Assembly (NCBI RefSeq): GCF_030512175.1
Contig: NZ_JAULBL010000002.1
Coordinates: 2,292,149 to 2,356,148 of the forward strand
Direction of reading: 5' to 3'
DNA: 64,000 nt
From: Paeniglutamicibacter sulfureus
GTDB lineage: Bacteria > Actinomycetota > Actinomycetes > Actinomycetales > Micrococcaceae
Part shown: positions 1-64,000 of the stretch, piece after piece
Numbering within the stretch: the first letter of the stretch is position 1
Layout: the number at the start of each line of letters is the position of its first letter
The notes under the pieces: generated by a model
Database searches by the model: none
Told to the model about the DNA's origin: nothing
What the model saw: the letters and a program-made list of their open reading frames with translations, nothing else
Translations under genes and position numbers: made by a program

Positions 1-87
1 TGGTAAAAATCAATCTGGGCACTTAAACAGCCTACCGGTCGCGCGACATGACTAGGATGTAAAGAAGTATTTGCTTGAGAGGCATAA

Positions 88-1134
88 ATGACACATTTGA
101 ACGGGTCCTTCCAGGACACCGGCTACGAAGAGCCGAAAAAGAAGAAACGCACCGGACTGATGATATTGCTGGGTGCAGTATCGCTGGTGTTGATCGCGTT
201 GCTCGTGGCCGGAGGGTACCTGTTGTCGCTGGCGCGCAGCTTCGACAGCGGGACCACGAAGTTGACGGATGCGTTCCCTGAAGAGACGTTGCGGCCGGAG
301 AAGGCCGAAACCGCCAAGGACGCTACGAACATCCTGCTTCTTGGCAGTGACACACGCGCCACGAACCAAGGCGGGGAAGAATTTGCCGAGCTGCCGGACG
401 GCGGCCGTTCTGACACCATGATGTTGGTGCACATTCCGGCGAATCGCGAAGGCGTCTACGTCACCTCCATCATGAGGGATACCTGGCTGGATATTCCTGG
501 CCACGGCAAGGCGAAAATCAACGCTGCATTTGCGTTGGGTGGAGTTCCGCTGACCGTCCAAACGCTTGAGGGTTTGCTGGACACGCGCATCGACCACGTT
601 GCGTCCATCGACTTTGAAGGCTTCAAGGGCCTGACCAACGCACTCGGAGGGGTGGAGATCAACAACCCCATCGCCTTCAAGCAGAACCTCGCCAACGGTT
701 ACGCATTCCCCAAGGGGGTCCAGACACTGGATGGAGAAGAAGCCTTGGCCTTCGTTCGCGAGCGCTACGCGTTCACTGACGGTGACTACCAGCGGGTCCG
801 GAACCAACAGCTTTTCGTCAAGGCCATCATGAGCACCATGATGTCCAAGGAAACCCTGACGGATCCGGGAAAGATATCGGCCACCGTCCAGGAGTTCGCT
901 CCCTACGTCGCAGTGGACGAAACCCTCGATGCGATGAAGGTCGCAACGCTGGGCAGCTCCATGGCCAACGTCCGTTCCAGCGACATGACCTTCTTCACGC
1001 TTCCCAACAACGGCACCGGCCGCTCAGCGGACGGTCAGTCGATTGTCATTCCCGACATGGCCGTGGTTTCCGAATTCGCCGAGGCCCTGAAGCAAGACAA
1101 CGTGGGACAATTTATAGAGGATAACGGTCTCTAA
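88..1134 (+). CDS. LCP (LytR-CpsA-Psr) family cell-wall polymer transferase
   Basis: LCP proteins act outside the membrane and move lipid-linked wall polymers onto peptidoglycan. The 348-residue product has a short basic cytoplasmic tail (KKKK near residue 20), one membrane helix at about 23-46, and an LCP domain from about 80. Visible LCP signatures are NILLLGSDTR, GGRSDTMMLVHI, TSIMRDTWLDIPG, the DHVASIDFEGF segment, and a late arginine-rich stretch with FVRERYAFTDGDYQRVRNQQ. The ATG start follows a GAGAGG-type ribosome site. The gene lies 7 bp before the DAK2 gene. It closely resembles the second LCP protein at 8559-9614, and the nearby wall-polymer genes fit teichoic acid attachment. The exact polymer is inferred. 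The family call is secure. Confidence 0.93.
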   Translation: MTHLNGSFQDTGYEEPKKKKRTGLMILLGAVSLVLIALLVAGGYLLSLARSFDSGTTKLTDAFPEETLRPEKAETAKDATNILLLGSDTRATNQGGEEFAELPDGGRSDTMMLVHIPANREGVYVTSIMRDTWLDIPGHGKAKINAAFALGGVPLTVQTLEGLLDTRIDHVASIDFEGFKGLTNALGGVEINNPIAFKQNLANGYAFPKGVQTLDGEEALAFVRERYAFTDGDYQRVRNQQLFVKAIMSTMMSKETLTDPGKISATVQEFAPYVAVDETLDAMKVATLGSSMANVRSSDMTFFTLPNNGTGRSADGQSIVIPDMAVVSEFAEALKQDNVGQFIEDNGL

Positions 1135-1141
1135 GGATCGA

Positions 1142-2119
1142 GTGATCACTCACACCATGAACCAAAAAATCCACGCCAATTCCAAGGCCATGTCCACGTG
1201 GCTTGAGCGTATGGTCAAGAGCCTGGGAAACCATAGTGACCGCCTCAACGCGATCAATATCTTCCCCGTTGCTGACGGGGACACCGGCAGCAACCTCTAC
1301 CTCACCGCACGCAGCGCGCACGACGCGATTTCCAAGCTTGAAACGGAAAACATCGGCGAGCTTCTGACGATGGCCTCACGCGCTGCAATGGAATCGGCAC
1401 GTGGCAACTCCGGCACCTTGCTTGCCGTGTTCATGGCAGGCTTGGCCGAACCACTGTGCGGAGTGGAGCGGATAACGGCCCCAGTGCTAGCCACCGCCTT
1501 GGAAAGGGGCAAGGTCAGGGCATGGTCGGCCCTCAGCGACCCGGTCTCCGGGACAATGCTCTCCGTCATGGAGGTCGTTGCCAACACCGCCCGCGCAACG
1601 CACCGCGCCAGCGAACTTGAGCCGGAGAGCAAGGCCGCACTCGTTGAGCTTCTGGATGCCTTGTGCATTGACGCGGAGAAAGCCGTGGTCGCCACGGAGA
1701 ACGAACTCGGGCAATTACATGAAGCCAAGATCGTCGATGCCGGCGCCGTGGGCATGTTGATCATCCTGGACGAACTCCGTGGTGCACTTCTGGGACAAGT
1801 CATTGACCCTGACGAATACTCCCAACTTCATGGGTACGGCATCCAGGATCCGCATATCCACCACGACGTCGTGCATGACTCGGGTGTCGAGGTTATGTGC
1901 ACCATCAGCCTCGATGCCTTGGGAGCTGCAACCTTGCGGGGACAGCTGGACACCATCGGCGACTCCGTCATTATGAGCCCGGTCAACCCGACCGAGGACG
2001 GATACCGCTGGCGAGTACACGTACATGTCCCCGATGCCGAGAGTGCCATGAGCGTCATTCGAGGCATCGGGTCCCCGGTCAACATCTCAGTGACCGATCT
2101 ATGCACCCATGACGGCTAG
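1142..2119 (+). CDS. DAK2 (DhaL/FakA-like) domain protein
   Basis: The N-terminal two thirds is a DAK2 ATP-binding kinase domain. It has the metal and phosphate motif VADGDTGSNLYLT (about residues 43-55) and RGNSGTLLAVFMAGLAE (about 93-109). The last ~100 residues resemble the middle domain of FakA-type fatty acid kinases. FakA proteins are usually about 550 residues, so this 325-residue protein lacks the FakA C-terminal domain. No FakB (DegV) lipid carrier is seen in the window. The start is GTG at 1142, or possibly ATG at 1157. The stop overlaps recG by 11 bp, which implies co-translation. Fatty acid phosphorylation is only a family-based guess; the position before recG is common in actinobacteria. 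Confidence 0.85.
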   Translation: MITHTMNQKIHANSKAMSTWLERMVKSLGNHSDRLNAINIFPVADGDTGSNLYLTARSAHDAISKLETENIGELLTMASRAAMESARGNSGTLLAVFMAGLAEPLCGVERITAPVLATALERGKVRAWSALSDPVSGTMLSVMEVVANTARATHRASELEPESKAALVELLDALCIDAEKAVVATENELGQLHEAKIVDAGAVGMLIILDELRGALLGQVIDPDEYSQLHGYGIQDPHIHHDVVHDSGVEVMCTISLDALGAATLRGQLDTIGDSVIMSPVNPTEDGYRWRVHVHVPDAESAMSVIRGIGSPVNISVTDLCTHDG

Positions 2120-4322
2120 CGCAGAATTTACCAACGAAACGCCACTCGACATCGTCCTTGGCGCGGCTTCGGCACGCAAGGTGGAAACGGCGTTTGGATA
2201 TTCGACTGTGGGCCAAATGCTCTCGCACTTCCCGCGTCGGTACATGGAAATCGGGGAGCTCTCCAAGATTTCGGAGTTACCTGTGGGGGAGGACGTAACG
2301 ATCGTTGCCGAGGTTAAATCGGTGAATCAGCGGCGCATGCATTCGCGCTCCGGTTTTCTGCTGGAGGTGCTTGTCAGCGACGCGCTCGGTCCAGAGCAGT
2401 CGACGCTTCGCATGACCTTCTTCAACGGCTATGAGGCCAAGCGGGACCTGCAGGTGGGCTCTACGGCAATGTTCAGCGGCAAGGTCACCCTCTACCGCAA
2501 CCACCTGGAGCTCACCCACCCGGAGTATTCGTTGCTCGATGCGGCCGAGGAAGCGGACCCGCGGCCCATTCCCATCTACCCGGCCACCGCAAAATTTCCC
2601 AACAAGAAGATCCGCGAAGTCATGGAACTTGTCCTGGCAGGAATCGGGACCGCGGGATTCCCGGAGTTCATTCCCGATCCAGTCTTGAAATCCCATCGCA
2701 TCCCCGGCCGGGTGGTGTCCTATGAACATATCCATCGGCCACAAACCGTTGCCCAAGGCTATGCGGCAAGAAAACGCTTTGCCTTTGAAGAGGCCTTCCT
2801 GCTTCAACTCGCCCTGGCCCAGCGACGTGCCCACCGCATGAAACAGCCGGCCACTGCCCGGTCAGGCACTGCCGATGGACTTTTGGCGGCTTTCGATAAG
2901 ACCCTTCCGTTCACTCTCACTGACGGCCAGTTGATCGCCGGCAGGGAAATCGCCGATGACCTGGTCCGCGGACATCCCATGAACCGGCTGCTGCAAGGCG
3001 AGGTTGGTTCGGGCAAGACCCTGGTGGCCTTGCGCGCCATGCTTCAGGTCATTGACTCCGGGGGGCAGACGGCCCTCCTGGCCCCCACCGAGGTCCTCGC
3101 CCAACAGCATTACCAGTCCATCAAGAAACACCTCGGCTCGCTCGGGACTGGGGGAGAGCTTGGCTCAGACCCGCGCGCCACCCGCGTGGATCTGCTGACT
3201 GGTTCAGCAGGGACCGCCGAGCGCAAACGAGTGCTCCTTGGCGCCGCCTCGGGGGAAACCGGCATTCTGGTGGGAACACATTCCCTGTTGTCGGACATGG
3301 TCCGTTTCGTGGACCTCGGTCTGGTGGTCGTCGACGAGCAACACCGATTCGGTGTTGAACAGCGAGATGCCCTGCGGTCAAAGGCCGACATGCCACCGCA
3401 CATGCTTGTCATGACCGCAACACCGATCCCACGCACCGTGGCAATGACCGTCTTTGGAGACCTGGAAGTAAGCCTCATGAGGACATTGCCTCCAGGGCGT
3501 GCCCCCATTGCCACGCACATTGTGCCGCTTCAGTTGCCGGCGATGCAGCAGCGACTCTTTGCCCGCATGGCCGAGGAAACTGCCAAGGGACACCAGGTAT
3601 ACGTGGTGTGCCCCCGCATTAGCGAAAAAGCGGTAGAAGACGACTTCGTTCCGATGCCCATCGAGCCAACGCCCGATACGACGGCCAGCGACGGCGCAGC
3701 GAAACCGGCCACGATGACGGTTGAAAAGATGCTGGAATTGCTTGGATCCATGGATATCTTCGCCAACACGGAGATCAGGGCCTTGCATGGAGGCATGCCC
3801 AGCGAGGAAAAAGCGGATGCCATGATGGCCTTTGACTCGGGAAGAGCTTCCATCCTTGTTTCCACCACAGTGATCGAAGTCGGTGTCGACGTGCACAACG
3901 CCACGCTGATGGTCATTATTGATGCCGAGAACTTTGGGATATCCCAGTTACACCAGTTGCGTGGCCGTATCGGTCGTGGCGGGCTGCCCGGCACATGCCT
4001 CATGACCACCTGGCTCGACGCGGAGCACCCGTCGGTGATGCGGCTGAAAGCCGTGGAATCCACCACTGACGGATTCTTGCTGGCAGAATCGGATCTCAAT
4101 GAACGCCGGGAAGGCGACATCCTGGGGGCAAGCCAATCTGGTTCCAGGTCCACGCTCAAGGTCTTACGCGTGATGAAAGATGCCAAACTCATTGCCCGGG
4201 CCAGGGAAGCGGCCGAGTCAATTGTTGACGGTGACGACGGACTGCGGACGTATCCCGGCCTCCAAGCCGCGGTTGAGGAATGGGTAGACGAAGACATGCA
4301 AGCATTCCTGGAAAGGGGATAG
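2109..4322 (+). CDS. recG: ATP-dependent DNA helicase RecG
   Basis: RecG is a monomeric superfamily 2 helicase that remodels stalled replication forks and Holliday junctions. The 737-residue protein has an N-terminal wedge/OB domain, Walker A GEVGSGKT at about residue 297, the DEQH box in VVVDEQHRFGVEQRD at about 409, motif III TATPIPRT, and the C-terminal helicase motifs ALHGGMPSEEK, VSTTVIEVGVDV and QLRGRIGRGG. Length and domain order are normal for the family. It overlaps the upstream DAK2 gene and ends 6 bp before rsmD, so the three genes probably form one transcription unit. Confidence 0.97.
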   Translation: MTASAEFTNETPLDIVLGAASARKVETAFGYSTVGQMLSHFPRRYMEIGELSKISELPVGEDVTIVAEVKSVNQRRMHSRSGFLLEVLVSDALGPEQSTLRMTFFNGYEAKRDLQVGSTAMFSGKVTLYRNHLELTHPEYSLLDAAEEADPRPIPIYPATAKFPNKKIREVMELVLAGIGTAGFPEFIPDPVLKSHRIPGRVVSYEHIHRPQTVAQGYAARKRFAFEEAFLLQLALAQRRAHRMKQPATARSGTADGLLAAFDKTLPFTLTDGQLIAGREIADDLVRGHPMNRLLQGEVGSGKTLVALRAMLQVIDSGGQTALLAPTEVLAQQHYQSIKKHLGSLGTGGELGSDPRATRVDLLTGSAGTAERKRVLLGAASGETGILVGTHSLLSDMVRFVDLGLVVVDEQHRFGVEQRDALRSKADMPPHMLVMTATPIPRTVAMTVFGDLEVSLMRTLPPGRAPIATHIVPLQLPAMQQRLFARMAEETAKGHQVYVVCPRISEKAVEDDFVPMPIEPTPDTTASDGAAKPATMTVEKMLELLGSMDIFANTEIRALHGGMPSEEKADAMMAFDSGRASILVSTTVIEVGVDVHNATLMVIIDAENFGISQLHQLRGRIGRGGLPGTCLMTTWLDAEHPSVMRLKAVESTTDGFLLAESDLNERREGDILGASQSGSRSTLKVLRVMKDAKLIARAREAAESIVDGDDGLRTYPGLQAAVEEWVDEDMQAFLERG

Positions 4323-4328
4323 ATCCCA

Positions 4329-4928
4329 ATGAGTCGAATCGTTGCCGGCGCCGCCGGAGGACTTCCGCTGAAGAGCGTTCCTGGGGACTCCACCCGACCC
4401 ACCACCGACAGAGTCAAGGAAGCCCTGTTTTCGAGGCTCGAAAGCTATGACATACTCGGCAGCGCCCGGGTCCTGGACCTGTATGCCGGCGCCGGATCCT
4501 TGGGCCTGGAAGCTGCCAGTCGCGGCGCGCGGTCGGTGCTGTTGGTGGAACTGGCACCCAAGGCCGTGGCGGTATGCCAAGCCAATGCAGGCATCGTCAA
4601 CAAGGCGCTGCGCAACGACGTGGTCAGCGTCCGCCGCGGCTCGGTGGACTCCGTCCTGGATTCATTTGCCCCCGTCCCAGGGGCAAACGGCGGGAAAACC
4701 TGGGACGTCGTGTTCATGGACCCGCCCTATCCACTCACGGAAGAGGAATTGGCCAAAACCTTGGAGAAGGTCGCCTTGGTCCTCGAGGACGGCGCGACCA
4801 TTGTGGTGGAACGATCCTCGCGTTCGGCCGAGCCCACGTGGCCCGTGGGGCTGGAAAGATTCGCCGAAAAGAAATACGGGGAGACCCGTCTATGGTTTGC
4901 CGAACCCGTCAAGGTCGGAGCCGAATAG
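4329..4928 (+). CDS. rsmD: 16S rRNA (guanine(966)-N2)-methyltransferase RsmD
   Basis: RsmD methylates G966 of 16S rRNA with SAM during small-subunit assembly. The 199-residue protein shows the family start RIVAG, the RPTTDRVKEALFSRL helix, the SAM loop VLDLYAGAGSLGLEA (about residues 49-63), and the N-methyltransferase catalytic motif DPPY at about residue 131. The gene follows recG by 6 bp. Its last 39 bp overlap the 3' end of the convergent spermidine-synthase-like gene. In many relatives coaD follows directly; here two minus-strand genes intervene. Confidence 0.95.
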   Translation: MSRIVAGAAGGLPLKSVPGDSTRPTTDRVKEALFSRLESYDILGSARVLDLYAGAGSLGLEAASRGARSVLLVELAPKAVAVCQANAGIVNKALRNDVVSVRRGSVDSVLDSFAPVPGANGGKTWDVVFMDPPYPLTEEELAKTLEKVALVLEDGATIVVERSSRSAEPTWPVGLERFAEKKYGETRLWFAEPVKVGAE

Positions 4929-5669
4929 CACGCTTCCAGGGTGCGGCCCGGAGGCCCGCAACCGATCCACCATGGCCAGGTCGAGTCGCGACTGGGTCCC
5001 GGCCACGACCATGTTTCCCGGAAACTTTCTGGAGAAGATCTCGGTCGGGGCGCTGGCCATGACCGTGGCAAAAATTTCGGACATCGCCTTGATTTGGCTG
5101 TCCGCGAAGGTAAATGGAGGATCGTCACCGACGTTGACCAGGACCAGACCCTCGGGACGCAAAAGGGAGTTCATTTCTGCGTAGAATGCCGGGACCGTCA
5201 AGTGCTCCGGCGCTCCGGCGCCACTGAAGATATCCAAGACGATGATGTCGAATTTCTCTCCCGCCAATTCATGCGTCAGCACCCGTCTGGCATCCCCAAT
5301 GATCGTCCGGAGATTCCTTGGATTTTCCATGGGCAGGGCGTCGAAGACAAAATCTAGCAGTTCGCGCTCCAAGTCCACGGCGACCTGAACGCTTCCGGGT
5401 CTCTTGCGTTGGATATATCGTGCCAAGGTCAAAGCCCCGGCTCCGAGGTGCAGGACGTGCAGCGGTTTTCCAGCTTCACCGTGTTCGTCGACATGGTTTG
5501 CAAGACGTCGCAGGTACTCGTAGAAGATCTCTTCCGGATGATCCACATTCACATGTGATTGCTCGGCGCCTCCCAGCTGCAAGACCCAGGCACCGGGTAC
5601 AAAGGCGTCTTCCTCGAGCGTGGCGTGGGCTCCAAGATTGCTCAGCCACCGGCTGGCACGTTTGACCAC
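4890..5669 (-). CDS. spermidine-synthase-like SAM-dependent protein
   Basis: The 259-residue protein has the spermidine synthase fold signature: nucleotide-binding loop VLHLGAGALTLARYIQ (about residues 70-85), an acidic residue after strand 2 (VAVDLERELLDF), GDARRVL, and DIIVLDIFSG. It has no membrane segments, unlike fused MFS-synthase relatives. Members of this branch often lack proven aminopropyltransferase activity, so the substrate is unknown. It starts at GTG only 2 bp after the aminotransferase stop, so the two are probably one operon on the minus strand. Its 3' end runs 39 bp into rsmD. I would call it spermidine synthase family, not speE. Confidence 0.8.
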   Translation of the reverse strand: MVKRASRWLSNLGAHATLEEDAFVPGAWVLQLGGAEQSHVNVDHPEEIFYEYLRRLANHVDEHGEAGKPLHVLHLGAGALTLARYIQRKRPGSVQVAVDLERELLDFVFDALPMENPRNLRTIIGDARRVLTHELAGEKFDIIVLDIFSGAGAPEHLTVPAFYAEMNSLLRPEGLVLVNVGDDPPFTFADSQIKAMSEIFATVMASAPTEIFSRKFPGNMVVAGTQSRLDLAMVDRLRASGPHPGSVLFGSDLDGFGKP

Positions 5670-5671
5670 GA

Positions 5672-6883
5672 TTAGCCACCCACCGATGCAGACAAACGGG
5701 ACAAACGGTTGGCTGCCTCGGTTAGCAACTCCGGTCTCTTGCAGAAGGCAAAACGCATCAGGCTTCTGGTGCGTTCGGCCCCCTCCGCATGGCAGAAGAC
5801 AGACAACGGAATGCCGGCGACTCCGATTGCTTCGGGCATCCGACGAGCCAGATCCAGGGCATTGTCGAAACCAAGGGGGGCCACGTCGGCGACGATGAAG
5901 TAGGTGCCTTGCGGCTGGTAGACCGTCATTCCGGCCGCCTCAAGCCCCTTGGCCAGTACGTCGCTGCGTTTGCCGAGATCATTGGCAAACTCGGCAAAGA
6001 ACGTGTTCTCGGACCGCAACGCCTCCGCGACGGCCGGCTGAAAAGCAGTTCCCGAGGAGTAACTCAGGAACTGTTTGACCGTGCGGACGGCAGACACGAG
6101 ATGGGCCGGGCCAGTGGCCCATCCGACCTTCCAGCCCGTAAACGAAAAGGTCTTGCCTGCCGAGGATATGGTCAGGGTTCGCTCCCATGCGCCGGGCAGC
6201 GTGGCAATGGGCGTGTGGGCGACGCCGAACGTGAGGTGTTCATAGACCTCGTCGGAGACAATGATGCAATCGTGCTTGGCCGCCAGCGAAACGATTTCCG
6301 CCAAGACATCCTCGCCGAAGATGCTGCCCGTGGGGTTGTGCGGGTTGTTGAGCACGACCATGCGAGTGCGCTCATTGAACGCTGCACGTAACTCGTTGAC
6401 ATCCGGCTGGAAATCCGGCGCATTCAAGGCCACGGTTCGGTGGATGCCGCCGGCCAACGCGATGTTTGCCCCGTAGGAGTCATAGAAGGGTTCGAAGGTA
6501 ATGACCTCGTCCCCGGTTCCGATGAACGCGAGGATGGCCGCGGCGATGGCCTCGGTGGCACCGGTGGTTACAACCACTTCATTCTCCGGATTTACGTCCA
6601 AGCCATAGAAACGCTTCTGGTGATCCGCAATGGCCCTTCGCAACGGAAGGATTCCCGCGCCAGGCGCATACTGATTGAGGTCGCCGGAGATTCCCTGGGC
6701 GGCCACGTCCTTGAAGAATTTCGGGCCGTCGGTGTCCGGGAAGCCCTGCCCAAGGTTGATCGCCCGGTGCTTCACGGCAAGTGTGGTGATTTCCTCGAAG
6801 ATGGTGACGCCGAGATCACCATTGGCGGACAGTAAATTGGCACCGGCAGCCATGCGCTGCCATGGAACATCAATTGAAGACAT
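5672..6883 (-). CDS. class I/II PLP-dependent aminotransferase
   Basis: A fold-type I aminotransferase of 403 residues. Visible features are INLGQGFPDTDGP near the N-terminus, the cofactor-contact strand VVTTGATEAIAAAI, NNPHNPTG, DEVYEHL, and the PLP lysine in SSAGKTFSFTGWKVG (about residue 244). The motif set resembles kynurenine/glutamine transaminase and actinobacterial DapC-type enzymes, so the amino donor cannot be fixed from sequence alone. It is divergent from coaD across a gap of about 114 bp and is followed at 2 bp by the spermidine-synthase-like gene. Confidence 0.88.
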   Translation of the reverse strand: MSSIDVPWQRMAAGANLLSANGDLGVTIFEEITTLAVKHRAINLGQGFPDTDGPKFFKDVAAQGISGDLNQYAPGAGILPLRRAIADHQKRFYGLDVNPENEVVVTTGATEAIAAAILAFIGTGDEVITFEPFYDSYGANIALAGGIHRTVALNAPDFQPDVNELRAAFNERTRMVVLNNPHNPTGSIFGEDVLAEIVSLAAKHDCIIVSDEVYEHLTFGVAHTPIATLPGAWERTLTISSAGKTFSFTGWKVGWATGPAHLVSAVRTVKQFLSYSSGTAFQPAVAEALRSENTFFAEFANDLGKRSDVLAKGLEAAGMTVYQPQGTYFIVADVAPLGFDNALDLARRMPEAIGVAGIPLSVFCHAEGAERTRSLMRFAFCKRPELLTEAANRLSRLSASVGG

Positions 6884-6997
6884 GGTCCATTATCCCGTGA
6901 GTCGGTGATTCGATGGCCAACGAAACGAAAAAGACACGATGAGTCATCAAGGCGAACGAAGAGGTCGACCTGAAGCTCACTTGATAGATTGCAGAGT

Positions 6998-7480
6998 ATG
7001 CGTCGAGCCGTCTGCCCCGGGTCCTTTGACCCCATCCATAATGGTCATGTCGAGATCATTGCCCGTGCCAGCAACCTCTTTGACGAAGTCATTGTGGCCG
7101 TGTCAACGAACTACGCCAAAAAATATCGATTTGAGCCGGACGAACGACTGGAAATGGTCAGGGAAACCATTGGGGGACTACGAGGCGTCAGCGTCGAACC
7201 CATGGGCGTCGGCCTGTTGGCCGATTTCTGCAAACTGCATGGCGCAGACGCCATCGTTAAGGGTCTGCGTTCCACGGTCGACTACCAGTACGAAACCCCG
7301 ATGGCTGTGATGAACCGCCATCTCACAGGGGTTGAAACCGTGTTCCTCGCGGCGGATAACCGCTATACGCACCTTTCTTCTTCCCTGCTAAAGGAAGTCC
7401 AGTCCCTCGGTGGAGATGTGGCTGACTACCTGCCGCGAACCGTACTCAAAAGATTAAGAAACGCCTCGCAGGAGCAGTAA
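6998..7480 (+). CDS. coaD: phosphopantetheine adenylyltransferase CoaD
   Basis: CoaD adenylylates 4'-phosphopantetheine, the penultimate step of coenzyme A synthesis. The chosen start, ATG at 6998, gives the canonical beginning MRRAVCPGSFDPIHNGH, with the nucleotidyltransferase HxGH motif (HNGH). A TTG 9 bp upstream is in frame but would add residues not typical of the family. The C-terminal YTHLSSSLLKEV segment matches the ISSSxxRE-like family motif. At 160 residues the length is normal. In relatives yceD-rpmF usually follows soon after; here about 18.5 kb of wall-polymer genes lie between. Confidence 0.96.
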   Translation: MRRAVCPGSFDPIHNGHVEIIARASNLFDEVIVAVSTNYAKKYRFEPDERLEMVRETIGGLRGVSVEPMGVGLLADFCKLHGADAIVKGLRSTVDYQYETPMAVMNRHLTGVETVFLAADNRYTHLSSSLLKEVQSLGGDVADYLPRTVLKRLRNASQEQ

Positions 7481-7522
7481 TCGGGTTCGGGATTTGTGCA
7501 TTCCATGACGTAAAGTCAAAAC

Positions 7523-8419
7523 ATGACTCAAAGTAGGCGCGTAATTAAAGCCGTTATCCCTGCCGCTGGTCTGGGAACCCGATTCCTGCCAGCGACAAAG
7601 GCGATGCCCAAGGAAATGCTGCCGGTTGTCGACCAGCCCGCCATCCAATACGTAGTGGCCGAGGCATCGAAGGCCGGGCTTACGGATGTCTTGATGATCA
7701 CGGGCCGCAGCAAGCGTGCGCTGGAAGACCACTTTGACCGCGTGCCGTCCATGGAAGCTACTCTCGAAGCCAAGGGAGACAGCGAAAAACTGCGTCGGGT
7801 CCAGGAAGCCACAGATCTTGGCGAAATCCACTACATCCGCCAGCGCGATCCCAAGGGCCTTGGACACGCCGTCCTTTGCGCGAAGCAGCACGTTGGCAAC
7901 GAGGCATTCGCCGTTTTGCTCGGTGACGACCTGATCGATGAGCGGGATGAATTGCTTTCGATCATGATCGACGTCCAGGAAAAGACCGGTGGCTCAGTCA
8001 TTGCCTTGATGGAAGTTGAACCGGAGCAGATCAGTGCGTATGGCTGCGCCGATGTCTCTACCGTTGACGGTGAAAACTACGTCAAGGTCAACGGGCTGGT
8101 GGAGAAACCTGCCGTCGAAGATGCACCTTCGAATTTGGCAGTTATCGGCCGTTATGTCCTGCACCCAAGGGTCTTTGAAGTGTTGGAAGAAACCAAGCCC
8201 GGTCGAGGCGATGAAATCCAGTTGACCGATGCCCTTGAAACGTTGGCTGCGGCCGATGGCCCGGGCAGCGGCGTCCACGCCGTTGTTTTCCGTGGGCGGC
8301 GCTACGACACCGGTGACAAGCTGAGTTACATCCAAGCCGTTATATCTTTGGCTTGCGAACGCGCGGACCTAGGTCCGGACCTCCTGCCGTGGCTTAAGGA
8401 CTTCGTTTCAACGCGCTAG
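7523..8419 (+). CDS. galU: UTP-glucose-1-phosphate uridylyltransferase GalU
   Basis: GalU makes UDP-glucose, a sugar donor for wall polymers and glycolipids. The 298-residue protein has the nucleotide-binding start AVIPAAGLGTRFLPATKA, KEMLPVVDQPAIQYVVAEA, the RQRDPKGLGHAVL segment, LLGDDLI, VEKP, and DTGDKLSYIQA near the end. The ATG start is preceded by a weak ribosome site. It is the first gene of the 18.5-kb wall-polymer block and points the same way as the export and assembly genes, so supplying precursor for that locus is a sound inference. Confidence 0.96.
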   Translation: MTQSRRVIKAVIPAAGLGTRFLPATKAMPKEMLPVVDQPAIQYVVAEASKAGLTDVLMITGRSKRALEDHFDRVPSMEATLEAKGDSEKLRRVQEATDLGEIHYIRQRDPKGLGHAVLCAKQHVGNEAFAVLLGDDLIDERDELLSIMIDVQEKTGGSVIALMEVEPEQISAYGCADVSTVDGENYVKVNGLVEKPAVEDAPSNLAVIGRYVLHPRVFEVLEETKPGRGDEIQLTDALETLAAADGPGSGVHAVVFRGRRYDTGDKLSYIQAVISLACERADLGPDLLPWLKDFVSTR

Positions 8420-8558
8420 GATTTTTATATGGCAAGGCTGATTCAGCGTCTTCACAGGGTGACTGATTAGCCTTGCTTTAGTTTGTGCGAAAGTTGTCGA
8501 CCGTAACATTGCCTCGAGTCGTCCGAGACTTCTCGTTCTGGTCTTATGGAGACGTTGA

Positions 8559-9614
8559 TTGACTAAAGTAAAGAAATTCCCAGGCGAATACATACCTCGT
8601 CGCCTAGCTCGGCCTAAGAAGCGAAAGAGCCTCGTTGTGCTACTGGGCACGATAGCGCTGGTTCTTGTGGCAGCGATTGTCGCCAGTACATACGTTGCCA
8701 ATCTCGCCCAGACGTTCAATACGAAGACCCGGGAAATTGGCCAAGCCTTTCCTGAGGAACAGGTTCGTCCGGTCAAGAACCCCGATGATGGATCCTTGAA
8801 CTTCCTGTTGCTAGGTGTCGATCATGGGGCGGACGACACGGAGACGACCAACCTGCTTCAGGCCGGCGGAACCGACCAGCGTTCAGACTCGATAATGATG
8901 ATGCACATCCCGGAGGACCGGAAAGGCGTCTACGTGATGTCGATCATGCGAGACCTCTACACGGATATTCCCGGCCATGGCACGCAGAAGGTCAATGCCG
9001 CCATGTCGCTGGGCGGTGTGCCGTTGGTCGTCCAAACCGTTGAAGGGATGTTTGATACCAAGATCGACCACGTGGCCATGGTCGACTTTGACGGATTCAA
9101 GGAGCTGACGACGGCACTTGGCGGTGTCACGGTAAAGAACGACATCGAGTTCACGTCGACCGATAGCAAGAAGTATGAGTTTCCCGTCGGCAACATCGAA
9201 CTCGAAGGAGATCGGGCGTTGCGGTTCGTTCGTGAACGCAAGCCGTTTGTTGACGGCGACTATCAGCGAGTACGCAACCAGCAGAAGTTCATCAAGGCTG
9301 TTATGAACGAGATGTTGTCCAAGGACACTTTGACCAACCCGGCAACGATCTTTGAGGTTATTGACAAGGTTTCGCCTTACCTCGCCCTTGACGATGGACT
9401 GGATGCGGCCACCGCCGCTGGCATTGGATTGCAGCTGAAGGACCTCCGCCCATCGAACATAGAGATGTTCACATTGCCGACCGCAGGGCTTGGCACCTCG
9501 CCGGACGGGCAATCCATCGTTCTGCGGGACGAACAGGCCATCCTCGATATCGGCCAGTCACTTCGCACGGACGATCTTAAGACCTACCTGGACAGTGCAA
9601 ATTTGGACCAGTAG
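8559..9614 (+). CDS. LCP family cell-wall polymer transferase (second copy)
   Basis: The protein has 351 residues with a basic N-terminal tail (RRLARPKKRK), one membrane helix at about 24-47, and an extracellular LCP domain. Matching signatures are LNFLLLGVDHGADD, QRSDSIMMMHIPEDR, MSIMRDLYTDIPGHG, DHVAMVDFDGF and FVRERKPFVDGDYQRVRNQQ. It is a paralogue of the protein at 88-1134, similar along its full length. The start is TTG at 8559 behind ATGGAGACG; no ATG lies nearby in frame. Its place between galU and the exporter genes supports anchoring the polymer made by this locus. Confidence 0.92.
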   Translation: MTKVKKFPGEYIPRRLARPKKRKSLVVLLGTIALVLVAAIVASTYVANLAQTFNTKTREIGQAFPEEQVRPVKNPDDGSLNFLLLGVDHGADDTETTNLLQAGGTDQRSDSIMMMHIPEDRKGVYVMSIMRDLYTDIPGHGTQKVNAAMSLGGVPLVVQTVEGMFDTKIDHVAMVDFDGFKELTTALGGVTVKNDIEFTSTDSKKYEFPVGNIELEGDRALRFVRERKPFVDGDYQRVRNQQKFIKAVMNEMLSKDTLTNPATIFEVIDKVSPYLALDDGLDAATAAGIGLQLKDLRPSNIEMFTLPTAGLGTSPDGQSIVLRDEQAILDIGQSLRTDDLKTYLDSANLDQ

Positions 9615-9724
9615 CAACTGATACATAGATCACACATCGCCCTGTCGCCGGATGCAAACCGCTCATGGGCATGCGTATCTACTAGACTTCATAAGGTTCG
9701 TCAGCGACAGCAGGCGAGTAAACC

Positions 9725-10597
9725 GTGATCAACGAGGTAACGAGAATTATGACAGCTGCCGAATATGCGGCGCAGTACGGCCTGCACAGGGTCGGTGCTC
9801 GTCCGGACCTGGTGAGCTATCTGAAACAGGCGTGGGCCAGACGAGACTTTGCGTTTGAACTTGCCAGAAGCAAGCTGCAGGCTTCAAACCAGCGCAATCG
9901 CCTGGGCATGCTCTGGGTTGTAATTCAACCGACGATGAACGCCCTCATGTATGGCTTCATCTTTGGGATCCTTCAAGGCGGGAACACGCCGCTCGACTTC
10001 CCTGCCCACGTGGTGATTGGCGTATTCCTTTTTGAGTTCTTCTCGAGTTCGGCAAATTCCGGGGCCAAGTCGATCACAGGCAATGCGGCCTTGGTTCAAT
10101 CCTTGGCATTTCCGCGAATCACATTGCCCATAGCGGCGGTCATTCAGCAGTTTCTCACGTTGGTGCCAATGCTGGGAGTCATGTTTATCTATTGCATGAT
10201 CCTTGGCACTACACCGAAATGGAGCTGGTTTATGGTGGTTCCATTGCTCGTCTTATTCACAATGTTCAATACCGGTATCGCACTGGTATGCGCCCGGCTG
10301 ACTGTTCATGTGCGGGACTTCACGCATATCCTGCCTTTGATTACGCGGATCCTGTTCTTCACTTCCGGAGTTCTCTTCAGTGTCGAAAAAATCTTGACTT
10401 CATTCCCTGCGCTGGTCCTAGTGTTTGATTTCCATCCGATCTACCAAGCGTTGCAAATTGCCCGAGGTTCCATCATGAACGGCGTTGAATACCCATCGTT
10501 CTACTGGATTGTTCTATCTGTCTGGGCTGTTGGGGCCCTCGTTGGCGGCACCATTTACTTCTGGGCTGCGGAGGAGCGTTATGGTCGAGTTGACTAA
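9725..10597 (+). CDS. ABC-2 type polysaccharide/teichoic acid exporter permease (TagG/Wzm-like)
   Basis: This is the membrane half of a two-gene ABC exporter that moves a lipid-linked polymer out of the cytoplasm. The 290-residue protein has the ABC-2 permease pattern: an amphipathic N-terminus with RDFAFELARSKLQASNQRNR, then LGMLWVVIQPTMNALMYGFIF and about six membrane helices, with a VRDFTHILPLITRILFFTSG loop. The start is GTG at 9725, or ATG at 9749. Its last 17 bp overlap the ATPase gene start, so subunit production is coupled. The substrate is inferred from context as a teichoic-acid-like polymer. Confidence 0.9.
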   Translation: MINEVTRIMTAAEYAAQYGLHRVGARPDLVSYLKQAWARRDFAFELARSKLQASNQRNRLGMLWVVIQPTMNALMYGFIFGILQGGNTPLDFPAHVVIGVFLFEFFSSSANSGAKSITGNAALVQSLAFPRITLPIAAVIQQFLTLVPMLGVMFIYCMILGTTPKWSWFMVVPLLVLFTMFNTGIALVCARLTVHVRDFTHILPLITRILFFTSGVLFSVEKILTSFPALVLVFDFHPIYQALQIARGSIMNGVEYPSFYWIVLSVWAVGALVGGTIYFWAAEERYGRVD

Positions 10598-11444
10598 TTT
10601 TGATGATCTGATCAACCCCCGTCTGCACGGCAAGTTCGAGCCGGAGCCAGTTTACGACGCTGGAACCCAGACGTCGGCAGAAACTGCACCGATAGATGTT
10701 GATACCGCCCGCAAGCCCGTGGTCATCGTGGATAACCTTCACGTCAAGTACCAAGTCTATTCGAGCGGCAAGTCCGTTGGCGCAGCAGGCGCCAAGCGCC
10801 TGCTGCAGTCGTCGACCCGCGGCATCAGGGAAGTCCACGCTGTCAAGGGCGTGTCATTCGTTGCCTATGAGAACGAGTCGATCGGTGTGATCGGTTCGAA
10901 CGGCTCCGGCAAGTCGACGCTCATGCGCACCATTACAGGCCTTACGAGTCCTGCTGAAGGATCCGTTTACGCCTCGTCGCGCCCGAACATGTTGGGCGTG
11001 GGCGCGGCGCTGATCCCTGACCTTTCCGGTGACAAGAACATCATGCTTGGTGGTCTGGCCCTAGGGTACAACCGCCACGAGATCAACGAGATGCGCGAGG
11101 ACATTACGAAGTTCGCCGAGCTCGAGGAGTTCATCGACCTGCCCATGCGTACTTACAGCTCCGGTATGTCCGCCCGACTGAAGTTCGCCATCGCGGCCTC
11201 CAAGCAGCACGACATCCTGATTGTCGATGAGGCATTGGCCGTAGGTGACGCACGCTTCCGTAAGCGCAGCGAGGCCAAGATCCGTGAGATCCGGGAAAAC
11301 GCCGGCACGATCTTCTTGGTCTCTCACTCGATGGGATCAATCCTCGATACCTGCAACCGGGTGATCTGGATTGAAAAGGGTGTCCTGATGATGGACGGGG
11401 ACGCTAAGACGGTTGTCGATGCGTACAAGGCCAAAAAGAAGTGA
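10581..11444 (+). CDS. teichoic acid/polysaccharide ABC exporter ATP-binding protein (TagH/Wzt-like)
   Basis: This is the ATPase partner of the permease. Walker A is GVIGSNGSGKSTLMRT, the signature is YSSGMSARLKFAIA, Walker B is DILIVDEALAVGD, and the H-loop is FLVSHSMG. A longer in-frame ORF begins at 10485 inside the permease gene. I chose ATG at 10581 because GAGGAG lies 4-10 bp upstream and the protein then starts in the usual place, giving 287 residues. The ~45-residue N-terminal extension before the ABC domain is low complexity. The stop overlaps the GTG of the next glycosyltransferase by 4 bp (GTGA). Confidence 0.92.
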   Translation: MVELTNFDDLINPRLHGKFEPEPVYDAGTQTSAETAPIDVDTARKPVVIVDNLHVKYQVYSSGKSVGAAGAKRLLQSSTRGIREVHAVKGVSFVAYENESIGVIGSNGSGKSTLMRTITGLTSPAEGSVYASSRPNMLGVGAALIPDLSGDKNIMLGGLALGYNRHEINEMREDITKFAELEEFIDLPMRTYSSGMSARLKFAIAASKQHDILIVDEALAVGDARFRKRSEAKIREIRENAGTIFLVSHSMGSILDTCNRVIWIEKGVLMMDGDAKTVVDAYKAKKK

Positions 11445-12490
11445 CTGCTGCGCAGACCCTGGGTGTTTCCTATGTCATGCCCGTGCTCAACGAGGCCGGA
11501 TATCTCCGTGACGCAGTGGCCAGTGTCCTTGGCCAGGACTACGCCGGGGACAAGGAAATTGTCCTGGCCCTTGGGCCGAGCACCGATGCCACCGACGAAG
11601 TTGCGGCCGAGCTTGCCATCGAGGACGACAGGGTCAAGCTGGTCCACAATCCCCAGGGACGCACGCCGATCGGGCTGAACCTTGCCATTAGGGCCTCGCA
11701 ATATCCGATCGTGGTTCGTGTGGATGCCCACAGCGAATTGGCACCCACCTACACTGCCCGCGGCGTGGAGACCATGTTCCGCGTCGATGCACACGATGTC
11801 GGTGGACTCATGGATGCCCGCGGGAAGAACCCCCTCCAGCGTGCCATTGCCGCCGCCTACCATTCCCCTTGGGGCCTAGGCGGCGCCGCCTACCACAGCG
11901 GCGCGCCGGAAGGCCCCGCCGAGTCTGCCTACTTGGGCATTTTTCGCCGCCAGGTCTTTGACGAGGTCGGCTACTACGACGAGTCGCTGCATCGCGCCCA
12001 GGACTGGGAACTCTGCCTGCGAATCCGCCAGGCCGGCTACAAGGTGTGGTTCGACCCGGAACTTGAGACCGCGTACTACCCCCGGGATACCTACAAGGCC
12101 CTCTCTGCACAGTCCTATGCGTCGGGAGTCTGGCGCGGCGAATTGTCTCGGCGATATCCCGACGGCAAGTCGATGCGCCATGATCTGCCGCCGCTGATGC
12201 TGGTCGGATCCAGCCTGGGCGCGATTGCCTGGGTGATCGACCCCTGGTTGACTTCCGAGGCACCAGGCGCCGTGCGGATCGCCTTGAACCTGTTGAAGCT
12301 CGCTCCGGTGGGGTATGCCGGACTGGTCGTCTTTGCGACATTGACCGGCAAGCGCACCACGACCTTCAAGGAGAAGCTTTTGATGCTCGGTGTTTTTCCA
12401 TCCATCCACTTCCCGTGGGCCGTTGGCTTTGTCAAGGGCCGTGTACGCGGTGCCCAGGGAACCCTGGACAGGGGGCGGGTACGTTCATGA
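11441..12490 (+). CDS. family 2 glycosyltransferase, ExoA-like, membrane-associated
   Basis: The 349-residue protein has a GT2 fold domain starting SYVMPVLNEAGYLRDAVASV, the acidic metal-binding segment VVRVDAHSEL (where DxD-like acid residues sit), GIFRRQVFDEVGYYDE, and an acceptor-site AQDWELCLRIRQAGY (ED/QDWE type) motif. Two or three hydrophobic helices follow from about residue 245, as in ExoA-like enzymes that work on lipid-linked sugars at the membrane. It is coupled at both ends (GTGA with the ATPase, ATGA with the CDP-alcohol enzyme). The sugar transferred is unknown. Confidence 0.87.
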   Translation: MTAAQTLGVSYVMPVLNEAGYLRDAVASVLGQDYAGDKEIVLALGPSTDATDEVAAELAIEDDRVKLVHNPQGRTPIGLNLAIRASQYPIVVRVDAHSELAPTYTARGVETMFRVDAHDVGGLMDARGKNPLQRAIAAAYHSPWGLGGAAYHSGAPEGPAESAYLGIFRRQVFDEVGYYDESLHRAQDWELCLRIRQAGYKVWFDPELETAYYPRDTYKALSAQSYASGVWRGELSRRYPDGKSMRHDLPPLMLVGSSLGAIAWVIDPWLTSEAPGAVRIALNLLKLAPVGYAGLVVFATLTGKRTTTFKEKLLMLGVFPSIHFPWAVGFVKGRVRGAQGTLDRGRVRS

Positions 12491-13308
12491 ATGAAACCAT
12501 TCGGCCGAGCAACCCGACGCTCGAACAGCTGCGTGCGGTATGCCAGCCCCCGGAGGTCCGGGCACGGCGAAACGCCGAGCACTGGACCGCGGAACTCTAC
12601 CTGCGGCACATCTCGATCTACCTGACCGCGGTACTGGTGCGCACGCGCATTAGCGCCAACGGTGTCACCGGACTCATGATCCTTGCGGGCTGGCTCATGT
12701 CGGCAGCCCTACTGATCCCTGGTGTGTGGGGCCCGCTATTGGCAGTTGTCTTGTCACAGGTCCAGCTCTACTTCGATTGCAGCGACGGGGAAGTGGCACG
12801 CTGGCGCGGCACCCAGTCGCCACGCGGGATCTTCATTGACATGGTGGGACACCACACCACCGAGGCCTTGATTCCCATCGCCTTGGGCTATCGCGTGTTC
12901 CTTGAGCTTCAGACCCAGGGCGCCGATGCCGCCCAGGCGTGGCCGACCCTCTTCATCTCCGCAGTGCTGTCGGTTCTCCTTGTATTGAACCGTTCCCAGA
13001 GCCTCATGGTGCATGCCGCCCGTGGGATGGCCGGACTGGGAAAGCTCCCGGATACGGCTGAGGCCCGTGCGGTCTCGCAGACCAGCTTTGTCGGGAAACT
13101 GCGTTCCGCAGCCCGGTTCCTGCCGTTTCACAAGATGCTTCATGCAGTGGAACTTAGCCTCGTTATCCTGGTCCTGTCGATTGTCTCTGCCATCGTTGGC
13201 GTCCCCGGCATTGCCGAGAAATGGATGCTTTGGATCCTATTGCCGGCAGTTGTCCTGGTGAATATCGGGCACTTTGTTTCCACCATGGCTTCATCCCGGT
13301 TGCGGTGA
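12487..13308 (+). CDS. CDP-alcohol phosphotransferase family membrane enzyme
   Basis: These enzymes join a CDP-activated alcohol to an acceptor alcohol within the membrane. The family motif appears at about residues 97-120 as DCSDGEVARWRG followed by GIFIDMVGHH. The usual pattern D-x2-DG-x2-AR-x8-G-x3-D-x3-D is met except that the last Asp is His. About six hydrophobic helices are visible. The start chosen is ATG at 12487, which overlaps the previous stop as ATGA; the ORF extends upstream to 12415, but that part reads as shadow of the previous gene. With a CDP-glycerol-type cytidylyltransferase in the same operon, a role in building or modifying the polymer linkage is plausible but unproven. 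Confidence 0.85.
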   Translation: MNETIRPSNPTLEQLRAVCQPPEVRARRNAEHWTAELYLRHISIYLTAVLVRTRISANGVTGLMILAGWLMSAALLIPGVWGPLLAVVLSQVQLYFDCSDGEVARWRGTQSPRGIFIDMVGHHTTEALIPIALGYRVFLELQTQGADAAQAWPTLFISAVLSVLLVLNRSQSLMVHAARGMAGLGKLPDTAEARAVSQTSFVGKLRSAARFLPFHKMLHAVELSLVILVLSIVSAIVGVPGIAEKWMLWILLPAVVLVNIGHFVSTMASSRLR

Positions 13309-13312
13309 TCCC

Positions 13313-14206
13313 TTGAGCATTCCAGAGGGGGACCTTCCGACGGTCGGCGTCGTCGTGCTGACCATGGGCAACCGACCTGAGGAACTGAACCGTGCCTTGA
13401 CGAGTCTCTTGGCCCAACGAGAAGTCGAACTTGACGTGGTCGTGGTGGGCAACGGTTGGGATCCTGTCGGGCTTCCGGCCAGCGTGCGTGGCCATTTTCT
13501 TGAACACAACCTCGGTATCCCGGCCGGACGCAATGCCGGTGTCCCGTTGGTCAAGGGGGAGTTCCTCTGCTTCTTGGACGATGATTCCTGGTTCCTGGAT
13601 ACAGACTTCCTCGAAGAGGCGATATCCAGGTTCGACAGCCACCCCCGGATGGGTCTTCTCCAGCCGCGGATCACCGACCCGACACGCGATGACGACCCCA
13701 CCCGGTGGATCCCGCGCCTCAACAAACGTACGGCCGTCGAATCAAGCCGAGTCTTTCATGTGGGCGAAACCTGCCTATTGATGCCCCGGCACATCTTTGA
13801 CGAGACCGGTGGCTGGGCCGGCGGTTTCTGGTACGCACACGAGGGAATTGAACTTGCCTGGCGTGTTTGGGACACCGGGCATCACGTCTGGTACGCCGGT
13901 GACATGAGGATCGGCCACCCGGTTGTCGATCAACGACGTCATGAAGAGTTTTACCGACTGAATGCGCGAAACCGGGTATGGCTGGCCAAACGGAACCTGC
14001 GCTGGCCCTTTAGTTGGATGTACGTGTCCAGTTGGGCCTTGGTGGAAGCAACCCGCCTGCGCAAGGATCCCGATGCGGTGCGGCAATATTTCAGCGGTTG
14101 GCTTGCCGGGTGGCGAGAGATTCCTTGGTATTCAACACCCCGGCCCAAACTCAAATGGTCGACCCATCTACGGATGCTCCTGGCGGGCCGACCACCCATA
14201 ATCTAA
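13313..14206 (+). CDS. family 2 glycosyltransferase
   Basis: A soluble GT2-type protein. It shows VGVVVLTMGNRPEELNRALT at the N-terminus, NLGIPAGRNAGV, the catalytic metal motif CFLDDDSWF (about residue 83), LLQPRI, VGETCLLMPRHIFDETGGW, and YAHEGIELAWRVWDTG. The last 60 residues are basic and aromatic and may touch the membrane. The start is uncertain: TTG at 13313 follows the previous stop by 4 bp, while a TTG at 13274 would overlap the previous gene. It belongs to the export operon and probably adds a sugar to the wall polymer; donor and acceptor are unknown. Confidence 0.86.
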   Translation: MSIPEGDLPTVGVVVLTMGNRPEELNRALTSLLAQREVELDVVVVGNGWDPVGLPASVRGHFLEHNLGIPAGRNAGVPLVKGEFLCFLDDDSWFLDTDFLEEAISRFDSHPRMGLLQPRITDPTRDDDPTRWIPRLNKRTAVESSRVFHVGETCLLMPRHIFDETGGWAGGFWYAHEGIELAWRVWDTGHHVWYAGDMRIGHPVVDQRRHEEFYRLNARNRVWLAKRNLRWPFSWMYVSSWALVEATRLRKDPDAVRQYFSGWLAGWREIPWYSTPRPKLKWSTHLRMLLAGRPPII

Positions 14207-14259
14207 GACTTTCGATCACTGCGTCCTTGCACGCAACCAAGCAGTAAATGGAGTTGAAC

Positions 14260-14721
14260 ATGGCAAAAACAGTCCTCACCTATGGCACGTTTGATCTTTT
14301 CCACATCGGACATCTGAACATCCTCAAGCGTCTGAAGGAAAAAGGCGACCGATTGATCGTCGGAGTATCCACCGATGAATTCAATGCCATCAAGGGCAAG
14401 AAGCCGATCGTTCCCTTCGATCAGCGGATCGAGATCGTCAGGGCAATCCAGTACGTCGACGAGGCCATCCCGGAAGACAACTGGGAGCAGAAGCGTTTGG
14501 ACATTGCCAAGTACGATGTCGATGTCTTTGGCATCGGAGAGGACTGGAAGGGCAAGTTCGACGACTTGGGCGACAAAGTCGAGGTCGTATATCTTCCCCG
14601 CACCTCGGGCATCTCCACCACGGAATTGAAGCGGGTGCTGAGCGCCTTCGACGAACGCCATGTCGCCAAGCTGAAAGACACCCTCGACAGCTTGAGCCAG
14701 ATAGTCAAGGAACTGAGCTAA
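14260..14721 (+). CDS. tagD: glycerol-3-phosphate cytidylyltransferase-like protein (TagD family)
   Basis: TagD-type enzymes make CDP-glycerol from CTP and glycerol 3-phosphate, the activated precursor for poly(glycerol phosphate). The 153-residue protein has [16 protein letters not shown] with the HxGH nucleotidyltransferase motif, and the C-terminal [11 protein letters not shown] (RTxGISTT) motif. An ATG 12 bp upstream is in frame, but GGAG at 14250-14253 sits 6 bp before ATG 14260, so that start is preferred. The presence of glycerophosphotransferase-type genes further on supports CDP-glycerol, although related enzymes use ribitol or glucose derivatives. Confidence 0.88.
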
Positions 14722-14975
14722 CCACCCCTTTCTTGGGTCAGGAGCACCACGTGGATCCGGCAGGCCGCCCCGGCGACCGGACGGATTCTGCGTGAAAGGG
14801 ACCGAAGAGTTCCGCGAACGCAACCAACAGGTGATTATGATTACCCCCCAGCCAACGCACTTCAGGCAAGATATCCAAGGCCTGCGTGCCATAGCCGTCG
14901 GCCTCGTGGTCATCTACCACCTGCTACCCCAAGGCATCCCCGGCGGATTCATCGGTGTCGACGTCTTCTTCGTGA

Positions 14976-14982
14976 TCTCGGG
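14976..14982. repeat. target-site duplication, left copy
   Basis: The 7-bp sequence TCTCGGG directly precedes the element. The same 7 bp directly follow it at 17645-17651. Joining the flanks across one copy gives the uninterrupted acyltransferase codons for ISGFL. Confidence 0.9.
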
Positions 14983-15028
14983 TGTATGGACGGAGCTTTC
15001 GGTAACGCCTGTGGAACGAACCGGTAGC
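14983..15028 (+). repeat. IS21-family left terminal inverted repeat
   Basis: The first 46 bp of the element begin TGTATGGACGGAGC. They match the reverse complement of 17599-17644 at 41 of 46 positions by my count. Within and just beyond the repeat, the motif CGGTA(A/G)(C/T) occurs at 15000, 15022 and 15044, exactly 22 bp apart. Confidence 0.88.
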
Positions 15029-15029
15029 A

Positions 15030-15069
15030 CTGGTGCGAGGACCCGGTAGTGCCCGAACCCTCGCACCAG
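15030..15069. terminator. hairpin just downstream of istB
   Basis: A perfect 11-bp inverted repeat (CTGGTGCGAGG at 15030-15040 and its complement at 15059-15069) encloses an 18-nt loop that contains the third end motif. It lies 12 bp past the istB stop on the minus strand. It has no T-tract, so a classical intrinsic terminator is uncertain; blocking transcription across the element end is an alternative. Confidence 0.4.
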
Positions 15070-15081
15070 CACCCCACCGCT

Positions 15082-15855
15082 TTAGCTTGCAGGCTCAGCT
15101 CCTTGATCGGCGTGGGCGCGCCGGCGCATATTCGGCCCGTCAAGCTGGATCAGTTCACTGCTGGAAACAATGCGGTTAAGGATTGACTCGGCGATCACCG
15201 CATCGTGCAGCGACTTGTACCAGTCCTCGGGATCGAACTGCGACGTCACCACCGTGGCGCCCCGGTGTTCACGTCCTGCAAGGATATTGAGCAGTTCGCT
15301 CGCAGTCTCCGGGCTGATCGGCGTGGTCAGGAAATCATCCAGGACCAGGACATCGCAGTCGTGCAGGTCTCCGAGGAACTTCAGCCGTTCGGAGTCCGCC
15401 CGATGATAGACCGCGAGCTTATTGGCCAGGTCATCAAGCCGGAAGTAGCGTGCCGTGTGGTCGTGCCGGCAAGCCGCGTTGACCAAGGCCTGGGCCAAAT
15501 ACGATTTGCCGACACTTGATTTCCCGAGGATCACCAGATTCGTCGTCTGCTCAATCCACTGGCACGACGCGAGCCGTGCCACGACCTCCCGGTTCAGCGT
15601 CCTATCGGGCAGATAGTGGATCTCTTCAATGCAAGCGGCCGGGTTGGGCGTTTTCGACTCCTTGAGCAGTTTCACCACCCGACGCTGGGCCCGGGCCGTG
15701 GTCTCCTGGTCCAAGGCGTGACGGACCTTGCGGGAGAACGTCCATTCGTCATAGGCCGGATCGTTGGCCATGTCGATGACAGCCTGGCCGAACGCGGTCA
15801 TCCGCAACCTGGTAAACAGCCCCATGTCATCTTCCGTCAGGTGGTGGTCAAGCAC
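15082..15855 (-). CDS. istB: IS21-family helper ATPase IstB
   Basis: IstB is the AAA+ partner of the IstA transposase and directs insertion. The 257-residue protein has an N-terminal helical region, Walker A LGKSSVGKSYLA (about residue 110), Walker B DVLVLDDFLTT (about 170), a sensor ATVVTSQFDPEDW, and an arginine-rich end. It overlaps istA by 8 bp, as is common in the family. The reading frame is intact. Confidence 0.95.
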   Translation of the reverse strand: MLDHHLTEDDMGLFTRLRMTAFGQAVIDMANDPAYDEWTFSRKVRHALDQETTARAQRRVVKLLKESKTPNPAACIEEIHYLPDRTLNREVVARLASCQWIEQTTNLVILGKSSVGKSYLAQALVNAACRHDHTARYFRLDDLANKLAVYHRADSERLKFLGDLHDCDVLVLDDFLTTPISPETASELLNILAGREHRGATVVTSQFDPEDWYKSLHDAVIAESILNRIVSSSELIQLDGPNMRRRAHADQGAEPAS

Positions 15856-17527
15856 GGCCTTCCCCCGTCGTCGGCTCGGTCAGGCTTGCGTTGGTCAGCG
15901 CCTCGAGACTGAACTGCGAGATCCCGTCCAGGTGGGCACGGCTGGTATCCCGGACGCCCACCGTTCTCCCCGTCGCAGCGGACGGCCCCGGGCCAGGAGC
16001 GAGAGTTGCAGGACGCCCGGCATGGTCCGCACGCAGGACGGCGATGCGATGCTTGACCGCGGTATAGCTGATCGGGTTCCTCGCGTCGTGCACGCAGAGG
16101 TCGTGGCAGGCCTGTTCCAACAGGCTGCGGTTGTTGCCTTTCCCCAGCTCGAGGATGTTCAAGCACGACCGGTAGCCCTGGGCTTCGATCTTCTTCCGCT
16201 CCAGCAACCGGGTCAAAGCCTGGACCGTGTAGGGGCCGACCTTGGTCGCTTGCCGGATGAAATAGGCCCGGGTCCATAGCAGTGAGGTGTCCTCATACCC
16301 GTGCGGCGCATGGTCGGCGTCGGTGACGTAGGAATGACGCCGCGCCCCACGCTGGTGCGAAGCGATCACTGCCCCGCCGGCAAGGATCGTGACCTGCTCA
16401 CCGACCACCCGCACGTCCAGGGTCTGCCCGGCGTGCTGGTGCGGAACCGAGTATTTGATCGTGTCGACCTGCACGTGCCAGTCCCGCGAGACCTTCGCCT
16501 TGCGCCACTGAACTTCCCGCCACGGCTCATCCGGGAGGCCGATCAACTCGGGGCGCTCGGCTTCCTCGAACCACTCACGCCGGGAGCGGGGCTCACCGCG
16601 GAAGGGCGTCCGTTCGTTGATCATGTCCATCTGTTCGGCCACGGCCTCATTGAGCTCATCCAGGGTCGTGAAGCGCCGGTCGGCAAGATAGTGGATGATC
16701 CAGTTCGTCACGATCTTCACCCCGGCCTCGACGTGGCCTTTCTCTTGCGGCTTGTAGGATCCGGTCGGGACTGCCGCGCTCTGGTAATACTCCAGGAAAG
16801 CCTCATAGGACTGGTTCACGTCCCGGGCCTTTTCATAGCGGCTGATCTGGTTCGAGGCGGTCGAGGCATTGTCGGGAATGACCAGTTGGGTCACGCCTTG
16901 AAAATATTCAAAGGCCCTGCGGTGCATCTGGCACCACGCTGGAAGCTTCTCGTCCAGGGACCCGTACGCGAAGATCATGCCCGAATACGGCAACGACGCC
17001 ACGAAGACCGAGACCTTCGTGGTTTCCCGGGTGATGGGGTCGGTCAGCTGCATCTTGGTCCCGGCCCAGTCGACCTGCATCGTGCGTCCGGGTTCGTGCG
17101 TAAGCGGGCTGGTCAGGTCGTTGGCCTTCACGTGCTCGGCAACGATCTGGCAGAACCGTTCATACCCGTAAAACCGGGCGGAGCCCGTGTGCGGGGTGTC
17201 CAGGTAGCGGGCCCACATGACCTTTAACGGTGGCTTTTTCCGGCCGATCCGGGCCTTCACCACGGCATCGATGTTGACGGGAACGAACTCGCTGGACACG
17301 TTCTTGCGGCCATCGCTGAAAAGCCGGTCAAGGTCCTCATCGCTAAGCGCACCGACCTGATCAAGGGTGGTCAGTTTCTGGTCGTCAAGGACCTGGCGGG
17401 CCTTGGAGATCGTTCGATGCGAGCAACCGGCTCGCGCTTGGACCTGCCGATACGAATTGCCCTGCACCAGCAGGGCCATGATTTGTTTGTAATCAGCCAC
17501 TACGGTCGGTTTCCTTTCACTGTCCAC
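15848..17527 (-). CDS. istA: IS21-family transposase IstA
   Basis: IstA is the DDE transposase. An N-terminal helix-turn-helix (QVQARAGCSHRTISKARQVL, about residues 28-47) is followed by the integrase core: first Asp in MQVDWAG, second in IPDNAST, and Glu in KGHVEAG. The beta-barrel C-terminal region has KYSVPHQHAGQTLDVRVVG. At 559 residues it is somewhat longer than many IstA proteins. The start is GTG 17527, or GTG 17500 with AAAGGAA upstream. The frame is intact. Confidence 0.95.
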   Translation of the reverse strand: MDSERKPTVVADYKQIMALLVQGNSYRQVQARAGCSHRTISKARQVLDDQKLTTLDQVGALSDEDLDRLFSDGRKNVSSEFVPVNIDAVVKARIGRKKPPLKVMWARYLDTPHTGSARFYGYERFCQIVAEHVKANDLTSPLTHEPGRTMQVDWAGTKMQLTDPITRETTKVSVFVASLPYSGMIFAYGSLDEKLPAWCQMHRRAFEYFQGVTQLVIPDNASTASNQISRYEKARDVNQSYEAFLEYYQSAAVPTGSYKPQEKGHVEAGVKIVTNWIIHYLADRRFTTLDELNEAVAEQMDMINERTPFRGEPRSRREWFEEAERPELIGLPDEPWREVQWRKAKVSRDWHVQVDTIKYSVPHQHAGQTLDVRVVGEQVTILAGGAVIASHQRGARRHSYVTDADHAPHGYEDTSLLWTRAYFIRQATKVGPYTVQALTRLLERKKIEAQGYRSCLNILELGKGNNRSLLEQACHDLCVHDARNPISYTAVKHRIAVLRADHAGRPATLAPGPGPSAATGRTVGVRDTSRAHLDGISQFSLEALTNASLTEPTTGEGRA

Positions 17528-17598
17528 GACCTGTTGCCGTGGGTGAAAGCAATCCTGACTCTGAATCCCCCGAAGCGCTACCGGATACTTACATTTTT

Positions 17599-17644
17599 GC
17601 TACCGGTTCGTTCCACATGCGCTACCGAAAGCTCCGCCTAAACA
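17599..17644 (-). repeat. IS21-family right terminal inverted repeat
   Basis: Read on the minus strand it begins TGTTTAGGCGGAGC and mirrors the left end with five mismatches in 46. The CGGTAGC motif occurs three times at 22-bp steps from this end (minus-strand starts 17627, 17605 and 17583). Confidence 0.88.
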
Positions 17645-17651
17645 TCTCGGG
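17645..17651. repeat. target-site duplication, right copy
   Basis: Second copy of TCTCGGG, immediately after the right end of the element. Confidence 0.9.
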
Positions 17652-19599
17652 GTTCCTGATCACTTCCCACCTCATCAAGCATCCGCCGCGCAAACCTGCG
17701 GAATACGGCAACTTTTGGTTACGCCGAATCAAGCGGCTCATTCCTGCATCGATGTTGGTATTGTTTTCCACTGTTGTCGCGGTCCGCGTATTGGCTCCGG
17801 AGTCCTTTTGGCGGGACAACGCGCTCCAGTCGATTGCATCCGCCTTCTATTCCCAGAACTGGTACCTGCTCGCCACCAGCGTTGACTATATGGCCGAAGA
17901 CAATGCACCTACGGCGGTTCAACATTATTGGTCGCTGGCCGTCGAGGAACAGTTTTACCTTTTGTGGCCCCTGTGCATCGCCGCCCTTTGGTGGTTTGCG
18001 GTCAGGAGGAAACTCATTCCCAAGCGAATCGTGTTGGTCGGTGTTTCGCTCATTGTGGTTCTGTCCTGCGCCTATTCGATCTACCTGACCTCCGTGGAAC
18101 CCGGGGTTGCCTATTTCTCCACCTTCACCCGTGCATGGGAACTGGCCCTGGGAGCAGTGGTGGCCTTGGTTCCCACTCCGCGGAAGCGCCTCAGTTCCTC
18201 GCTTGCGGGCGCCGCGATTGCCTGGGTGGGCATTGCCGGAATCATCGGTGCCGGCATCGCATTCGACTCGTCCACGCCGTTCCCCGGCTACCAGGCGGCA
18301 CTGCCCGTCGTGGGTACGGGGCTGGCGATCTGGGTTGCTGCAACGTCGCGCTATTCGCCTACCACATTGCTTTCCTCCAGGCCCTTTCAGTTCCTAGGGG
18401 CGCACTCTTACTCGATCTACCTGTGGCACTGGCCGATCATTGTCTCGCTGCCGTTCGTTTCCGGTTCCTTGGGCGCCCTGGATCTGGTGGGCGTGGCGTT
18501 GGCAACCATCGCGCTGTCGATGCTCACCAAGAAATACGTCGAGGACGCCTTCCGCAAGACACTTGACGTCTCGCCCCTGGTGACGGCCCTGCGGTTCCTG
18601 GTCGTCGCCACGGCTTCCGTCGCCTTGGTGGCCGGAGGCGTCGCCACGGAAGCCCACCTCCGGGAGCAGACGGCCAACGTTTCGCTCGAGGCCGCACTGC
18701 AGGGATCCGTTCCCTGCTTCGGTGCGGCCGCGCTGCCGGATCGGAACGGCGCATGCCAACACCAGCCAAAGAAGGAACTGATCCTGTCTCCCGCGCTGGC
18801 AAAAGACGACAAGTCTGCAGCCTATGCGGATAGTTGCTGGTCCACCGAACCGTATGAAAAGAAGCCGACGTGCACCTACGGAACCGGCAAGACCAAGGTC
18901 GCGCTCGTTGGAAACTCCCATGCCGGGCATTGGCTTCCGGCACTTGAGGAAATGGCCGCCGAGAAGGACTGGACCATCACCACTTACCTCGTGTCGCGGT
19001 GCAATCCTACGCACGCACCGCTGAAGTTCGACGCCGACGTCAAGTCCCAAGGTTGCGCCGACTACGGCAAGTGGGTCCTTGACCAGACAGCCAACGGCCA
19101 GTTCGACCTGATCATCACCTCCGAACGGCAATCGGTACCGGTGGTTGGCCATTCCATGGCCACGACGGAGGCTCCGGCCCGTGATGGCTACGACGAGTAC
19201 CTGGACCAGTGGACCGCCTCGGACACGCCTATCGTGGTTATCCGCGACACGCCTTATCCGGGTGCCACATTGCCAAACATCCCGGATTGCGTGGCCACGG
19301 CAACGGACGCCAATGCGCAGTGTTCGGGGAGTTCCGACAGGTGGGAGTGGATGGACCCCCTCGCGGAGGAGGCAGAGGAACGTGCAAAGGACAAGGTGGC
19401 GGTTATCGACCCCACAAAGTACTTCTGCCAGGAAGGCACATGCCCGGCAGTGATCGGCGGTGTCGTCGTGTACTTCGACGCCTCCCACATCACCGCCACC
19501 TACGCCAAGACCTTGACCCCGTTCCTGGAAAAGGATCTAGACATGGCGTTGCGCAAGATCACCTAGCGGCCAGGAATGTGACCCGCGGGCGTCAAGTCC

Positions 19600-19622
19600 G
19601 GCGCGGTGAATGCTTCCGCGCC
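19600..19622. terminator. GC hairpin between convergent genes
   Basis: A 7-bp perfect stem (GGCGCGG and CCGCGCC) with a 9-nt loop sits in the 85-bp gap between the convergent acyltransferase remnant and a glycerophosphotransferase. There is no T-run, so a terminator role is only suggested by position. Confidence 0.3.
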
Positions 19623-19651
19623 GTGTCCCGCTTGGCGATCGCGGTGACAAA

Positions 19652-20878
19652 CTAGGCCTGGATATCGGCACCGGTGACCGCGATTGCGGCCGCGATGAAC
19701 CTCTCCGTGGGTCGGCCCAACGCGGGATCGCCGAATACCTCATCGCGAAGTGATCGTTGCCGGGCCGAGGGACCGTCGGCGGCCATGCGTGCAACCGTGT
19801 CCAAGGTATCCCGCCCGTTCCCTTCGAGCAGGTCCTCGGCTGCCTCGTCCAGCGAAAGGGCCTGCTCCGGGTCCAATTCCCGGATCATGGGTGTATCGGT
19901 GCTGTGCAACAGCATCAGGGGCCTGTCCAGCCCGATGGCATCCATGGCCATGGCCGAAATATCGCACACGACGATATCCGAGCCCATGATGCTGAGTGAG
20001 GAATCGCCCGCTACCTCGACGCGGTGACCGGCGTCCTTGTCCCTGGCAGCGGCCGCTTCGATGGCTTTTTCAATACGGGCAAGCTCCCGGCGGGCCGTTG
20101 CCGACCAGGTGCCGGTTTTGGGGTGTGGCCGAAACACGACACTGAAACGTCCGTCCGCCAGCATCGCTTCGACAAGGCGGGCCGCCACGGTGGTGATGGA
20201 CGAGTAGGCCATGGATTTCCCGTCTCCCTCCCAGGTCGGCGCGTACAGCACGTTAGTGCGCCCGGCGGGGGGGTGCACCGGGGAACACGCAGCGGGAATG
20301 TCGAGTTGGGGCCTGCCGATCTCGACGAGCTTGGCAGGGTCAAAGCGGGGGATGCCCTCCAGGATGCGGGTCCGGGCGGCACGGCCGGCAATGAAGGCAA
20401 AGTCATAGGCCTTGAGCTGGTTGGAGACCATCGACGACTTTTCGCTTTCGCCGTGGCTCAGGTGCACGTGGGCCGGGCCGCTGATCCGCAGCATGGTGAA
20501 GTTGGCCTGTGAGTTGTTGACGTAGAAAATGCCGGAGGTGCCCCAGGACGCCAGGGCCGTCTCGATACGCTCCATGGAGCGTGACAGAAGTACCGGCAGT
20601 CCGGTTCGCCGCGTGACCAGTTCGGCCGTGAGCGCGTTCATCAACACCAGGCACACGCCGTGTCCGCTGCGCTGGAGGGCTTCAAAGGGCGCCAGCCACT
20701 GTTCAAGTTGGTAGCTTTGGGCGGGACCTTCAGCAAAGAAGACCACGAAATCAACGGTCTCCGAAGGTCCGGGCAAGTTGTTGCGAAGAGTCCTGGCCAC
20801 CCTTTTCTCGACGGCAACGGCATGGATTTTTCTGGACATGAGTTGGGACTGTCGCAACACGACTTCGAAGATGCTCAC
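19652..20878 (-). CDS. CDP-glycerol glycerophosphotransferase-family protein
   Basis: The family transfers glycerol phosphate or similar units during teichoic acid synthesis at the inner face of the membrane. The 408-residue protein has HVHLSHGESEKSSMVSNQ (the His-Gly active-site region, about residues 135-152), VLYAPTWEGD (about 212), a FRPHPKTG loop, and CDISAMAMDAIGL where many relatives have TDYSS. It is a clear paralogue of 47197-48468, sharing the HGES and SMVSNQ segments. It is divergent from the Stealth gene. The start is GTG behind GGAGC. Whether it acts as primase, polymerase or on another phosphopolyol is unknown. Confidence 0.85.
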   Translation of the reverse strand: MSIFEVVLRQSQLMSRKIHAVAVEKRVARTLRNNLPGPSETVDFVVFFAEGPAQSYQLEQWLAPFEALQRSGHGVCLVLMNALTAELVTRRTGLPVLLSRSMERIETALASWGTSGIFYVNNSQANFTMLRISGPAHVHLSHGESEKSSMVSNQLKAYDFAFIAGRAARTRILEGIPRFDPAKLVEIGRPQLDIPAACSPVHPPAGRTNVLYAPTWEGDGKSMAYSSITTVAARLVEAMLADGRFSVVFRPHPKTGTWSATARRELARIEKAIEAAAARDKDAGHRVEVAGDSSLSIMGSDIVVCDISAMAMDAIGLDRPLMLLHSTDTPMIRELDPEQALSLDEAAEDLLEGNGRDTLDTVARMAADGPSARQRSLRDEVFGDPALGRPTERFIAAAIAVTGADIQA

Positions 20879-20973
20879 CGCTCCATACTATGTGCGTCTT
20901 CGGGGGAGCCTGCGCCCGGATGTCGGAACCTGCCAGGGAAAATGAATAGACTGGTGGGGCGGCAAACGTACCT

Positions 20974-22506
20974 GTGCGCATTGGATTCGATACCTCGAAG
21001 GTTGTGTTTATGTCTCTGGAGTCCGGTTGGAAAGGCCGAGTTGGCGCCAAGGTTCCGCCCGGCTTCTGGCGACGGGCCATCGAACTCCTGGACAGCAAGA
21101 CTCCCGCTTCCACCCTCTCCATTGCAGAGCTTAGGCGTGTGCAAGGCGTCGCCTTTTCGGGCAGCGGACCCGGGTCCGCACAGCAGGTCCAGTGGACAGG
21201 CGGCAGGGCACTGGTCCATGTTGGCGAGCGCGACGCCTCGGAGTTGCGTTCCGCATTGAAGTCCGCCGGCTGGGTTCTGGAGCCGATCGCGGAGGACGCG
21301 CTTGCGCCGGGAGCGGTATCCGGCTGGAGCTGCGCGACCAGGTCCCAGACGGGTCGCCGCAGGGACCTCGTCGAGGCGATCGGAGTGCACCTGTTGGTTG
21401 TCCCGGACGGCAGGAATCCAACCGCCAAAAACGTCCTGGAAGTGGCCGAACCCATCGACTTGGTCTACACGTGGGTTGATGGCGCCGATGAAGAGTGGCA
21501 AAGACAGCGGCGTGAAGCCCAGGCAATGATCTCCGGGGACCTGTTGCCAACCGCCGACGACCAGGCCAGATACGCCTCGCATGACGAATTGCGCTATTCG
21601 CTGCGATCGGCCGAGGCCTTCCTTCCTTGGGTCAACCACATCTATGTGGTGACTGCGGGACAGCGCCCCGAATGGCTCAACGTCGACGATCCCAGGATCT
21701 CGCTCGTGGACCACCGCGAGATCTTTGCCAACCCCGAGGCCCTGCCGACATTCAATTCACACGCCATCGAGTCGCAGTTGCACCGGATCCCCAATCTTTC
21801 CGAACGTTTCGTGTACGTCAACGACGACGTGTTCTTTGGCCGTTTGCTGGGTCCGCAGGTCTTCTACACGCCGACGGGCTACCCGAAGTTCGCACTCACC
21901 AGTGCGAGATTCGATCTCCCGGAGGCACAGAACCTGCCGGTCAACGTCGCGGCCATGAACAACAATCGCCTCCTGCAGGCCGCCTTTGGAAAATCGGCCG
22001 CCCACAAGTTCAAGCACGTCGCCCATGCGCAACTCAAATCGACCTTGACCACCATCGCGCAGCGGCACCCGGTGGAAACCGACCGGACGGCCAGGGCACG
22101 GTTCAGAAGCGATACGGACCTGTCCATTCCCTCGGCCCTTGCGCACTACTACGGATGTGCCCTCGGCGCGGCGTTCCCCGCGGAGATCGATTACCAATAC
22201 GTCGACCTGGGCGCGGAACAGGTGCACCTCAAACTGGCCAGGCTGTTCCTGCAAGAGCGTCCGCAGATGTTCTGCCTGAACGAAGTCAGCGTCCATGAAC
22301 ACCAACATGCGGATCGCACCTCGACGGTGAAGGAGTTCCTGCAGCACGTGTTTCCGTGGCCGTCCTCCTTCGAAATCGCCAGTGCGGGCGGGGGCGAACG
22401 CGTACGGCAACGGGGCCGCAGCGGGACTCATGGCAGCTTTTCCGGGGCCACTTGGCCCCAGGCGAATGGTGAGACCGCTCATCCCCGCCCCAAAGATTTC
22501 TCCTGA
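20974..22506 (+). CDS. Stealth family sugar-phosphate transferase
   Basis: Stealth proteins transfer sugar 1-phosphates to build phosphodiester-linked polysaccharides in capsules and walls. Four conserved regions are visible in order: CR1 IDLVYTWVDGADEEW (about residue 158), CR2 DELRYSLRSAEAFLPWVNH with VYVNDDVFFG further on, CR3 around HKFKHVAHAQLK, and CR4 near the end with CLNEVSVHEH. The first ~150 residues are not typical and unrecognised. The start is GTG 20974 or ATG 21010. The gene is followed at 15 bp by the large glycerophosphotransferase. The combination suggests the polymer contains both sugar-phosphate and polyol-phosphate links. Confidence 0.88.
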   Translation: MRIGFDTSKVVFMSLESGWKGRVGAKVPPGFWRRAIELLDSKTPASTLSIAELRRVQGVAFSGSGPGSAQQVQWTGGRALVHVGERDASELRSALKSAGWVLEPIAEDALAPGAVSGWSCATRSQTGRRRDLVEAIGVHLLVVPDGRNPTAKNVLEVAEPIDLVYTWVDGADEEWQRQRREAQAMISGDLLPTADDQARYASHDELRYSLRSAEAFLPWVNHIYVVTAGQRPEWLNVDDPRISLVDHREIFANPEALPTFNSHAIESQLHRIPNLSERFVYVNDDVFFGRLLGPQVFYTPTGYPKFALTSARFDLPEAQNLPVNVAAMNNNRLLQAAFGKSAAHKFKHVAHAQLKSTLTTIAQRHPVETDRTARARFRSDTDLSIPSALAHYYGCALGAAFPAEIDYQYVDLGAEQVHLKLARLFLQERPQMFCLNEVSVHEHQHADRTSTVKEFLQHVFPWPSSFEIASAGGGERVRQRGRSGTHGSFSGATWPQANGETAHPRPKDFS

Positions 22507-22521
22507 ACGAAAGGTTGCTTT

Positions 22522-25500
22522 GTGAAGCAAACACCCAAGACCTTGGCCGGCATGGTCCAGGACCTGTACGGAAAGCGCATCCACCGGAAGGACGCCCAAC
22601 GGAAATCCCGGACGCTCAAGGGCTCGCTTTCCCTGGCTGTCAGCCAAGAGGGGCGTTTCCTCCGGGTACATGCGGCCACGAGCCAAAGACCGCTGGGATT
22701 GAGTGTGCTTCACGGCAAGACCGTCATCGAACGCATTGCGTTTGACTCCATGGAAGATGCGGGAGCGGCTGGCTATCTCTCCACCGGGGCGATCGACCTC
22801 GCATCCCTGTGCGGGCAATGGAACGCACTGGCACCCGTGCTGGTGGGGGAGCCCGAGGACGATTTCGACGGCGTCGACGGCGTCGTACGTGCTTGCCTCG
22901 AATATGAAGGCGAAATCGGTGCACTTCCACTCGGAGTGGCTGCGGTCGAGCTTGATGCAGTCGAGGGAACACTGACACGGGCCGAGGTCAATGAGTTGGT
23001 GGATGAAGGTTCGATCGAGGTGGGGGAACCGGTGCGGTTCCATCGCGTGCTGGGTCGCGCAGCCCGTACCGACCTGAACTCCCTCGTAGGTCATGAAGCT
23101 CCCGACGGACTCGCCCGCCCCTATGTCAACAAGCGCGGCGAGCTCGTGATCGCCATGAACCGCGAGATCCGGCACAGTGTCAAGCTGCGCACCGACGCCA
23201 TTTCCGTTGTCGCGGGAAACCTGAAACTTTCCGGAGTCGCCTACAGCCGGAGTTCGCGTCTGTCATCCGCACGGCTCTTGGTCCTGGGTCGGCGAAGCGG
23301 CCAGGAATTCACCGGTGCCGTTGATCTTCGGTTGATGCAGGAGCAGACCAGCCTGCGCAACGGATTCGGCAGGTACAGGTGGGCAGCGGAAGCCGCCCTT
23401 GCCGATGTTGACTGGGACACGATCGAGTCCACGGACAACTTTGACCTCTACCTCGAGTTTGGCATCCAGGGGGTTGACGAGCCGAAACGTGTGCGCGTGG
23501 CCAGGACCCCATATGCGATACGCGCCACCACGCGCGCCGGCGACGTCACCCGCGACGGCAAGACCCTGGTCGTCAATCCCTATTACACCTTCAAGGGCAA
23601 GGCCACGTCCCTGATTCTTGAGGTGCTGGACGAGTCCTCGTTCAAAGTGCTCCAGGACTTCAGCCCCGCCAAGCACCTGTTGGCCAGCCGTGGACGGAAG
23701 CCCGTCTGGCTCATCGGGGAACTGCCCTACAAGGCCCAGGACAATGGTTACCATTTCTTCCGTTATGTCAGGGAAAGCCACCCGGAAGTAGATGCCTACT
23801 ACGTCATAGACAAGGCATCGCCGGAATTCGAAAACGTCTCCCGGCTTGGGAATGTCATCGGCCACCAGTCGAAGGAACATTTCGAGATCGCGCTGGCCGC
23901 GGACCGCATCGTTGGATCGCACCACCCCGATTATCTGTACCCCACGCGCCATCCGTCTTTCCTCGCGAAGTCACGCGCCGGGAAGGTCTTCCTGCAGCAC
24001 GGCGTCATGGGAACCAAATGGATGGTTCCAAACTACGGAAAGAAGTCGGCCGGATTCCAGACCGATCTGTTCTGTGTTTCTTCCGAGCGTGAGAAATCCT
24101 ATATCGTCAAGGACTTCGGCTACGATCCAGGGGAGGTGGTGGTGACGGGCCTGCCGCGCTTCGATGCACTCTTCGACAGGGACGTACCTGTCCGACCCCG
24201 ACAGGTCCTGATCATTCCCACCTGGCGGGACTGGCTGCAAGACGAAGGATCGTTCCTCGAGTCCGACTACTTCCAGAAGTGGAACGAATTCCTGCATGAT
24301 CCCGCCCTGGCCGGCCTGGTGCGTGAACACGAACTCGAACTCGTCTTCTGCCTGCACCCCAACATGCAGCACCTGAGGTCATTCTTCACCGGAGCGCCGG
24401 TCCGTATCGTCGGGCAGGGCGAAGTCGATGTCCAGTTCCTCATGAAGCAAAGCGCCGCCATGGTCACCGACTACTCGAGCGTTGGCTTCGACTTTGGATT
24501 CCTGGACAAGCCCGTCCACTACTTCCAGTTCGACCGCGACCGGTTCCTGGGTAAATTGGGATCGCACCTGGACCTCGATCGCGAGTTGCCGGGGCGGATC
24601 TCGTTTACGCGTGAAGCACTGTTGGAATCCCTGGCTTTAACGGTAGGGCGCAGGATGCAGATGGAAACCACCTATCATGACCGCGCATCCAAATTCATCG
24701 TGGCCCGTGACCGCGGCCATTCCTCCCGTGTCTTCGAGGCCATCCGGGACATGCACGTGCCGCTGGTTGACATCAAGGATCCTCGGGAAAGCGAGTTGGC
24801 CGATCGCGCACAAGAACGCTTCCGGAACAGCCGCTTCTATTTCCCGCTAATGAAGCGGTTGCAGGTGCTCGCCGGCAAGTTGCCCATGGACAATGACCTC
24901 GTCGTCTTTGAATCCGGTCTAGGCAAGCAGTACGCGGACTCCCCGCGCTACATCTACGAGGAAATGCTCCGGCGCGGGGACACGCGCAAGAAGGTCTGGA
25001 TTTACTCGGGAACCCATGGGTTCACCGACCCAAACACCACGACCGTCAAGCGCCTGTCGCCGGCATACTTCTGGAATCTGGCCCGCGCCAAATACTGGGT
25101 GGTGAACCAAAACCTGCCCTCCTACATGACGCGGCGCAAGAATGGCGTCTATGTCCAGACGTGGCACGGTACCCCGCTCAAGCGGATGCTGAACGACATC
25201 GAGGACATCCACGGCCGCGACGACGGCTACCTAGACCGGGTGACGCGTGCCATCGGCCAGTGGACCCACCTCCTGTCGCCCAGCCCCTACGCGACCGAGG
25301 CGATGCGTAGCGCCTTTGCATACACGGGACCCGTCCTGGAACTGGGGTACCCGCGCAACGACCCCTTGCTGCGACCTGAGTCGCGGGTGCGGGCGCAGGA
25401 AGTCAAGACCACCCTGGGGATCCCCGAGGGCCACAAGGTCGTGCTCTATGCGCCAACGTTCCGTGACGATGCCAGCAACGGGAAGGGACGGTTTACCTTT

Positions 25501-26037
25501 GAGCTGCCCTTCGACCTCGAGGCATTTGACGAACGCTTTGGGGAGGACACGGTGCTGTTGCTGCGGATGCACGTGCTGGTCAGTTCCGGGCTCCGGATTC
25601 CGGAGGAGCTGCGAGGGAGGATCGTTGATGTTTCGGCCTATCCGGAGATCCAGGACCTGTACCTCGCCAGCGATGTCCTGATAACCGACTACTCCTCGGT
25701 CTTCTTTGATTTCGCCCTCCTGCGCAGGCCAATCCTCTTCTTCGCTTACGACCTTGAGAACTACCGCGACAACCTGCGCGGCTTCTACATGGACTACGAA
25801 AAGGAACTCCCGGGGCCGATCGTCACCGACGAGGACCAGCTGTGGGCGGCACTCGGGAGTGCACTGGACGGAGAACTGGGGCAGACCGGTCCCAGCGACG
25901 AATTCATCTCCAGGTTTGCTCCCCATGACGACGGAGAATCTGCCGGCAGGGTTGTCGATGAAATTTTCGGCACGGGCCAGCCTGTGACGCAACGCGCGTT
26001 CCTCAATGGTTTTGGCTCCCGTCGCAAACCGCGCTAG
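22522..26037 (+). CDS. large tandem CDP-glycerol glycerophosphotransferase-like protein
   Basis: This 1,171-residue protein carries two glycerophosphotransferase-type domains. Domain one spans about residues 393-740 with VFLQHGVMGTKWM near 489 and VTDYSSVGFDFGF near 650. Domain two spans about 793-1120 with YVQTWHGTPLKRM near 876 and ITDYSSVFFDFAL near 1052. The first ~390 residues are unrecognised. Typical TagF has one such domain, so this looks like a fusion of two transferases that might alternate units or both prime and extend. The start is GTG 22522 after AAAGG. The stop codon overlaps the -10 box of the next transcription unit. Confidence 0.86.
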   Translation: MKQTPKTLAGMVQDLYGKRIHRKDAQRKSRTLKGSLSLAVSQEGRFLRVHAATSQRPLGLSVLHGKTVIERIAFDSMEDAGAAGYLSTGAIDLASLCGQWNALAPVLVGEPEDDFDGVDGVVRACLEYEGEIGALPLGVAAVELDAVEGTLTRAEVNELVDEGSIEVGEPVRFHRVLGRAARTDLNSLVGHEAPDGLARPYVNKRGELVIAMNREIRHSVKLRTDAISVVAGNLKLSGVAYSRSSRLSSARLLVLGRRSGQEFTGAVDLRLMQEQTSLRNGFGRYRWAAEAALADVDWDTIESTDNFDLYLEFGIQGVDEPKRVRVARTPYAIRATTRAGDVTRDGKTLVVNPYYTFKGKATSLILEVLDESSFKVLQDFSPAKHLLASRGRKPVWLIGELPYKAQDNGYHFFRYVRESHPEVDAYYVIDKASPEFENVSRLGNVIGHQSKEHFEIALAADRIVGSHHPDYLYPTRHPSFLAKSRAGKVFLQHGVMGTKWMVPNYGKKSAGFQTDLFCVSSEREKSYIVKDFGYDPGEVVVTGLPRFDALFDRDVPVRPRQVLIIPTWRDWLQDEGSFLESDYFQKWNEFLHDPALAGLVREHELELVFCLHPNMQHLRSFFTGAPVRIVGQGEVDVQFLMKQSAAMVTDYSSVGFDFGFLDKPVHYFQFDRDRFLGKLGSHLDLDRELPGRISFTREALLESLALTVGRRMQMETTYHDRASKFIVARDRGHSSRVFEAIRDMHVPLVDIKDPRESELADRAQERFRNSRFYFPLMKRLQVLAGKLPMDNDLVVFESGLGKQYADSPRYIYEEMLRRGDTRKKVWIYSGTHGFTDPNTTTVKRLSPAYFWNLARAKYWVVNQNLPSYMTRRKNGVYVQTWHGTPLKRMLNDIEDIHGRDDGYLDRVTRAIGQWTHLLSPSPYATEAMRSAFAYTGPVLELGYPRNDPLLRPESRVRAQEVKTTLGIPEGHKVVLYAPTFRDDASNGKGRFTFELPFDLEAFDERFGEDTVLLLRMHVLVSSGLRIPEELRGRIVDVSAYPEIQDLYLASDVLITDYSSVFFDFALLRRPILFFAYDLENYRDNLRGFYMDYEKELPGPIVTDEDQLWAALGSALDGELGQTGPSDEFISRFAPHDDGESAGRVVDEIFGTGQPVTQRAFLNGFGSRRKPR

Positions 26038-26040
26038 GAT
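26012..26040 (+). promoter_or_regulatory. probable sigma-70-type promoter of yceD-rpmF-rnc-mutM
   Basis: TTGGCT (26012-26017) and TAGGAT (26035-26040) are separated by exactly 17 bp. The -10 box overlaps the stop codon of the preceding gene. Transcription would start near 26047, about 26 nt before the ATT proposed as the yceD start, leaving room for the AGGAG at 26063-26067. Confidence 0.6.
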
Positions 26041-26072
26041 GTAATGTCGGTCTATGTTCTACAGGAGTCATC

Positions 26073-26693
26073 ATTAGCGAAAAGCGTTCAGATCGTTCGT
26101 CGTCACACGACATCGATCGCAGTTCGCCCCTGGTTTTCTTAACCAAGGATCTTGGGCGAAGCCCCGGAAACATGACGACCCTTGATGAGGTGGTCGCCGC
26201 ACCAGCTGAAATCGGTGTGGCACTCATCGGAGTCCGTGAAGGATCGGAAGTTGATCTGGATCTGCGATTCGAAGCCGTGCACGAGGGCATTCTGGTCTCC
26301 GGAACCGCCACTGTTGAAATCAGCGGTGAATGCGGACGGTGCTTGGAAGCCATGGCGTACGACTTCGATGCCGACATTCAAGAACTTTTCTACTACGAGG
26401 GCTTACACGAGTTCACCGAAGAAGAAGAGCTCGACCAGTACCAGGTTGTAGATGATCGTATTGATCTCGAACCGGTGCTCCGGAATGCAGTGGTGACCGC
26501 ACTGCCGTTCCAACCGGTATGCCGGGAAGACTGTGCAGGGCTTTGCTCCGAATGTGGAAAAAGCCTGAATGAGGATCCTGAGCATCACCATGAGGTCTTG
26601 GATCCTCGTTGGGCAGCGCTTGCCGGGCTGACCGACATCGTCGCAGAGGACGCGACACAGAGTACACATTCAGTCGAGAGAGAAGAGAAGTAG
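26073..26693 (+). CDS. yceD: YceD/DUF177 family protein, probably starting at ATT
   Basis: DUF177 proteins precede rpmF in most bacteria and are linked to ribosome or 23S rRNA metabolism. The product shows [12 protein letters not shown], a C-terminal [13 protein letters not shown] cluster and the family ending [11 protein letters not shown]. The first in-frame ATG (26172) would remove [17 protein letters not shown], a conserved N-terminal segment of the family (the LGRxPG motif). No ATG, GTG or TTG lies between that segment and the promoter. The best upstream start is ATT at 26073, 5 bp after AGGAG, giving 206 residues. ATC at 26070 is an alternative. Family call is firm; the start is inferred. 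Confidence 0.85.
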
Positions 26694-26695
26694 CC

Positions 26696-26899
26696 GTGGC
26701 TGTCCCGAAGAGGAAGATGTCCCGCTCAAACACTCGCGCCCGTCGCGCCCAGTGGAAGGCAACCGCGCCTACCCTGGTGAAGACCATGGAAAATGGCCGC
26801 GTCACCTACAGCCTGCCGCACCAGGCAAAGGTTGTTACGGATTCCGCAGGCACCGAGCTGTTCCTTGAATACAAGGGTCGCAAGGTCGCAGACGCGTAA
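26696..26899 (+). CDS. rpmF: 50S ribosomal protein L32
   Basis: The 67-residue protein begins [20 protein letters not shown], the hallmark of L32. It has no cysteine pairs, so it is the zinc-free form of the protein. The start is GTG 26696, preceded by a purine-rich AGAAGAGAAG, and only 2 bp follow the yceD stop. Its stop is 9 bp before rnc. Confidence 0.98.
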
Positions 26900-26908
26900 G
26901 TCTGTCTG

Positions 26909-27610
26909 ATGCCTTCAACAGAAGAGCTTTTGAAGCGTCTCGGGGTCACTATTGACCCCGAGACGCTTCGTCTTGCCCTCACACACCGTTCCTACGCCTA
27001 CGAGCATGGTGGCATCCCCACCAATGAACGTCTGGAATTCCTGGGAGACTCCGTGCTCGGCTATGCCGTCACCGACCACCTCTACAAGAATTACCCGGAC
27101 CTGCCCGAAGGCGACCTGGCCAAGCGACGTTCCGCCGTTGTCAGTACCCGTGCCCTGGCTGGTATCGCCCGTTCCCTTGGCGTAGGGGAATTCATTCTCT
27201 TGGGTCAAGGTGAAATCCTGACCAATGGCAAGGACAAGTCGTCCATTCTTGCTGACACGATGGAATCCCTCATCGGTGCGACCTTCCTGAACCACGGGAT
27301 TGAAGTGGCCAGGCAAATGGTCATGCGCCTCATCCTGCCGTTGTTGCACGACGTGGACGTCCTGGGCGCCGGGACCGACTGGAAAACCGCTATCCAGGAA
27401 ATCGCCGCAGCCAAGAAGCTCGGCGCCATCGAGTACCGTGTCACGGGCTCCGGCCCCGACCACGCACGTACCTACATCGCCGTGCTCCATATTGGCGGCA
27501 CACCGTACGGGCAGGGAACCGGTCCCTCCAAGAAGGAAGCCGAGCAGGAATCAGCGGCAGTGACCTGGAAATTGGTCGGCCCGCAGAATGACTCGGCCAA
27601 GGCCAACTAA
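26909..27610 (+). CDS. rnc: ribonuclease III
   Basis: RNase III cuts double-stranded RNA and processes rRNA precursors. The 233-residue protein has the catalytic signature NERLEFLGDSVLG (about residues 40-52), the second acidic site in ADTMESLIGATF (about 115-126), and a C-terminal double-stranded RNA-binding domain from about residue 155 (DWKTAIQEIAAAKK, GTGPSKKEAEQESA). Codons about 9-20 form a perfect 16-bp hairpin in the mRNA, listed separately; it could be the enzyme's own substrate. The ATG follows rpmF by 9 bp with only a weak ribosome site. Confidence 0.97.
   Translation: MPSTEELLKRLGVTIDPETLRLALTHRSYAYEHGGIPTNERLEFLGDSVLGYAVTDHLYKNYPDLPEGDLAKRRSAVVSTRALAGIARSLGVGEFILLGQGEILTNGKDKSSILADTMESLIGATFLNHGIEVARQMVMRLILPLLHDVDVLGAGTDWKTAIQEIAAAKKLGAIEYRVTGSGPDHARTYIAVLHIGGTPYGQGTGPSKKEAEQESAAVTWKLVGPQNDSAKAN
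26932..26969 (+). promoter_or_regulatory. perfect 16-bp intragenic hairpin, candidate RNase III autoregulatory site
   Basis: Left arm GAAGCGTCTCGGGGTC (26932-26947), loop ACTATT, right arm GACCCCGAGACGCTTC (26954-26969). All 16 pairs match and one more U-G pair can form outside. It begins 23 nt after the rnc start codon. RNase III is known to limit its own expression by cutting stem-loops in its own message in several bacteria. That this hairpin does so here is inference. Confidence 0.6.
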
Positions 27611-27613
27611 GCA

Positions 27614-28531
27614 ATGCCTGAACTTCCGGAAGTCGAGGTTGTTCGGCGAGGTCTGGAGGACTGGGTCGTTGGTCGGACCGTCGAAGCGGTCCAGGTCGTA
27701 GATCCACGATCGGTTCGCCGACATCTCGGAGGACCGGCTGATTTCACCGCGAGCCTAACCAGGACCGGCATTGGCGCGGCGGTGCGCCGCGGAAAGTTCC
27801 TGTGGTTGCTGCTCGACGGATTGCCAAGGCCCAGCGCGTTGGTGGCCCATCTGGGCATGAGCGGACAGCTGTTGGTGGAGGAGCCCGCCGCGCCGGACGA
27901 GAAGCACCTGAAGGTGCGCCTTGAACTGTCTCCAGAGGCCAACAAGCCGAACCAACTGCGGTTCATCGACCAAAGAATCTTTGGCGGCATGTTTCTCTCG
28001 CCCCTGGTGCCCACCGGTGACCAATTTCCCGGAGGCCAAGGTTCCGAGGCACCGTGGATTCCAGAGGCCGCGGCTCACATCGCCCGGGATGTCCTTGATC
28101 CCGCTTCGACCCCCGAGGTCCTCTATCAAGCCCTGCGCAAGAAGAATACTCAAGTCAAGCGCGCAATCCTGGACCAGCAGGTCATTTCCGGTGTCGGGAA
28201 CATCTACGCGGACGAAGCACTTTGGGCCGCCAAGCTGCACGGTCTGCGCTCCACCGCCACGATCCGCCGCCCCGATGTAATACGACTCCACACTGCACTC
28301 GTGGACGTCATGGGCCGTGCGCTTGTTGCCGGCGGAACAAGCTTCGACGCGCTTTATGTCAACGTCAACGGAGCTTCCGGTTACTTTGACAGGTCGCTGA
28401 ACGCCTACGGCCGCGAAGGCCGGGACTGCCAGCGTTGTGCCGAGGAGGGCGTGCTGTCGGTGATCAGGCGCGATCCCTTCATGGGACGCTCCTCCTACAG
28501 TTGTCCCAGGTGCCAGCGCAAGCCCCGCTAG
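27614..28531 (+). CDS. mutM: formamidopyrimidine-DNA glycosylase
   Basis: MutM removes 8-oxoguanine and formamidopyrimidines from DNA and nicks the abasic site. The mature protein starts with the catalytic [13 protein letters not shown] (Pro2 nucleophile, Glu3). It has [20 protein letters not shown] region features, the helix-two-turn-helix [15 protein letters not shown], and a C-terminal zinc finger with CQRC and CPRC. At 305 residues the length is normal. It follows rnc by 3 bp and ends 28 bp before the convergent serine hydrolase. Confidence 0.96.
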
Positions 28532-28559
28532 GCCAAAAATGCCCCGCGGGACTTGACCG

Positions 28560-29396
28560 TTACAACCCCTGGACCTCGGCGACCACCTGGTCGTTAAACG
28601 GTGCCCATGCCTCGACCGCCCATGGGCCAAAGGGTTTGTCGGTCAAAGTCACACAGGCCGCACCCAGTACCGGGTCGACCCAAAGGAACGTTCCAGCCTG
28701 GCCAAAGTGTCCGTAGGTTTCCGGCGAGTTCAGCGTGCCGGTCCAGTGCGGGGACTTCTCCGACCGGATTTCAAAACCCAGTCCCCAGGTGTTGTTCTTT
28801 TGCCGTCCGTAGCCGGGGAGGATCCCGGGAAGGTCCGGGAAAACCACGTGGGTTGCCTGGGAATGGGTTTGCACGTCCAACAGCGTCGGGTCCTGCAATT
28901 CGGCCGCGAACGTCATGAGATCGCCCAGGGTCGAGACGCCGTCCGCTGCGGCGCTGCCGTCCAGGGATGTGGAGTCCATGCCGAGCGGTTGCAAGACGGC
29001 TTCGCCCAGGTAGTCGGCGAATTTCATGTCGGTGGCTTTCTCCAGTGTCTCGGCCAAGACCTCAAAGCCGGCATTCGAATACAGGCGCCGGTCACCAGGG
29101 GCAAAGCGCACCTTGCGTTCGGCAAAATCGTAACCGGAGGTGTGGGCCAGGAGATGCTTCACGGTGGAGCCTTCGGGGCCGGCCGGCGTGTCGTGCTCGA
29201 AAGCTCCCTCCTCCACCGCGACCAGAAATGCGTAGGCACTGAGCAGCTTGGTGACTGAGGCAAGTGCAAAGCGGTGCTCAACATCGCCGTGTGATCCCAG
29301 GACTGCGCCGTCGGCGGCAACCACGGCCGAAGCCGCCTGTGTCGAAGGCCATGAATCGATGGCCGAAAGACTCTTCAAAGGGTCTTCTCCTAGCAT
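28560..29396 (-). CDS. beta-lactamase-family serine hydrolase
   Basis: The 278-residue protein belongs to the class C beta-lactamase/DD-peptidase-like family (serine hydrolases of varied function). It has the nucleophile motif SVTK (in FALASVTKLLSAYAF), HTSGYDF, and a tyrosine motif YSNAGFEVL (YxN). No signal peptide is visible, so it is likely cytoplasmic. It lies between mutM and smc on the opposite strand, a place where relatives often have no gene. The substrate is unknown; antibiotic hydrolysis should not be assumed. Confidence 0.85.
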   Translation of the reverse strand: MLGEDPLKSLSAIDSWPSTQAASAVVAADGAVLGSHGDVEHRFALASVTKLLSAYAFLVAVEEGAFEHDTPAGPEGSTVKHLLAHTSGYDFAERKVRFAPGDRRLYSNAGFEVLAETLEKATDMKFADYLGEAVLQPLGMDSTSLDGSAAADGVSTLGDLMTFAAELQDPTLLDVQTHSQATHVVFPDLPGILPGYGRQKNNTWGLGFEIRSEKSPHWTGTLNSPETYGHFGQAGTFLWVDPVLGAACVTLTDKPFGPWAVEAWAPFNDQVVAEVQGL

Positions 29397-29514
29397 TCTT
29401 GATGAAAATACCTGTATGCCGGGCTTGACCTACGCTCTTGAGCCAACCTGACTCGATAGTATGGAAGGCAGCCCTCCGACCACTTTAGTCACCAATTAGC
29501 CAGGACGCTCCCAC

Positions 29515-32500
29515 GTGCATTTGAAAACACTCACCGTTCGCGGATTCAAGTCGTTTGCCTCGGCAACGACCTTTGAATTCGAACCGGGTGTCACCGCCGT
29601 GGTCGGCCCCAATGGTTCGGGCAAGTCAAACGTTGTCGATGCACTTGCCTGGGTCATGGGGGAGCAGGGCGCCAAGACCTTGCGTGGCGGCAAGATGGAG
29701 GATGTCATCTTCGCCGGCACCTCCGGCCGCGCGCCGCTTGGCCGCGCGCATGTCTCCCTGACGATCGACAACAGCGACGGTGCGCTTCCCATCGAATACG
29801 CAGAAGTCACCATTTCCAGGACCCTGTTCAGGGCGGGCGGCTCCGAGTACGCCATCAACGGCAATTCATGCAGGCTCCTGGACATCCAGGAACTCCTCTC
29901 GGACTCCGGCCTGGGACGGGAAATGCACGTGATCGTCGGCCAAGGACAGCTTGACCGAATCCTGCATGCCACGCCCGAGGACCGCAGGGGCTTCATCGAG
30001 GAGGCCGCCGGTGTTCTCAAGCACCGTCGGCGCAAGGAAAAGACCGTACGGAAACTTGACGCCATGCAGGGCAACCTGAACCGGCTCGAAGACCTCACCA
30101 GCGAGATCCGCCGCCAGCTCACACCCCTTGGCAAACAAGCCAAGATCGCCCGCCGCGCCCAGAGCGTCCAGTTCGACGTGCGTGATGCCAAGTCCAGGCT
30201 CCTGGCCGATGACCTGGTGACCTTACGCGACACACTGGAAAAGGACATCGCCGACGAAGAGTCACAGCGGTCAGCCCAGCAAGTGGTCCAGGCCCGGCTC
30301 GAAGAAGCCCGGGCTGAGCTCACCAAGCTTGAAGTCGCGGCTGCCCACGCCACCCCCGCCCTCAATAAGGCGCGGGACCTCTGGTTTGGCTTGACCTCCA
30401 CGCGGGAACGCTTCAGGTCCCTGGGTGCCCTGTCAGCGGAACGCTCCCGCCTGCTCGGAACCGACGGCATTGAAGCCGACCCGAGCCGTGATCCCGACCG
30501 GCTCGAAGCACAGGCTGAGCGACTGCGCGAAGAGCTGGAGGAACTCGAGGAAAACCTCGAGATTCGCCAGGAGCTGCTTGAGGAAGCCCTCGAGGCCAAA
30601 TCGCAGGCCGAGGAAGCAGCACATGCCGAACAACAGCGCCTGACCACTGAATTGCGGGTGGCAGCGGACCGCAGGGAAGGGCTCGCCCGGCTCGCCGGGC
30701 AAGTGGGCGCCTCCCGCAGCAAAGTCGAAGCGGCAGAAGGTGAATTGGGCAGGTTGCGCGAGTCGCTTCAGGGCTGGTCAGCGCGTCGCGAGGGTACCGC
30801 CAACGAGTTTGCCGCCCTTGAGCAACAGGCGGCATCCGTCCAGGACGGAGAGGAAGACCTCGATACGGCCTATGAACATGCTGCCGACCGCCACGAGGCG
30901 CTGGTAGCCCAGATGGATACCCAACGCCGGACTGAACAAGAACTTGCCACGCAATTGGGTTCCCTGCGCGGAAGGCTTGAGGCGCTGCGCGAGGGGGCCG
31001 TCCGCAAGGATGCCTCGGAAGATATCCTTGCCGGCGGGCATGAAGGCATGCTGGGGCGCCTCTCGGAACACCTGGAAGTCGAGACGGGCTATGAGATTGC
31101 CGTTGCGGCCGCCTTGGGCCCGATTGCCGAAGCCATTGCCGTCCAGGAACTGGACCACGCCCTGGAGATCCTGGGCGGGCTGCGCGCATCAGAGGGAGGG
31201 CGTGTCCATCTGGTCAGTGGAAATCTTGACGCCTCTTCCCACGGCATATCGCCTGCGTCTTCGGGGAAGCATGTATTGGACGTCATCAGTGCACCCGAAG
31301 CATTGCGCGGCACGTTGGCACACCTGTTGGGAACCACGGTGGTCGCCACGGACCTTGCCGAGGCGAAGCATTTGTTGTCACAGGATGCAGGTACCCGGGC
31401 AGTGACACTGGCCGGTGACATTCTCACTGCGGGTTCTGCCAGTGGCGGCACCGCTGCCGCCCCTTCGCTGATAGAACAGAACGCAGCCATCGCCGAAACC
31501 GAAGCCGAACTGGCTCTGATTGAGGAACGCCTTGGTTCCTTGCGCCTGGAGGCAGCTGACCTCACCGCCGGGCTCATGGCCGCCGAGGAGGCCGCAGACA
31601 CGGCATTGAGCCGTTTGCACGATTCGGATGCGAGGATCTCGGCCGTAGCCCAGCGCATGGAGCACCTGGGATCCCTGCTCCGACAGGGCCAGGACGAACG
31701 CGAGCGCCTCGAACAGCAGATTGCCATTGCCCAGGAAAAGCTGGAAGTGGAGCAGGAGAAGCTCGCCGAACTCATTGAGCGCCTGGACATGGCCCAGGAG
31801 TCACCTGCGGAACACGAACCAGAGACTGACCAGCGCGATGAACTGGCGGCTGCCGCCTCAAGCGCGCGGCAAAAGGAACTGGATGCCCGTCTGGCCCTGC
31901 GCAGCGCGGAGGAGCGTGCCAACGGGCTGCGCGGTCGGGTCGAGTCCCTGAAACGTGCGGCGGAAACCGAACGCCGGGCACGTGCCGAGGCGCAACGCCG
32001 GGCCGAGATCCGCCGCAAGCAGGCCGCCGCTGCCCGCGAGGTCTCGGCCAAGGTCGAACGCGTCGTTTCGTTCATGGATATATCGATCGAGCTGGCCGAC
32101 CGGGAGCGGGAAGAGTTCCAGGCCCGGCGCGAGGAACTGGAAGCCGAACTTTCCCTCGTGCGCGGACGCGTCGACAAGCTGGGCCATGAGTTGGCGGAGC
32201 TGACGAATTCTGTCCACCGCGACGAGATGGCTCGGGCAGAACAGCGCATGCGCATTGAATCGCTGGAGAACCGATCCATAGAGGAACTCGGGTTGACCAG
32301 CGAGCACCTCATTGAGAACTTCGGTCCGCACCTGCCGGTTCCGCAGCCCGCTGCCGAGGACGACAAATGGGCTGCCCTGCGCGCTGAAGTAGATGACGAG
32401 GGCAACGCCATACCCGAAGGAATCCCGTTTGACCGCGTCGAGCAGGAAAAAAGGCTGAAAAGGGCCGAACGGGATCTTGCTGCGTTGGGCAGGGTCAATC

Positions 32501-33105
32501 CGCTGGCGCTGGAAGAGTTCGCTGCGCTTGAGGAGAGGCACAAGTTCCTGACCTCGCAACTGGAGGACCTGCGGAAGAGCCGCAAGGACCTGCTCGATAT
32601 CATCAAGGACGTCGACGAGCGCGTGGAGCGTGCCTTCACGGAGGCCTATAACGACACCGCGGCACAGTTCGAGCGGGTCTTTGGGAGATTGTTCCCCGGG
32701 GGAGAAGGGCGCCTGGTCCTCACGGATCCGGAGAACATGCTGACCACCGGCATTGAAGTGGAAGCCCGTCCCGCCGGGAAGAAGATCAAGCGGCTTTCCT
32801 TGCTCTCCGGTGGCGAGCGGTCGTTGACTGCCGTCGCACTGTTGGTGGCGATCTTCAAGGCACGTCCGTCACCCTTCTACGTCATGGATGAAGTGGAAGC
32901 CGCGCTGGACGACACCAACCTGGGTCGCCTGATCACCATCTTCGAGGAGCTGCGCGAATCCAGCCAACTCATCGTGATCACGCACCAAAAGCGCACCATG
33001 GAAGTGGCGGACGCGCTCTACGGCGTCACCATGCGTGGAGACGGCGTTTCCATGGTGATCAGCCAGCGCATCGAACGGTTGGCGCGCGAAGTCGAACTGA
33101 TATGA
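29515..33105 (+). CDS. smc: chromosome segregation protein SMC
   Basis: SMC is the core of the bacterial condensin that compacts and separates chromosomes. The 1,196-residue protein has the N-terminal head with Walker A VVGPNGSGKSNVVDALAW (about residue 30), two long coiled coils rich in Glu, Arg and Ala, a hinge at about 510-640 (VETGYEIAVAAALGP, IVVQ-type dimer region), and the C-terminal head with signature LLSGGERSLTAVALL (about 1095) and Walker B FYVMDEVEAALDD (about 1122). The start is GTG 29515. In relatives ftsY follows; here two wall-decoration genes and a transporter lie between. Confidence 0.97.
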   Translation: MHLKTLTVRGFKSFASATTFEFEPGVTAVVGPNGSGKSNVVDALAWVMGEQGAKTLRGGKMEDVIFAGTSGRAPLGRAHVSLTIDNSDGALPIEYAEVTISRTLFRAGGSEYAINGNSCRLLDIQELLSDSGLGREMHVIVGQGQLDRILHATPEDRRGFIEEAAGVLKHRRRKEKTVRKLDAMQGNLNRLEDLTSEIRRQLTPLGKQAKIARRAQSVQFDVRDAKSRLLADDLVTLRDTLEKDIADEESQRSAQQVVQARLEEARAELTKLEVAAAHATPALNKARDLWFGLTSTRERFRSLGALSAERSRLLGTDGIEADPSRDPDRLEAQAERLREELEELEENLEIRQELLEEALEAKSQAEEAAHAEQQRLTTELRVAADRREGLARLAGQVGASRSKVEAAEGELGRLRESLQGWSARREGTANEFAALEQQAASVQDGEEDLDTAYEHAADRHEALVAQMDTQRRTEQELATQLGSLRGRLEALREGAVRKDASEDILAGGHEGMLGRLSEHLEVETGYEIAVAAALGPIAEAIAVQELDHALEILGGLRASEGGRVHLVSGNLDASSHGISPASSGKHVLDVISAPEALRGTLAHLLGTTVVATDLAEAKHLLSQDAGTRAVTLAGDILTAGSASGGTAAAPSLIEQNAAIAETEAELALIEERLGSLRLEAADLTAGLMAAEEAADTALSRLHDSDARISAVAQRMEHLGSLLRQGQDERERLEQQIAIAQEKLEVEQEKLAELIERLDMAQESPAEHEPETDQRDELAAAASSARQKELDARLALRSAEERANGLRGRVESLKRAAETERRARAEAQRRAEIRRKQAAAAREVSAKVERVVSFMDISIELADREREEFQARREELEAELSLVRGRVDKLGHELAELTNSVHRDEMARAEQRMRIESLENRSIEELGLTSEHLIENFGPHLPVPQPAAEDDKWAALRAEVDDEGNAIPEGIPFDRVEQEKRLKRAERDLAALGRVNPLALEEFAALEERHKFLTSQLEDLRKSRKDLLDIIKDVDERVERAFTEAYNDTAAQFERVFGRLFPGGEGRLVLTDPENMLTTGIEVEARPAGKKIKRLSLLSGGERSLTAVALLVAIFKARPSPFYVMDEVEAALDDTNLGRLITIFEELRESSQLIVITHQKRTMEVADALYGVTMRGDGVSMVISQRIERLAREVELI

Positions 33106-33143
33106 TGCTTGTCAATCTTCGGTTTATACGTTAAAGGGTGGGC

Positions 33144-34619
33144 ATGGGCTTGTTCGGTTTTGGCAGGAATTCGTCGAAAGCCAGTAATGCGAAGTCCTTG
33201 GGGCACCCCGAGGTGGATCCTCGAGCTCCGGCGATCGATATGACGGAACCCGCCGCAGGTGAAATGGATTCGCCGAACGGGACGGATGGCTGCATCATTA
33301 GCGTCATCATCCCCGTGTACAACACCATGCCGTACCTGACCGAGCTGCTGAACTCGCTCGAGGCACAGGACCTGGACAAGGGCAGCTTCGAGGTCATTGC
33401 AGTCAACGACGGTTCGACCGACTACAGTGGCGAGATCCTGGATGTGTATGCCAAGCGCAACGCGAACTTCCGCGTGGTCCACCAGGAGAACAGCGGATGG
33501 CCGGGCAAGCCGCGCAACGTCGGGATCGACGTCGCGCGCGGCGAGTATGTCTTCTTCTGCGACGGCGACGACGTACTGGGGCGCGAGGCGCTGCGCCGCA
33601 TGGCCGAGTATGCGCAACGCCACCACGTGGACATCCTGATCCCCAAAATGGTCGGCTTGGGCGGACGCAAGGTCATGTCCGGCCTCTACCGGGCCACGCG
33701 ACTTGACACCCCGCTGGAAGTCGCGCTGCGTTCGCTGAACCCCATCAAGCTCATCCGCCGCTCAATCATGCTCGAGAACGGGATCCGCTTCAAGGAAGAG
33801 CCGGTGCGCCTGGAGGACGGCATGGCCGTCACCGAGGCGTACATGGCCGCCGGGCGCATCTCCATCCTTTCCGACTACGACTACTACCAGGCGCGGTCGC
33901 GCAGCGACGGGCAAAACATCAGCATCCGACTCATCGAGCCGCTGGGGTATGTGGGCTCGCTCAGCGAAATCGCCCGGATTGTGACCGAACACGTGGGCGA
34001 CGCCGAGCGCGCACGGAAGCTGGTGGCCGCCCTGTTCATCCGGAAGGGCCTGCGCTTCTACGAGGGCAAGCGGTTCCTTGACTACGACGACGAGGGCCGC
34101 AGCCAGTGGATGGGTGCGCACGCTCGGCTCCTGGACCGGTTCCTGCCGGGAGACACCACCGGCCTGTTTGACGGAGTGCACCGGGTGCGGGTGGCAGCGA
34201 TCCGCGCCGGACGGCTTGACGAGCTCGTGAGGCTGGCCGAGGCCGACCTCGCCAGCGCCCGCAATCCAGATCTGGTCGCGCTGGATGCCACCGCATCAGG
34301 CGTCCGCCTCCAGATTCGAAGTTATGCGACGGACCGCACCGCGCGCGAAGTGATCATCGAGGACCGCGACACGGGCCAGAAGGCCGGTATTCCACTCGTG
34401 GTTGGCGAAGGCGGGCTGCTGTACGCCGCCCTGGACAGCTCTGCGATGGCCGCAACCCTGCAGCGTCTGGGCAACGTTTGGCTCTCCTACAACACCGAGG
34501 ACACCGATCTTCGGCGCGTCGCGATGGATGGCGAAATACCCTCCGCCGATTCAAACAAGGTGCGCTATTACCGCACGGCGCACGGGTTCTTCAGCATCGA
34601 TGTGCGTAAGGCCGGCTGA
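33144..34619 (+). CDS. family 2 glycosyltransferase, TarS/TarP-like
   Basis: The N-terminal GT2 domain (about residues 50-270) begins with SVIIPVYNTMPYLTELLNSL, then VIAVNDGSTDYSGE, HQENSGWPGKPRNVGID, and the metal motif FFCDGDDVLG. VRLEDGMAVTEAYMAA carries the ED acceptor-site acids. The C-terminal half (~200 residues) is a separate beta-rich region. Start ATG 33144 lies 5 bp after AAAGGG; an in-frame GTG is 6 bp earlier. It is a full-length paralogue of 45661-47151. The layout resembles enzymes that attach sugars to teichoic acid, but that is a fold-level inference. Confidence 0.85.
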   Translation: MGLFGFGRNSSKASNAKSLGHPEVDPRAPAIDMTEPAAGEMDSPNGTDGCIISVIIPVYNTMPYLTELLNSLEAQDLDKGSFEVIAVNDGSTDYSGEILDVYAKRNANFRVVHQENSGWPGKPRNVGIDVARGEYVFFCDGDDVLGREALRRMAEYAQRHHVDILIPKMVGLGGRKVMSGLYRATRLDTPLEVALRSLNPIKLIRRSIMLENGIRFKEEPVRLEDGMAVTEAYMAAGRISILSDYDYYQARSRSDGQNISIRLIEPLGYVGSLSEIARIVTEHVGDAERARKLVAALFIRKGLRFYEGKRFLDYDDEGRSQWMGAHARLLDRFLPGDTTGLFDGVHRVRVAAIRAGRLDELVRLAEADLASARNPDLVALDATASGVRLQIRSYATDRTAREVIIEDRDTGQKAGIPLVVGEGGLLYAALDSSAMAATLQRLGNVWLSYNTEDTDLRRVAMDGEIPSADSNKVRYYRTAHGFFSIDVRKAG

Positions 34620-34666
34620 CAGTCTCCTGACCGGATCCACGCCCTCCTGTTGGTAGGCTGGTCACC

Positions 34667-34722
34667 CACGGGCCGCCCCGTGCGGTTTCCGAATTGAAAG
34701 CGTGGACCGCGATGCGGTCCAC
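34667..34722. promoter_or_regulatory. two hairpins upstream of the pyruvyltransferase gene
   Basis: The 132-bp gap holds two inverted repeats. One is CACGGG-CCGC-CCCGTG (34667-34682). The other is a perfect 9-bp dyad with a 3-nt centre, GTGGACCGC-GAT-GCGGTCCAC (34702-34722), about 30 bp before the start codon. They could be a weak terminator for the upstream gene and an operator or leader hairpin for the next. Function is not known. Confidence 0.4.
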
Positions 34723-34751
34723 TGACACTCTGGGCGAAAGAATTAGACTTG

Positions 34752-35969
34752 ATGACTGCTGGAATGATGCGACTGCTGGTTTCGGAATTGGCCAACGGGC
34801 CTGACGCGGAACGGCTCTTCACCAGCTTCACCGCCAGCCAGGACGCCGTGCGAGCCACGCTGCCGATCCTCGGCTCCACGGTCGCGGTGCGTGCTGTGCC
34901 GGACGCCACTGGCTACATGGTAGGCCTTGTCGCCCTCAATGGCGCCGCCCTCAAGTGGCTCAACGACGTGTTCATCACCAAGGCATCCGTTGGCTTTGAC
35001 GCGGCCGGCAACCCGATGCATACCCTGGAACGAGGGGTCCCGGTTGGCCTGCTCGCTGAGGCCATCGTTCGGGTCGCCGGGACCGCACTGGCCCTGCGTC
35101 ACCAGGAAGAAGCCGGCGACTTCGCCCCGGGAAGTACAGTGGCCATGCACTGGTACTCGGCTAAGTTCAACTTCGGCGACTGGATAGGTCCGCAGCTCGT
35201 CCAGGCTTACACCGGGCGACAGCCAGTGCAATCCGACCGGCCCGGTGTCGGCGGCCGGGTGCTCTACAGCGTCGGCTCGATCCTGCACAGAGTCACCCGG
35301 AACAACGTCGATGTCTGGGGCAGCGGCTTGATGCGCCCGCTAACCGCCAAGGAGATCGAGGTCCGCTCGGCACTCAAAGGCGTGAAGATCCAGGCGGTGC
35401 GCGGCAAGGACACCCGTCGCGAGCTGCAGGAGTCGCTCGGCTGGGACGTCCCGGAAGTATACGGGGACCCGGCACTGCTGCTGCCCGACATCATCCACCC
35501 GGCCAATGCCCCGCACGGACAGGTTGCTGTGGTCCCGCACTACGTGCACCTGCCGCAGCTCGACATACACGGAATCGGCGGGCGACTCGTTGATGTGCGC
35601 GGCGACGTCAAATCCGTTGTGGAGCAGCTGGCGGGGGCGAGTGCCGTGGTCTCCAGCTCGCTGCATGGGCTGATAGTGGCCCAAGCCTACGGGGTGCCGT
35701 GGGTGTGGCTGGACGTGACGGACCATCAGCTTGGTGGCAAGGACTTCAAGTTCGAGGACTTCTTCACTTGCCTCGACCGGAACGCGGTCTGTCGCGTGCA
35801 GATCTCCAAGGAAGAGCTGGCGACCACCGACCTTGCCGCCTTCGCCGCGCAGGCCACGCTCCCGGAACTGCACATTGACCTGCAACTGCTGCGCGACGCC
35901 CTGCCCGTGGCACACGCCGAGGGCCCGCTGCGCGCGCAATACCGAGCCGAAATCCAGGCACTGCGGTAG
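34752..35969 (+). CDS. polysaccharide pyruvyltransferase family protein
   Basis: These enzymes add a pyruvate ketal to sugars of wall polymers or exopolysaccharides, which gives negative charge and can anchor surface proteins. The family fold appears from about residue 130: NFGDWIGPQLVQAYTG, then VWGSGLM, AVRGKDTRRELQE, VYGDPALLLPDI, and the C-terminal VVSSSLHGLIVAQAYGVPW. The first ~120 residues are unusual and unrecognised. ATG 34752 is used; a TTG directly before it is in frame. With the preceding glycosyltransferase it forms a small polymer-decoration unit between smc and ftsY. Confidence 0.87.
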   Translation: MTAGMMRLLVSELANGPDAERLFTSFTASQDAVRATLPILGSTVAVRAVPDATGYMVGLVALNGAALKWLNDVFITKASVGFDAAGNPMHTLERGVPVGLLAEAIVRVAGTALALRHQEEAGDFAPGSTVAMHWYSAKFNFGDWIGPQLVQAYTGRQPVQSDRPGVGGRVLYSVGSILHRVTRNNVDVWGSGLMRPLTAKEIEVRSALKGVKIQAVRGKDTRRELQESLGWDVPEVYGDPALLLPDIIHPANAPHGQVAVVPHYVHLPQLDIHGIGGRLVDVRGDVKSVVEQLAGASAVVSSSLHGLIVAQAYGVPWVWLDVTDHQLGGKDFKFEDFFTCLDRNAVCRVQISKEELATTDLAAFAAQATLPELHIDLQLLRDALPVAHAEGPLRAQYRAEIQALR

Positions 35970-36120
35970 CCACCTCTGTTTGCACGCATTTTGCTGTGTC
36001 CCTCCCGGCGACGACCGGTGAGGGGCGCATTGCATTGCCGGGAACCGTTCACGCGTAGGCCCTGGGGAGAAGCACATCCATGTGGCTCTTTGAACCCCGC
36101 AACCCTGCGCCAATCCGGGA

Positions 36121-37395
36121 TCAGTGTTTCGGGGAAGCTTGGTCGGACGGCTCGCGCTTTTCCCTAACCGGGAGCCAAGCGATGACCCCCATCAGACCCA
36201 GGGCGCCACTGACGGTGAATGCCCACCCGAAGCCTGCCCGGTCGGCGATCAAACCGGCCAGGATCGGACCGATGATGGAGCCGAAGTCGGTTGCCATCTG
36301 GAAGGTGGCCATGACCTTTCCGCCGTTGCGGCCCTGGCCGACCACGTCAGCGATCGCTGCCTGCTGGGCCGGGCCCATCAGCCCCGTCCCGAGGCCTCCG
36401 ATGACCGACAAGGCGATGAAGAGGGGAATGGTGTCGACCCAGCCGATCGCGGCAGTGGCCAGCGAGGCAACGGTCAGCCCGACCAGGATCGGCAGGCGGC
36501 GGCCGTAGGTGTCGGTGAGCCTGCCCGCCACGGTGAGGGCCGCACCATTGCCCACGGCGAAGATCGCCAGCGCCAGGCCGGCGAGCAGAGTGCCCTGCGA
36601 GGCGAACGCCGCGACGGCGAAGAGCGGAATCAGGGACATCCGCACGCCGAAGGCCATCCAGCCATTGGTGAAGCCGGAAACCAACGCGGCCTTGAAGGAC
36701 GCCGCACCCCAGGCCTCTGAAAGGGGTATTCGGTCGACCGCCGGGGCCGCCTTTTCCGCAGCCGTCTTCATGGTAGCGCGACGCGAGTGGGAGAGGGAGA
36801 AATAGACGATTGAGGCCGCCACCACTAGCGCCCCGCCGTAGATGAAGAAGGGAACCCGGAACCCCATGCCGGCAGCAAGGGAACCGAGCACCGGACCTGC
36901 CACGTTGCCGAGCAGGAACGAGCCTGAATACAGCCCGGCGATGCGTCCGCGGATTTGCGGCGGCGACATGCGGGCAATCAATGCCATGGCCGAGACCGTG
37001 AACATGGTCGAGCCCAGTCCGCCCAGCCCGCGGAAAATGAGCAGCTGGGTGTAGGACTGGGCAAAGCCACAGAGAATGGTCGAGGCGGCAACGATGAGGA
37101 CACCGGTGACGTACACGGTCGGTTCGCCGAGCCAGTCGGTCAACTTTCCGCTGACTGGGGCAAAGATCAATCGGGCAAAGGCAAAAATGCTGACAATGAC
37201 GCTGGCTGCGGCAACGCCGACGTTAAAGCTCGTTGCGAATTGAGGCAGGATCGGTGCAATGAGCCCGAATCCGAGGGCGACGACGAAGGCGGCCGCGACA
37301 AGCACGCGGATTTCACGGGGAACCGACGGCAACTTTTCGGAACCGGCGTTAACCGGCTTTTCCGGGAAGTTGGGGGTCGAGGCATTCTTAGGCAT
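36121..37395 (-). CDS. MFS transporter
   Basis: A 424-residue major facilitator with about 12 membrane helices and a basic cytoplasmic loop near the middle (SHSRRATMKTAAEK). The motif A loop after helix 2 appears as GKLTDWLGEPTVYV, and a second copy in the C-half as GRLTDTYGRRLPI. Drug efflux is common for this branch, but no substrate-specific feature is seen. The start codon is only 36 bp from the divergent ftsY start, so promoters of both genes must overlap. Confidence 0.88.
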   Translation of the reverse strand: MPKNASTPNFPEKPVNAGSEKLPSVPREIRVLVAAAFVVALGFGLIAPILPQFATSFNVGVAAASVIVSIFAFARLIFAPVSGKLTDWLGEPTVYVTGVLIVAASTILCGFAQSYTQLLIFRGLGGLGSTMFTVSAMALIARMSPPQIRGRIAGLYSGSFLLGNVAGPVLGSLAAGMGFRVPFFIYGGALVVAASIVYFSLSHSRRATMKTAAEKAAPAVDRIPLSEAWGAASFKAALVSGFTNGWMAFGVRMSLIPLFAVAAFASQGTLLAGLALAIFAVGNGAALTVAGRLTDTYGRRLPILVGLTVASLATAAIGWVDTIPLFIALSVIGGLGTGLMGPAQQAAIADVVGQGRNGGKVMATFQMATDFGSIIGPILAGLIADRAGFGWAFTVSGALGLMGVIAWLPVREKREPSDQASPKH

Positions 37396-37431
37396 AAGTA
37401 AGACAAGTTTAGTCTGTGAGAAGCTTGGACG

Positions 37432-38628
37432 GTGTCAGAACAACTTAACTTGATCATTGTCCTCGTTGCAGTGGTTGCCGTCATCGGTATTGGTGCTGCC
37501 TTCTTCCTTGTCCGGGGCCGCAAGGCGCCCAAGGGAACGTACACCGGTCCGCGCGACGCCAACGACCCAGCGCCCACGCTCACCACGGACGCGCCGTCCA
37601 CCGAAGCCCCCGAAGTGGGGGCCCCGACTGAAACCGCGGAAGCCCCGGCAACGGATGTTGTCGACGAAACCGTCGGCAAGGTCGTCGTCCCCATCGATGT
37701 ACCCGAGCCCGTCCAGGGACGGCTGGCACGCCTCCGGGCTCGCCTGTCCAAGTCAAACAACGTCCTGGGCAAGGGCCTGCTGGCCCTGTTGAGCCAGGAC
37801 AAGATTGACGAAGACGTCTGGGACGAAATCGAAGAGACCCTGCTCCTGGCCGACTTGGGGACCGAACCCACCCTGGAACTGGTTGATGCCCTGCGCGAGC
37901 GCGTCAAGGTGGAAGGAAGCCGGGACCCCCAGCGCGTCCACGACATGTTGCGTGAAGAACTCATCAAGCTGGTCGACCCGAGCATGGACCGCAGCTTCAT
38001 CCCGGTTCGCCATGCGGACCGTCCAAACGTGATCATGGTCGTTGGCGTCAACGGCGTTGGCAAGACCACCACGATCGGCAAGATGGCACGCGTGCTGGTT
38101 GCCGAAAACAAGGACGTCATCCTTGGTGCCGCCGACACCTTCCGTGCCGCCGCCGCCGAACAGCTTGCAACCTGGGGAGACCGCGTAGGCGTCCCTACGG
38201 TCAAGTCCGATATCGACGGCGCCGACCCGGCTTCCGTCGCCTTCGAGGCAGTGAAGGCCGGCATCGAGCAGGAAGTCGACATCGTCATGATCGACACCGC
38301 CGGCCGCCTGCAGAACAAGGTCGGCCTGATGGACGAACTTGGGAAGATCAAACGTGTCATCGAGAAGAAGGCCACCGTCGACGAAGTTCTCCTGGTTCTC
38401 GACGCCACCACCGGCCAGAACGGCCTGAACCAGGCCAAGGTCTTTTCCGAGGTTGTCAACGTCACCGGCATCGTCCTGACGAAACTGGATGGCACCGCCA
38501 AGGGTGGCATCGTTGTAGCCATCCAGCGCCAGCTCGGTGTCCCGGTGAAGCTGGTCGGCCTGGGCGAGGGCCCCGACGACTTGGCGCCATTCGATGCTGC
38601 GGCGTTCGTCGACGCACTGCTGGACTAA
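37432..38628 (+). CDS. ftsY: signal recognition particle receptor FtsY
   Basis: FtsY docks SRP-ribosome complexes at the membrane. The 398-residue protein has an N-terminal membrane helix (LIIVLVAVVAVIGIGAAFF, about residues 5-23), an acidic linker rich in Pro, Ala and Thr, an N domain, and a GTPase domain with GVNGVGKTTTIGKMA (about residue 206), DTFRAAAAEQL, DTAGRLQNK, TKLDGTAKGG and GLGEGPDDLAPF. An N-terminal helix is typical of actinobacterial FtsY. The start is GTG 37432. Its partner Ffh is at 59547-61097. Confidence 0.97.
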   Translation: MSEQLNLIIVLVAVVAVIGIGAAFFLVRGRKAPKGTYTGPRDANDPAPTLTTDAPSTEAPEVGAPTETAEAPATDVVDETVGKVVVPIDVPEPVQGRLARLRARLSKSNNVLGKGLLALLSQDKIDEDVWDEIEETLLLADLGTEPTLELVDALRERVKVEGSRDPQRVHDMLREELIKLVDPSMDRSFIPVRHADRPNVIMVVGVNGVGKTTTIGKMARVLVAENKDVILGAADTFRAAAAEQLATWGDRVGVPTVKSDIDGADPASVAFEAVKAGIEQEVDIVMIDTAGRLQNKVGLMDELGKIKRVIEKKATVDEVLLVLDATTGQNGLNQAKVFSEVVNVTGIVLTKLDGTAKGGIVVAIQRQLGVPVKLVGLGEGPDDLAPFDAAAFVDALLD

Positions 38629-38634
38629 GGACAA

Positions 38635-40788
38635 ATGATTCAAGAAATCCAAGGAGCTACCCAAGTCAAGGGCCGGCATTTCGCCGAACCGAACGCCCCG
38701 GGGACGGACGCCCCAGCGCGGGTGGGAAACACGGGAGGCCAGTCCAAGGGCTTCCGGGGTGATATCCAGGGATTGCGTGCCATTGCGGTGTCCTTGGTGG
38801 TCGTTTACCACCTGTGGCCGCAGCGGCTGACCGGCGGCTTCATTGGCGTTGACGTTTTCTTTGTGATCTCCGGATTCCTGATCACCTCGCACCTGATGAA
38901 GCGGCCGCCCAAGTCGTGGTCGGATTTGGTGGCCTTCTGGATGCGGCGGGTCAAGCGCCTGCTGCCCGCCTCCTTCCTGGTCCTGGCTACGACGTTGGCC
39001 GCCATTCCGCTGATTGCCCCGGTGACGGTATGGAAGGACTGGGCCAGCCAGATCGTAGCCTCGACCTTCTACGTTCAGAACTGGAGACTGGCGTCCACCA
39101 GCGTGGACTACCTCGCGGCAGACAACGCCGTCTCAGCGGTCCAGCACTTCTGGTCGTTGTCCGTCGAGGAGCAGTTCTACCTCTTCTGGCCGGTGATCAT
39201 CGCCGTACTGGTGGCCCTGGCGGCCATGCTGCGCAAGAAAACCGGGGCGGTTGTCGCGACGGGCGTCGTCCTGATAGTGGTGTCCTCGCTGGTCTTTTCC
39301 TCCATTTCCACCGTGACCGATCCGGGGATTGCCTACTTCTCCACCTTCACCCGTGCCTGGGAACTCGCCATTGGCGCCTTGGCGGCCGTGCTTCCAGCGG
39401 CCAGCACGCTGCTGCGTCGTTCAAGGTTCAACGCCATCCTCGCCTGGATCGGGTTGCTGGCCATCGCCTATGCCGGTGTCACCTACAGCGGTGCCACCCC
39501 TTTCCCCGGTTATGCCGCGGCTTTGCCCGTCCTTGGCACTGCGTTGGTGATTTGGGCCAACGCCTCACATGCCCACTCACCCAACGGCCTGCTGGGCCAT
39601 TCGGTGTCGCGCTTCCTTGGCGACCACTCGTATTCGATCTACCTGTGGCATTGGCCGCTCATCGTGTTCCTGCCGTTCTACAGCGGAGAGCTCGGCTTGC
39701 TGGACAAGGCCGCAATCATCGCGGCGACAATCGTCCTTTCACTGATCTCCAAGCGCTATGTGGAGGACCGCTTCCGCGCCCACCTGGACGCCGGCCGGAT
39801 CCTGACCGGAGGACGATTCCTGTTGGCCGGGACCGTAATACTGGGGCTTCTTGGAGCCGTCATGGTCAATGCGGGGTCGAGCAACGAGGAAACCGGCGAC
39901 AAGCTGGCCACTGAAATCCAACGTGTACAGGCCGACGTCGGCGTGGACTGTTTCGGCGCCCCTGCGATGATGAACTCCTGCGCCAACACCGGCGCATCCC
40001 CCATGGTGCCCTCCCCGGCGGCCGCCAAGAACGACAAGTCACAGGCGTACGCGGACGATTGCTGGTCCAACGGAGACTATAGCGAGCGGCCTGTCTGTAC
40101 TTATGGAGACGGCAAGGTCCAGGTTGCACTTACCGGCAACTCGCATGCTGGACAGTGGCTGCCGGCGCTGGCGGAGATTGCAGATCGACGCGGTTGGACT
40201 ATCACTACCTATATCGCATCAATCTGTGCGCCCTCGGATGCGCCGATCGCCCTAGACTCCAAGGTCAAGACCGACGGTTGTCTCGACTACGGACAATGGG
40301 TCAAGGAACAAACGGCTGGTGGGAAGTTTGATCTCATCATCACGTCGAACCGCCAAGGGTTGCCGGTGCAGGGATACGAAATGACGAATACCGAGAAGCC
40401 GGCCAAGGCCGGCTACACCAGCTATCTTTCGGACTGGCATTCGGCAGACGCCCCCATCGTGGTGATTCGCGATTCTCCGTTCCCCGGCAACACCGTGGAC
40501 AATGTTCCTGATTGTCTGGCAACTAGCAGTGACCCGTTACAGGATTGTTCGGGAACGCCCAAATCATGGAAGTCGTTGGATCCCCTTGCCACTGCGGCGC
40601 AGGAAGCCAACTTTCCCTTTGTTAGCACGATAGACATGACAGAGTACTTCTGTGATGACGAAACGTGCCCCGCAGTGATCGGTTCCGTGGTTCCCTATTT
40701 CGATGCGTCCCACCTGACCGCAACGTTTGCCCGCACGCTCACGGATCAATTGGAAAGAAAGATCGTTGACGCGGTACCCAGCCTGTAG
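38635..40788 (+). CDS. membrane O-acyltransferase with C-terminal SGNH domain (OafA-like)
   Basis: Acyltransferase-3 proteins move acetyl groups across the membrane; the fused SGNH domain puts them on extracellular sugars. The 717-residue protein has [19 protein letters not shown] at the first helix (catalytic His region), about ten more helices, [36 protein letters not shown], and an SGNH domain from about residue 430 with GNSHAGQWLP and the catalytic DASHLTATFA. It is the intact paralogue of the IS-disrupted gene at 14831-19566 and may cover for it. It follows ftsY by 6 bp. A hairpin terminator lies 25 bp past the stop. Confidence 0.93.
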   Translation: MIQEIQGATQVKGRHFAEPNAPGTDAPARVGNTGGQSKGFRGDIQGLRAIAVSLVVVYHLWPQRLTGGFIGVDVFFVISGFLITSHLMKRPPKSWSDLVAFWMRRVKRLLPASFLVLATTLAAIPLIAPVTVWKDWASQIVASTFYVQNWRLASTSVDYLAADNAVSAVQHFWSLSVEEQFYLFWPVIIAVLVALAAMLRKKTGAVVATGVVLIVVSSLVFSSISTVTDPGIAYFSTFTRAWELAIGALAAVLPAASTLLRRSRFNAILAWIGLLAIAYAGVTYSGATPFPGYAAALPVLGTALVIWANASHAHSPNGLLGHSVSRFLGDHSYSIYLWHWPLIVFLPFYSGELGLLDKAAIIAATIVLSLISKRYVEDRFRAHLDAGRILTGGRFLLAGTVILGLLGAVMVNAGSSNEETGDKLATEIQRVQADVGVDCFGAPAMMNSCANTGASPMVPSPAAAKNDKSQAYADDCWSNGDYSERPVCTYGDGKVQVALTGNSHAGQWLPALAEIADRRGWTITTYIASICAPSDAPIALDSKVKTDGCLDYGQWVKEQTAGGKFDLIITSNRQGLPVQGYEMTNTEKPAKAGYTSYLSDWHSADAPIVVIRDSPFPGNTVDNVPDCLATSSDPLQDCSGTPKSWKSLDPLATAAQEANFPFVSTIDMTEYFCDDETCPAVIGSVVPYFDASHLTATFARTLTDQLERKIVDAVPSL

Positions 40789-40812
40789 ACACCGCGCGTA
40801 CGACAGCTGACT

Positions 40813-40847
40813 AAGGCGGCCACGGATTTTTCTTCCGTGGCCGCCTT
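40813..40847 (+). terminator. intrinsic terminator after the acyltransferase gene
   Basis: A perfect 14-bp stem (AAGGCGGCCACGGA and TCCGTGGCCGCCTT) with a 7-nt T-rich loop. It starts 25 bp after the stop at 40788, and its AAGG/CCTT base would give a short T run. It separates the ftsY-acyltransferase unit from the amt operon. Confidence 0.85.
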
Positions 40848-40868
40848 TGCCATGCGGACAAGGTTTCG

Positions 40869-40937
40869 GAAACATCGCCGAAATGAGTGCGACACCCGCC
40901 TTTTACGTCCAGGGGGAATCGGTAACCACCACGAAAT
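40869..40937 (+). promoter_or_regulatory. possible GlnR-type nitrogen-control sites upstream of amt
   Basis: Two partial matches to GlnR half-site spacing occur: GAAAC-6 bp-GAAAT (40869-40884) and GTAAC-6 bp-GAAAT (40922-40937). GlnR boxes in actinobacteria are pairs of roughly GTnAC and GAAAC at 6-bp spacing. The location before amt-glnB fits nitrogen control. The match is short and could be chance. Confidence 0.35.
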
Positions 40938-41022
40938 GCTTGGCCGTGCCGGACGTAACACCGACAGGGAATTCTTGAATCAGGCGAGAAAGACTCGCAA
41001 GCGATTCAGGGAGGCGTTAGAC

Positions 41023-42354
41023 ATGGAGCTAACAACGACTCAGGTATGGATGATGGTGTGCGCCGCACTCGTCCTGCTGATGACCCCGGCACTGGCATTC
41101 TTCTACGGTGGAATGACCCGGGCCAAAAGCGTACTGAACATGATGATGATGAGCTTCTCGGCCATCGCCCTCGTCACCGTGGTGTGGGTGCTCTGGGGAA
41201 ACTCCATGGCAGGTGGCGGGGCAAACGTGGGCGGCTTGTTTGGAAACCCGGCAGACGGTTTCGGGATGGGATCAATGCTCGGCACCGATGGCTTCATCGC
41301 CGCCGGTTACGGAGCGACCTTCGCGATCATTACCGTCGCCCTGATTTCCGGGGCCGTGGCGGACCGAGTCAAATTCAGCGCGTGGTTGGTCTTCGTCCCC
41401 GTCTGGGTGACCCTTGTCTACGCTCCCATCGCCTTCTGGGTCTGGGGTGGCGGAATCCTGGGCGCCGAGGGAGCCATTGGCTCCGTGGTCGGTGAGGCCA
41501 TTGACTTCGCCGGTGGCACCGTTGTCCACATCAACGCCGGTGTCGCAGGCCTGATCCTCGCGCTCATCCTCGGCAAGCGCCGCGGCTTCGGGAAGGACCC
41601 GAGCCAGCGCCCGCACAACATCCCCTTCGTCATGCTCGGTGCCGCGCTGCTCTGGTTCGGCTGGTTCGGATTCAACGGCGGCGCAGCAAGCACCGCCGAA
41701 GAGGCCGGCTTGATTTGGGTCAACACCCTCGCTGCGCCCTCCGCCGCCCTCCTGGGCTGGATCCTGGTTGAACGCTTCCGCGACGGACACAGCACCTCCC
41801 TGGGTGCAGCATCGGGCATCGTTGCAGGCCTGGTGGCCATCACCCCGGCCTGCGCCAACATCAGCCCCGTCGCGGCCATTGGCCTGGGTCTCATCGCCGG
41901 CGTTGCCTCCGCCCTGGCAGTTGGCCTGAAGTACCGCTGGGGCTACGACGACTCCCTGGACGTCGTCGGTGTGCACCTGGTATCCGGGATCATCGGCACC
42001 CTCGCCCTGGGCTTCATCGCACTTCCCGTCGACGGGATCGGCGGCGGCCTGTTCTACGGCGGCGGATTCGCCCAACTCTGGGCCCAGATCGTTGCCTGCG
42101 TCGTGGTCATGGCCTTCACCGCCGTCATGACAACCATCATCGGCCTGGCCATCCACAGGACCATGGGCTTCCGCATCAGCACCGAAGAGGAAATCGCCGG
42201 CATCGACCTGATGCAGCACGCAGAAACCGGCTACGAGTTCGGCGGCCTGGGCACCGGTGGAACCTTCGTTCCCCACCCGGCCACCTCGGCACACCTGAAG
42301 TCCTCCGCAACCGAAAAGGATGCGGCCCGAGCCAAGGAAGAGGTCAGCGCATGA
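41023..42354 (+). CDS. amt: ammonium transporter Amt
   Basis: Amt proteins conduct ammonium across the membrane as trimers. The chosen ATG 41023 is 8 bp after AGGGAGG and gives 443 residues starting MELTTTQVWMM; an upstream in-frame extension to 40837 runs through the terminator and is rejected. Eleven or so helices are visible, with FFYGGM, the AIDFAGGTVVHINAGVAGL segment holding the substrate Asp and first pore His, ALLWFGWFGFNGG, and the second pore His in DVVGVHLVSGIIG. The stop overlaps glnB by 4 bp (ATGA). Confidence 0.96.
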   Translation: MELTTTQVWMMVCAALVLLMTPALAFFYGGMTRAKSVLNMMMMSFSAIALVTVVWVLWGNSMAGGGANVGGLFGNPADGFGMGSMLGTDGFIAAGYGATFAIITVALISGAVADRVKFSAWLVFVPVWVTLVYAPIAFWVWGGGILGAEGAIGSVVGEAIDFAGGTVVHINAGVAGLILALILGKRRGFGKDPSQRPHNIPFVMLGAALLWFGWFGFNGGAASTAEEAGLIWVNTLAAPSAALLGWILVERFRDGHSTSLGAASGIVAGLVAITPACANISPVAAIGLGLIAGVASALAVGLKYRWGYDDSLDVVGVHLVSGIIGTLALGFIALPVDGIGGGLFYGGGFAQLWAQIVACVVVMAFTAVMTTIIGLAIHRTMGFRISTEEEIAGIDLMQHAETGYEFGGLGTGGTFVPHPATSAHLKSSATEKDAARAKEEVSA

Positions 42355-42689
42355 AACTCGTGACAGCCATCATCCGACCCGAAAAGACCGACGAGATCCG
42401 TCAAGCACTGGAAAACTACGGAGTCCAGGGCATGACCATCAGCCAGGCCAGCGGCTACGGCCGGCAGCGCGGCCACACCCAGGTCTATCGCGGGGCCGAA
42501 TACACGGTCGACCTGTTGCCCAAGGTGCGCCTTGAAGTCCTGGTGGAGGAGAGCACCTGTGACGACATCCTGGACGTCCTGATCTCCACCGCGAACACCG
42601 GCAGCGCCGGAGACGGGAAGATCTGGGTCACCAATGTCGAGGAAGTGATCCGGGTCCGTACCGGCGAACGAGGCATGGCAGCCGTCTAG
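42351..42689 (+). CDS. glnB: nitrogen regulatory protein P-II
   Basis: PII proteins sense 2-oxoglutarate and ATP/ADP and gate the Amt channel. The 112-residue protein shows KLVTAIIRPEKTDEIRQAL, the T-loop QRGHTQVYRGAEYTVDLLPK with both tyrosines (the second corresponds to the modified Tyr51), and the C-terminal signature STANTGSAGDGKIWV. It overlaps amt by 4 bp. A strong terminator follows, and no glnD is present, although many actinobacteria have glnD next in this operon. It could equally be named glnK. Confidence 0.96.
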   Translation: MKLVTAIIRPEKTDEIRQALENYGVQGMTISQASGYGRQRGHTQVYRGAEYTVDLLPKVRLEVLVEESTCDDILDVLISTANTGSAGDGKIWVTNVEEVIRVRTGERGMAAV

Positions 42690-42716
42690 CAGAGCCAAAC
42701 GAGGCACAGCATCTCA

Positions 42717-42754
42717 ACGACAGAGCCCTAACCATTTGGTTGGGGCTCTGTCGT
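42717..42754 (+). terminator. intrinsic terminator after glnB
   Basis: A 17-bp stem (42717-42733 pairing with 42738-42754, one T-G wobble) with loop ATTT, followed by TATT. It sits 28 bp past the glnB stop. The gene beyond it is convergent, so the hairpin may act for both strands. Confidence 0.85.
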
Positions 42755-42847
42755 TATTGGCGGAGCATGCCATTCTCAGACCGGCTCTACGGGCAAACAC
42801 CGTCTCGCCGTTCCGCTAGACCGGGCGGGCCGCTGTGCTGGTCGGTT

Positions 42848-45193
42848 TCAGCAGACGTTCGGCTGGCCGTTGGAACGGTAGGCGACTGTCGAGTCCAGCA
42901 CCAACGGCCCCCCGAGAAGCACATTGGTCCAGCCTTTCATCGATACTAGGGCGCTGGAGACCGAGGCGGGCATGCAGTCCTTCTTTGCTAACAGCAGCGG
43001 CGCACCGTTGTAGCCTGCGGCGACAGCCCCGGTCAGACCGTCCGGGAATCGGGTTCCGGTGGCGATGAACTGGCGCTGGGAGCCGCGGGACCAAAACGCC
43101 TTGGCGATCATCGCGCTGGTGTCATAGAGCGTCCTGCCCCCGTAGCGGACAACCGTCGCGTTCGGCACCGCCCGGCGTACCTGTGCTTCGGCGTTGGTTG
43201 AGATGGCCAGCGGGCCGCCAGCCAGGTAGACGCGGCTCGGCTTGAGCCGCTTTAGCTGGTTCAGCGTGGTGGCCGGGACCGCGGATTGCGCGGTCAGCAG
43301 CATCGGTGCCTTGCGTCCGGCTGCCACCGCAGCCAGCGACATGGCGTCCTCAAAGCGTTCACCGGTCGCTAGGAAAACAGTTGGGGCGGAACTCCAGTTG
43401 GCGGAAATTTTCGAGCTGGTGTCATATAGCGAGTTGCCCCAGATCCGGGTAACCGGGCTGTAGGCCTTCAGCTTCGCCACCGTTGCGTCGCTGACGGCTA
43501 TCGGGCCACCAAGTACCAGGATGTTCTTGGGCTGCAGTCTCTCGAGCTCGGCGCTGACCGCTGAGGGCAGAGACCCCTTCTTGATCAGTAACAATGGGGC
43601 GTTCTTCAGGGTGGCCAAGGGAGAACCTGCCAGTGCATCAGGGAAATTCTCGCCAGAAGCGACCACCACGGTGGACGTGGTGGAGGGGAATGTGCGTTTC
43701 GAGATCGCCACGGGGGTTTCGTACTGAGTGGCACCGTAGAGCCGGACCGGGTCTAGCCGAGTCGGCCACACGTCGGAGTTACCGAGGTAATTGGTGATCA
43801 AACGGTAAGCGGTGGAGCGTTTGTTGCGCGCGAAGTCGCGTAGCGAGGTCAGGTCGCCGTTCCACACATTCGCGTCCACGTTCTTGCCCGAGCCGATCAA
43901 ATCGGCGTTGGAGGAGTACTGCCAGACGTTGAACGTCGTCCAGCCTTCGGGCAGCTCGCGCGGGTTCTTGGGGACTTCGGCGGTGGGGAACAGCGAGACG
44001 TGCAACGGCCAGCCCTTGAAGGCGGTGGAGTCGCCGGTGCAGTCATCCCACCAGGACTGGGCGGTATAGATCATCGGCAGGCGCCCCGTCGCGGCCTTGA
44101 CGGTGTTGCCAAAATCCGTGATCCAGGCAACCATCTGACTCGGCGTCATGCCGTAACAAGCATCGCCCTTGCCCGCGCCGTAAGCATCGGCGGTGTAAGG
44201 GTTCCACTCAATGTCCAGCAATGGCGGGAGGGTCTTGCCGTCCGCCGACCATCCGCCGCCGTTGGCGAGGAATTGCTTGGCCTGGGTGGCACCGGAAGAG
44301 TGGGCCGGCATGGCGAAGTGGTACGCACCGCGCATGAGGCCTTGATTGTTGGAACCGGAGTAGTTTTGCCCGAACTTCGGATCCTTGAAGAGCGTGGTCG
44401 GCCAGGACTGGGTTGCCTTGATGTAGGCGAATCGGGCACCCTTGCCCCAAGCATGCGACCAATTTACGTCGCCTTGGTGATGGGAAACATCAACGCCAAG
44501 TACGCCCGGGGGACGCCAGGTGCGCAGATCGGCCAGCGAGGTGGGCACGGCGACTCCGGCCAATGAAGCCTCGAATGCCGCCGCGGTGTTGGTGGTCCGT
44601 GCGGCGCTGTCGACGTTGAAGGAACTTCCGGCCTCGGGTGCTGTTCCGGTGGTCGGGGGGCTCGCCTCCTCGGACGGGCCGGGCACTGCTGCGTCGTCCT
44701 TCGACGGTTCGGGGGACGATTCGGCCAGCTCCTGGCTGGCGCTTGCCAAGGACTCTAGTTCCTCCAGCGTCGGGGCCTTGGCGTCGCCGGATTCCTCGAT
44801 ACGTCGCTGGCCCTGTCCCAGCTCGGCATCCAGCGCCTCGATTCCCACGGCCGTGAGCGCCTGATCGGACAACTCGATGCGTTCAGTTGCCGTGAGCTTG
44901 CCGCCGGACTTGAGCTCGGTACGGATCTCCTTGGCTGCGGTGGTGGCCGCGCCGGGATCGACTTCCGGGAGGGCGGGGGTTTTCGTGTCGGGCTTGAGGG
45001 CCGAGTCCAATAAGGCGGCGGCACCGGAGCCCGGGGGTGGCTGTTGCACAGACTCGGCGGTGGTGGCCGCTCCGAGCGTAGTGTCGGCAACAGGTGCCGC
45101 GGCGGCCGTGCCGGCCAGCGCAAGGGGTGCGACCAGCGATGCCGCGAGAGATAATGTGAACAAACGAGACAGTGGCAACCGGAATTCCGGCAT
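42848..45193 (-). CDS. secreted GH25 muramidase with cell-wall-binding repeats 2
   Basis: The 781-residue protein has a signal peptide (basic start, hydrophobic LFTLSLAASLVAPLALAG, cut near TAAAA), a low-complexity Ser/Pro/Glu/Ala region up to about residue 225, a GH25 lysozyme domain at about 230-460 (GVLGVDVSHHQGDVNW, FAYIKATQSW, LPPLLDIEWNP with the catalytic acids), and three CWB2 repeats at the C-terminus (VVVASGENFPDALAGSPLA is the first; later copies have FLATGERFEDAMS and FIATGTRFPDGLTG). CWB2 repeats bind wall polymers. It likely trims peptidoglycan during growth. ATG start 7 bp after AAGGA. Confidence 0.93.
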   Translation of the reverse strand: MPEFRLPLSRLFTLSLAASLVAPLALAGTAAAAPVADTTLGAATTAESVQQPPPGSGAAALLDSALKPDTKTPALPEVDPGAATTAAKEIRTELKSGGKLTATERIELSDQALTAVGIEALDAELGQGQRRIEESGDAKAPTLEELESLASASQELAESSPEPSKDDAAVPGPSEEASPPTTGTAPEAGSSFNVDSAARTTNTAAAFEASLAGVAVPTSLADLRTWRPPGVLGVDVSHHQGDVNWSHAWGKGARFAYIKATQSWPTTLFKDPKFGQNYSGSNNQGLMRGAYHFAMPAHSSGATQAKQFLANGGGWSADGKTLPPLLDIEWNPYTADAYGAGKGDACYGMTPSQMVAWITDFGNTVKAATGRLPMIYTAQSWWDDCTGDSTAFKGWPLHVSLFPTAEVPKNPRELPEGWTTFNVWQYSSNADLIGSGKNVDANVWNGDLTSLRDFARNKRSTAYRLITNYLGNSDVWPTRLDPVRLYGATQYETPVAISKRTFPSTTSTVVVASGENFPDALAGSPLATLKNAPLLLIKKGSLPSAVSAELERLQPKNILVLGGPIAVSDATVAKLKAYSPVTRIWGNSLYDTSSKISANWSSAPTVFLATGERFEDAMSLAAVAAGRKAPMLLTAQSAVPATTLNQLKRLKPSRVYLAGGPLAISTNAEAQVRRAVPNATVVRYGGRTLYDTSAMIAKAFWSRGSQRQFIATGTRFPDGLTGAVAAGYNGAPLLLAKKDCMPASVSSALVSMKGWTNVLLGGPLVLDSTVAYRSNGQPNVC

Positions 45194-45660
45194 GGGTGGT
45201 CCTTGGGGTTGGGGGCAGGCTGCTTGGTGGTCAGTCTACTCAGCCCGGCAATTAGCCCGTGGGAAGCTCGCCGCATGGGTCGCCTTTTGCCCGGTGACCT
45301 TTAACTCAACCGAGGCAAACCAGCATATCTTGGCAGACGTCTGCTGCGGGACAGGACTTCGAGCGACCGCCTGAAATACCCGCACCCAGCCATCTGATGC
45401 CCATGGACGTCCGGAAATCAAGCACGCGCAATGGCGAACCAGTCAGCCGGAAGAGCAGGGCCCGTCCGCCACCCCAACGAAAGAAGCCGGTGCCGCCACC
45501 GATTTTATGGGAGTCCTTCCTGTTGAGTTATGTGCTTTCCTGCCCTGAATGGAACGGCGAAGGTACCATCGCGGCGGCACCTGTACGCTCCCGCTCGCCA
45601 AGGTCGCGCCTGTATGTGGTCCCACGTGTTCGGAGGACAATCTGTTGTCGGCGATTGCTC
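45194..45660. other. 467-bp region without a convincing gene
   Basis: This is the upstream region of the GH25 gene (minus strand) and downstream of a glycosyltransferase. ORFs across it have no recognisable motif or ribosome site. A perfect 12-bp palindrome GCAGACGTCTGC is at 45333-45344, about 140 bp before the GH25 start, and might be an operator. I looked for a cyclic-di-AMP riboswitch, which often precedes such genes, and saw no convincing match. Confidence 0.5.
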
Positions 45661-47151
45661 TCAGTGGCGCCTATCGATGCTGAGGTTTCCATTGACCGTT
45701 GCATAGATTCGTGTTCCGTCGAATTCCAGCGGCGTGCCCGCAGCCGGTGCTTCCACGCGACGTAGCGGTCCCTGCAGCCCGTTGATCTCCAATTGAACAA
45801 AGAGGTCCGCCACGACGTTTTCCAATTGTTCGAACTTCTGGGCCGGATCATCCAAAATGAACTCCGGGCCATCTTGCCGGAGGAGAAAGGAACAAGCCGT
45901 TTTTGTGCCCCTGTCTTGGGCCAGCAGACGAACCGACTCGAAGTCCGCCGCCGGCTCTAGAATAAACCGCAACTCCAGTTCATCTGCGTTGAGCGGGGTG
46001 GCTCGGCAAACTGCCTTCACGAGTTCCTCGCTCGTGGCTAGCTGCAACAACCCGGCCACATCTTCGTTCCGAATCAGCCGGGATCGCTGCAGGAACGGAA
46101 AACTCAATTCCGCTTCGAGGGCTGCGGGGATATGGTCCCGCACGAATTGTGCATGTGCCGTCACCCATCTGCGTTGCCGTTCGCTGGACATGGCCCGAAA
46201 TCGTGCTGGGACGTAGAAGCGAAGTGCCTTGCGTCGGTAGAGATCCAGCACCAACTGGTCAGCAACCGCGGGTTCAAGGCGCCCTTCCTTGAGGATCCGG
46301 GCAATTGTTGCGACCGACTCCGTGTAACCTTCGGGCTCGACGCGGCCGCTGCTGATATTGCTGCCGACTTGTCGGGTGCGGATGAAGTAGTAGTCGTAGT
46401 CGGCGAGGATCGAGTTGCGGATGGAAGCTAAATAGCATCTGGTGAGCATCATGCCGTCTTCGAGTCTGACCTTGCCTTCGGGGAATCGGATTCCATGTTC
46501 CTCGAGTAACTTGCGCCGGATCATCTTCTGCGGGGAGAGGGTGCCGGTGATTGTTCGCAGCGGGGCATCGACGAGCGTAGAAGCAAAGAGTTTTGCAGCC
46601 ACTCGTCGGCCGCCGATGCCGACCAGCTTTGGAGCCAACACATCAACTTCGTGGGCATCGGCGAAGTCAACCATCCTGCGTAGAGCTTCCGGGCCCATCA
46701 GGTCATCGGAGTCGCAGAAGAATACGTAGTCGGATCGGCTGGCATCGATTCCCACGTTTCTTGGCTGGCCGGGCCAGCCGCTGTTGCGCTGGTGGATGAC
46801 TCGCATGTTCGGCATCTGCGTCGCATATGCGTCCAGTAGTTTGCCTCCACCGTCGGTAGATCCGTCGTCCACGGCGATCACCTCAAACAAGTCCGGGTCC
46901 ATGTCTTGGGCACGCAGGGAATCCAGAAGTTCTTTTAGGTACGGCATCGAATTGAAGACGGGGACGATGACAGCAACCCGCGCAGATTGCGCGCTGACGC
47001 TGGGGCCGGAGTCCGACTCCCTGACCCGGAACTGGCCGAGTCTGGAAGTAATTTTTGCCTTGATCTTGGCAAGTTTTCGTCGCAGGGATTTCTGAACCGT
47101 GGCGATGTCTATTGTCTGCCTTCCAGAGGGTATGTCTGATGTGCTGGCCAA
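45661..47151 (-). CDS. family 2 glycosyltransferase, TarS/TarP-like (second copy)
   Basis: The protein has 496 residues with a ~50-residue basic N-terminus and a GT2 domain: VAVIVPVFNSMPYLKELLDSL, VIAVDDGSTDGGGK, HQRNSGWPGQPRNVGID, metal motif FFCDSDDLMG and VRLEDGMMLTRCYLAS. It is collinear with 33144-34619 over its whole length, including the beta-rich C-terminus. The start appears to be TTG 47151 next to AAGAGGA. It lies 45 bp downstream of a glycerophosphotransferase gene on the same strand, which supports a job in decorating polyol-phosphate polymer. Confidence 0.86.
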   Translation of the reverse strand: MASTSDIPSGRQTIDIATVQKSLRRKLAKIKAKITSRLGQFRVRESDSGPSVSAQSARVAVIVPVFNSMPYLKELLDSLRAQDMDPDLFEVIAVDDGSTDGGGKLLDAYATQMPNMRVIHQRNSGWPGQPRNVGIDASRSDYVFFCDSDDLMGPEALRRMVDFADAHEVDVLAPKLVGIGGRRVAAKLFASTLVDAPLRTITGTLSPQKMIRRKLLEEHGIRFPEGKVRLEDGMMLTRCYLASIRNSILADYDYYFIRTRQVGSNISSGRVEPEGYTESVATIARILKEGRLEPAVADQLVLDLYRRKALRFYVPARFRAMSSERQRRWVTAHAQFVRDHIPAALEAELSFPFLQRSRLIRNEDVAGLLQLATSEELVKAVCRATPLNADELELRFILEPAADFESVRLLAQDRGTKTACSFLLRQDGPEFILDDPAQKFEQLENVVADLFVQLEINGLQGPLRRVEAPAAGTPLEFDGTRIYATVNGNLSIDRRH

Positions 47152-47196
47152 GTCCTCTTGGGAGCATGAAGGCGGGCCTGGAGGGCCAATATTCGG

Positions 47197-48468
47197 CTAC
47201 TCGATTTCCCCTGGATCCACGCCCTGTCCGTGGGACTCATAGTAGCGTAGCTGACGTTCGCGTTCGCCGATCAACTTGCCAACTGCTTCGATGAAGGCAG
47301 TCGTGGAACTTCCACGCTCCCGATCGCCGAAATAGAAACTACGCATGTGCAATCGTTGCATGTTGCCGGAACACCCGAGCAGGGGCGCCAGATCAGTCAG
47401 AATCACATCCCGTGTTGATTCACTGATCACCGGTGAGGCCCGGCTGACGGGCACTTCGCGGTTGAGCTTTTCGAGGTCATCGCGTCGGTCGGTGAGAATG
47501 AGTGGCTTCTCAGGGTGGAGGTAAAGGTAGTCTAGGCCGACGCTCGAAACGTCCGTAATCAATCCGTCAACGTCATTGAAAAGAGCCAAGATGTTGAACG
47601 ATTCAGCGATCAAATGTTGGCCCCCGACCGCGTTTTGCTCCTCTAGCATCGCCCGGATGTGATCGTGGGCGCCGGCTATGGCCGGGTTGGTGGATGTGGG
47701 GATTCGCGGATGTGGCTTGTAGATGACCCTCGTATTCGGCAACGCGATCAACGCCTCGACAATCTTCTCGCCGAATACATCCATGGAGGTGTAGTTGTTC
47801 GCGTCGTTTTCGCCCTCCCAAGTAGGGGCATACATGAAGGTCCGTCCATGGAACGCTGGCAGCTCAGAAGCAAAATGTGTGTCCAGCTGGGGTCGTCCAA
47901 CGGTGATCAGTCGATCCAGGTCGAAGTCCAGCAGGACGGCTCGGTGTCGCTCGATGGCCGCGGGACCGGCGACAAAGATCTTGTCGTAGGCCTTGGCTTG
48001 GTTCGACACCATGGAGAGCTTGTCGCTTTCACCGTGGTTGATGTGGACATGGACTGGTTTAGCCGTGCTCAAGGACTGAAAGTTCGCCACGCCGTTGTTG
48101 ACGTACAAGCACAGCTTGAAATTGTTCGATTCGTACAAATTGACTAAATCGTCGAGACGCCGGACGAAGATTTTCGGCAATCCGGTCAACTTGCGGAAGT
48201 GCCGAAATGAGGGGACTTTACGAAACACTAAGACCACTCGATGGGTTTGATGGAGTTTTTCCAGGGTGGGTAGCCACTGTTCAAGCTGGTAGGCCTTGTT
48301 CACTACATCGCTGAAGTAGACCACCACTTCAGCGGCTACCGGAATTTGGTCGAGTTCGTGATTGGCCACCGGTGCGCTGGCCAGCCCCAGCCACCGACGC
48401 GCCTTTACTCCTGGTTTGGAGACAATTGCGGATCTGAGTTGTTCCGCCAGCCAATCTTTCACCTGCAT
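47197..48468 (-). CDS. CDP-glycerol glycerophosphotransferase-family protein (second copy)
   Basis: A 423-residue paralogue of 19652-20878. Motifs are HVHINHGESDKLSMVSNQAK (about residues 150-169), YAPTWEGEND, YKPHPRIP, and LITDVSSVGLDYLYL, which takes the place of the usual TDYSS site. ATG 48468 is 6 bp after GAAAG; an in-frame TTG directly precedes it. It heads toward the TarS-like gene, and the TagE-like gene lies upstream on the same strand, so the three form a compact teichoic-acid-type set. Confidence 0.85.
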   Translation of the reverse strand: MQVKDWLAEQLRSAIVSKPGVKARRWLGLASAPVANHELDQIPVAAEVVVYFSDVVNKAYQLEQWLPTLEKLHQTHRVVLVFRKVPSFRHFRKLTGLPKIFVRRLDDLVNLYESNNFKLCLYVNNGVANFQSLSTAKPVHVHINHGESDKLSMVSNQAKAYDKIFVAGPAAIERHRAVLLDFDLDRLITVGRPQLDTHFASELPAFHGRTFMYAPTWEGENDANNYTSMDVFGEKIVEALIALPNTRVIYKPHPRIPTSTNPAIAGAHDHIRAMLEEQNAVGGQHLIAESFNILALFNDVDGLITDVSSVGLDYLYLHPEKPLILTDRRDDLEKLNREVPVSRASPVISESTRDVILTDLAPLLGCSGNMQRLHMRSFYFGDRERGSSTTAFIEAVGKLIGERERQLRYYESHGQGVDPGEIE

Positions 48469-48715
48469 CAACTACTTTCATGGTTTCGTGCTCAAGCGCG
48501 GAGTAGTGCACGGCACGGATTCCTGCCGTTCGTTTCAATTCATCTTCCCCAAGACTGTGTCACGCCCATCCGAGCAAAGCCTGTTGCTTGCCTCAATAGT
48601 CCCATGCTCCGGCAAAGACTCGGTCACAGATAGGTTTCGACCGCCATTCAAAGGCGTCCGAGGCCGCGAACGTACTCTCCCCGGTACGGCGGACCATCAG
48701 CTGGGCGGCGGGTGT

Positions 48716-50557
48716 CTACTTTAGGCTGAGGTTGCCGTAGACGGTCAAGTATGGCGTTGTCTGCAACAATGGGTTCGCGCCCAGCCGAATGGCACGGGTC
48801 ACTGACCCGATACTCAGGACGATGCTCAGGTCCAAAGCGTCTCCGTCGGGTTGTTGCGTGCGAAGGTCCGCCGGCAACCGGAAATGGACGAGGCCGTCCT
48901 CCACAGTGTGGGGTTCGATTTCATATCCGTAACTGTCCGGGATGCCACGCTGTCTACTCTCAAGCCACAGTCGAGTGAGTTGCGCCGCTCCTGTGTCGAC
49001 GCCCACTTCGAGTTCGATGTCGCCATTCGGGTCGAACTTAATCCCCGCGAGCCGAACGCTGGCAGCAGCGAGGGCGACACGGGAACTACTGTTCATGCGG
49101 GCATTATCCAAGGCTTCCATCCATCGTCCGAAAATCACGTCACTCCGATTCTTTGTTGAATCATGGAATCCTTGGATTGACATGGATTCACATAATGCGT
49201 CATCGGACAAAAGGCGGGTCACGGCCCGGACCGCGGCGTCTTGATCGCCGAAGGGAACGAGAAAGCCATTGCGCTGGTCCTCAATCATGTCCCTGGGACC
49301 AAAATCAACATCGTAGGCCACGGGTACGCAACCGTGGGCCTGTGCTTCGAGGATGGCCAGCGATTGACCCTCGAACTTGCTGCACATCAGTAGGACGCGC
49401 GCTCGGTCGAGACGGTGCCCTACGTCGTCGACATGGCCGGGGAATGTCACCAAGTTCTCGGCGCCGAGCTCGCGCACCGTGGCTTCCAGCGACTGGCGTT
49501 GGTTGCCGTCGCCCACCAGATCCAAATGAACCGGAATCCGGGCCTCGGCGACTTTCGCAATGATTTCCAGCACCTCGCCAATGTTCTTCCCCGGGGTGAA
49601 ACGACCAACGTGAAGAACAGTGCCCGGCTCACGGTCTCCGAATGTCGGCAACGTCTGCGGGCCGTCCACAGGATTGCTGAGCACGAACGTGTTGGACGCT
49701 TCGCAAAAGCGTTGCACAAAGGCCTTGCGCTGGGATTCGGTCAAGAACGCGATTCCGTCCCACGCATCACGATTCTGGATGATTTTCTGGTGGGCCGTGG
49801 ACAGCTTTCCGGTCAGCAGATTCTGGCCCGCAGCCACATGAGTGCTGTGGAAGTTCACGAATTTCACCGCATCGGGATGCTTCCACGACCAGAGGAACCC
49901 TGCAGCGTATTTGCTGTCCACCACAACATCAGCGTGCGTTTGGTTTACCAAGTCCGTGAGGAAACGTCGGTAGAGCCTGGAAGTGCTGCTGTACGTAGCA
50001 GCGACGTATCCGTCATGGGCGACGAGCTGTAGAGCACGCGGGGTGCCTAGCGTTTTCTCGTCCGAGGGTAGCGTCGAATCAATGAGGTAGACAGTCCCGT
50101 CCGCACGGTGGTACTCACGCAGGGTGTCCGTATCATTCCCCGGTATTCTGTAATCGACGTGGAAGAGCGAACCATCGCTTGAGCGACGGGTTCTCGCAGT
50201 CTCCACCCATTCCGGAGTCCGGGTACGAGGCTTGGCCTGCCCTTTTGCGTGTGTCAGAAAATGCACAGCATAGAAGTCATGGAGATTCAGCAGCGGGACC
50301 TCGGCGTGGTGCCTGCCGGTTTCCACCAGCTTTGTGCGAATGGTCTCAAGCTCGGGGTTGGCATCGAATGTCACCACGGCGCTGGGAACCCCCCGATCGT
50401 GGAACAACCCCGCACGCTTGAGGCACATGGTGGTCATGCCGCCGAAGTTCTCCTGGACTGACCATGTGACCATGAGTACGGGCCGATAAGGGGGGCGCGG
50501 ATTTGCGGGCCGGCTGTGAAGCCAGGTTACGAAGTTGGCACCAGGTGCATCTTGCAT
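48716..50557 (-). CDS. GT4-family glycosyltransferase, TagE-like
   Basis: TagE-type enzymes add glucose to poly(glycerol phosphate). With ATG 50557 (GGAGGA 12 bp upstream) the protein has 613 residues; the ORF is open to 50809, but that part lacks family features. The N-half includes VLMVTWSVQENFGGMTTMCL. The GT4 core has VLHVGRFTPGKNIGEVLEII (about residue 310), LVGDGNQRQSLEATV, LVTFPGHVDDV, and the nucleotide-sugar motif EGQSLAILEAQAHGCVPVAYD. The last ~130 residues are beta-rich. The linkage is inferred; the family assignment is firm. Confidence 0.85.
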   Translation of the reverse strand: MQDAPGANFVTWLHSRPANPRPPYRPVLMVTWSVQENFGGMTTMCLKRAGLFHDRGVPSAVVTFDANPELETIRTKLVETGRHHAEVPLLNLHDFYAVHFLTHAKGQAKPRTRTPEWVETARTRRSSDGSLFHVDYRIPGNDTDTLREYHRADGTVYLIDSTLPSDEKTLGTPRALQLVAHDGYVAATYSSTSRLYRRFLTDLVNQTHADVVVDSKYAAGFLWSWKHPDAVKFVNFHSTHVAAGQNLLTGKLSTAHQKIIQNRDAWDGIAFLTESQRKAFVQRFCEASNTFVLSNPVDGPQTLPTFGDREPGTVLHVGRFTPGKNIGEVLEIIAKVAEARIPVHLDLVGDGNQRQSLEATVRELGAENLVTFPGHVDDVGHRLDRARVLLMCSKFEGQSLAILEAQAHGCVPVAYDVDFGPRDMIEDQRNGFLVPFGDQDAAVRAVTRLLSDDALCESMSIQGFHDSTKNRSDVIFGRWMEALDNARMNSSSRVALAAASVRLAGIKFDPNGDIELEVGVDTGAAQLTRLWLESRQRGIPDSYGYEIEPHTVEDGLVHFRLPADLRTQQPDGDALDLSIVLSIGSVTRAIRLGANPLLQTTPYLTVYGNLSLK

Positions 50558-50847
50558 CAAAAAGGTCTTCCTCCAATGGCATATCGACCACAAACTGGCG
50601 ATTGGCCCAACCCTAGCCCGTGTGGCTAAGGGCTTCCAGACAAATGTCGTCGTTGTCATCATTTTCCATCGGAATGGGGAAATGACCCACTGTTCGCCGG
50701 AGCCTGCACTCAAGGCTGCCGTCGGCGTCTTGACGGCCATCGTCCCTTCCACACCCGAGGAAACCGAAAGGGGTAGTGTGTTGGACAAATGAGATATTCG
50801 ACATGCCATCGGGTCGACCGCGGAAAGAACGAATCGGAGTCAACGGC

Positions 50848-51360
50848 GTGAAATTGCATTCTAGGAAGCTGCTGCTGAAACTGGCCTGGGGAACTGCCGT
50901 GGTGCTGGTGGCGGTTCACGTGGGAAGCCTGATGCTGTTGGGTAGCCGGCTCCCCGAAGCACTGGGTAGCCACTGGAACCTGGGTGGAACCGCCGATGCC
51001 GCCGGGAGCTTGCCGCAGACCGTGTGGGGCGGGGTTGCGGCGATTGTGGTGCTTTGCGGGCTGGCGACGCTGGGACTGTTGCCGCCCAGCCGGGGCAAGC
51101 AGGAAGCGGGACCGCTGCTCCTCGGCCTCTGCACCGGCAGCGCCGTGGTTGCCACCGGAATGATGCTGGCAGGCACCTTGGGGCAGGTCGACAGCGCCTC
51201 GGGCGTCGGCCCGCAGATGCACGTGCCCACATCGATCGGCGCGCTGGTGGCCGGTGTGGCCTGGGGGATAGGCAGCGCGATGCTGCTGAACGCATCGGCC
51301 CCCGATGCCCCGAGGCCGGCACGCAGGGACTCGGCGACGGGCACCGGTCCACGGAACTGA
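50848..51360 (+). CDS. DUF1648-like small membrane protein
   Basis: A 170-residue membrane protein with about four helices. The segment LPEALGSHWNLGGTADAAG resembles the DUF1648 pattern (LP..I..HWN..G..D), seen in membrane proteins sometimes linked to regulators or SdpI-like immunity proteins. The start chosen is GTG 50848 with GGAG about 8 bp upstream; the ORF is open back to 50776 with an ATG at 50803. Its function is unknown. It is divergent from the TagE-like gene. Confidence 0.65.
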   Translation: MKLHSRKLLLKLAWGTAVVLVAVHVGSLMLLGSRLPEALGSHWNLGGTADAAGSLPQTVWGGVAAIVVLCGLATLGLLPPSRGKQEAGPLLLGLCTGSAVVATGMMLAGTLGQVDSASGVGPQMHVPTSIGALVAGVAWGIGSAMLLNASAPDAPRPARRDSATGTGPRN

Positions 51361-51382
51361 AGTACCCGGCGGTTCGAGTTGG

Positions 51383-51500
51383 CTACTGCCCGGGGGCGGT
51401 GCCGCCGTAGTGCGCGGCGAGGCGCTTTAGGCCCTCGTCGATTCCTATTCGTGACGCGGGAAGGGGAAGTTTGGTGCTCGGTGATTCGGCGTAGCCGAGC
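51383..51500 (-). pseudogene. remnant of an oleD-like (SDR epimerase family) gene 3' end
   Basis: On the minus strand the bases encode RIGIDEGLKRLAAHYGG followed closely by a TAG stop. This matches the C-terminus of OleD at 53169-54197 (RVGIDEGLRRLAAHYGG). Upstream codons read like the end of an epimerase (LGYAES), but no start or Rossmann fold is present, and the fragment runs into the next plus-strand gene. It is a decayed or duplicated tail. Confidence 0.6.
51398..51445. repeat. 48-bp direct repeat, copy 1
   Basis: Matches 53190-53237 at 45 of 48 positions. The repeat corresponds to the last codons of the oleD reading frame and flanks the membrane-protein gene at 51521-53068. Confidence 0.75.
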
Positions 51501-51520
51501 GACCTCCGTATATTGATCAG

Positions 51521-53068
51521 GTGCGCGCCCCATTTGTTTTGACCCCGTATGTGCGGACTTGTCTGGCACTGGGAGCCTTCTTCATCCTGGTGATAGTTAT
51601 GCTCCCCGCCTCGAACGACCTATTCGTGCACGCGGCCACCCTCGAACAGCTGCAGGCGAACTTCTGGGACCCCCGGGATCCCATGGTGAACGAGGACGGG
51701 CTGGGCAACCCCTATTTCTCGCCGTACATGGTCTTCTGGGCCGCCATGGCTAAGTTCACCGGTTTGGGGACGTTCGTCGTCCTGCGGCTCGGGGCCATCG
51801 TGAACCTGGTTCTGTTCCTGACTGGATTCGGGGCCTTTGTCGGAACGTTGACAGGCAACCGGAAGGCGCCGGTCTTTTCGCTGGCAGCAGTGTTCTTCCT
51901 GTGGGGCACCGGATTCCTCTACTGGAGTGGATTCATTTCGTTCCCAAGCCTCATTGCGTCGATTGCATATCCCTCGACATTTGCCGTCGGCATGGGCCTG
52001 TGGCTCTGGGCTTGGCTCTCCAGGCTTATCAATGAAACGGGCGGTTCAGTATCGCGGGTGGCGCTCACCCTGACCATCGCCGCGGGCGGTTCACTGGTGG
52101 TCCTGTCCCACCAGTTCACGGCCGTGGGTGTCTGCCTCTACGCGGGGCTGTATGTGGCGAGGCACCACCGGAGACTTTCCCGGACCACTTTGATTTTTTT
52201 CGCCGTGATCGTGGCCGCCGTACTAGCGTCGATTCTTCTCTGGCCGTGGTTCAACCTGCTGTCCTCGACCGGCGGAGTGGACGGATTCAATGCGGTGCAC
52301 AAGTCGCTCTACACAGACCTGGTTAAAAGGTATTCGTTGTTGCTCGTGGCCACCCCCGTGCTGGTGTATCGGCTGGCAAAGGACAAGGCCGACCCCTTGG
52401 TGCTCACCGTCTTGTTTTGCCTGGCCGTCTTCGTCTACGGCGGCGTTAGCGGAAACTATTTCTTGGCCAGGATCTTCCCGCCGGTGGCGCTGTTGAGCCA
52501 GATTGCTGTGGGCATTGCCGTAGCCCAGTGGCTGGGCCGCGGGCGCAAGCAAATCCAACGTCTCTATGCCACAGCCGCTTGCCTTGGCATCCTGGCCGGG
52601 GTGGTATTCCAAAGCGGATTCGTTAATCTTCTGGCGCCAGGCTCCTATCCCGCGGCCCTGGATGAAACCTTCGGCTCGCGCATGACCAAGGGGGACTACC
52701 GCTGGCTGACCGAGCACGCAGACCCAGGAGACTCGGTAATGACCACCAACTGGGACGCACGAGCCATGGCTCCGGGTTACGGGATATTCACCGTCATGAC
52801 AGCGTGGCCCGATCCGTTCCTGGGGGATGTTGAGCAGCAACGGCGTGCCGATTCGCTGGAATTCTTCAGGCACAGTACGGATCCCCGGCGCAGGGCCGAA
52901 CTCATGACGAAATACGACGCACAATGGGTGATAGTGGTCGACAAGAATATCGCGGTCCTTGGAGATGACCCGCAATTCGCCTGGGTTGGCGAGCGGCCCG
53001 ACACCGGGGTGCGCGAGGAAAACACCGACCGGGGACGGCAACAGCTCTTCGAATTTGTAGGGGGATAG
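51521..53068 (+). CDS. polytopic membrane protein, possible GT-C type glycosyltransferase
   Basis: The 515-residue protein has about ten or eleven hydrophobic helices. A first extracellular loop after helix 1 contains acidic residues (ASNDLFVHAATLEQL), and a soluble C-terminal stretch of ~120 residues follows the last helix (TTNWDARAMAPGYG region). This layout is seen in GT-C lipid-linked sugar transferases, but I recognise no specific family. The start is GTG 51521 with a poor ribosome site. It lies between two copies of the oleD tail repeat. Confidence 0.7.
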   Translation: MRAPFVLTPYVRTCLALGAFFILVIVMLPASNDLFVHAATLEQLQANFWDPRDPMVNEDGLGNPYFSPYMVFWAAMAKFTGLGTFVVLRLGAIVNLVLFLTGFGAFVGTLTGNRKAPVFSLAAVFFLWGTGFLYWSGFISFPSLIASIAYPSTFAVGMGLWLWAWLSRLINETGGSVSRVALTLTIAAGGSLVVLSHQFTAVGVCLYAGLYVARHHRRLSRTTLIFFAVIVAAVLASILLWPWFNLLSSTGGVDGFNAVHKSLYTDLVKRYSLLLVATPVLVYRLAKDKADPLVLTVLFCLAVFVYGGVSGNYFLARIFPPVALLSQIAVGIAVAQWLGRGRKQIQRLYATAACLGILAGVVFQSGFVNLLAPGSYPAALDETFGSRMTKGDYRWLTEHADPGDSVMTTNWDARAMAPGYGIFTVMTAWPDPFLGDVEQQRRADSLEFFRHSTDPRRRAELMTKYDAQWVIVVDKNIAVLGDDPQFAWVGERPDTGVREENTDRGRQQLFEFVGG

Positions 53069-53168
53069 CAGCATTCGGGCACCGTGCCGCCCGTCGATCG
53101 ATGACACCAGCTGGTCTTCGCGGAGGAAATCGGAAACCGTGGGCACGATGTCCACCCGACTCCATGTT

Positions 53169-54197
53169 TTAGGAAGCCTTTCGGGGCCCGGTGCCGCCGT
53201 AGTGCGCGGCTAGGCGCCTCAGGCCCTCGTCGATTCCCACCCGGGGTGCCCAATCCAGCACCTCGCGGGTCTCGCGCTGGTCGAACCAATGCGCTGTCGA
53301 GAGCTGCTCCGCCAGGAACCTGGTCATGGGCGGCTCGTCGTGCACCAGGTTGCGGGACCCTGCGGCCAGCCACGCGCGCTCGATGAGCGAGCCCGCGCCG
53401 CGTGCCAGCCAGCCCGGGACGCTGAGCCGGGGTGCGGGCACGCCGCCGGCGCGGCAGATCCCGGAGATCAATTCACCCACCGGGCGCGGTTCTCCGTTGG
53501 TGATGACCAGGGCCCGGCCGTGGGCGTGTTCCATGCGTTCAAGCCCGCGCACGATGGCATCGGCGGCGTTGTCGATGTAGGTGGTGTCGATCAACGCGAC
53601 GCCGCCATCGAGCAGCGGCAGCCTTCCCGACCTGGCGCGTTCGATGACGCGCTCCACCAATTGGGTGTCGCCGGGTCCCCAGACCACGTGCGGCCTGATG
53701 GCGGTGACACGGAAGTCGGCCGCATCCAGTGCCAGCGCGCTGAGCTCTGCCGCCGCCTTGGAACGGGCATAGTTTCCGTGGGCACGGTCCGGGTCCGCCA
53801 TACCTGCACCGGCGCCCGCCAGCGGCTCGCCGAAGTGGGCGACGGAGGGGGAGGAGACGAACACGAAGTCCGCCGCCCCCGCGCTGCGGGCTGCCTCCAG
53901 CAGGGTCTTGGTCCCGGTGATGTTGGTTGCCGTGAAATCGTGCCAGGACCCGGTGAAGGAGACCTTCGCCGCCAGGTGGATGACGGCGTCCATGCCGTCA
54001 ACGGCCCGGCGCACCGCGGCAGGATCGGTCAGCGAGCCCAGCACCTCGTCGGTGGCTCCCGCGCTGGCCCGGCGCTGGAAGGTGCGCACCCGGTGCCCCT
54101 TGGCGCGCAGCAGCGAAGCCACCGCGCCGCCAAGCAGCCCGCTGGCACCGGTGACCAGCACGCGGCGGCCGGTGTCCGGGTTCCCCTGGTTGCTCAC
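53169..54197 (-). CDS. oleD: OleD-type 2-alkyl-3-oxoalkanoate reductase (SDR family)
   Basis: OleD reduces the 2-alkyl-3-ketoacid made by OleA to the beta-hydroxy acid. The 342-residue protein has the NAD(P) loop VLVTGASGLLGGAVASLL (about residues 13-30), VIHLAAKVSFTG, SSPSVAHFG, and the active-site YARSKAAAE (YxxxK). GTG 54197 overlaps the oleBC stop by 4 bp. It is the third gene of the olefin operon. Its 3' end is duplicated at 51383-51500. Confidence 0.9.
   Translation of the reverse strand: MSNQGNPDTGRRVLVTGASGLLGGAVASLLRAKGHRVRTFQRRASAGATDEVLGSLTDPAAVRRAVDGMDAVIHLAAKVSFTGSWHDFTATNITGTKTLLEAARSAGAADFVFVSSPSVAHFGEPLAGAGAGMADPDRAHGNYARSKAAAELSALALDAADFRVTAIRPHVVWGPGDTQLVERVIERARSGRLPLLDGGVALIDTTYIDNAADAIVRGLERMEHAHGRALVITNGEPRPVGELISGICRAGGVPAPRLSVPGWLARGAGSLIERAWLAAGSRNLVHDEPPMTRFLAEQLSTAHWFDQRETREVLDWAPRVGIDEGLRRLAAHYGGTGPRKAS
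53190..53237. repeat. 48-bp direct repeat, copy 2 (inside oleD)
   Basis: The copy within the functional oleD 3' end; 45 of 48 bases match 51398-51445. Confidence 0.75.
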
Positions 54198-56782
54198 GGG
54201 TTGCGGATCCGTCCGCCGGCCAGGGTGACGGTGGCCCAGGAGGCCAGCGCGGCCCGATCGATCTTGGAATTGTGCCGGATATCGGTGGGCAACGCCGGGA
54301 CCACCAGCACCGCGGACACCTCGGTCCCGGTGCCTGCGACCGCGGCGCGCACGGCTGTGGCCAGCGCCTCGGGGGCGGGGGCCGCGCGGCGCACCGGCGG
54401 CACCGTCTCCATGACGATGACGGGGGCCTGGGTGCCCGAGGGCCCCACACCGACCAGTGCTGCGCGTCCGGCGCCCCGGACCGATTCGGCTGCCTGTTCA
54501 CCGGCGACCGGGGTCCGCGGTCCGGAGGCAGTGTCCAGCACGTGGCCGAGCCTGCCTTCCACCCAGAGCCGTCCGGCCGTATCGAGATGTCCCACGTCCC
54601 CGGTGCGGTGCCAACCCGGGATGGAGGTGCTGAGTTGTTCGGTGATCCAGAGCCTGTCGTAGCGGTCCTTCACGTGCGGGGCGCGCACCAGGATTTCCCC
54701 GGTGAGGTTGGCAGCGGTCTGCGGCTGGTCGCCGGCTCGCCCGTTGGCGTCCAGCGGGGCGATGGCGACCCGGGCCCCGGCGACGGGGGTGCCGACGCAG
54801 ACCCCGTTGCCGGCACCGGCAGCCCGGATGCCCTCGAGGTCGATGTCGGTGACCGGCAGGGCTTCGGTCATCCCGTACGGGGTGTGCACGCGAGCACCGG
54901 GCACGAGGTCCTGGATCTTTGCCAGCAGCGGCTCGGGGATCGGGGCGCCGGCCGAGAGCAGCAGCGATATGCCTGCCAGGGTCCGGCGTTGGGCGGCATC
55001 GAGGCCTTCCCGGGTTTCCAAGACGTTGGCCAGGGCAGCGGGGGAGGCGAAGACCGTGGTGGCATCCACGGTGGCCGCCGCATCTGCAAGTGCCGTGGCG
55101 GTGAGCGTGCGCGGGGCGGTGACGTCCATGTCGGGGGTCACCGAGGTGGCGCCCAGGGCGGGGCCGAGCAGCGCGAACGGGGCGAAGCCCGCCACGAGCG
55201 CCGAACCGGCCTTCAGGTCATAGGTGTCGCGCAGGGTGTCCCGCATGGCCGCCAACTGGCGGTGGGTGTACACCACGCCCTTGGCGGGGCCGGTGGATCC
55301 CGAGGTGAAGAGCACCGCCGCATCGGCATCGGGGTCCGCCGGGGTGAATTCCCGGTGTTGGGCGGCGGTGGTCGTGCCTGCCTCGAGCAGTTCGGGCACG
55401 GTGTGTGCCACGCCGAGCAGGGTGCGCTTGGCGGCGGGCATGTCCCCGGCGGCGATCCGGGTTCCGGGCCAGCCCAGGAACCTCGCCCCGGTCAGTGCGC
55501 GGTCGATTCCAATGAGGTAGCCGGGGCCGGCCCCGCGGATGGCGCGGCCCAGCCCCTTGGTGCCCAGACCCGCATCGGCCACCACGATCACGGCGCCCAA
55601 ACGCAGGCAGGCATAGATCAGCGAGGTCAGTTCGATGCCCGGGGGCACCAGAAGATTGACCCGGTCACCGGGCTTGACCCCGATGTGCGCCAGGCCGCGG
55701 GCCAGCGCGTTGACCCGGTTGCCCAGTTCCGCCCATGACAGCGAGCCGGCCGGGTTGATGTCCACCACCGCGGTGCCGGTGTCCTGCGTGCGCCCATCGA
55801 GTTCGGCCAGCATGGGCCGGTATTCGGCCAGGGCCCCGGCGCGCCGGGCGGTGTGCGCGGTGTTTGCCCGGGCCAGCCAGTCAAAGACCGGGGTGGCGAT
55901 GTCGCGGTCCTCGGGAAGCAGGTGGCCGGCGCCCTCGAAGCGGTGCACCGCGGCGTGGGGGAGCCGGTCCATCAGGTCACGCAGGTAGCGGTCGGAGAAT
56001 ACCGGGTCCTTGGGTCCCCAGAGCAGCAAGGCCGGAACCTCCAGCGTGCGCAGGCCATCGGCGATGGCATCGAGGGTGGTGCGGCTGGGGTGGTCCTCGG
56101 TGAAGGGGATGTCGGCAACGAAGTTCGCCACTCCCGTCCTCCGCCCCGCATTGGCGTAGGGGGCCATGAAAGCCTGGCGGACGATCGGTTCCAGGGCCGG
56201 CTGCGCCAGCGAGTGGGTGGTGCGCAGGAAGGCGTCGGTGGTTTTGGTGCCCCAGCCGTGGACCGCGGGGTGGGAGGCCAGGCGCAGCGCTGCGGGCAGT
56301 TCGTAGCCGGCCGGGTGCACCGCGGTGTTGGTGAGCACCACGTTGGCCAGTTGGTCCGGGTGTGCCAGGGCCCAGCCCAGGGAAATGAGTCCGCCCCAGT
56401 CGTGGCCGACCGTGGTCACGTCGCCGGTCAGCTTCAGGGCGTCGGACAGGTCGCCGAGGTCGTTGACCCGGTCGGCGAGCCGGCGGAACACGCCGGTGCG
56501 CACGGAGAAGCCCATGTCCAGCTGGTCAACCGCCACCACGCGCCAGGGCAGGTCATGGGTGGCCACGTGCTGCAGCAGGCCGCGCCACAGGTAGGACCAG
56601 GTGGGATTGCCGTGCACGCACAATAGCGTGCCGATCGGCGTGATGCCCTTGTCGGCCAGCTCGGAGGCGTTGTCCAGCAGGTGCCATTGGTGGCTGGTGC
56701 CCGGTGCATCCACGTCCGAGGTGGAGGGCACCATGACGCGGCGGGAGTACCGGGAATCGACACCGGGGAAGAGCTCGGTCAC
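54194..56782 (-). CDS. oleBC: fused OleB-OleC: beta-lactone decarboxylase and beta-lactone synthetase
   Basis: The N-terminal ~285 residues are an alpha/beta hydrolase of the OleB type with LLCVHGNPTWSYLWRG, the Asp nucleophile motif VGHDWGGLISLG and a late FEGAGHLLPED His. The rest is an AMP-forming synthetase domain with the phosphate loop LFTSGSTGPAKGVVYTH and HTPYGMTEALPVTDID. OleC closes the hydroxy acid to a beta-lactone and OleB splits it to an olefin plus CO2. Fusion of the two is known in actinobacteria. GTG 56782 overlaps the oleA stop by 4 bp; the ORF extends upstream but that is oleA shadow. The protein has 862 residues. Confidence 0.92.
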   Translation of the reverse strand: MTELFPGVDSRYSRRVMVPSTSDVDAPGTSHQWHLLDNASELADKGITPIGTLLCVHGNPTWSYLWRGLLQHVATHDLPWRVVAVDQLDMGFSVRTGVFRRLADRVNDLGDLSDALKLTGDVTTVGHDWGGLISLGWALAHPDQLANVVLTNTAVHPAGYELPAALRLASHPAVHGWGTKTTDAFLRTTHSLAQPALEPIVRQAFMAPYANAGRRTGVANFVADIPFTEDHPSRTTLDAIADGLRTLEVPALLLWGPKDPVFSDRYLRDLMDRLPHAAVHRFEGAGHLLPEDRDIATPVFDWLARANTAHTARRAGALAEYRPMLAELDGRTQDTGTAVVDINPAGSLSWAELGNRVNALARGLAHIGVKPGDRVNLLVPPGIELTSLIYACLRLGAVIVVADAGLGTKGLGRAIRGAGPGYLIGIDRALTGARFLGWPGTRIAAGDMPAAKRTLLGVAHTVPELLEAGTTTAAQHREFTPADPDADAAVLFTSGSTGPAKGVVYTHRQLAAMRDTLRDTYDLKAGSALVAGFAPFALLGPALGATSVTPDMDVTAPRTLTATALADAAATVDATTVFASPAALANVLETREGLDAAQRRTLAGISLLLSAGAPIPEPLLAKIQDLVPGARVHTPYGMTEALPVTDIDLEGIRAAGAGNGVCVGTPVAGARVAIAPLDANGRAGDQPQTAANLTGEILVRAPHVKDRYDRLWITEQLSTSIPGWHRTGDVGHLDTAGRLWVEGRLGHVLDTASGPRTPVAGEQAAESVRGAGRAALVGVGPSGTQAPVIVMETVPPVRRAAPAPEALATAVRAAVAGTGTEVSAVLVVPALPTDIRHNSKIDRAALASWATVTLAGGRIRNP

Positions 56783-57804
56783 CAGGCAAGCTCCAGCATG
56801 GCGGTGTTTAGCCCGGAACCTACCCCCATGCACAGCACCCGATCACCGGGCTTCAGTGTCTTGGCTTCCTGGGAGAGGGTCATGGGCAGCGATGCGGGCC
56901 CGACATTGCCCCACTTGGGGAACGTGATGGGCACCCGGTCGCGGACCAGGCCGACGGCCTTGATGATGGCATTGGTGTAGGAATTGGATACCTGGTGGGT
57001 GACGTAGCGATCCATGGATTTCCAGTTCCAGCCGGCCTGGTGGGCCTCGTCCCAGGCATCGACCACCAGTTCCAGGCCGTTGTCCAACAGCCCCTTGGTG
57101 TCGGTGTACATGCCCGACGGGCCTCCGACGCACAGTTTGTGGTGTTCGGTTCCCGCACGGGAGACCCCGCCAACGATGCGGTGCGCGCCGGGGTGCGCGT
57201 CGGCCGGGCCGATGACCGCGGCGGCGGCGCCCGAACCAAGAGTGAGGGTCGCGAATTCCCGCAGGTAGTCCTCGCGGGTGGAGTCCTCGGCATTGAGCCG
57301 GCGGAACGTGGTTTCCTGGGTCGGCTGGGCATCCTCTCCGGCGACCACCAGGGCGTACTTGATCTGCCCGGAGTCGATCATGTTCGCGGCCAAGGTCATG
57401 CCGTTGACGAAGCCCAGGCAGGCGTTGGCCACGTCGAAGTTCATGGCCGAGGACGGCAGTCCCAGGTCGTGGTGGATCTTGGAGGCCACAGAGGGTTCCA
57501 GGTTGCGGCGGGTGACCGAGGTGTTGATCAGCAGGCCGATCTCGCCCGGCTCGATGCCGGCCTCGGCCAGGGCCTTGCCTCCGGCCTCGACCGCGGCATC
57601 ATCGAAGCTGGTCCCCTCCGACCACCAGCGGCGCTCCATCACTCCGGCAACACGTTCCAACAGCTTTTTCGACAAGCGCAGGCGCTTGAGGCTGGGTGCC
57701 AGACGTTCGTCGAATTCCCCGGAGGTCATGACCACCGGGGCCTGCACGCTGGTGACGGCCAAGAGGGCCGAATTATGGTGCCGAAACGTTGCATTGCCGT
57801 TCAA
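56779..57804 (-). CDS. oleA: OleA-type acyl-CoA head-to-head condensing enzyme
   Basis: OleA joins two fatty acyl-CoA molecules to give the 2-alkyl-3-ketoacid. The 341-residue thiolase-fold protein shows the catalytic Cys in DVANACLGFVNGM, His in RYVTHQVSNSYT and Asn in PKWGNVGPASLP. The N-terminal EGTSFDDAAVEAG glutamate region fits OleA rather than FabH. The likely start is TTG 57804 about 8 bp after AAAGG. It is first in a tightly coupled three-gene operon. Confidence 0.9.
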   Translation of the reverse strand: MNGNATFRHHNSALLAVTSVQAPVVMTSGEFDERLAPSLKRLRLSKKLLERVAGVMERRWWSEGTSFDDAAVEAGGKALAEAGIEPGEIGLLINTSVTRRNLEPSVASKIHHDLGLPSSAMNFDVANACLGFVNGMTLAANMIDSGQIKYALVVAGEDAQPTQETTFRRLNAEDSTREDYLREFATLTLGSGAAAAVIGPADAHPGAHRIVGGVSRAGTEHHKLCVGGPSGMYTDTKGLLDNGLELVVDAWDEAHQAGWNWKSMDRYVTHQVSNSYTNAIIKAVGLVRDRVPITFPKWGNVGPASLPMTLSQEAKTLKPGDRVLCMGVGSGLNTAMLELAW

Positions 57805-57973
57805 AATCTAGCCTTTGTGTCGGGGCCGTCGTGCCGGTGTCGGGCGCGAAGAATACGGACGCCGGATCCATCTCAAGGTCCAACGATTAAAAATGTCCTC
57901 GTCCTACCGTATTCCCTCGGCGTGCCCGGGGCACACACGGGCGCGCCAAGCGTCGTCCGCGGGGATCGCGTTG

Positions 57974-59431
57974 CTAGTGCCTGGCCTTGGCCTTTGCGGG
58001 CGTGCCATTGACGGGCTTGGTGCAATTGGTGTCCCAGTCGGCCGGGCCGTTTCCGCCCGCGGCGTATTCAGCCAAGGGCACCGCATCGTCGGCCCACGCG
58101 GTGAGGATCGGATCGACAATGCGCCAGCATTCCTCCGCTGTGTCTCCGCGCACAGACAGGGTCGGGTCGCCGGAGAGCACGCCGAGGAGGACTTCGCCGT
58201 AGGGGAGGAGGTCCGGGGAATTGAGTTCAGCGGCCAGGGTGACGCGGTCCAGGGTGTAGAGGTCGCCGGGGCCGTTGACGTCCAGGTCCAGTGACAGCGT
58301 GTCGGGGCCGAATCCGATCCGCAGTTTCGTGGGTTCGTCGGTGCCCTTGAATCCGGTGGGCAGGTGGGAGACCGGGCGGAAGGTGATGATGGCTTCCTTG
58401 CGCGCGGTTCCCAGGGCCTTGCCGGCACGCAGGATGAACGGAACCCCGGCCCAGCGCGAGTTGTTGATGTTCAGCGTGACCTCCGCCAGCGTCTCGGTCT
58501 TCAATGCCGGTTCCACGCCTTCCTCGCTGGCGTAGTCGGGCACCGGACGGCCCTTCGAGGTGCCGGCGGTGTAGCGGGCACGGCGCGTGTTTTCGGCGGG
58601 GTTGCCGGCCAAGGCTGTGGCGCGCAGCACCGAGCCGAGGTGGTCGCGCACGTCGCGTTCCTTCAGTGTCGCAGGGGCGTTCATGGTCAGCAGGCCAAGG
58701 ATCTGCAAGAGGTGCGACTGGATCATGTCGCGCAGCGCCCCGGCGCCGTCGTAGTACCCGGCACGGTCTTCGAGGGCGAGTTCCTCGTCGTAGAAGATTT
58801 CCATCTTCTCCACGTGCTCGGAGGTGAACAGGGGTTCGAGCAGGTGGTTGGCGAAGCGCAGGCCCAGGATGTTGAAGACCGTGCCCTTGCCCAGGAAGTG
58901 GTCGACGCGGTGGATGTTTTCCTCCGGGACCAGGCGGATCAGCGTGCGGTTCAGTTCCTGCGCGGATTGCTGGTTGGAGCCAAAGGGCTTTTCCATGACC
59001 AACAGCGTGGACTCGGGAAGTTCCCCCGGTTCCAGGACCTCGCAGGCCTTCTGGCTCACCGCGGGGGGAAGCGCGAAGTACAGTGCCACCGGCCCCTCAA
59101 GGGAATCGACCAGGGCGGCCAGTTCGCCGGGTTTTGTGACGTCGAGTTCGGCGAAGCGGGTGTCGGCGGCAATCTTGTCGAGTTCGGTGCCGCCCTGGCC
59201 CGTGGCCTGTTTCTTCGCCGCCGCGCAGACCTCGTTGACGCGCTGTTGCCATTTCTCCTGTGAATAGCCCGGGCCACCGGCTCCGGCAAGCTTCAGCCCG
59301 CGGGCTCGGCCCGAGCCAACCAGCCGGGCCAGGCCCGGAAGCAACAGCCTTCCGGTGAGGTCGCCGGAGGCGCCGAGGATCAATAATGTGGTTACGTGGG
59401 TACCGGTCTGGGAGCTTGAATCAGGGTTCAC
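57974..59431 (-). CDS. zwf: glucose-6-phosphate 1-dehydrogenase
   Basis: Zwf opens the oxidative pentose phosphate path and supplies NADPH. The 485-residue protein has the coenzyme loop LLILGASGDLTGRLLLPGL, EKPFGSN, the substrate motif RVDHFLGKGTVFN (about residues 176-188), RAGYYDGAGALRDMIQSHLLQ and RAGKALGT. Length is usual. A 169-bp gap separates it from oleA; the two may or may not be co-transcribed. A second zwf elsewhere in the genome is likely in this group, but cannot be seen here. Confidence 0.93.
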   Translation of the reverse strand: MNPDSSSQTGTHVTTLLILGASGDLTGRLLLPGLARLVGSGRARGLKLAGAGGPGYSQEKWQQRVNEVCAAAKKQATGQGGTELDKIAADTRFAELDVTKPGELAALVDSLEGPVALYFALPPAVSQKACEVLEPGELPESTLLVMEKPFGSNQQSAQELNRTLIRLVPEENIHRVDHFLGKGTVFNILGLRFANHLLEPLFTSEHVEKMEIFYDEELALEDRAGYYDGAGALRDMIQSHLLQILGLLTMNAPATLKERDVRDHLGSVLRATALAGNPAENTRRARYTAGTSKGRPVPDYASEEGVEPALKTETLAEVTLNINNSRWAGVPFILRAGKALGTARKEAIITFRPVSHLPTGFKGTDEPTKLRIGFGPDTLSLDLDVNGPGDLYTLDRVTLAAELNSPDLLPYGEVLLGVLSGDPTLSVRGDTAEECWRIVDPILTAWADDAVPLAEYAAGGNGPADWDTNCTKPVNGTPAKAKARH

Positions 59432-59546
59432 ATCTCCAAGACTGCCATGTGTTGAAGAAAGAGCCCCATGTTATTGGTAATCTTGGATGTTGAGTCCAGC
59501 GGGTTAGACCGCGCCTAACGCCCACAACGAAAGAAGTGCACGGCAC

Positions 59547-61097
59547 GTGTTCAATTCACTCTCCGACCGCCTGACATCCACCTTCAAGAACCTCCGCGGC
59601 AAGGGACGGCTGACCGAGGCCGATATCGACGGCACCGTTCGTGAGATCCGCCGTGCCCTGCTGGACGCCGACGTCGCCGTCACGGTGGTCCGTGCCTTCG
59701 TGGCCCATGTCAAGGAACGTGCCCTGGGCGAAGAGGTTTCGGCCTCGCTGAACCCGGGCCAGCAGATCGTCAAGATCGTCAACGAGGAACTCGTCGACAT
59801 CCTGGGCGGGGAGACCCGCCGGCTGAACCTGGCCAAGGTCGCCCCCACGGTCATCATGCTCGCCGGCCTGCAGGGTGCGGGCAAGACCACCTTGGCCGGC
59901 AAGCTGGCCAAGCACCTCAAGGCCCAGGGCCACACCCCGCTGCTGGTGGCGTGTGACCTCCAGCGCCCCAATGCCGTCAAGCAGCTGCAGGTCAACGGCG
60001 AACGCGCCGGGGTGCCGGTCTACGCACCGCACCCGGGCGTCTCCTCCGAGTTCGAGTCCGCCACCGGCGACCCGGTGGCAGTGGCGCGCGACGGCGTTGC
60101 CGAGGCCCGCACCAAGCTGCACGACGTGGTCATCGTCGACACCGCCGGACGCCTGGGCATCGATGCCGAAATGATGCAGCAGGCAGCTGACATCCGCGCC
60201 GCCGTCAATCCGGACGAGGTCCTCTTCGTCATTGACGCGATGATCGGCCAGGACGCTGTCAACACCGCCCAGGCCTTCAACGACGGCGTCGGGGTCACCG
60301 GCGTGGTGCTCACCAAGCTCGACGGCGACGCCCGCGGCGGTGCCGCCCTCTCGGTGGCCTCGGTCACCGGCAAGCCCGTCATGTACGCCTCCACCGGCGA
60401 GAACCTCGACGACTTCGAGATCTTCCACCCGGACCGCATGGCGTCCCGCATCCTGGACATGGGCGACATCCTCACCCTGATCGAGCAGGCCGAGCAGAAC
60501 TGGGACAAGGGCGAGGCCGAGCGGATGGCGAAGAAGTTCGCCGACCGCGAGGACTTCACGCTCGATGACTTCCTGGCCCAGATGGCCCAGATCCGCAAGA
60601 TGGGGTCGATGAAGAAGATCCTGGGCATGATGCCCGGATCGCAGATCTCCCGCCAGCAGCTCGAGCAGTTCGACGAGTCGCAGATCGACCGGATCGAGGC
60701 CATCGTCCGCTCCATGACCCCGCACGAGCGCGTGGCACCGAAGATCATCAACGGCTCGCGCCGCGCACGTATTGCCAAGGGCTCGGGCGTGCACGTCTCC
60801 GAGGTCAACTCGATGCTCGAGCGCTTCGGCGAGGCCCAGAAGATGATGAAGAAGCTGGCCTCCGGCGGGGCCATCCCGGGCATGCCCGGCGGGCGTCCAG
60901 GCGCCAAGAAGGGTTCCAAGGGCTCGGCCAAGAAGAAGCAGAAGTTCGGGAATCCGGCCAAGGCCGCGCAGCTGGCGGCGGCGGAGGCCAACAAGGCCAA
61001 GACCCCCTCGGGTGCCGCCTTCGGCGCCGGGCCCAAGGACTTTGACCCCTCCGAATTGAACCTGCCGAAGGGGTTTGAGAAGTTCCTTGGCAAGTAG
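59547..61097 (+). CDS. ffh: signal recognition particle protein Ffh
   Basis: Ffh binds signal sequences and 4.5S RNA and delivers ribosomes to FtsY. The 516-residue protein has an N domain, GTPase domain with GLQGAGKTTLAGKLAKHL (about residue 107), DLQRPNAVKQL, DTAGRLGID and TKLDGDARGGAALS, and a Met-rich M domain from about 330 (MGSMKKILGMMPG, SMTPHERVAPKIINGSR). The tail after residue 430 is basic and low complexity, common in actinobacteria. The start is GTG 59547. In relatives rpsP often follows; here it does not. Confidence 0.98.
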   Translation: MFNSLSDRLTSTFKNLRGKGRLTEADIDGTVREIRRALLDADVAVTVVRAFVAHVKERALGEEVSASLNPGQQIVKIVNEELVDILGGETRRLNLAKVAPTVIMLAGLQGAGKTTLAGKLAKHLKAQGHTPLLVACDLQRPNAVKQLQVNGERAGVPVYAPHPGVSSEFESATGDPVAVARDGVAEARTKLHDVVIVDTAGRLGIDAEMMQQAADIRAAVNPDEVLFVIDAMIGQDAVNTAQAFNDGVGVTGVVLTKLDGDARGGAALSVASVTGKPVMYASTGENLDDFEIFHPDRMASRILDMGDILTLIEQAEQNWDKGEAERMAKKFADREDFTLDDFLAQMAQIRKMGSMKKILGMMPGSQISRQQLEQFDESQIDRIEAIVRSMTPHERVAPKIINGSRRARIAKGSGVHVSEVNSMLERFGEAQKMMKKLASGGAIPGMPGGRPGAKKGSKGSAKKKQKFGNPAKAAQLAAAEANKAKTPSGAAFGAGPKDFDPSELNLPKGFEKFLGK

Positions 61098-61119
61098 CCC
61101 CGGGGAGCCGGATGGAGGC

Positions 61120-62304
61120 GTGGCGCCAGCGTGGCTGATCGCCTCCATGGCGTTCATCTTCGATGAGCCCTCCGGCGTCCAGGCCCACCGACGCCTGAAG
61201 GAGACCCTGCGCGCCCGGCAAAGCATTTCCCTGCTGGCCGAACCCGTCTCCTGGGGCAAGCTCTCGGTGGTCGAGATGGTCGTGGCGGTGAACCCCGACG
61301 GTTTCATCGTCATGGCCGATGAAGCGGGGGAGATCTCCTTCGGCCAGCAGATCGAGGGATTCGCCATCGCCCTGAAACGTGGCACCGGAGCGCTTTACGC
61401 CGACTTTGACGGTGTGGATGCCGAGAGCGGGGAACCTATCGCCGACGACGCGCTCGAGCACCCGACCGGAGGGCGATCGGTGCTGTTGGGCACGTTCAAG
61501 GAATCCGAGGTGGCGTTCTTTGCCGGTGCCACCAAGACGGCCTGGCAGCACTTCTCCACCGAACACGGCGACGTGGCGGTGCACCAGGGCTACATGCCCG
61601 AGATCATGTTGTCGAAGTCGACGTTCCCCGCCATCATGCTCTCGCGCCTTGGCCCGCGCTTTTCCATGGTCTTCTGGTTCGAGGGCCAGAGCCGTAAGCT
61701 CCACGGCTACCCGGGTTTCGGCCACGGCTGGTCGGTCGCTGCCGAGCCGGTGCTCGACCCCGTTCCGGGCACCAAGGCGGCCGAGGTTTCCGACTTCCTC
61801 ACCCGCGAATGGCTCGCGCCGGACCTGGAATCCATTGCCCGGCTCTCCGAATACGGCATCGGCGAGGACGTGATCACCCAGCTCAACGAGGCACTTGGCG
61901 GCAGCGGGTCGGTCGAGAAGTTGCGCGCCGTGCTGGAAATCTTTGGCAGGCCCCGTGCCTTGGCCGACTACGTCGAGGATGGCACGGTGCCGGAATCTGC
62001 GCGCCTGGTCGAGCCCCGCGGACTGGGCCCAACCGTTGCCAAGGCCATGGGCGCCGACGCGCGCGAGGCCAAGGGCATCCGCAAGTTCTTCAACATTCTT
62101 TCCTGGCGACCCCGCACGCAGGTCCTGTGGGGCGTGTTCGAGGCGGTGGTTGCCATGGCACTGGTGCTGCTCACCGACTGGCAGCAACCCTGGCTGCCCT
62201 TCTGGGCCGTGGCTCTCATTGCCGCGCTCTGGGGAGTAGACGCACTGTCGAACATCGGCATCGGCACCTGGCGGCTCACCCGGGATCGTCGCTCGGGCCA
62301 CTAG
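61120..62304 (+). CDS. unrecognised protein with two C-terminal membrane helices
   Basis: No family is recognised with confidence. With GTG 61120 the protein has 394 residues; ATG 61147 is also possible, and the ORF is open to 61075 inside ffh. It has a mixed alpha/beta region (about 20-220; AVNPDGFIVMADEAGEISFGQ and YADFDGVDAESG are notable), then a helical segment at about 230-310 (EYGIGEDVITQLNEAL), and two hydrophobic helices at about 345-385 (FEAVVAMALVLLTDW; FWAVALIAALWGVDAL) before a basic end. It lies 22 bp after ffh on the same strand and may be co-transcribed. No signal peptide is visible. Confidence 0.7.
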   Translation: MAPAWLIASMAFIFDEPSGVQAHRRLKETLRARQSISLLAEPVSWGKLSVVEMVVAVNPDGFIVMADEAGEISFGQQIEGFAIALKRGTGALYADFDGVDAESGEPIADDALEHPTGGRSVLLGTFKESEVAFFAGATKTAWQHFSTEHGDVAVHQGYMPEIMLSKSTFPAIMLSRLGPRFSMVFWFEGQSRKLHGYPGFGHGWSVAAEPVLDPVPGTKAAEVSDFLTREWLAPDLESIARLSEYGIGEDVITQLNEALGGSGSVEKLRAVLEIFGRPRALADYVEDGTVPESARLVEPRGLGPTVAKAMGADAREAKGIRKFFNILSWRPRTQVLWGVFEAVVAMALVLLTDWQQPWLPFWAVALIAALWGVDALSNIGIGTWRLTRDRRSGH

Positions 62305-62809
62305 CAAGTACCCCCATCTCCCGGCCGGACTGGCCACAATGTCCGCTGGCGGGGTCCGGGCCCCGGCCCTTTGCCGTCGATTCCGGGCCGACCAGGACAG
62401 CACGCACCCATGCGACCATGGGGGCGACTCCGGGACGCGCAGTGTTTCCCTCGCCGACAGGTCATAAGCCGTCCAGTGAAGCGATTCCCTGCCTCCGATG
62501 TCAAAACCCTTGTGCCGAGGCGGAACTGTTGCTTTGCTCTTATTGACAGGGTTTTCCCGGGCGCCCCAGAGCTCCGGAAGACCGCATCGTGGCAGCGCCG
62601 ATGGCCGCCGGGATACGTTGAGGACCCCACATGGGGCCGCTGTCTCCAACGGCGTCGACACGCAACGACGGGCCATTCACCAATTCACATCGAGTCCAGA
62701 GATAACCGAACCGGGGCGCGAGGAGAATCATGCGCTGTGAAAGGTCATGGGCGGCCGGGTTTCCATGGCAGACATCGCTTCCAAGGCGCGGACCTATTGG
62801 AGGAAGACC
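62305..62809. other. 505-bp region without a convincing gene
   Basis: ORFs crossing this stretch have no recognisable motif, no good ribosome site and atypical composition. A small hairpin, CCCATG-CGAC-CATGGG, is at 62407-62422. A strong ribosome site (GGAGGAA, 62799-62805) at the right edge marks the next gene. I see no tRNA or repeat. Confidence 0.5.
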
Positions 62810-63595
62810 ATGAACGTCAATGATTTCAGTGCCCCCTACCCACCGGAGTTCCCGATGGATCGGCAAGCAGTTCGGCCGACCGTGCAGCCGGCAATCAAGA
62901 ACCAGTGGACCGATACCGCCAGGCGGACGGCGACCGGACCCGCCCCTCCGGCAGTGGGCCCCTCCGGTCCGGCCGTAGATGGGGAAGCCGGTAACGACGC
63001 GCCGGGACCGGTCGTCTCCGGGAGCGAGTCCGCGGGGACCCATATCGCGCGGGACCTTGGGGATGAGGGGTCCAGATTGTTCTCCACACTCGTCGGCGAG
63101 ATCGGGAACCAGGCCTCCCTCCAGCAACGCCGGGTCGTCACCACGCTCCGTGAAATCAGCGACGAATTCGCGTGGATGCTGCATGACGGTTCAGCCAGGG
63201 GTCTGGCCGCGAACGTCGTCGAACGGGCAACGGTGTACAGCGCAAACGCGGCTGATTGGTTGGACGGTCGGGACCCCGGCGACCTTGTTCAGGAGACCAA
63301 GCGGTTTGCGAAGCGACACCCGGCGGCATTGCCTGGAATTGCCCTGGGCGCCGGCCTGGTTGCCGGCCGTCTGACCCGGAACGCCAGCGAAGGTCTGTCC
63401 GTACGGGAGGCAGACGACGCGCGGACAGGCAGGAACCCGGTGTCTGCAGAGCGTCCATGGAATAACTCCGCGATGCAGCCGGCGAAAGGTGCGAACATTG
63501 GCGGCATCGAGCCTCGGCGCACCGAAGGCGAGCCCGATGTTGGAGGAAAGCCTTCGGGACTGCACGGCCCGGGGCCGGGATTCAGCCGACCATGA
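62810..63595 (+). CDS. hypothetical protein, YtxH-like or holin-partner envelope protein
   Basis: ATG 62810 lies 4 bp after GGAGGAA, giving 261 residues; the ORF is open back to 62747. It has a Pro/Thr/Gly-rich N-terminus, a helical middle (SLQQRRVVTTLREISDEF, then RFAKRHPAALPGIALGAGLVAGRL with one weak hydrophobic helix near 190-205), and a disordered Gly/Pro/Glu tail. The layout resembles proteins found before the holin-superfamily and DUF3618 genes of actinobacteria. The stop overlaps the next ATG by 4 bp, so the pair are co-translated. Function is unknown. Confidence 0.65.
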   Translation: MNVNDFSAPYPPEFPMDRQAVRPTVQPAIKNQWTDTARRTATGPAPPAVGPSGPAVDGEAGNDAPGPVVSGSESAGTHIARDLGDEGSRLFSTLVGEIGNQASLQQRRVVTTLREISDEFAWMLHDGSARGLAANVVERATVYSANAADWLDGRDPGDLVQETKRFAKRHPAALPGIALGAGLVAGRLTRNASEGLSVREADDARTGRNPVSAERPWNNSAMQPAKGANIGGIEPRRTEGEPDVGGKPSGLHGPGPGFSRP

Positions 63596-64000
63596 GCAGG
63601 CAACCAGCGGACGTCCAGCCCGAAGGCACCTTGGATTCGCCCCGCACCCATGGGTCGGACCGGATGCAGCGCCATGGGCTGGAGGACCGGTTCAGGGGAT
63701 TCACCGAAAAATTTGATGTCATCGTCCACCAGCAGATCGGGCTGGTCAAGGGCGAGATCCGGATCCTCTACCGGACGGTGCGCAAGGGGGTGAGGCTTTA
63801 CGCCGGGGCCGTCCTGGCCGGACAGTTCGCGTTCCTCTTCCTGGCATTGGCCGCCCTGGCAGGCCTGGCAACCTGGATCGGCTGGGGATACGCAGGACTT
63901 CTTCTGGCAGCGTTCTGGGTCATCATCGCCGCCGTACTCATCGGCATGGGCCGGAACGGGTTCGAAGCTTTCGATGGCTTGCCCGATGGCAACGCAACCC
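63592..64000 (+). CDS. phage-holin-family (Actinobacterial holin-X-like) membrane protein, cut by window end
   Basis: Only the first ~136 residues are present. After a polar N-terminus comes KGEIRILYRTVRKGVRLYAG, then two adjacent hydrophobic helices (about residues 77-97 and 99-122) separated by a short GWGY turn, the pattern of this small membrane family. These proteins are chromosomal in many actinobacteria and do not indicate a prophage; nothing else viral is nearby. It starts inside the previous stop (ATGA). Confidence 0.7.
   Translation, partial: MSRQPADVQPEGTLDSPRTHGSDRMQRHGLEDRFRGFTEKFDVIVHQQIGLVKGEIRILYRTVRKGVRLYAGAVLAGQFAFLFLALAALAGLATWIGWGYAGLLLAAFWVIIAAVLIGMGRNGFEAFDGLPDGNAT

Follow-up and report, generated by a model that had tools for sequence, protein, structure and literature searches.

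The hairpin analysed here lies at the start of rnc, among genes of the plus strand of a 64-kb window (the whole stretch of Paeniglutamicibacter sulfureus DNA that was studied, 64,000 nucleotides). The features of the locus are the following:

26172..26693, + strand: YceD-like gene, upstream of rpmF (the match is weak, with 22.6 bits where the curated cut-off is 192)
26696..26899, + strand: rpmF, ribosomal protein L32, ending 9 nt before rnc
26909..27610, + strand: rnc, ribonuclease III, 233 aa (TIGR02191), host gene of the hairpin and its likely regulator
26921..26974, + strand: strong synonymous-conservation footprint in Micrococcaceae, wider than the stem (codons 5-22 except 8, 12, 14 and 15)
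26932..26948, + strand: 5' arm of the rnc hairpin, running from the third position of codon 8 to the first position of codon 14
26942..26944, + strand: Gly-12 codon; its third base is the partner of the first base in codon 17 (Pro here, 26957-26959), and this covarying pair changes an amino acid
26949..26952, + strand: apical loop of the hairpin, 4 nt (6 nt in relatives without the innermost pair)
26953..26969, + strand: 3' arm of the rnc hairpin, running from the third position of codon 15 to the first position of codon 21
27614..28531, + strand: mutM/fpg DNA glycosylase, starting 3 nt after rnc

The rnc product matches the TIGR02191 equivalog with 219.9 bits (cut-off 166.25), and the solved chain that matches it best in sequence, 2a11_A, bears the name Ribonuclease III. 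Identity of the RNase III protein was 87-95% in the best 6 of 80 loci, which belong to three Paeniglutamicibacter and three Arthrobacter sp. The genes rpmF, rnc and mutM are co-oriented, with gaps of 9 and 3 nt, and probably form one transcript. Upstream of this operon there is a large open frame of 1171 aa (22522-26037), whose product presumably resembles a teichoic-acid-type glycosyltransferase.

An inverted-repeat search of the window (at least 13 nt, distance of at most 60) listed 14 repeats, and the only one with 100% complementarity was that spanning codons 8-21 of rnc, with arms of 17 nt and 4 nt between them. This is the same perfect hairpin that a sequence-only reading of the region had described as 16 bp with a 6-nt loop; the innermost A-T pair had been omitted there, in such a way that the stem actually has 17 pairs and the loop 4 nt. 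Its position had been given correctly, as the rnc ATG is at 26909 and the stem begins 23 nt downstream, at 26932. Folding of 101 nt containing the hairpin added a basal U-G pair, with a predicted energy of -45.3 kcal/mol and a z of -6.87, and none of 200 shuffled 101-nt controls matched this fold. The hairpin was also predicted in a context of 341 nt. Two other repeats from the search, at 42716-42755 and 40808-40852 (both of 19 nt, 95% and 89% complementary), are possibly terminators.

Such a long duplex within codons had been judged very unlikely by chance, and codon randomisation bore this out. For this, the protein was kept and the codons were drawn at the frequencies found in five of the window's reading frames; 17 Watson-Crick pairs appeared in none of 200,000 randomisations, and 16 pairs in 19 of them. 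The native hairpin fold reached -40.8, compared with a mean of -20.4 for codon-randomised versions (sd 4.2; lowest of 2000, -34.8). The gene was also scanned in non-overlapping windows of 66 nt against codon-permuted controls, using 25 of the 94 Micrococcaceae core genes (loci that contain some species twice) and all 113 others, and only the first rnc window consistently folds better than the controls. In the core genes its mean z was -4.61, with 25/25 sampled genes below -3, and the averages of the other eight windows in these 25 genes ranged from -0.91 to +0.21. Elsewhere, the mean z of the first window was -3.98 in 28 divergent Micrococcaceae genes, -2.34 in 47 genes of the order and -0.88 in 38 of the class, the averages of later windows being between -0.94 and +0.35 over all groups, with a few single genes below -3. 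As the first-window z was -2 or higher in 28 of the 38 class relatives, the hairpin site is not general.

The distribution of the hairpin was followed with a covariance model built from 61 distinct sequences. It matched 194 of 197 Micrococcaceae genomes and all 32 genera, the location inside rnc being confirmed for the loci read individually, so loss of the stem in close relatives, which the sequence-only reading had named as evidence against a feedback site, was not found. The three genomes without a match (G079, G082 and G173, with completeness of 82, 94 and 71) had no RNase III match either, and assembly gaps are therefore the most likely reason. In the order, the model matched 131 of 396 genomes and 44 of 110 genera, with 35 of the 131 being Micrococcaceae. 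In the class, 37 of 296 genomes gave matches, some of them away from rnc, and for this reason the in-register hairpin is not claimed class-wide. Within its own genome, the model found 8 matches at E values up to 10, two of which are the rnc hairpin on both strands, and the 13-mer of the stem is confined to the two hairpin arms; the next match (L099 1501-1545) is a different hairpin that separates two converging reading frames and probably serves as a terminator in both directions.

At the level of individual loci, six scanned ones without the anchor were left out (L162, L163, L182, L192, L204 and L208). The 122 Micrococcaceae loci, in which some species appear twice, kept 16 core pairs in 105 cases, 15 in 6, 14 in 10 and 12 in 1. 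Conservation of 15-16 of the 16 core pairs was seen in 11 of 28 readable order loci (some chosen for their model match), in 15 of 20 loci fetched for a model match and in 1 of 38 class loci. The in-register stem therefore characterises the Micrococcaceae and some parts of the order, but not the class. A set of 154 loci was also used, made up of the 122 Micrococcaceae loci, whose choice did not depend on pairing, 13 order loci chosen with their pairing already known and 19 order loci retrieved as model matches, so its counts lean towards pairing; the remaining 42 loci constitute the outside set. In the 154-locus set, codon entropy was 0.31 bits over codons 8-22 versus 1.20 from codon 26 on. Synonymous conservation in Micrococcaceae also reaches codons outside the stem, which does not explain them, namely codons 5-7 (GAA GAG CTT, 26921-26931) and 21-22 (CGT CTT, 26970-26974); the latter segment might fold with the 3' arm into a small alternative hairpin.

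Changes at the stem pairs were reconstructed by parsimony over 122 Micrococcaceae tips, on a tree made from protein columns downstream of the hairpin, with the hairpin codons excluded and one locus (L240) left out for a one-base offset relative to the anchor. Double changes that keep pairing numbered 38 (36 to Watson-Crick and 2 to G-U), versus 0-11 in slid registers and a mean of 6.2 with a maximum of 20 in 200 re-dealt partner sets, these counts being approximate because a single reconstruction was made, on a quickly built tree in which some branches are weak. Of the other changes, 9 were doubles that break pairing; 36 single changes gave G-U, 16 gave a Watson-Crick pair and 18 a mismatch. 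Paired synonymous changes in relatives had been put forward as a check on the hairpin; compensation was indeed found, but it is not confined to synonymous positions, as amino acids change too. In the 154-locus set, partly selected for pairing, 59 pairing-keeping doubles were counted against 4-16 in slid registers and a re-dealt maximum of 29. Over the 61 distinct sequences, 97.3% of the cells pair and the covariation score was 0.145, versus 0.080 for shuffles and no more than 0.067 for slid registers. Double changes occurred at 3 pairs in these sequences and there were 13 further pair types, neither number being above those of shuffles, as 113 and 157 of 500 shuffles reach them.

The cells that are not Watson-Crick tell which strand is selected. 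Among 1936 stem cells, 1759 are Watson-Crick, 122 G-U, 8 A-C and 47 other, and this excess of G-U over A-C indicates selection on the sense RNA. A sense RNA duplex inside rnc is therefore under selection. An overlapping antisense gene was considered and rejected: over 160 codons, the in-register antisense frame stays open in 53 of the 122 Micrococcaceae genes and neither of the other two does so in any gene, so an antisense gene does not explain the conservation. In the sense direction, a stop interrupts frame +1 within 150 nt in 114 of the 122 genes, and frame +2 within the same distance in 113.

The arms pair in codon register, in such a way that codon stands against codon and the effect of pairing on the protein can be followed. 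Among 89 distinct Micrococcaceae sequences, the third base of the Gly-12 codon predicts residue 17 in 85, with 41 expected if both were independent: GGG goes with Pro in 22/23, GGC with Ala in 17/18, GGA with Ser in 8/10 and GGT with Ala or Thr in 38/38, the GGT-Ala combination corresponding to a U-G pair. The rule holds in 111/121 of the wider, 154-locus set and in 9/42 of the loci outside it, a contrast sharpened by the way in which loci were selected. Codons 10 and 19 behave similarly in the wider set, where CGT-ACG (Arg-Thr) was found 82 times, AAG-CTT (Lys-Leu) 13, AGT-ACT (Ser-Thr) 8, CAT-ATG (His-Met) and CAG-CTG (Gln-Leu) 3 each and AGC-GCT (Ser-Ala) 2, with other pairs, some of them mismatched, in 10/121. 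Since these swaps change the protein, pairing seems to have chosen the residues. Selection on the RNA duplex thus seems to have steered a tolerant N-terminal stretch; the association is observed among related, non-independent sequences, and the direction of cause is our interpretation.

We consider it likely that the hairpin is a built-in autogenous control site for RNase III, as the sequence-only reading had suggested. Of that suggestion, the conserved and covarying stem selected as sense RNA stands firmly, and cleavage by RNase III is what we infer, because the duplex lies in the enzyme's own mRNA, because of its length, and because in-gene self-cleavage is reported for S. coelicolor and S. 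aureus. The duplex has 17 bp, or 18 with the basal U-G pair, slightly below the minimum quoted for RNase III, for which about two helical turns are asked: about 20 bp in the available text of PMC5775266 and 22 nt in that of PMC5371410. In the mechanism that we propose, a duplex of 16-18 bp is predicted to form in the rnc message, and RNase III would bind and cut it when the free enzyme exceeds its uptake by rRNA precursors and other substrates. The cut would destroy the rnc reading frame and start decay of the cistron, so that rnc output would fall. With the site inside rnc, the feedback would act on rnc and the closely packed neighbours would be spared. Selection for the RNA duplex may in this way have fixed codons and also steered the N-terminal amino acids of RNase III. 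Mimicry of the 16S processing stem was tried and rejected, the longest shared word being 7 nt, in the flanks of one of two 16S loci whose gene ends were estimated.

Other explanations were weighed against control by cleavage. The hairpin might act on translation, slowing early ribosomes or binding another factor and tuning rnc output without cleavage, and a very stable stem that starts 23 nt after the ATG would suit such a role. We regard this as unlikely, as a block close to the start should fix its distance to the start, but the stem lies at variable distances from the rpmF stop (23-107 nt in Micrococcaceae and 78-114 nt in family f37, described below) and it is the position relative to the protein motif that is fixed; the argument is indirect, as it takes the rpmF stop for its reference point, and by the same token the lower ribosome access to rnc once envisaged for this stem looks weaker. 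Somewhat less probable still is that RNase III cuts the stem as a processing step of the rpmF-rnc-mutM transcript, one that sets stoichiometry, with much L32 and little RNase III, and has no feedback meaning. The tight packing of the genes agrees with it, and all 122 Micrococcaceae loci examined have an rpmF-like motif whose end lies 23-107 nt upstream of the stem, but a cut inside rnc destroys rnc and makes its output depend on RNase III activity, so this idea is hard to separate from feedback.

A DNA-level palindrome, i.e., a protein site, a cruciform or a recombination element, is very improbable: the arms do form a perfect inverted repeat in DNA, but an element acting as DNA or as antisense would lack the bias of the 177 non-Watson-Crick cells, with 122 sense G-U versus 8 A-C. 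To a transcription attenuator or terminator, for which the strong G+C-rich stem could speak, we give an equally small chance, as the stem is followed by no T tract and sits inside a conserved reading frame, and the terminator and promoter scan found nothing at the hairpin. In Rfam 15, the region 26600-27300 gave 7 matches, all below gathering (best, 19.3 bits), and six relatives gave none. Coincidence, in which a conserved protein motif and G+C-rich codon use happen to be self-complementary, is conceivable for Leu-Gly-Val and Asp-Pro-Glu, which can have complementary codons, but is practically discarded by the 0/200,000 randomisations and by compensatory changes that in part alter amino acids.

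Autogenous control by RNase III remains our preferred reading, and hairpins at the rnc start were also seen in other families. In family f37, which we infer to be Streptomyces-like, a long bulged hairpin was found in 10/10 genomes read at the same rnc protein position as in Micrococcaceae, but it uses another base-pair register and its stem is longer; 59 of 72 columns of its region are invariant (L205, L229, L230 and L254-L260). Strong folds at the rnc start were also observed in family f45 (7 loci; L221 and L261-L266), with extra residues in the loop region, and in 2/4 loci of family f47 (L197 and L273). A broader proposal, to which we give even chances, is that of an ancient actinomycete feedback operator written codon against codon in the rnc frame, whose mRNA duplex dictated N-terminal residues and which persisted as a hairpin although families differ in its register and sequence by replacement, among them Streptomyces-like families, for which self-cleavage is reported. 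As part of that same evenly balanced proposal, the third base of the Gly codon would set Pro, Ala, Ser or Thr, and the codon pairs for Arg-Thr, Ser-Thr, His-Met, Gln-Leu and Lys-Leu would swap together. The rnc hairpin, if it does control RNase III, would be a feedback site inside codons, conserved family-wide and traceable in other families, and an unusually clear case of mRNA base pairing dictating protein residues. Self-control of RNase III is known in a few species, at unrelated sites.

The autoregulation of absB/rnc in S. coelicolor was reportedly described by Xu, Huang and Cohen in 2008. According to the accessible part of PMC10126417, the polycistronic rnc transcript of S. coelicolor is itself a target of RNase III, which cuts it in the loops of two stem-loops, one within the rnc cistron and another upstream of rnc, and the mRNA rises in an rnc mutant; the rpmF-rnc operon appears in the excerpts of PMC5775266, and absB/rnc autoregulation is also treated in PMC2936110, as far as its available text goes. 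From these partial sources, S. coelicolor shares with our locus the rpmF-rnc arrangement and a stem-loop inside rnc, self-cleavage being reported in S. coelicolor, and differs in its second, upstream site and in the cuts within loops. The f37 hairpin, also inside rnc, may correspond to the reported in-rnc site of S. coelicolor. In S. aureus, RNase III cuts inside the rnc coding sequence at U+296 in a negative feedback, in a stem-loop called conserved among staphylococci (PMC3386247, in its available portion). This resembles the proposal made here in that the site is inside the enzyme's own coding sequence, but, going by that portion, it consists of a long irregular helix at U+296, unlike the codon-register stem at codons 8-21. 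In E. coli, RNase III cleaves rncO, a structure within the message that encodes the enzyme, and thereby starts decay of that message, as stated in sections of PMC5371410 and PMC8708148 that name Bardwell 1989 and Matsunaga 1996; as given there, rncO lies in the 5' untranslated region of an rnc-era message, whereas the hairpin studied here occupies codons 8-21, with rpmF ending 9 nt before rnc. Among the matches listed in our literature search, whose coverage leaves out most subscription journals, no paper dealt with an rnc hairpin in Arthrobacter or its relatives.
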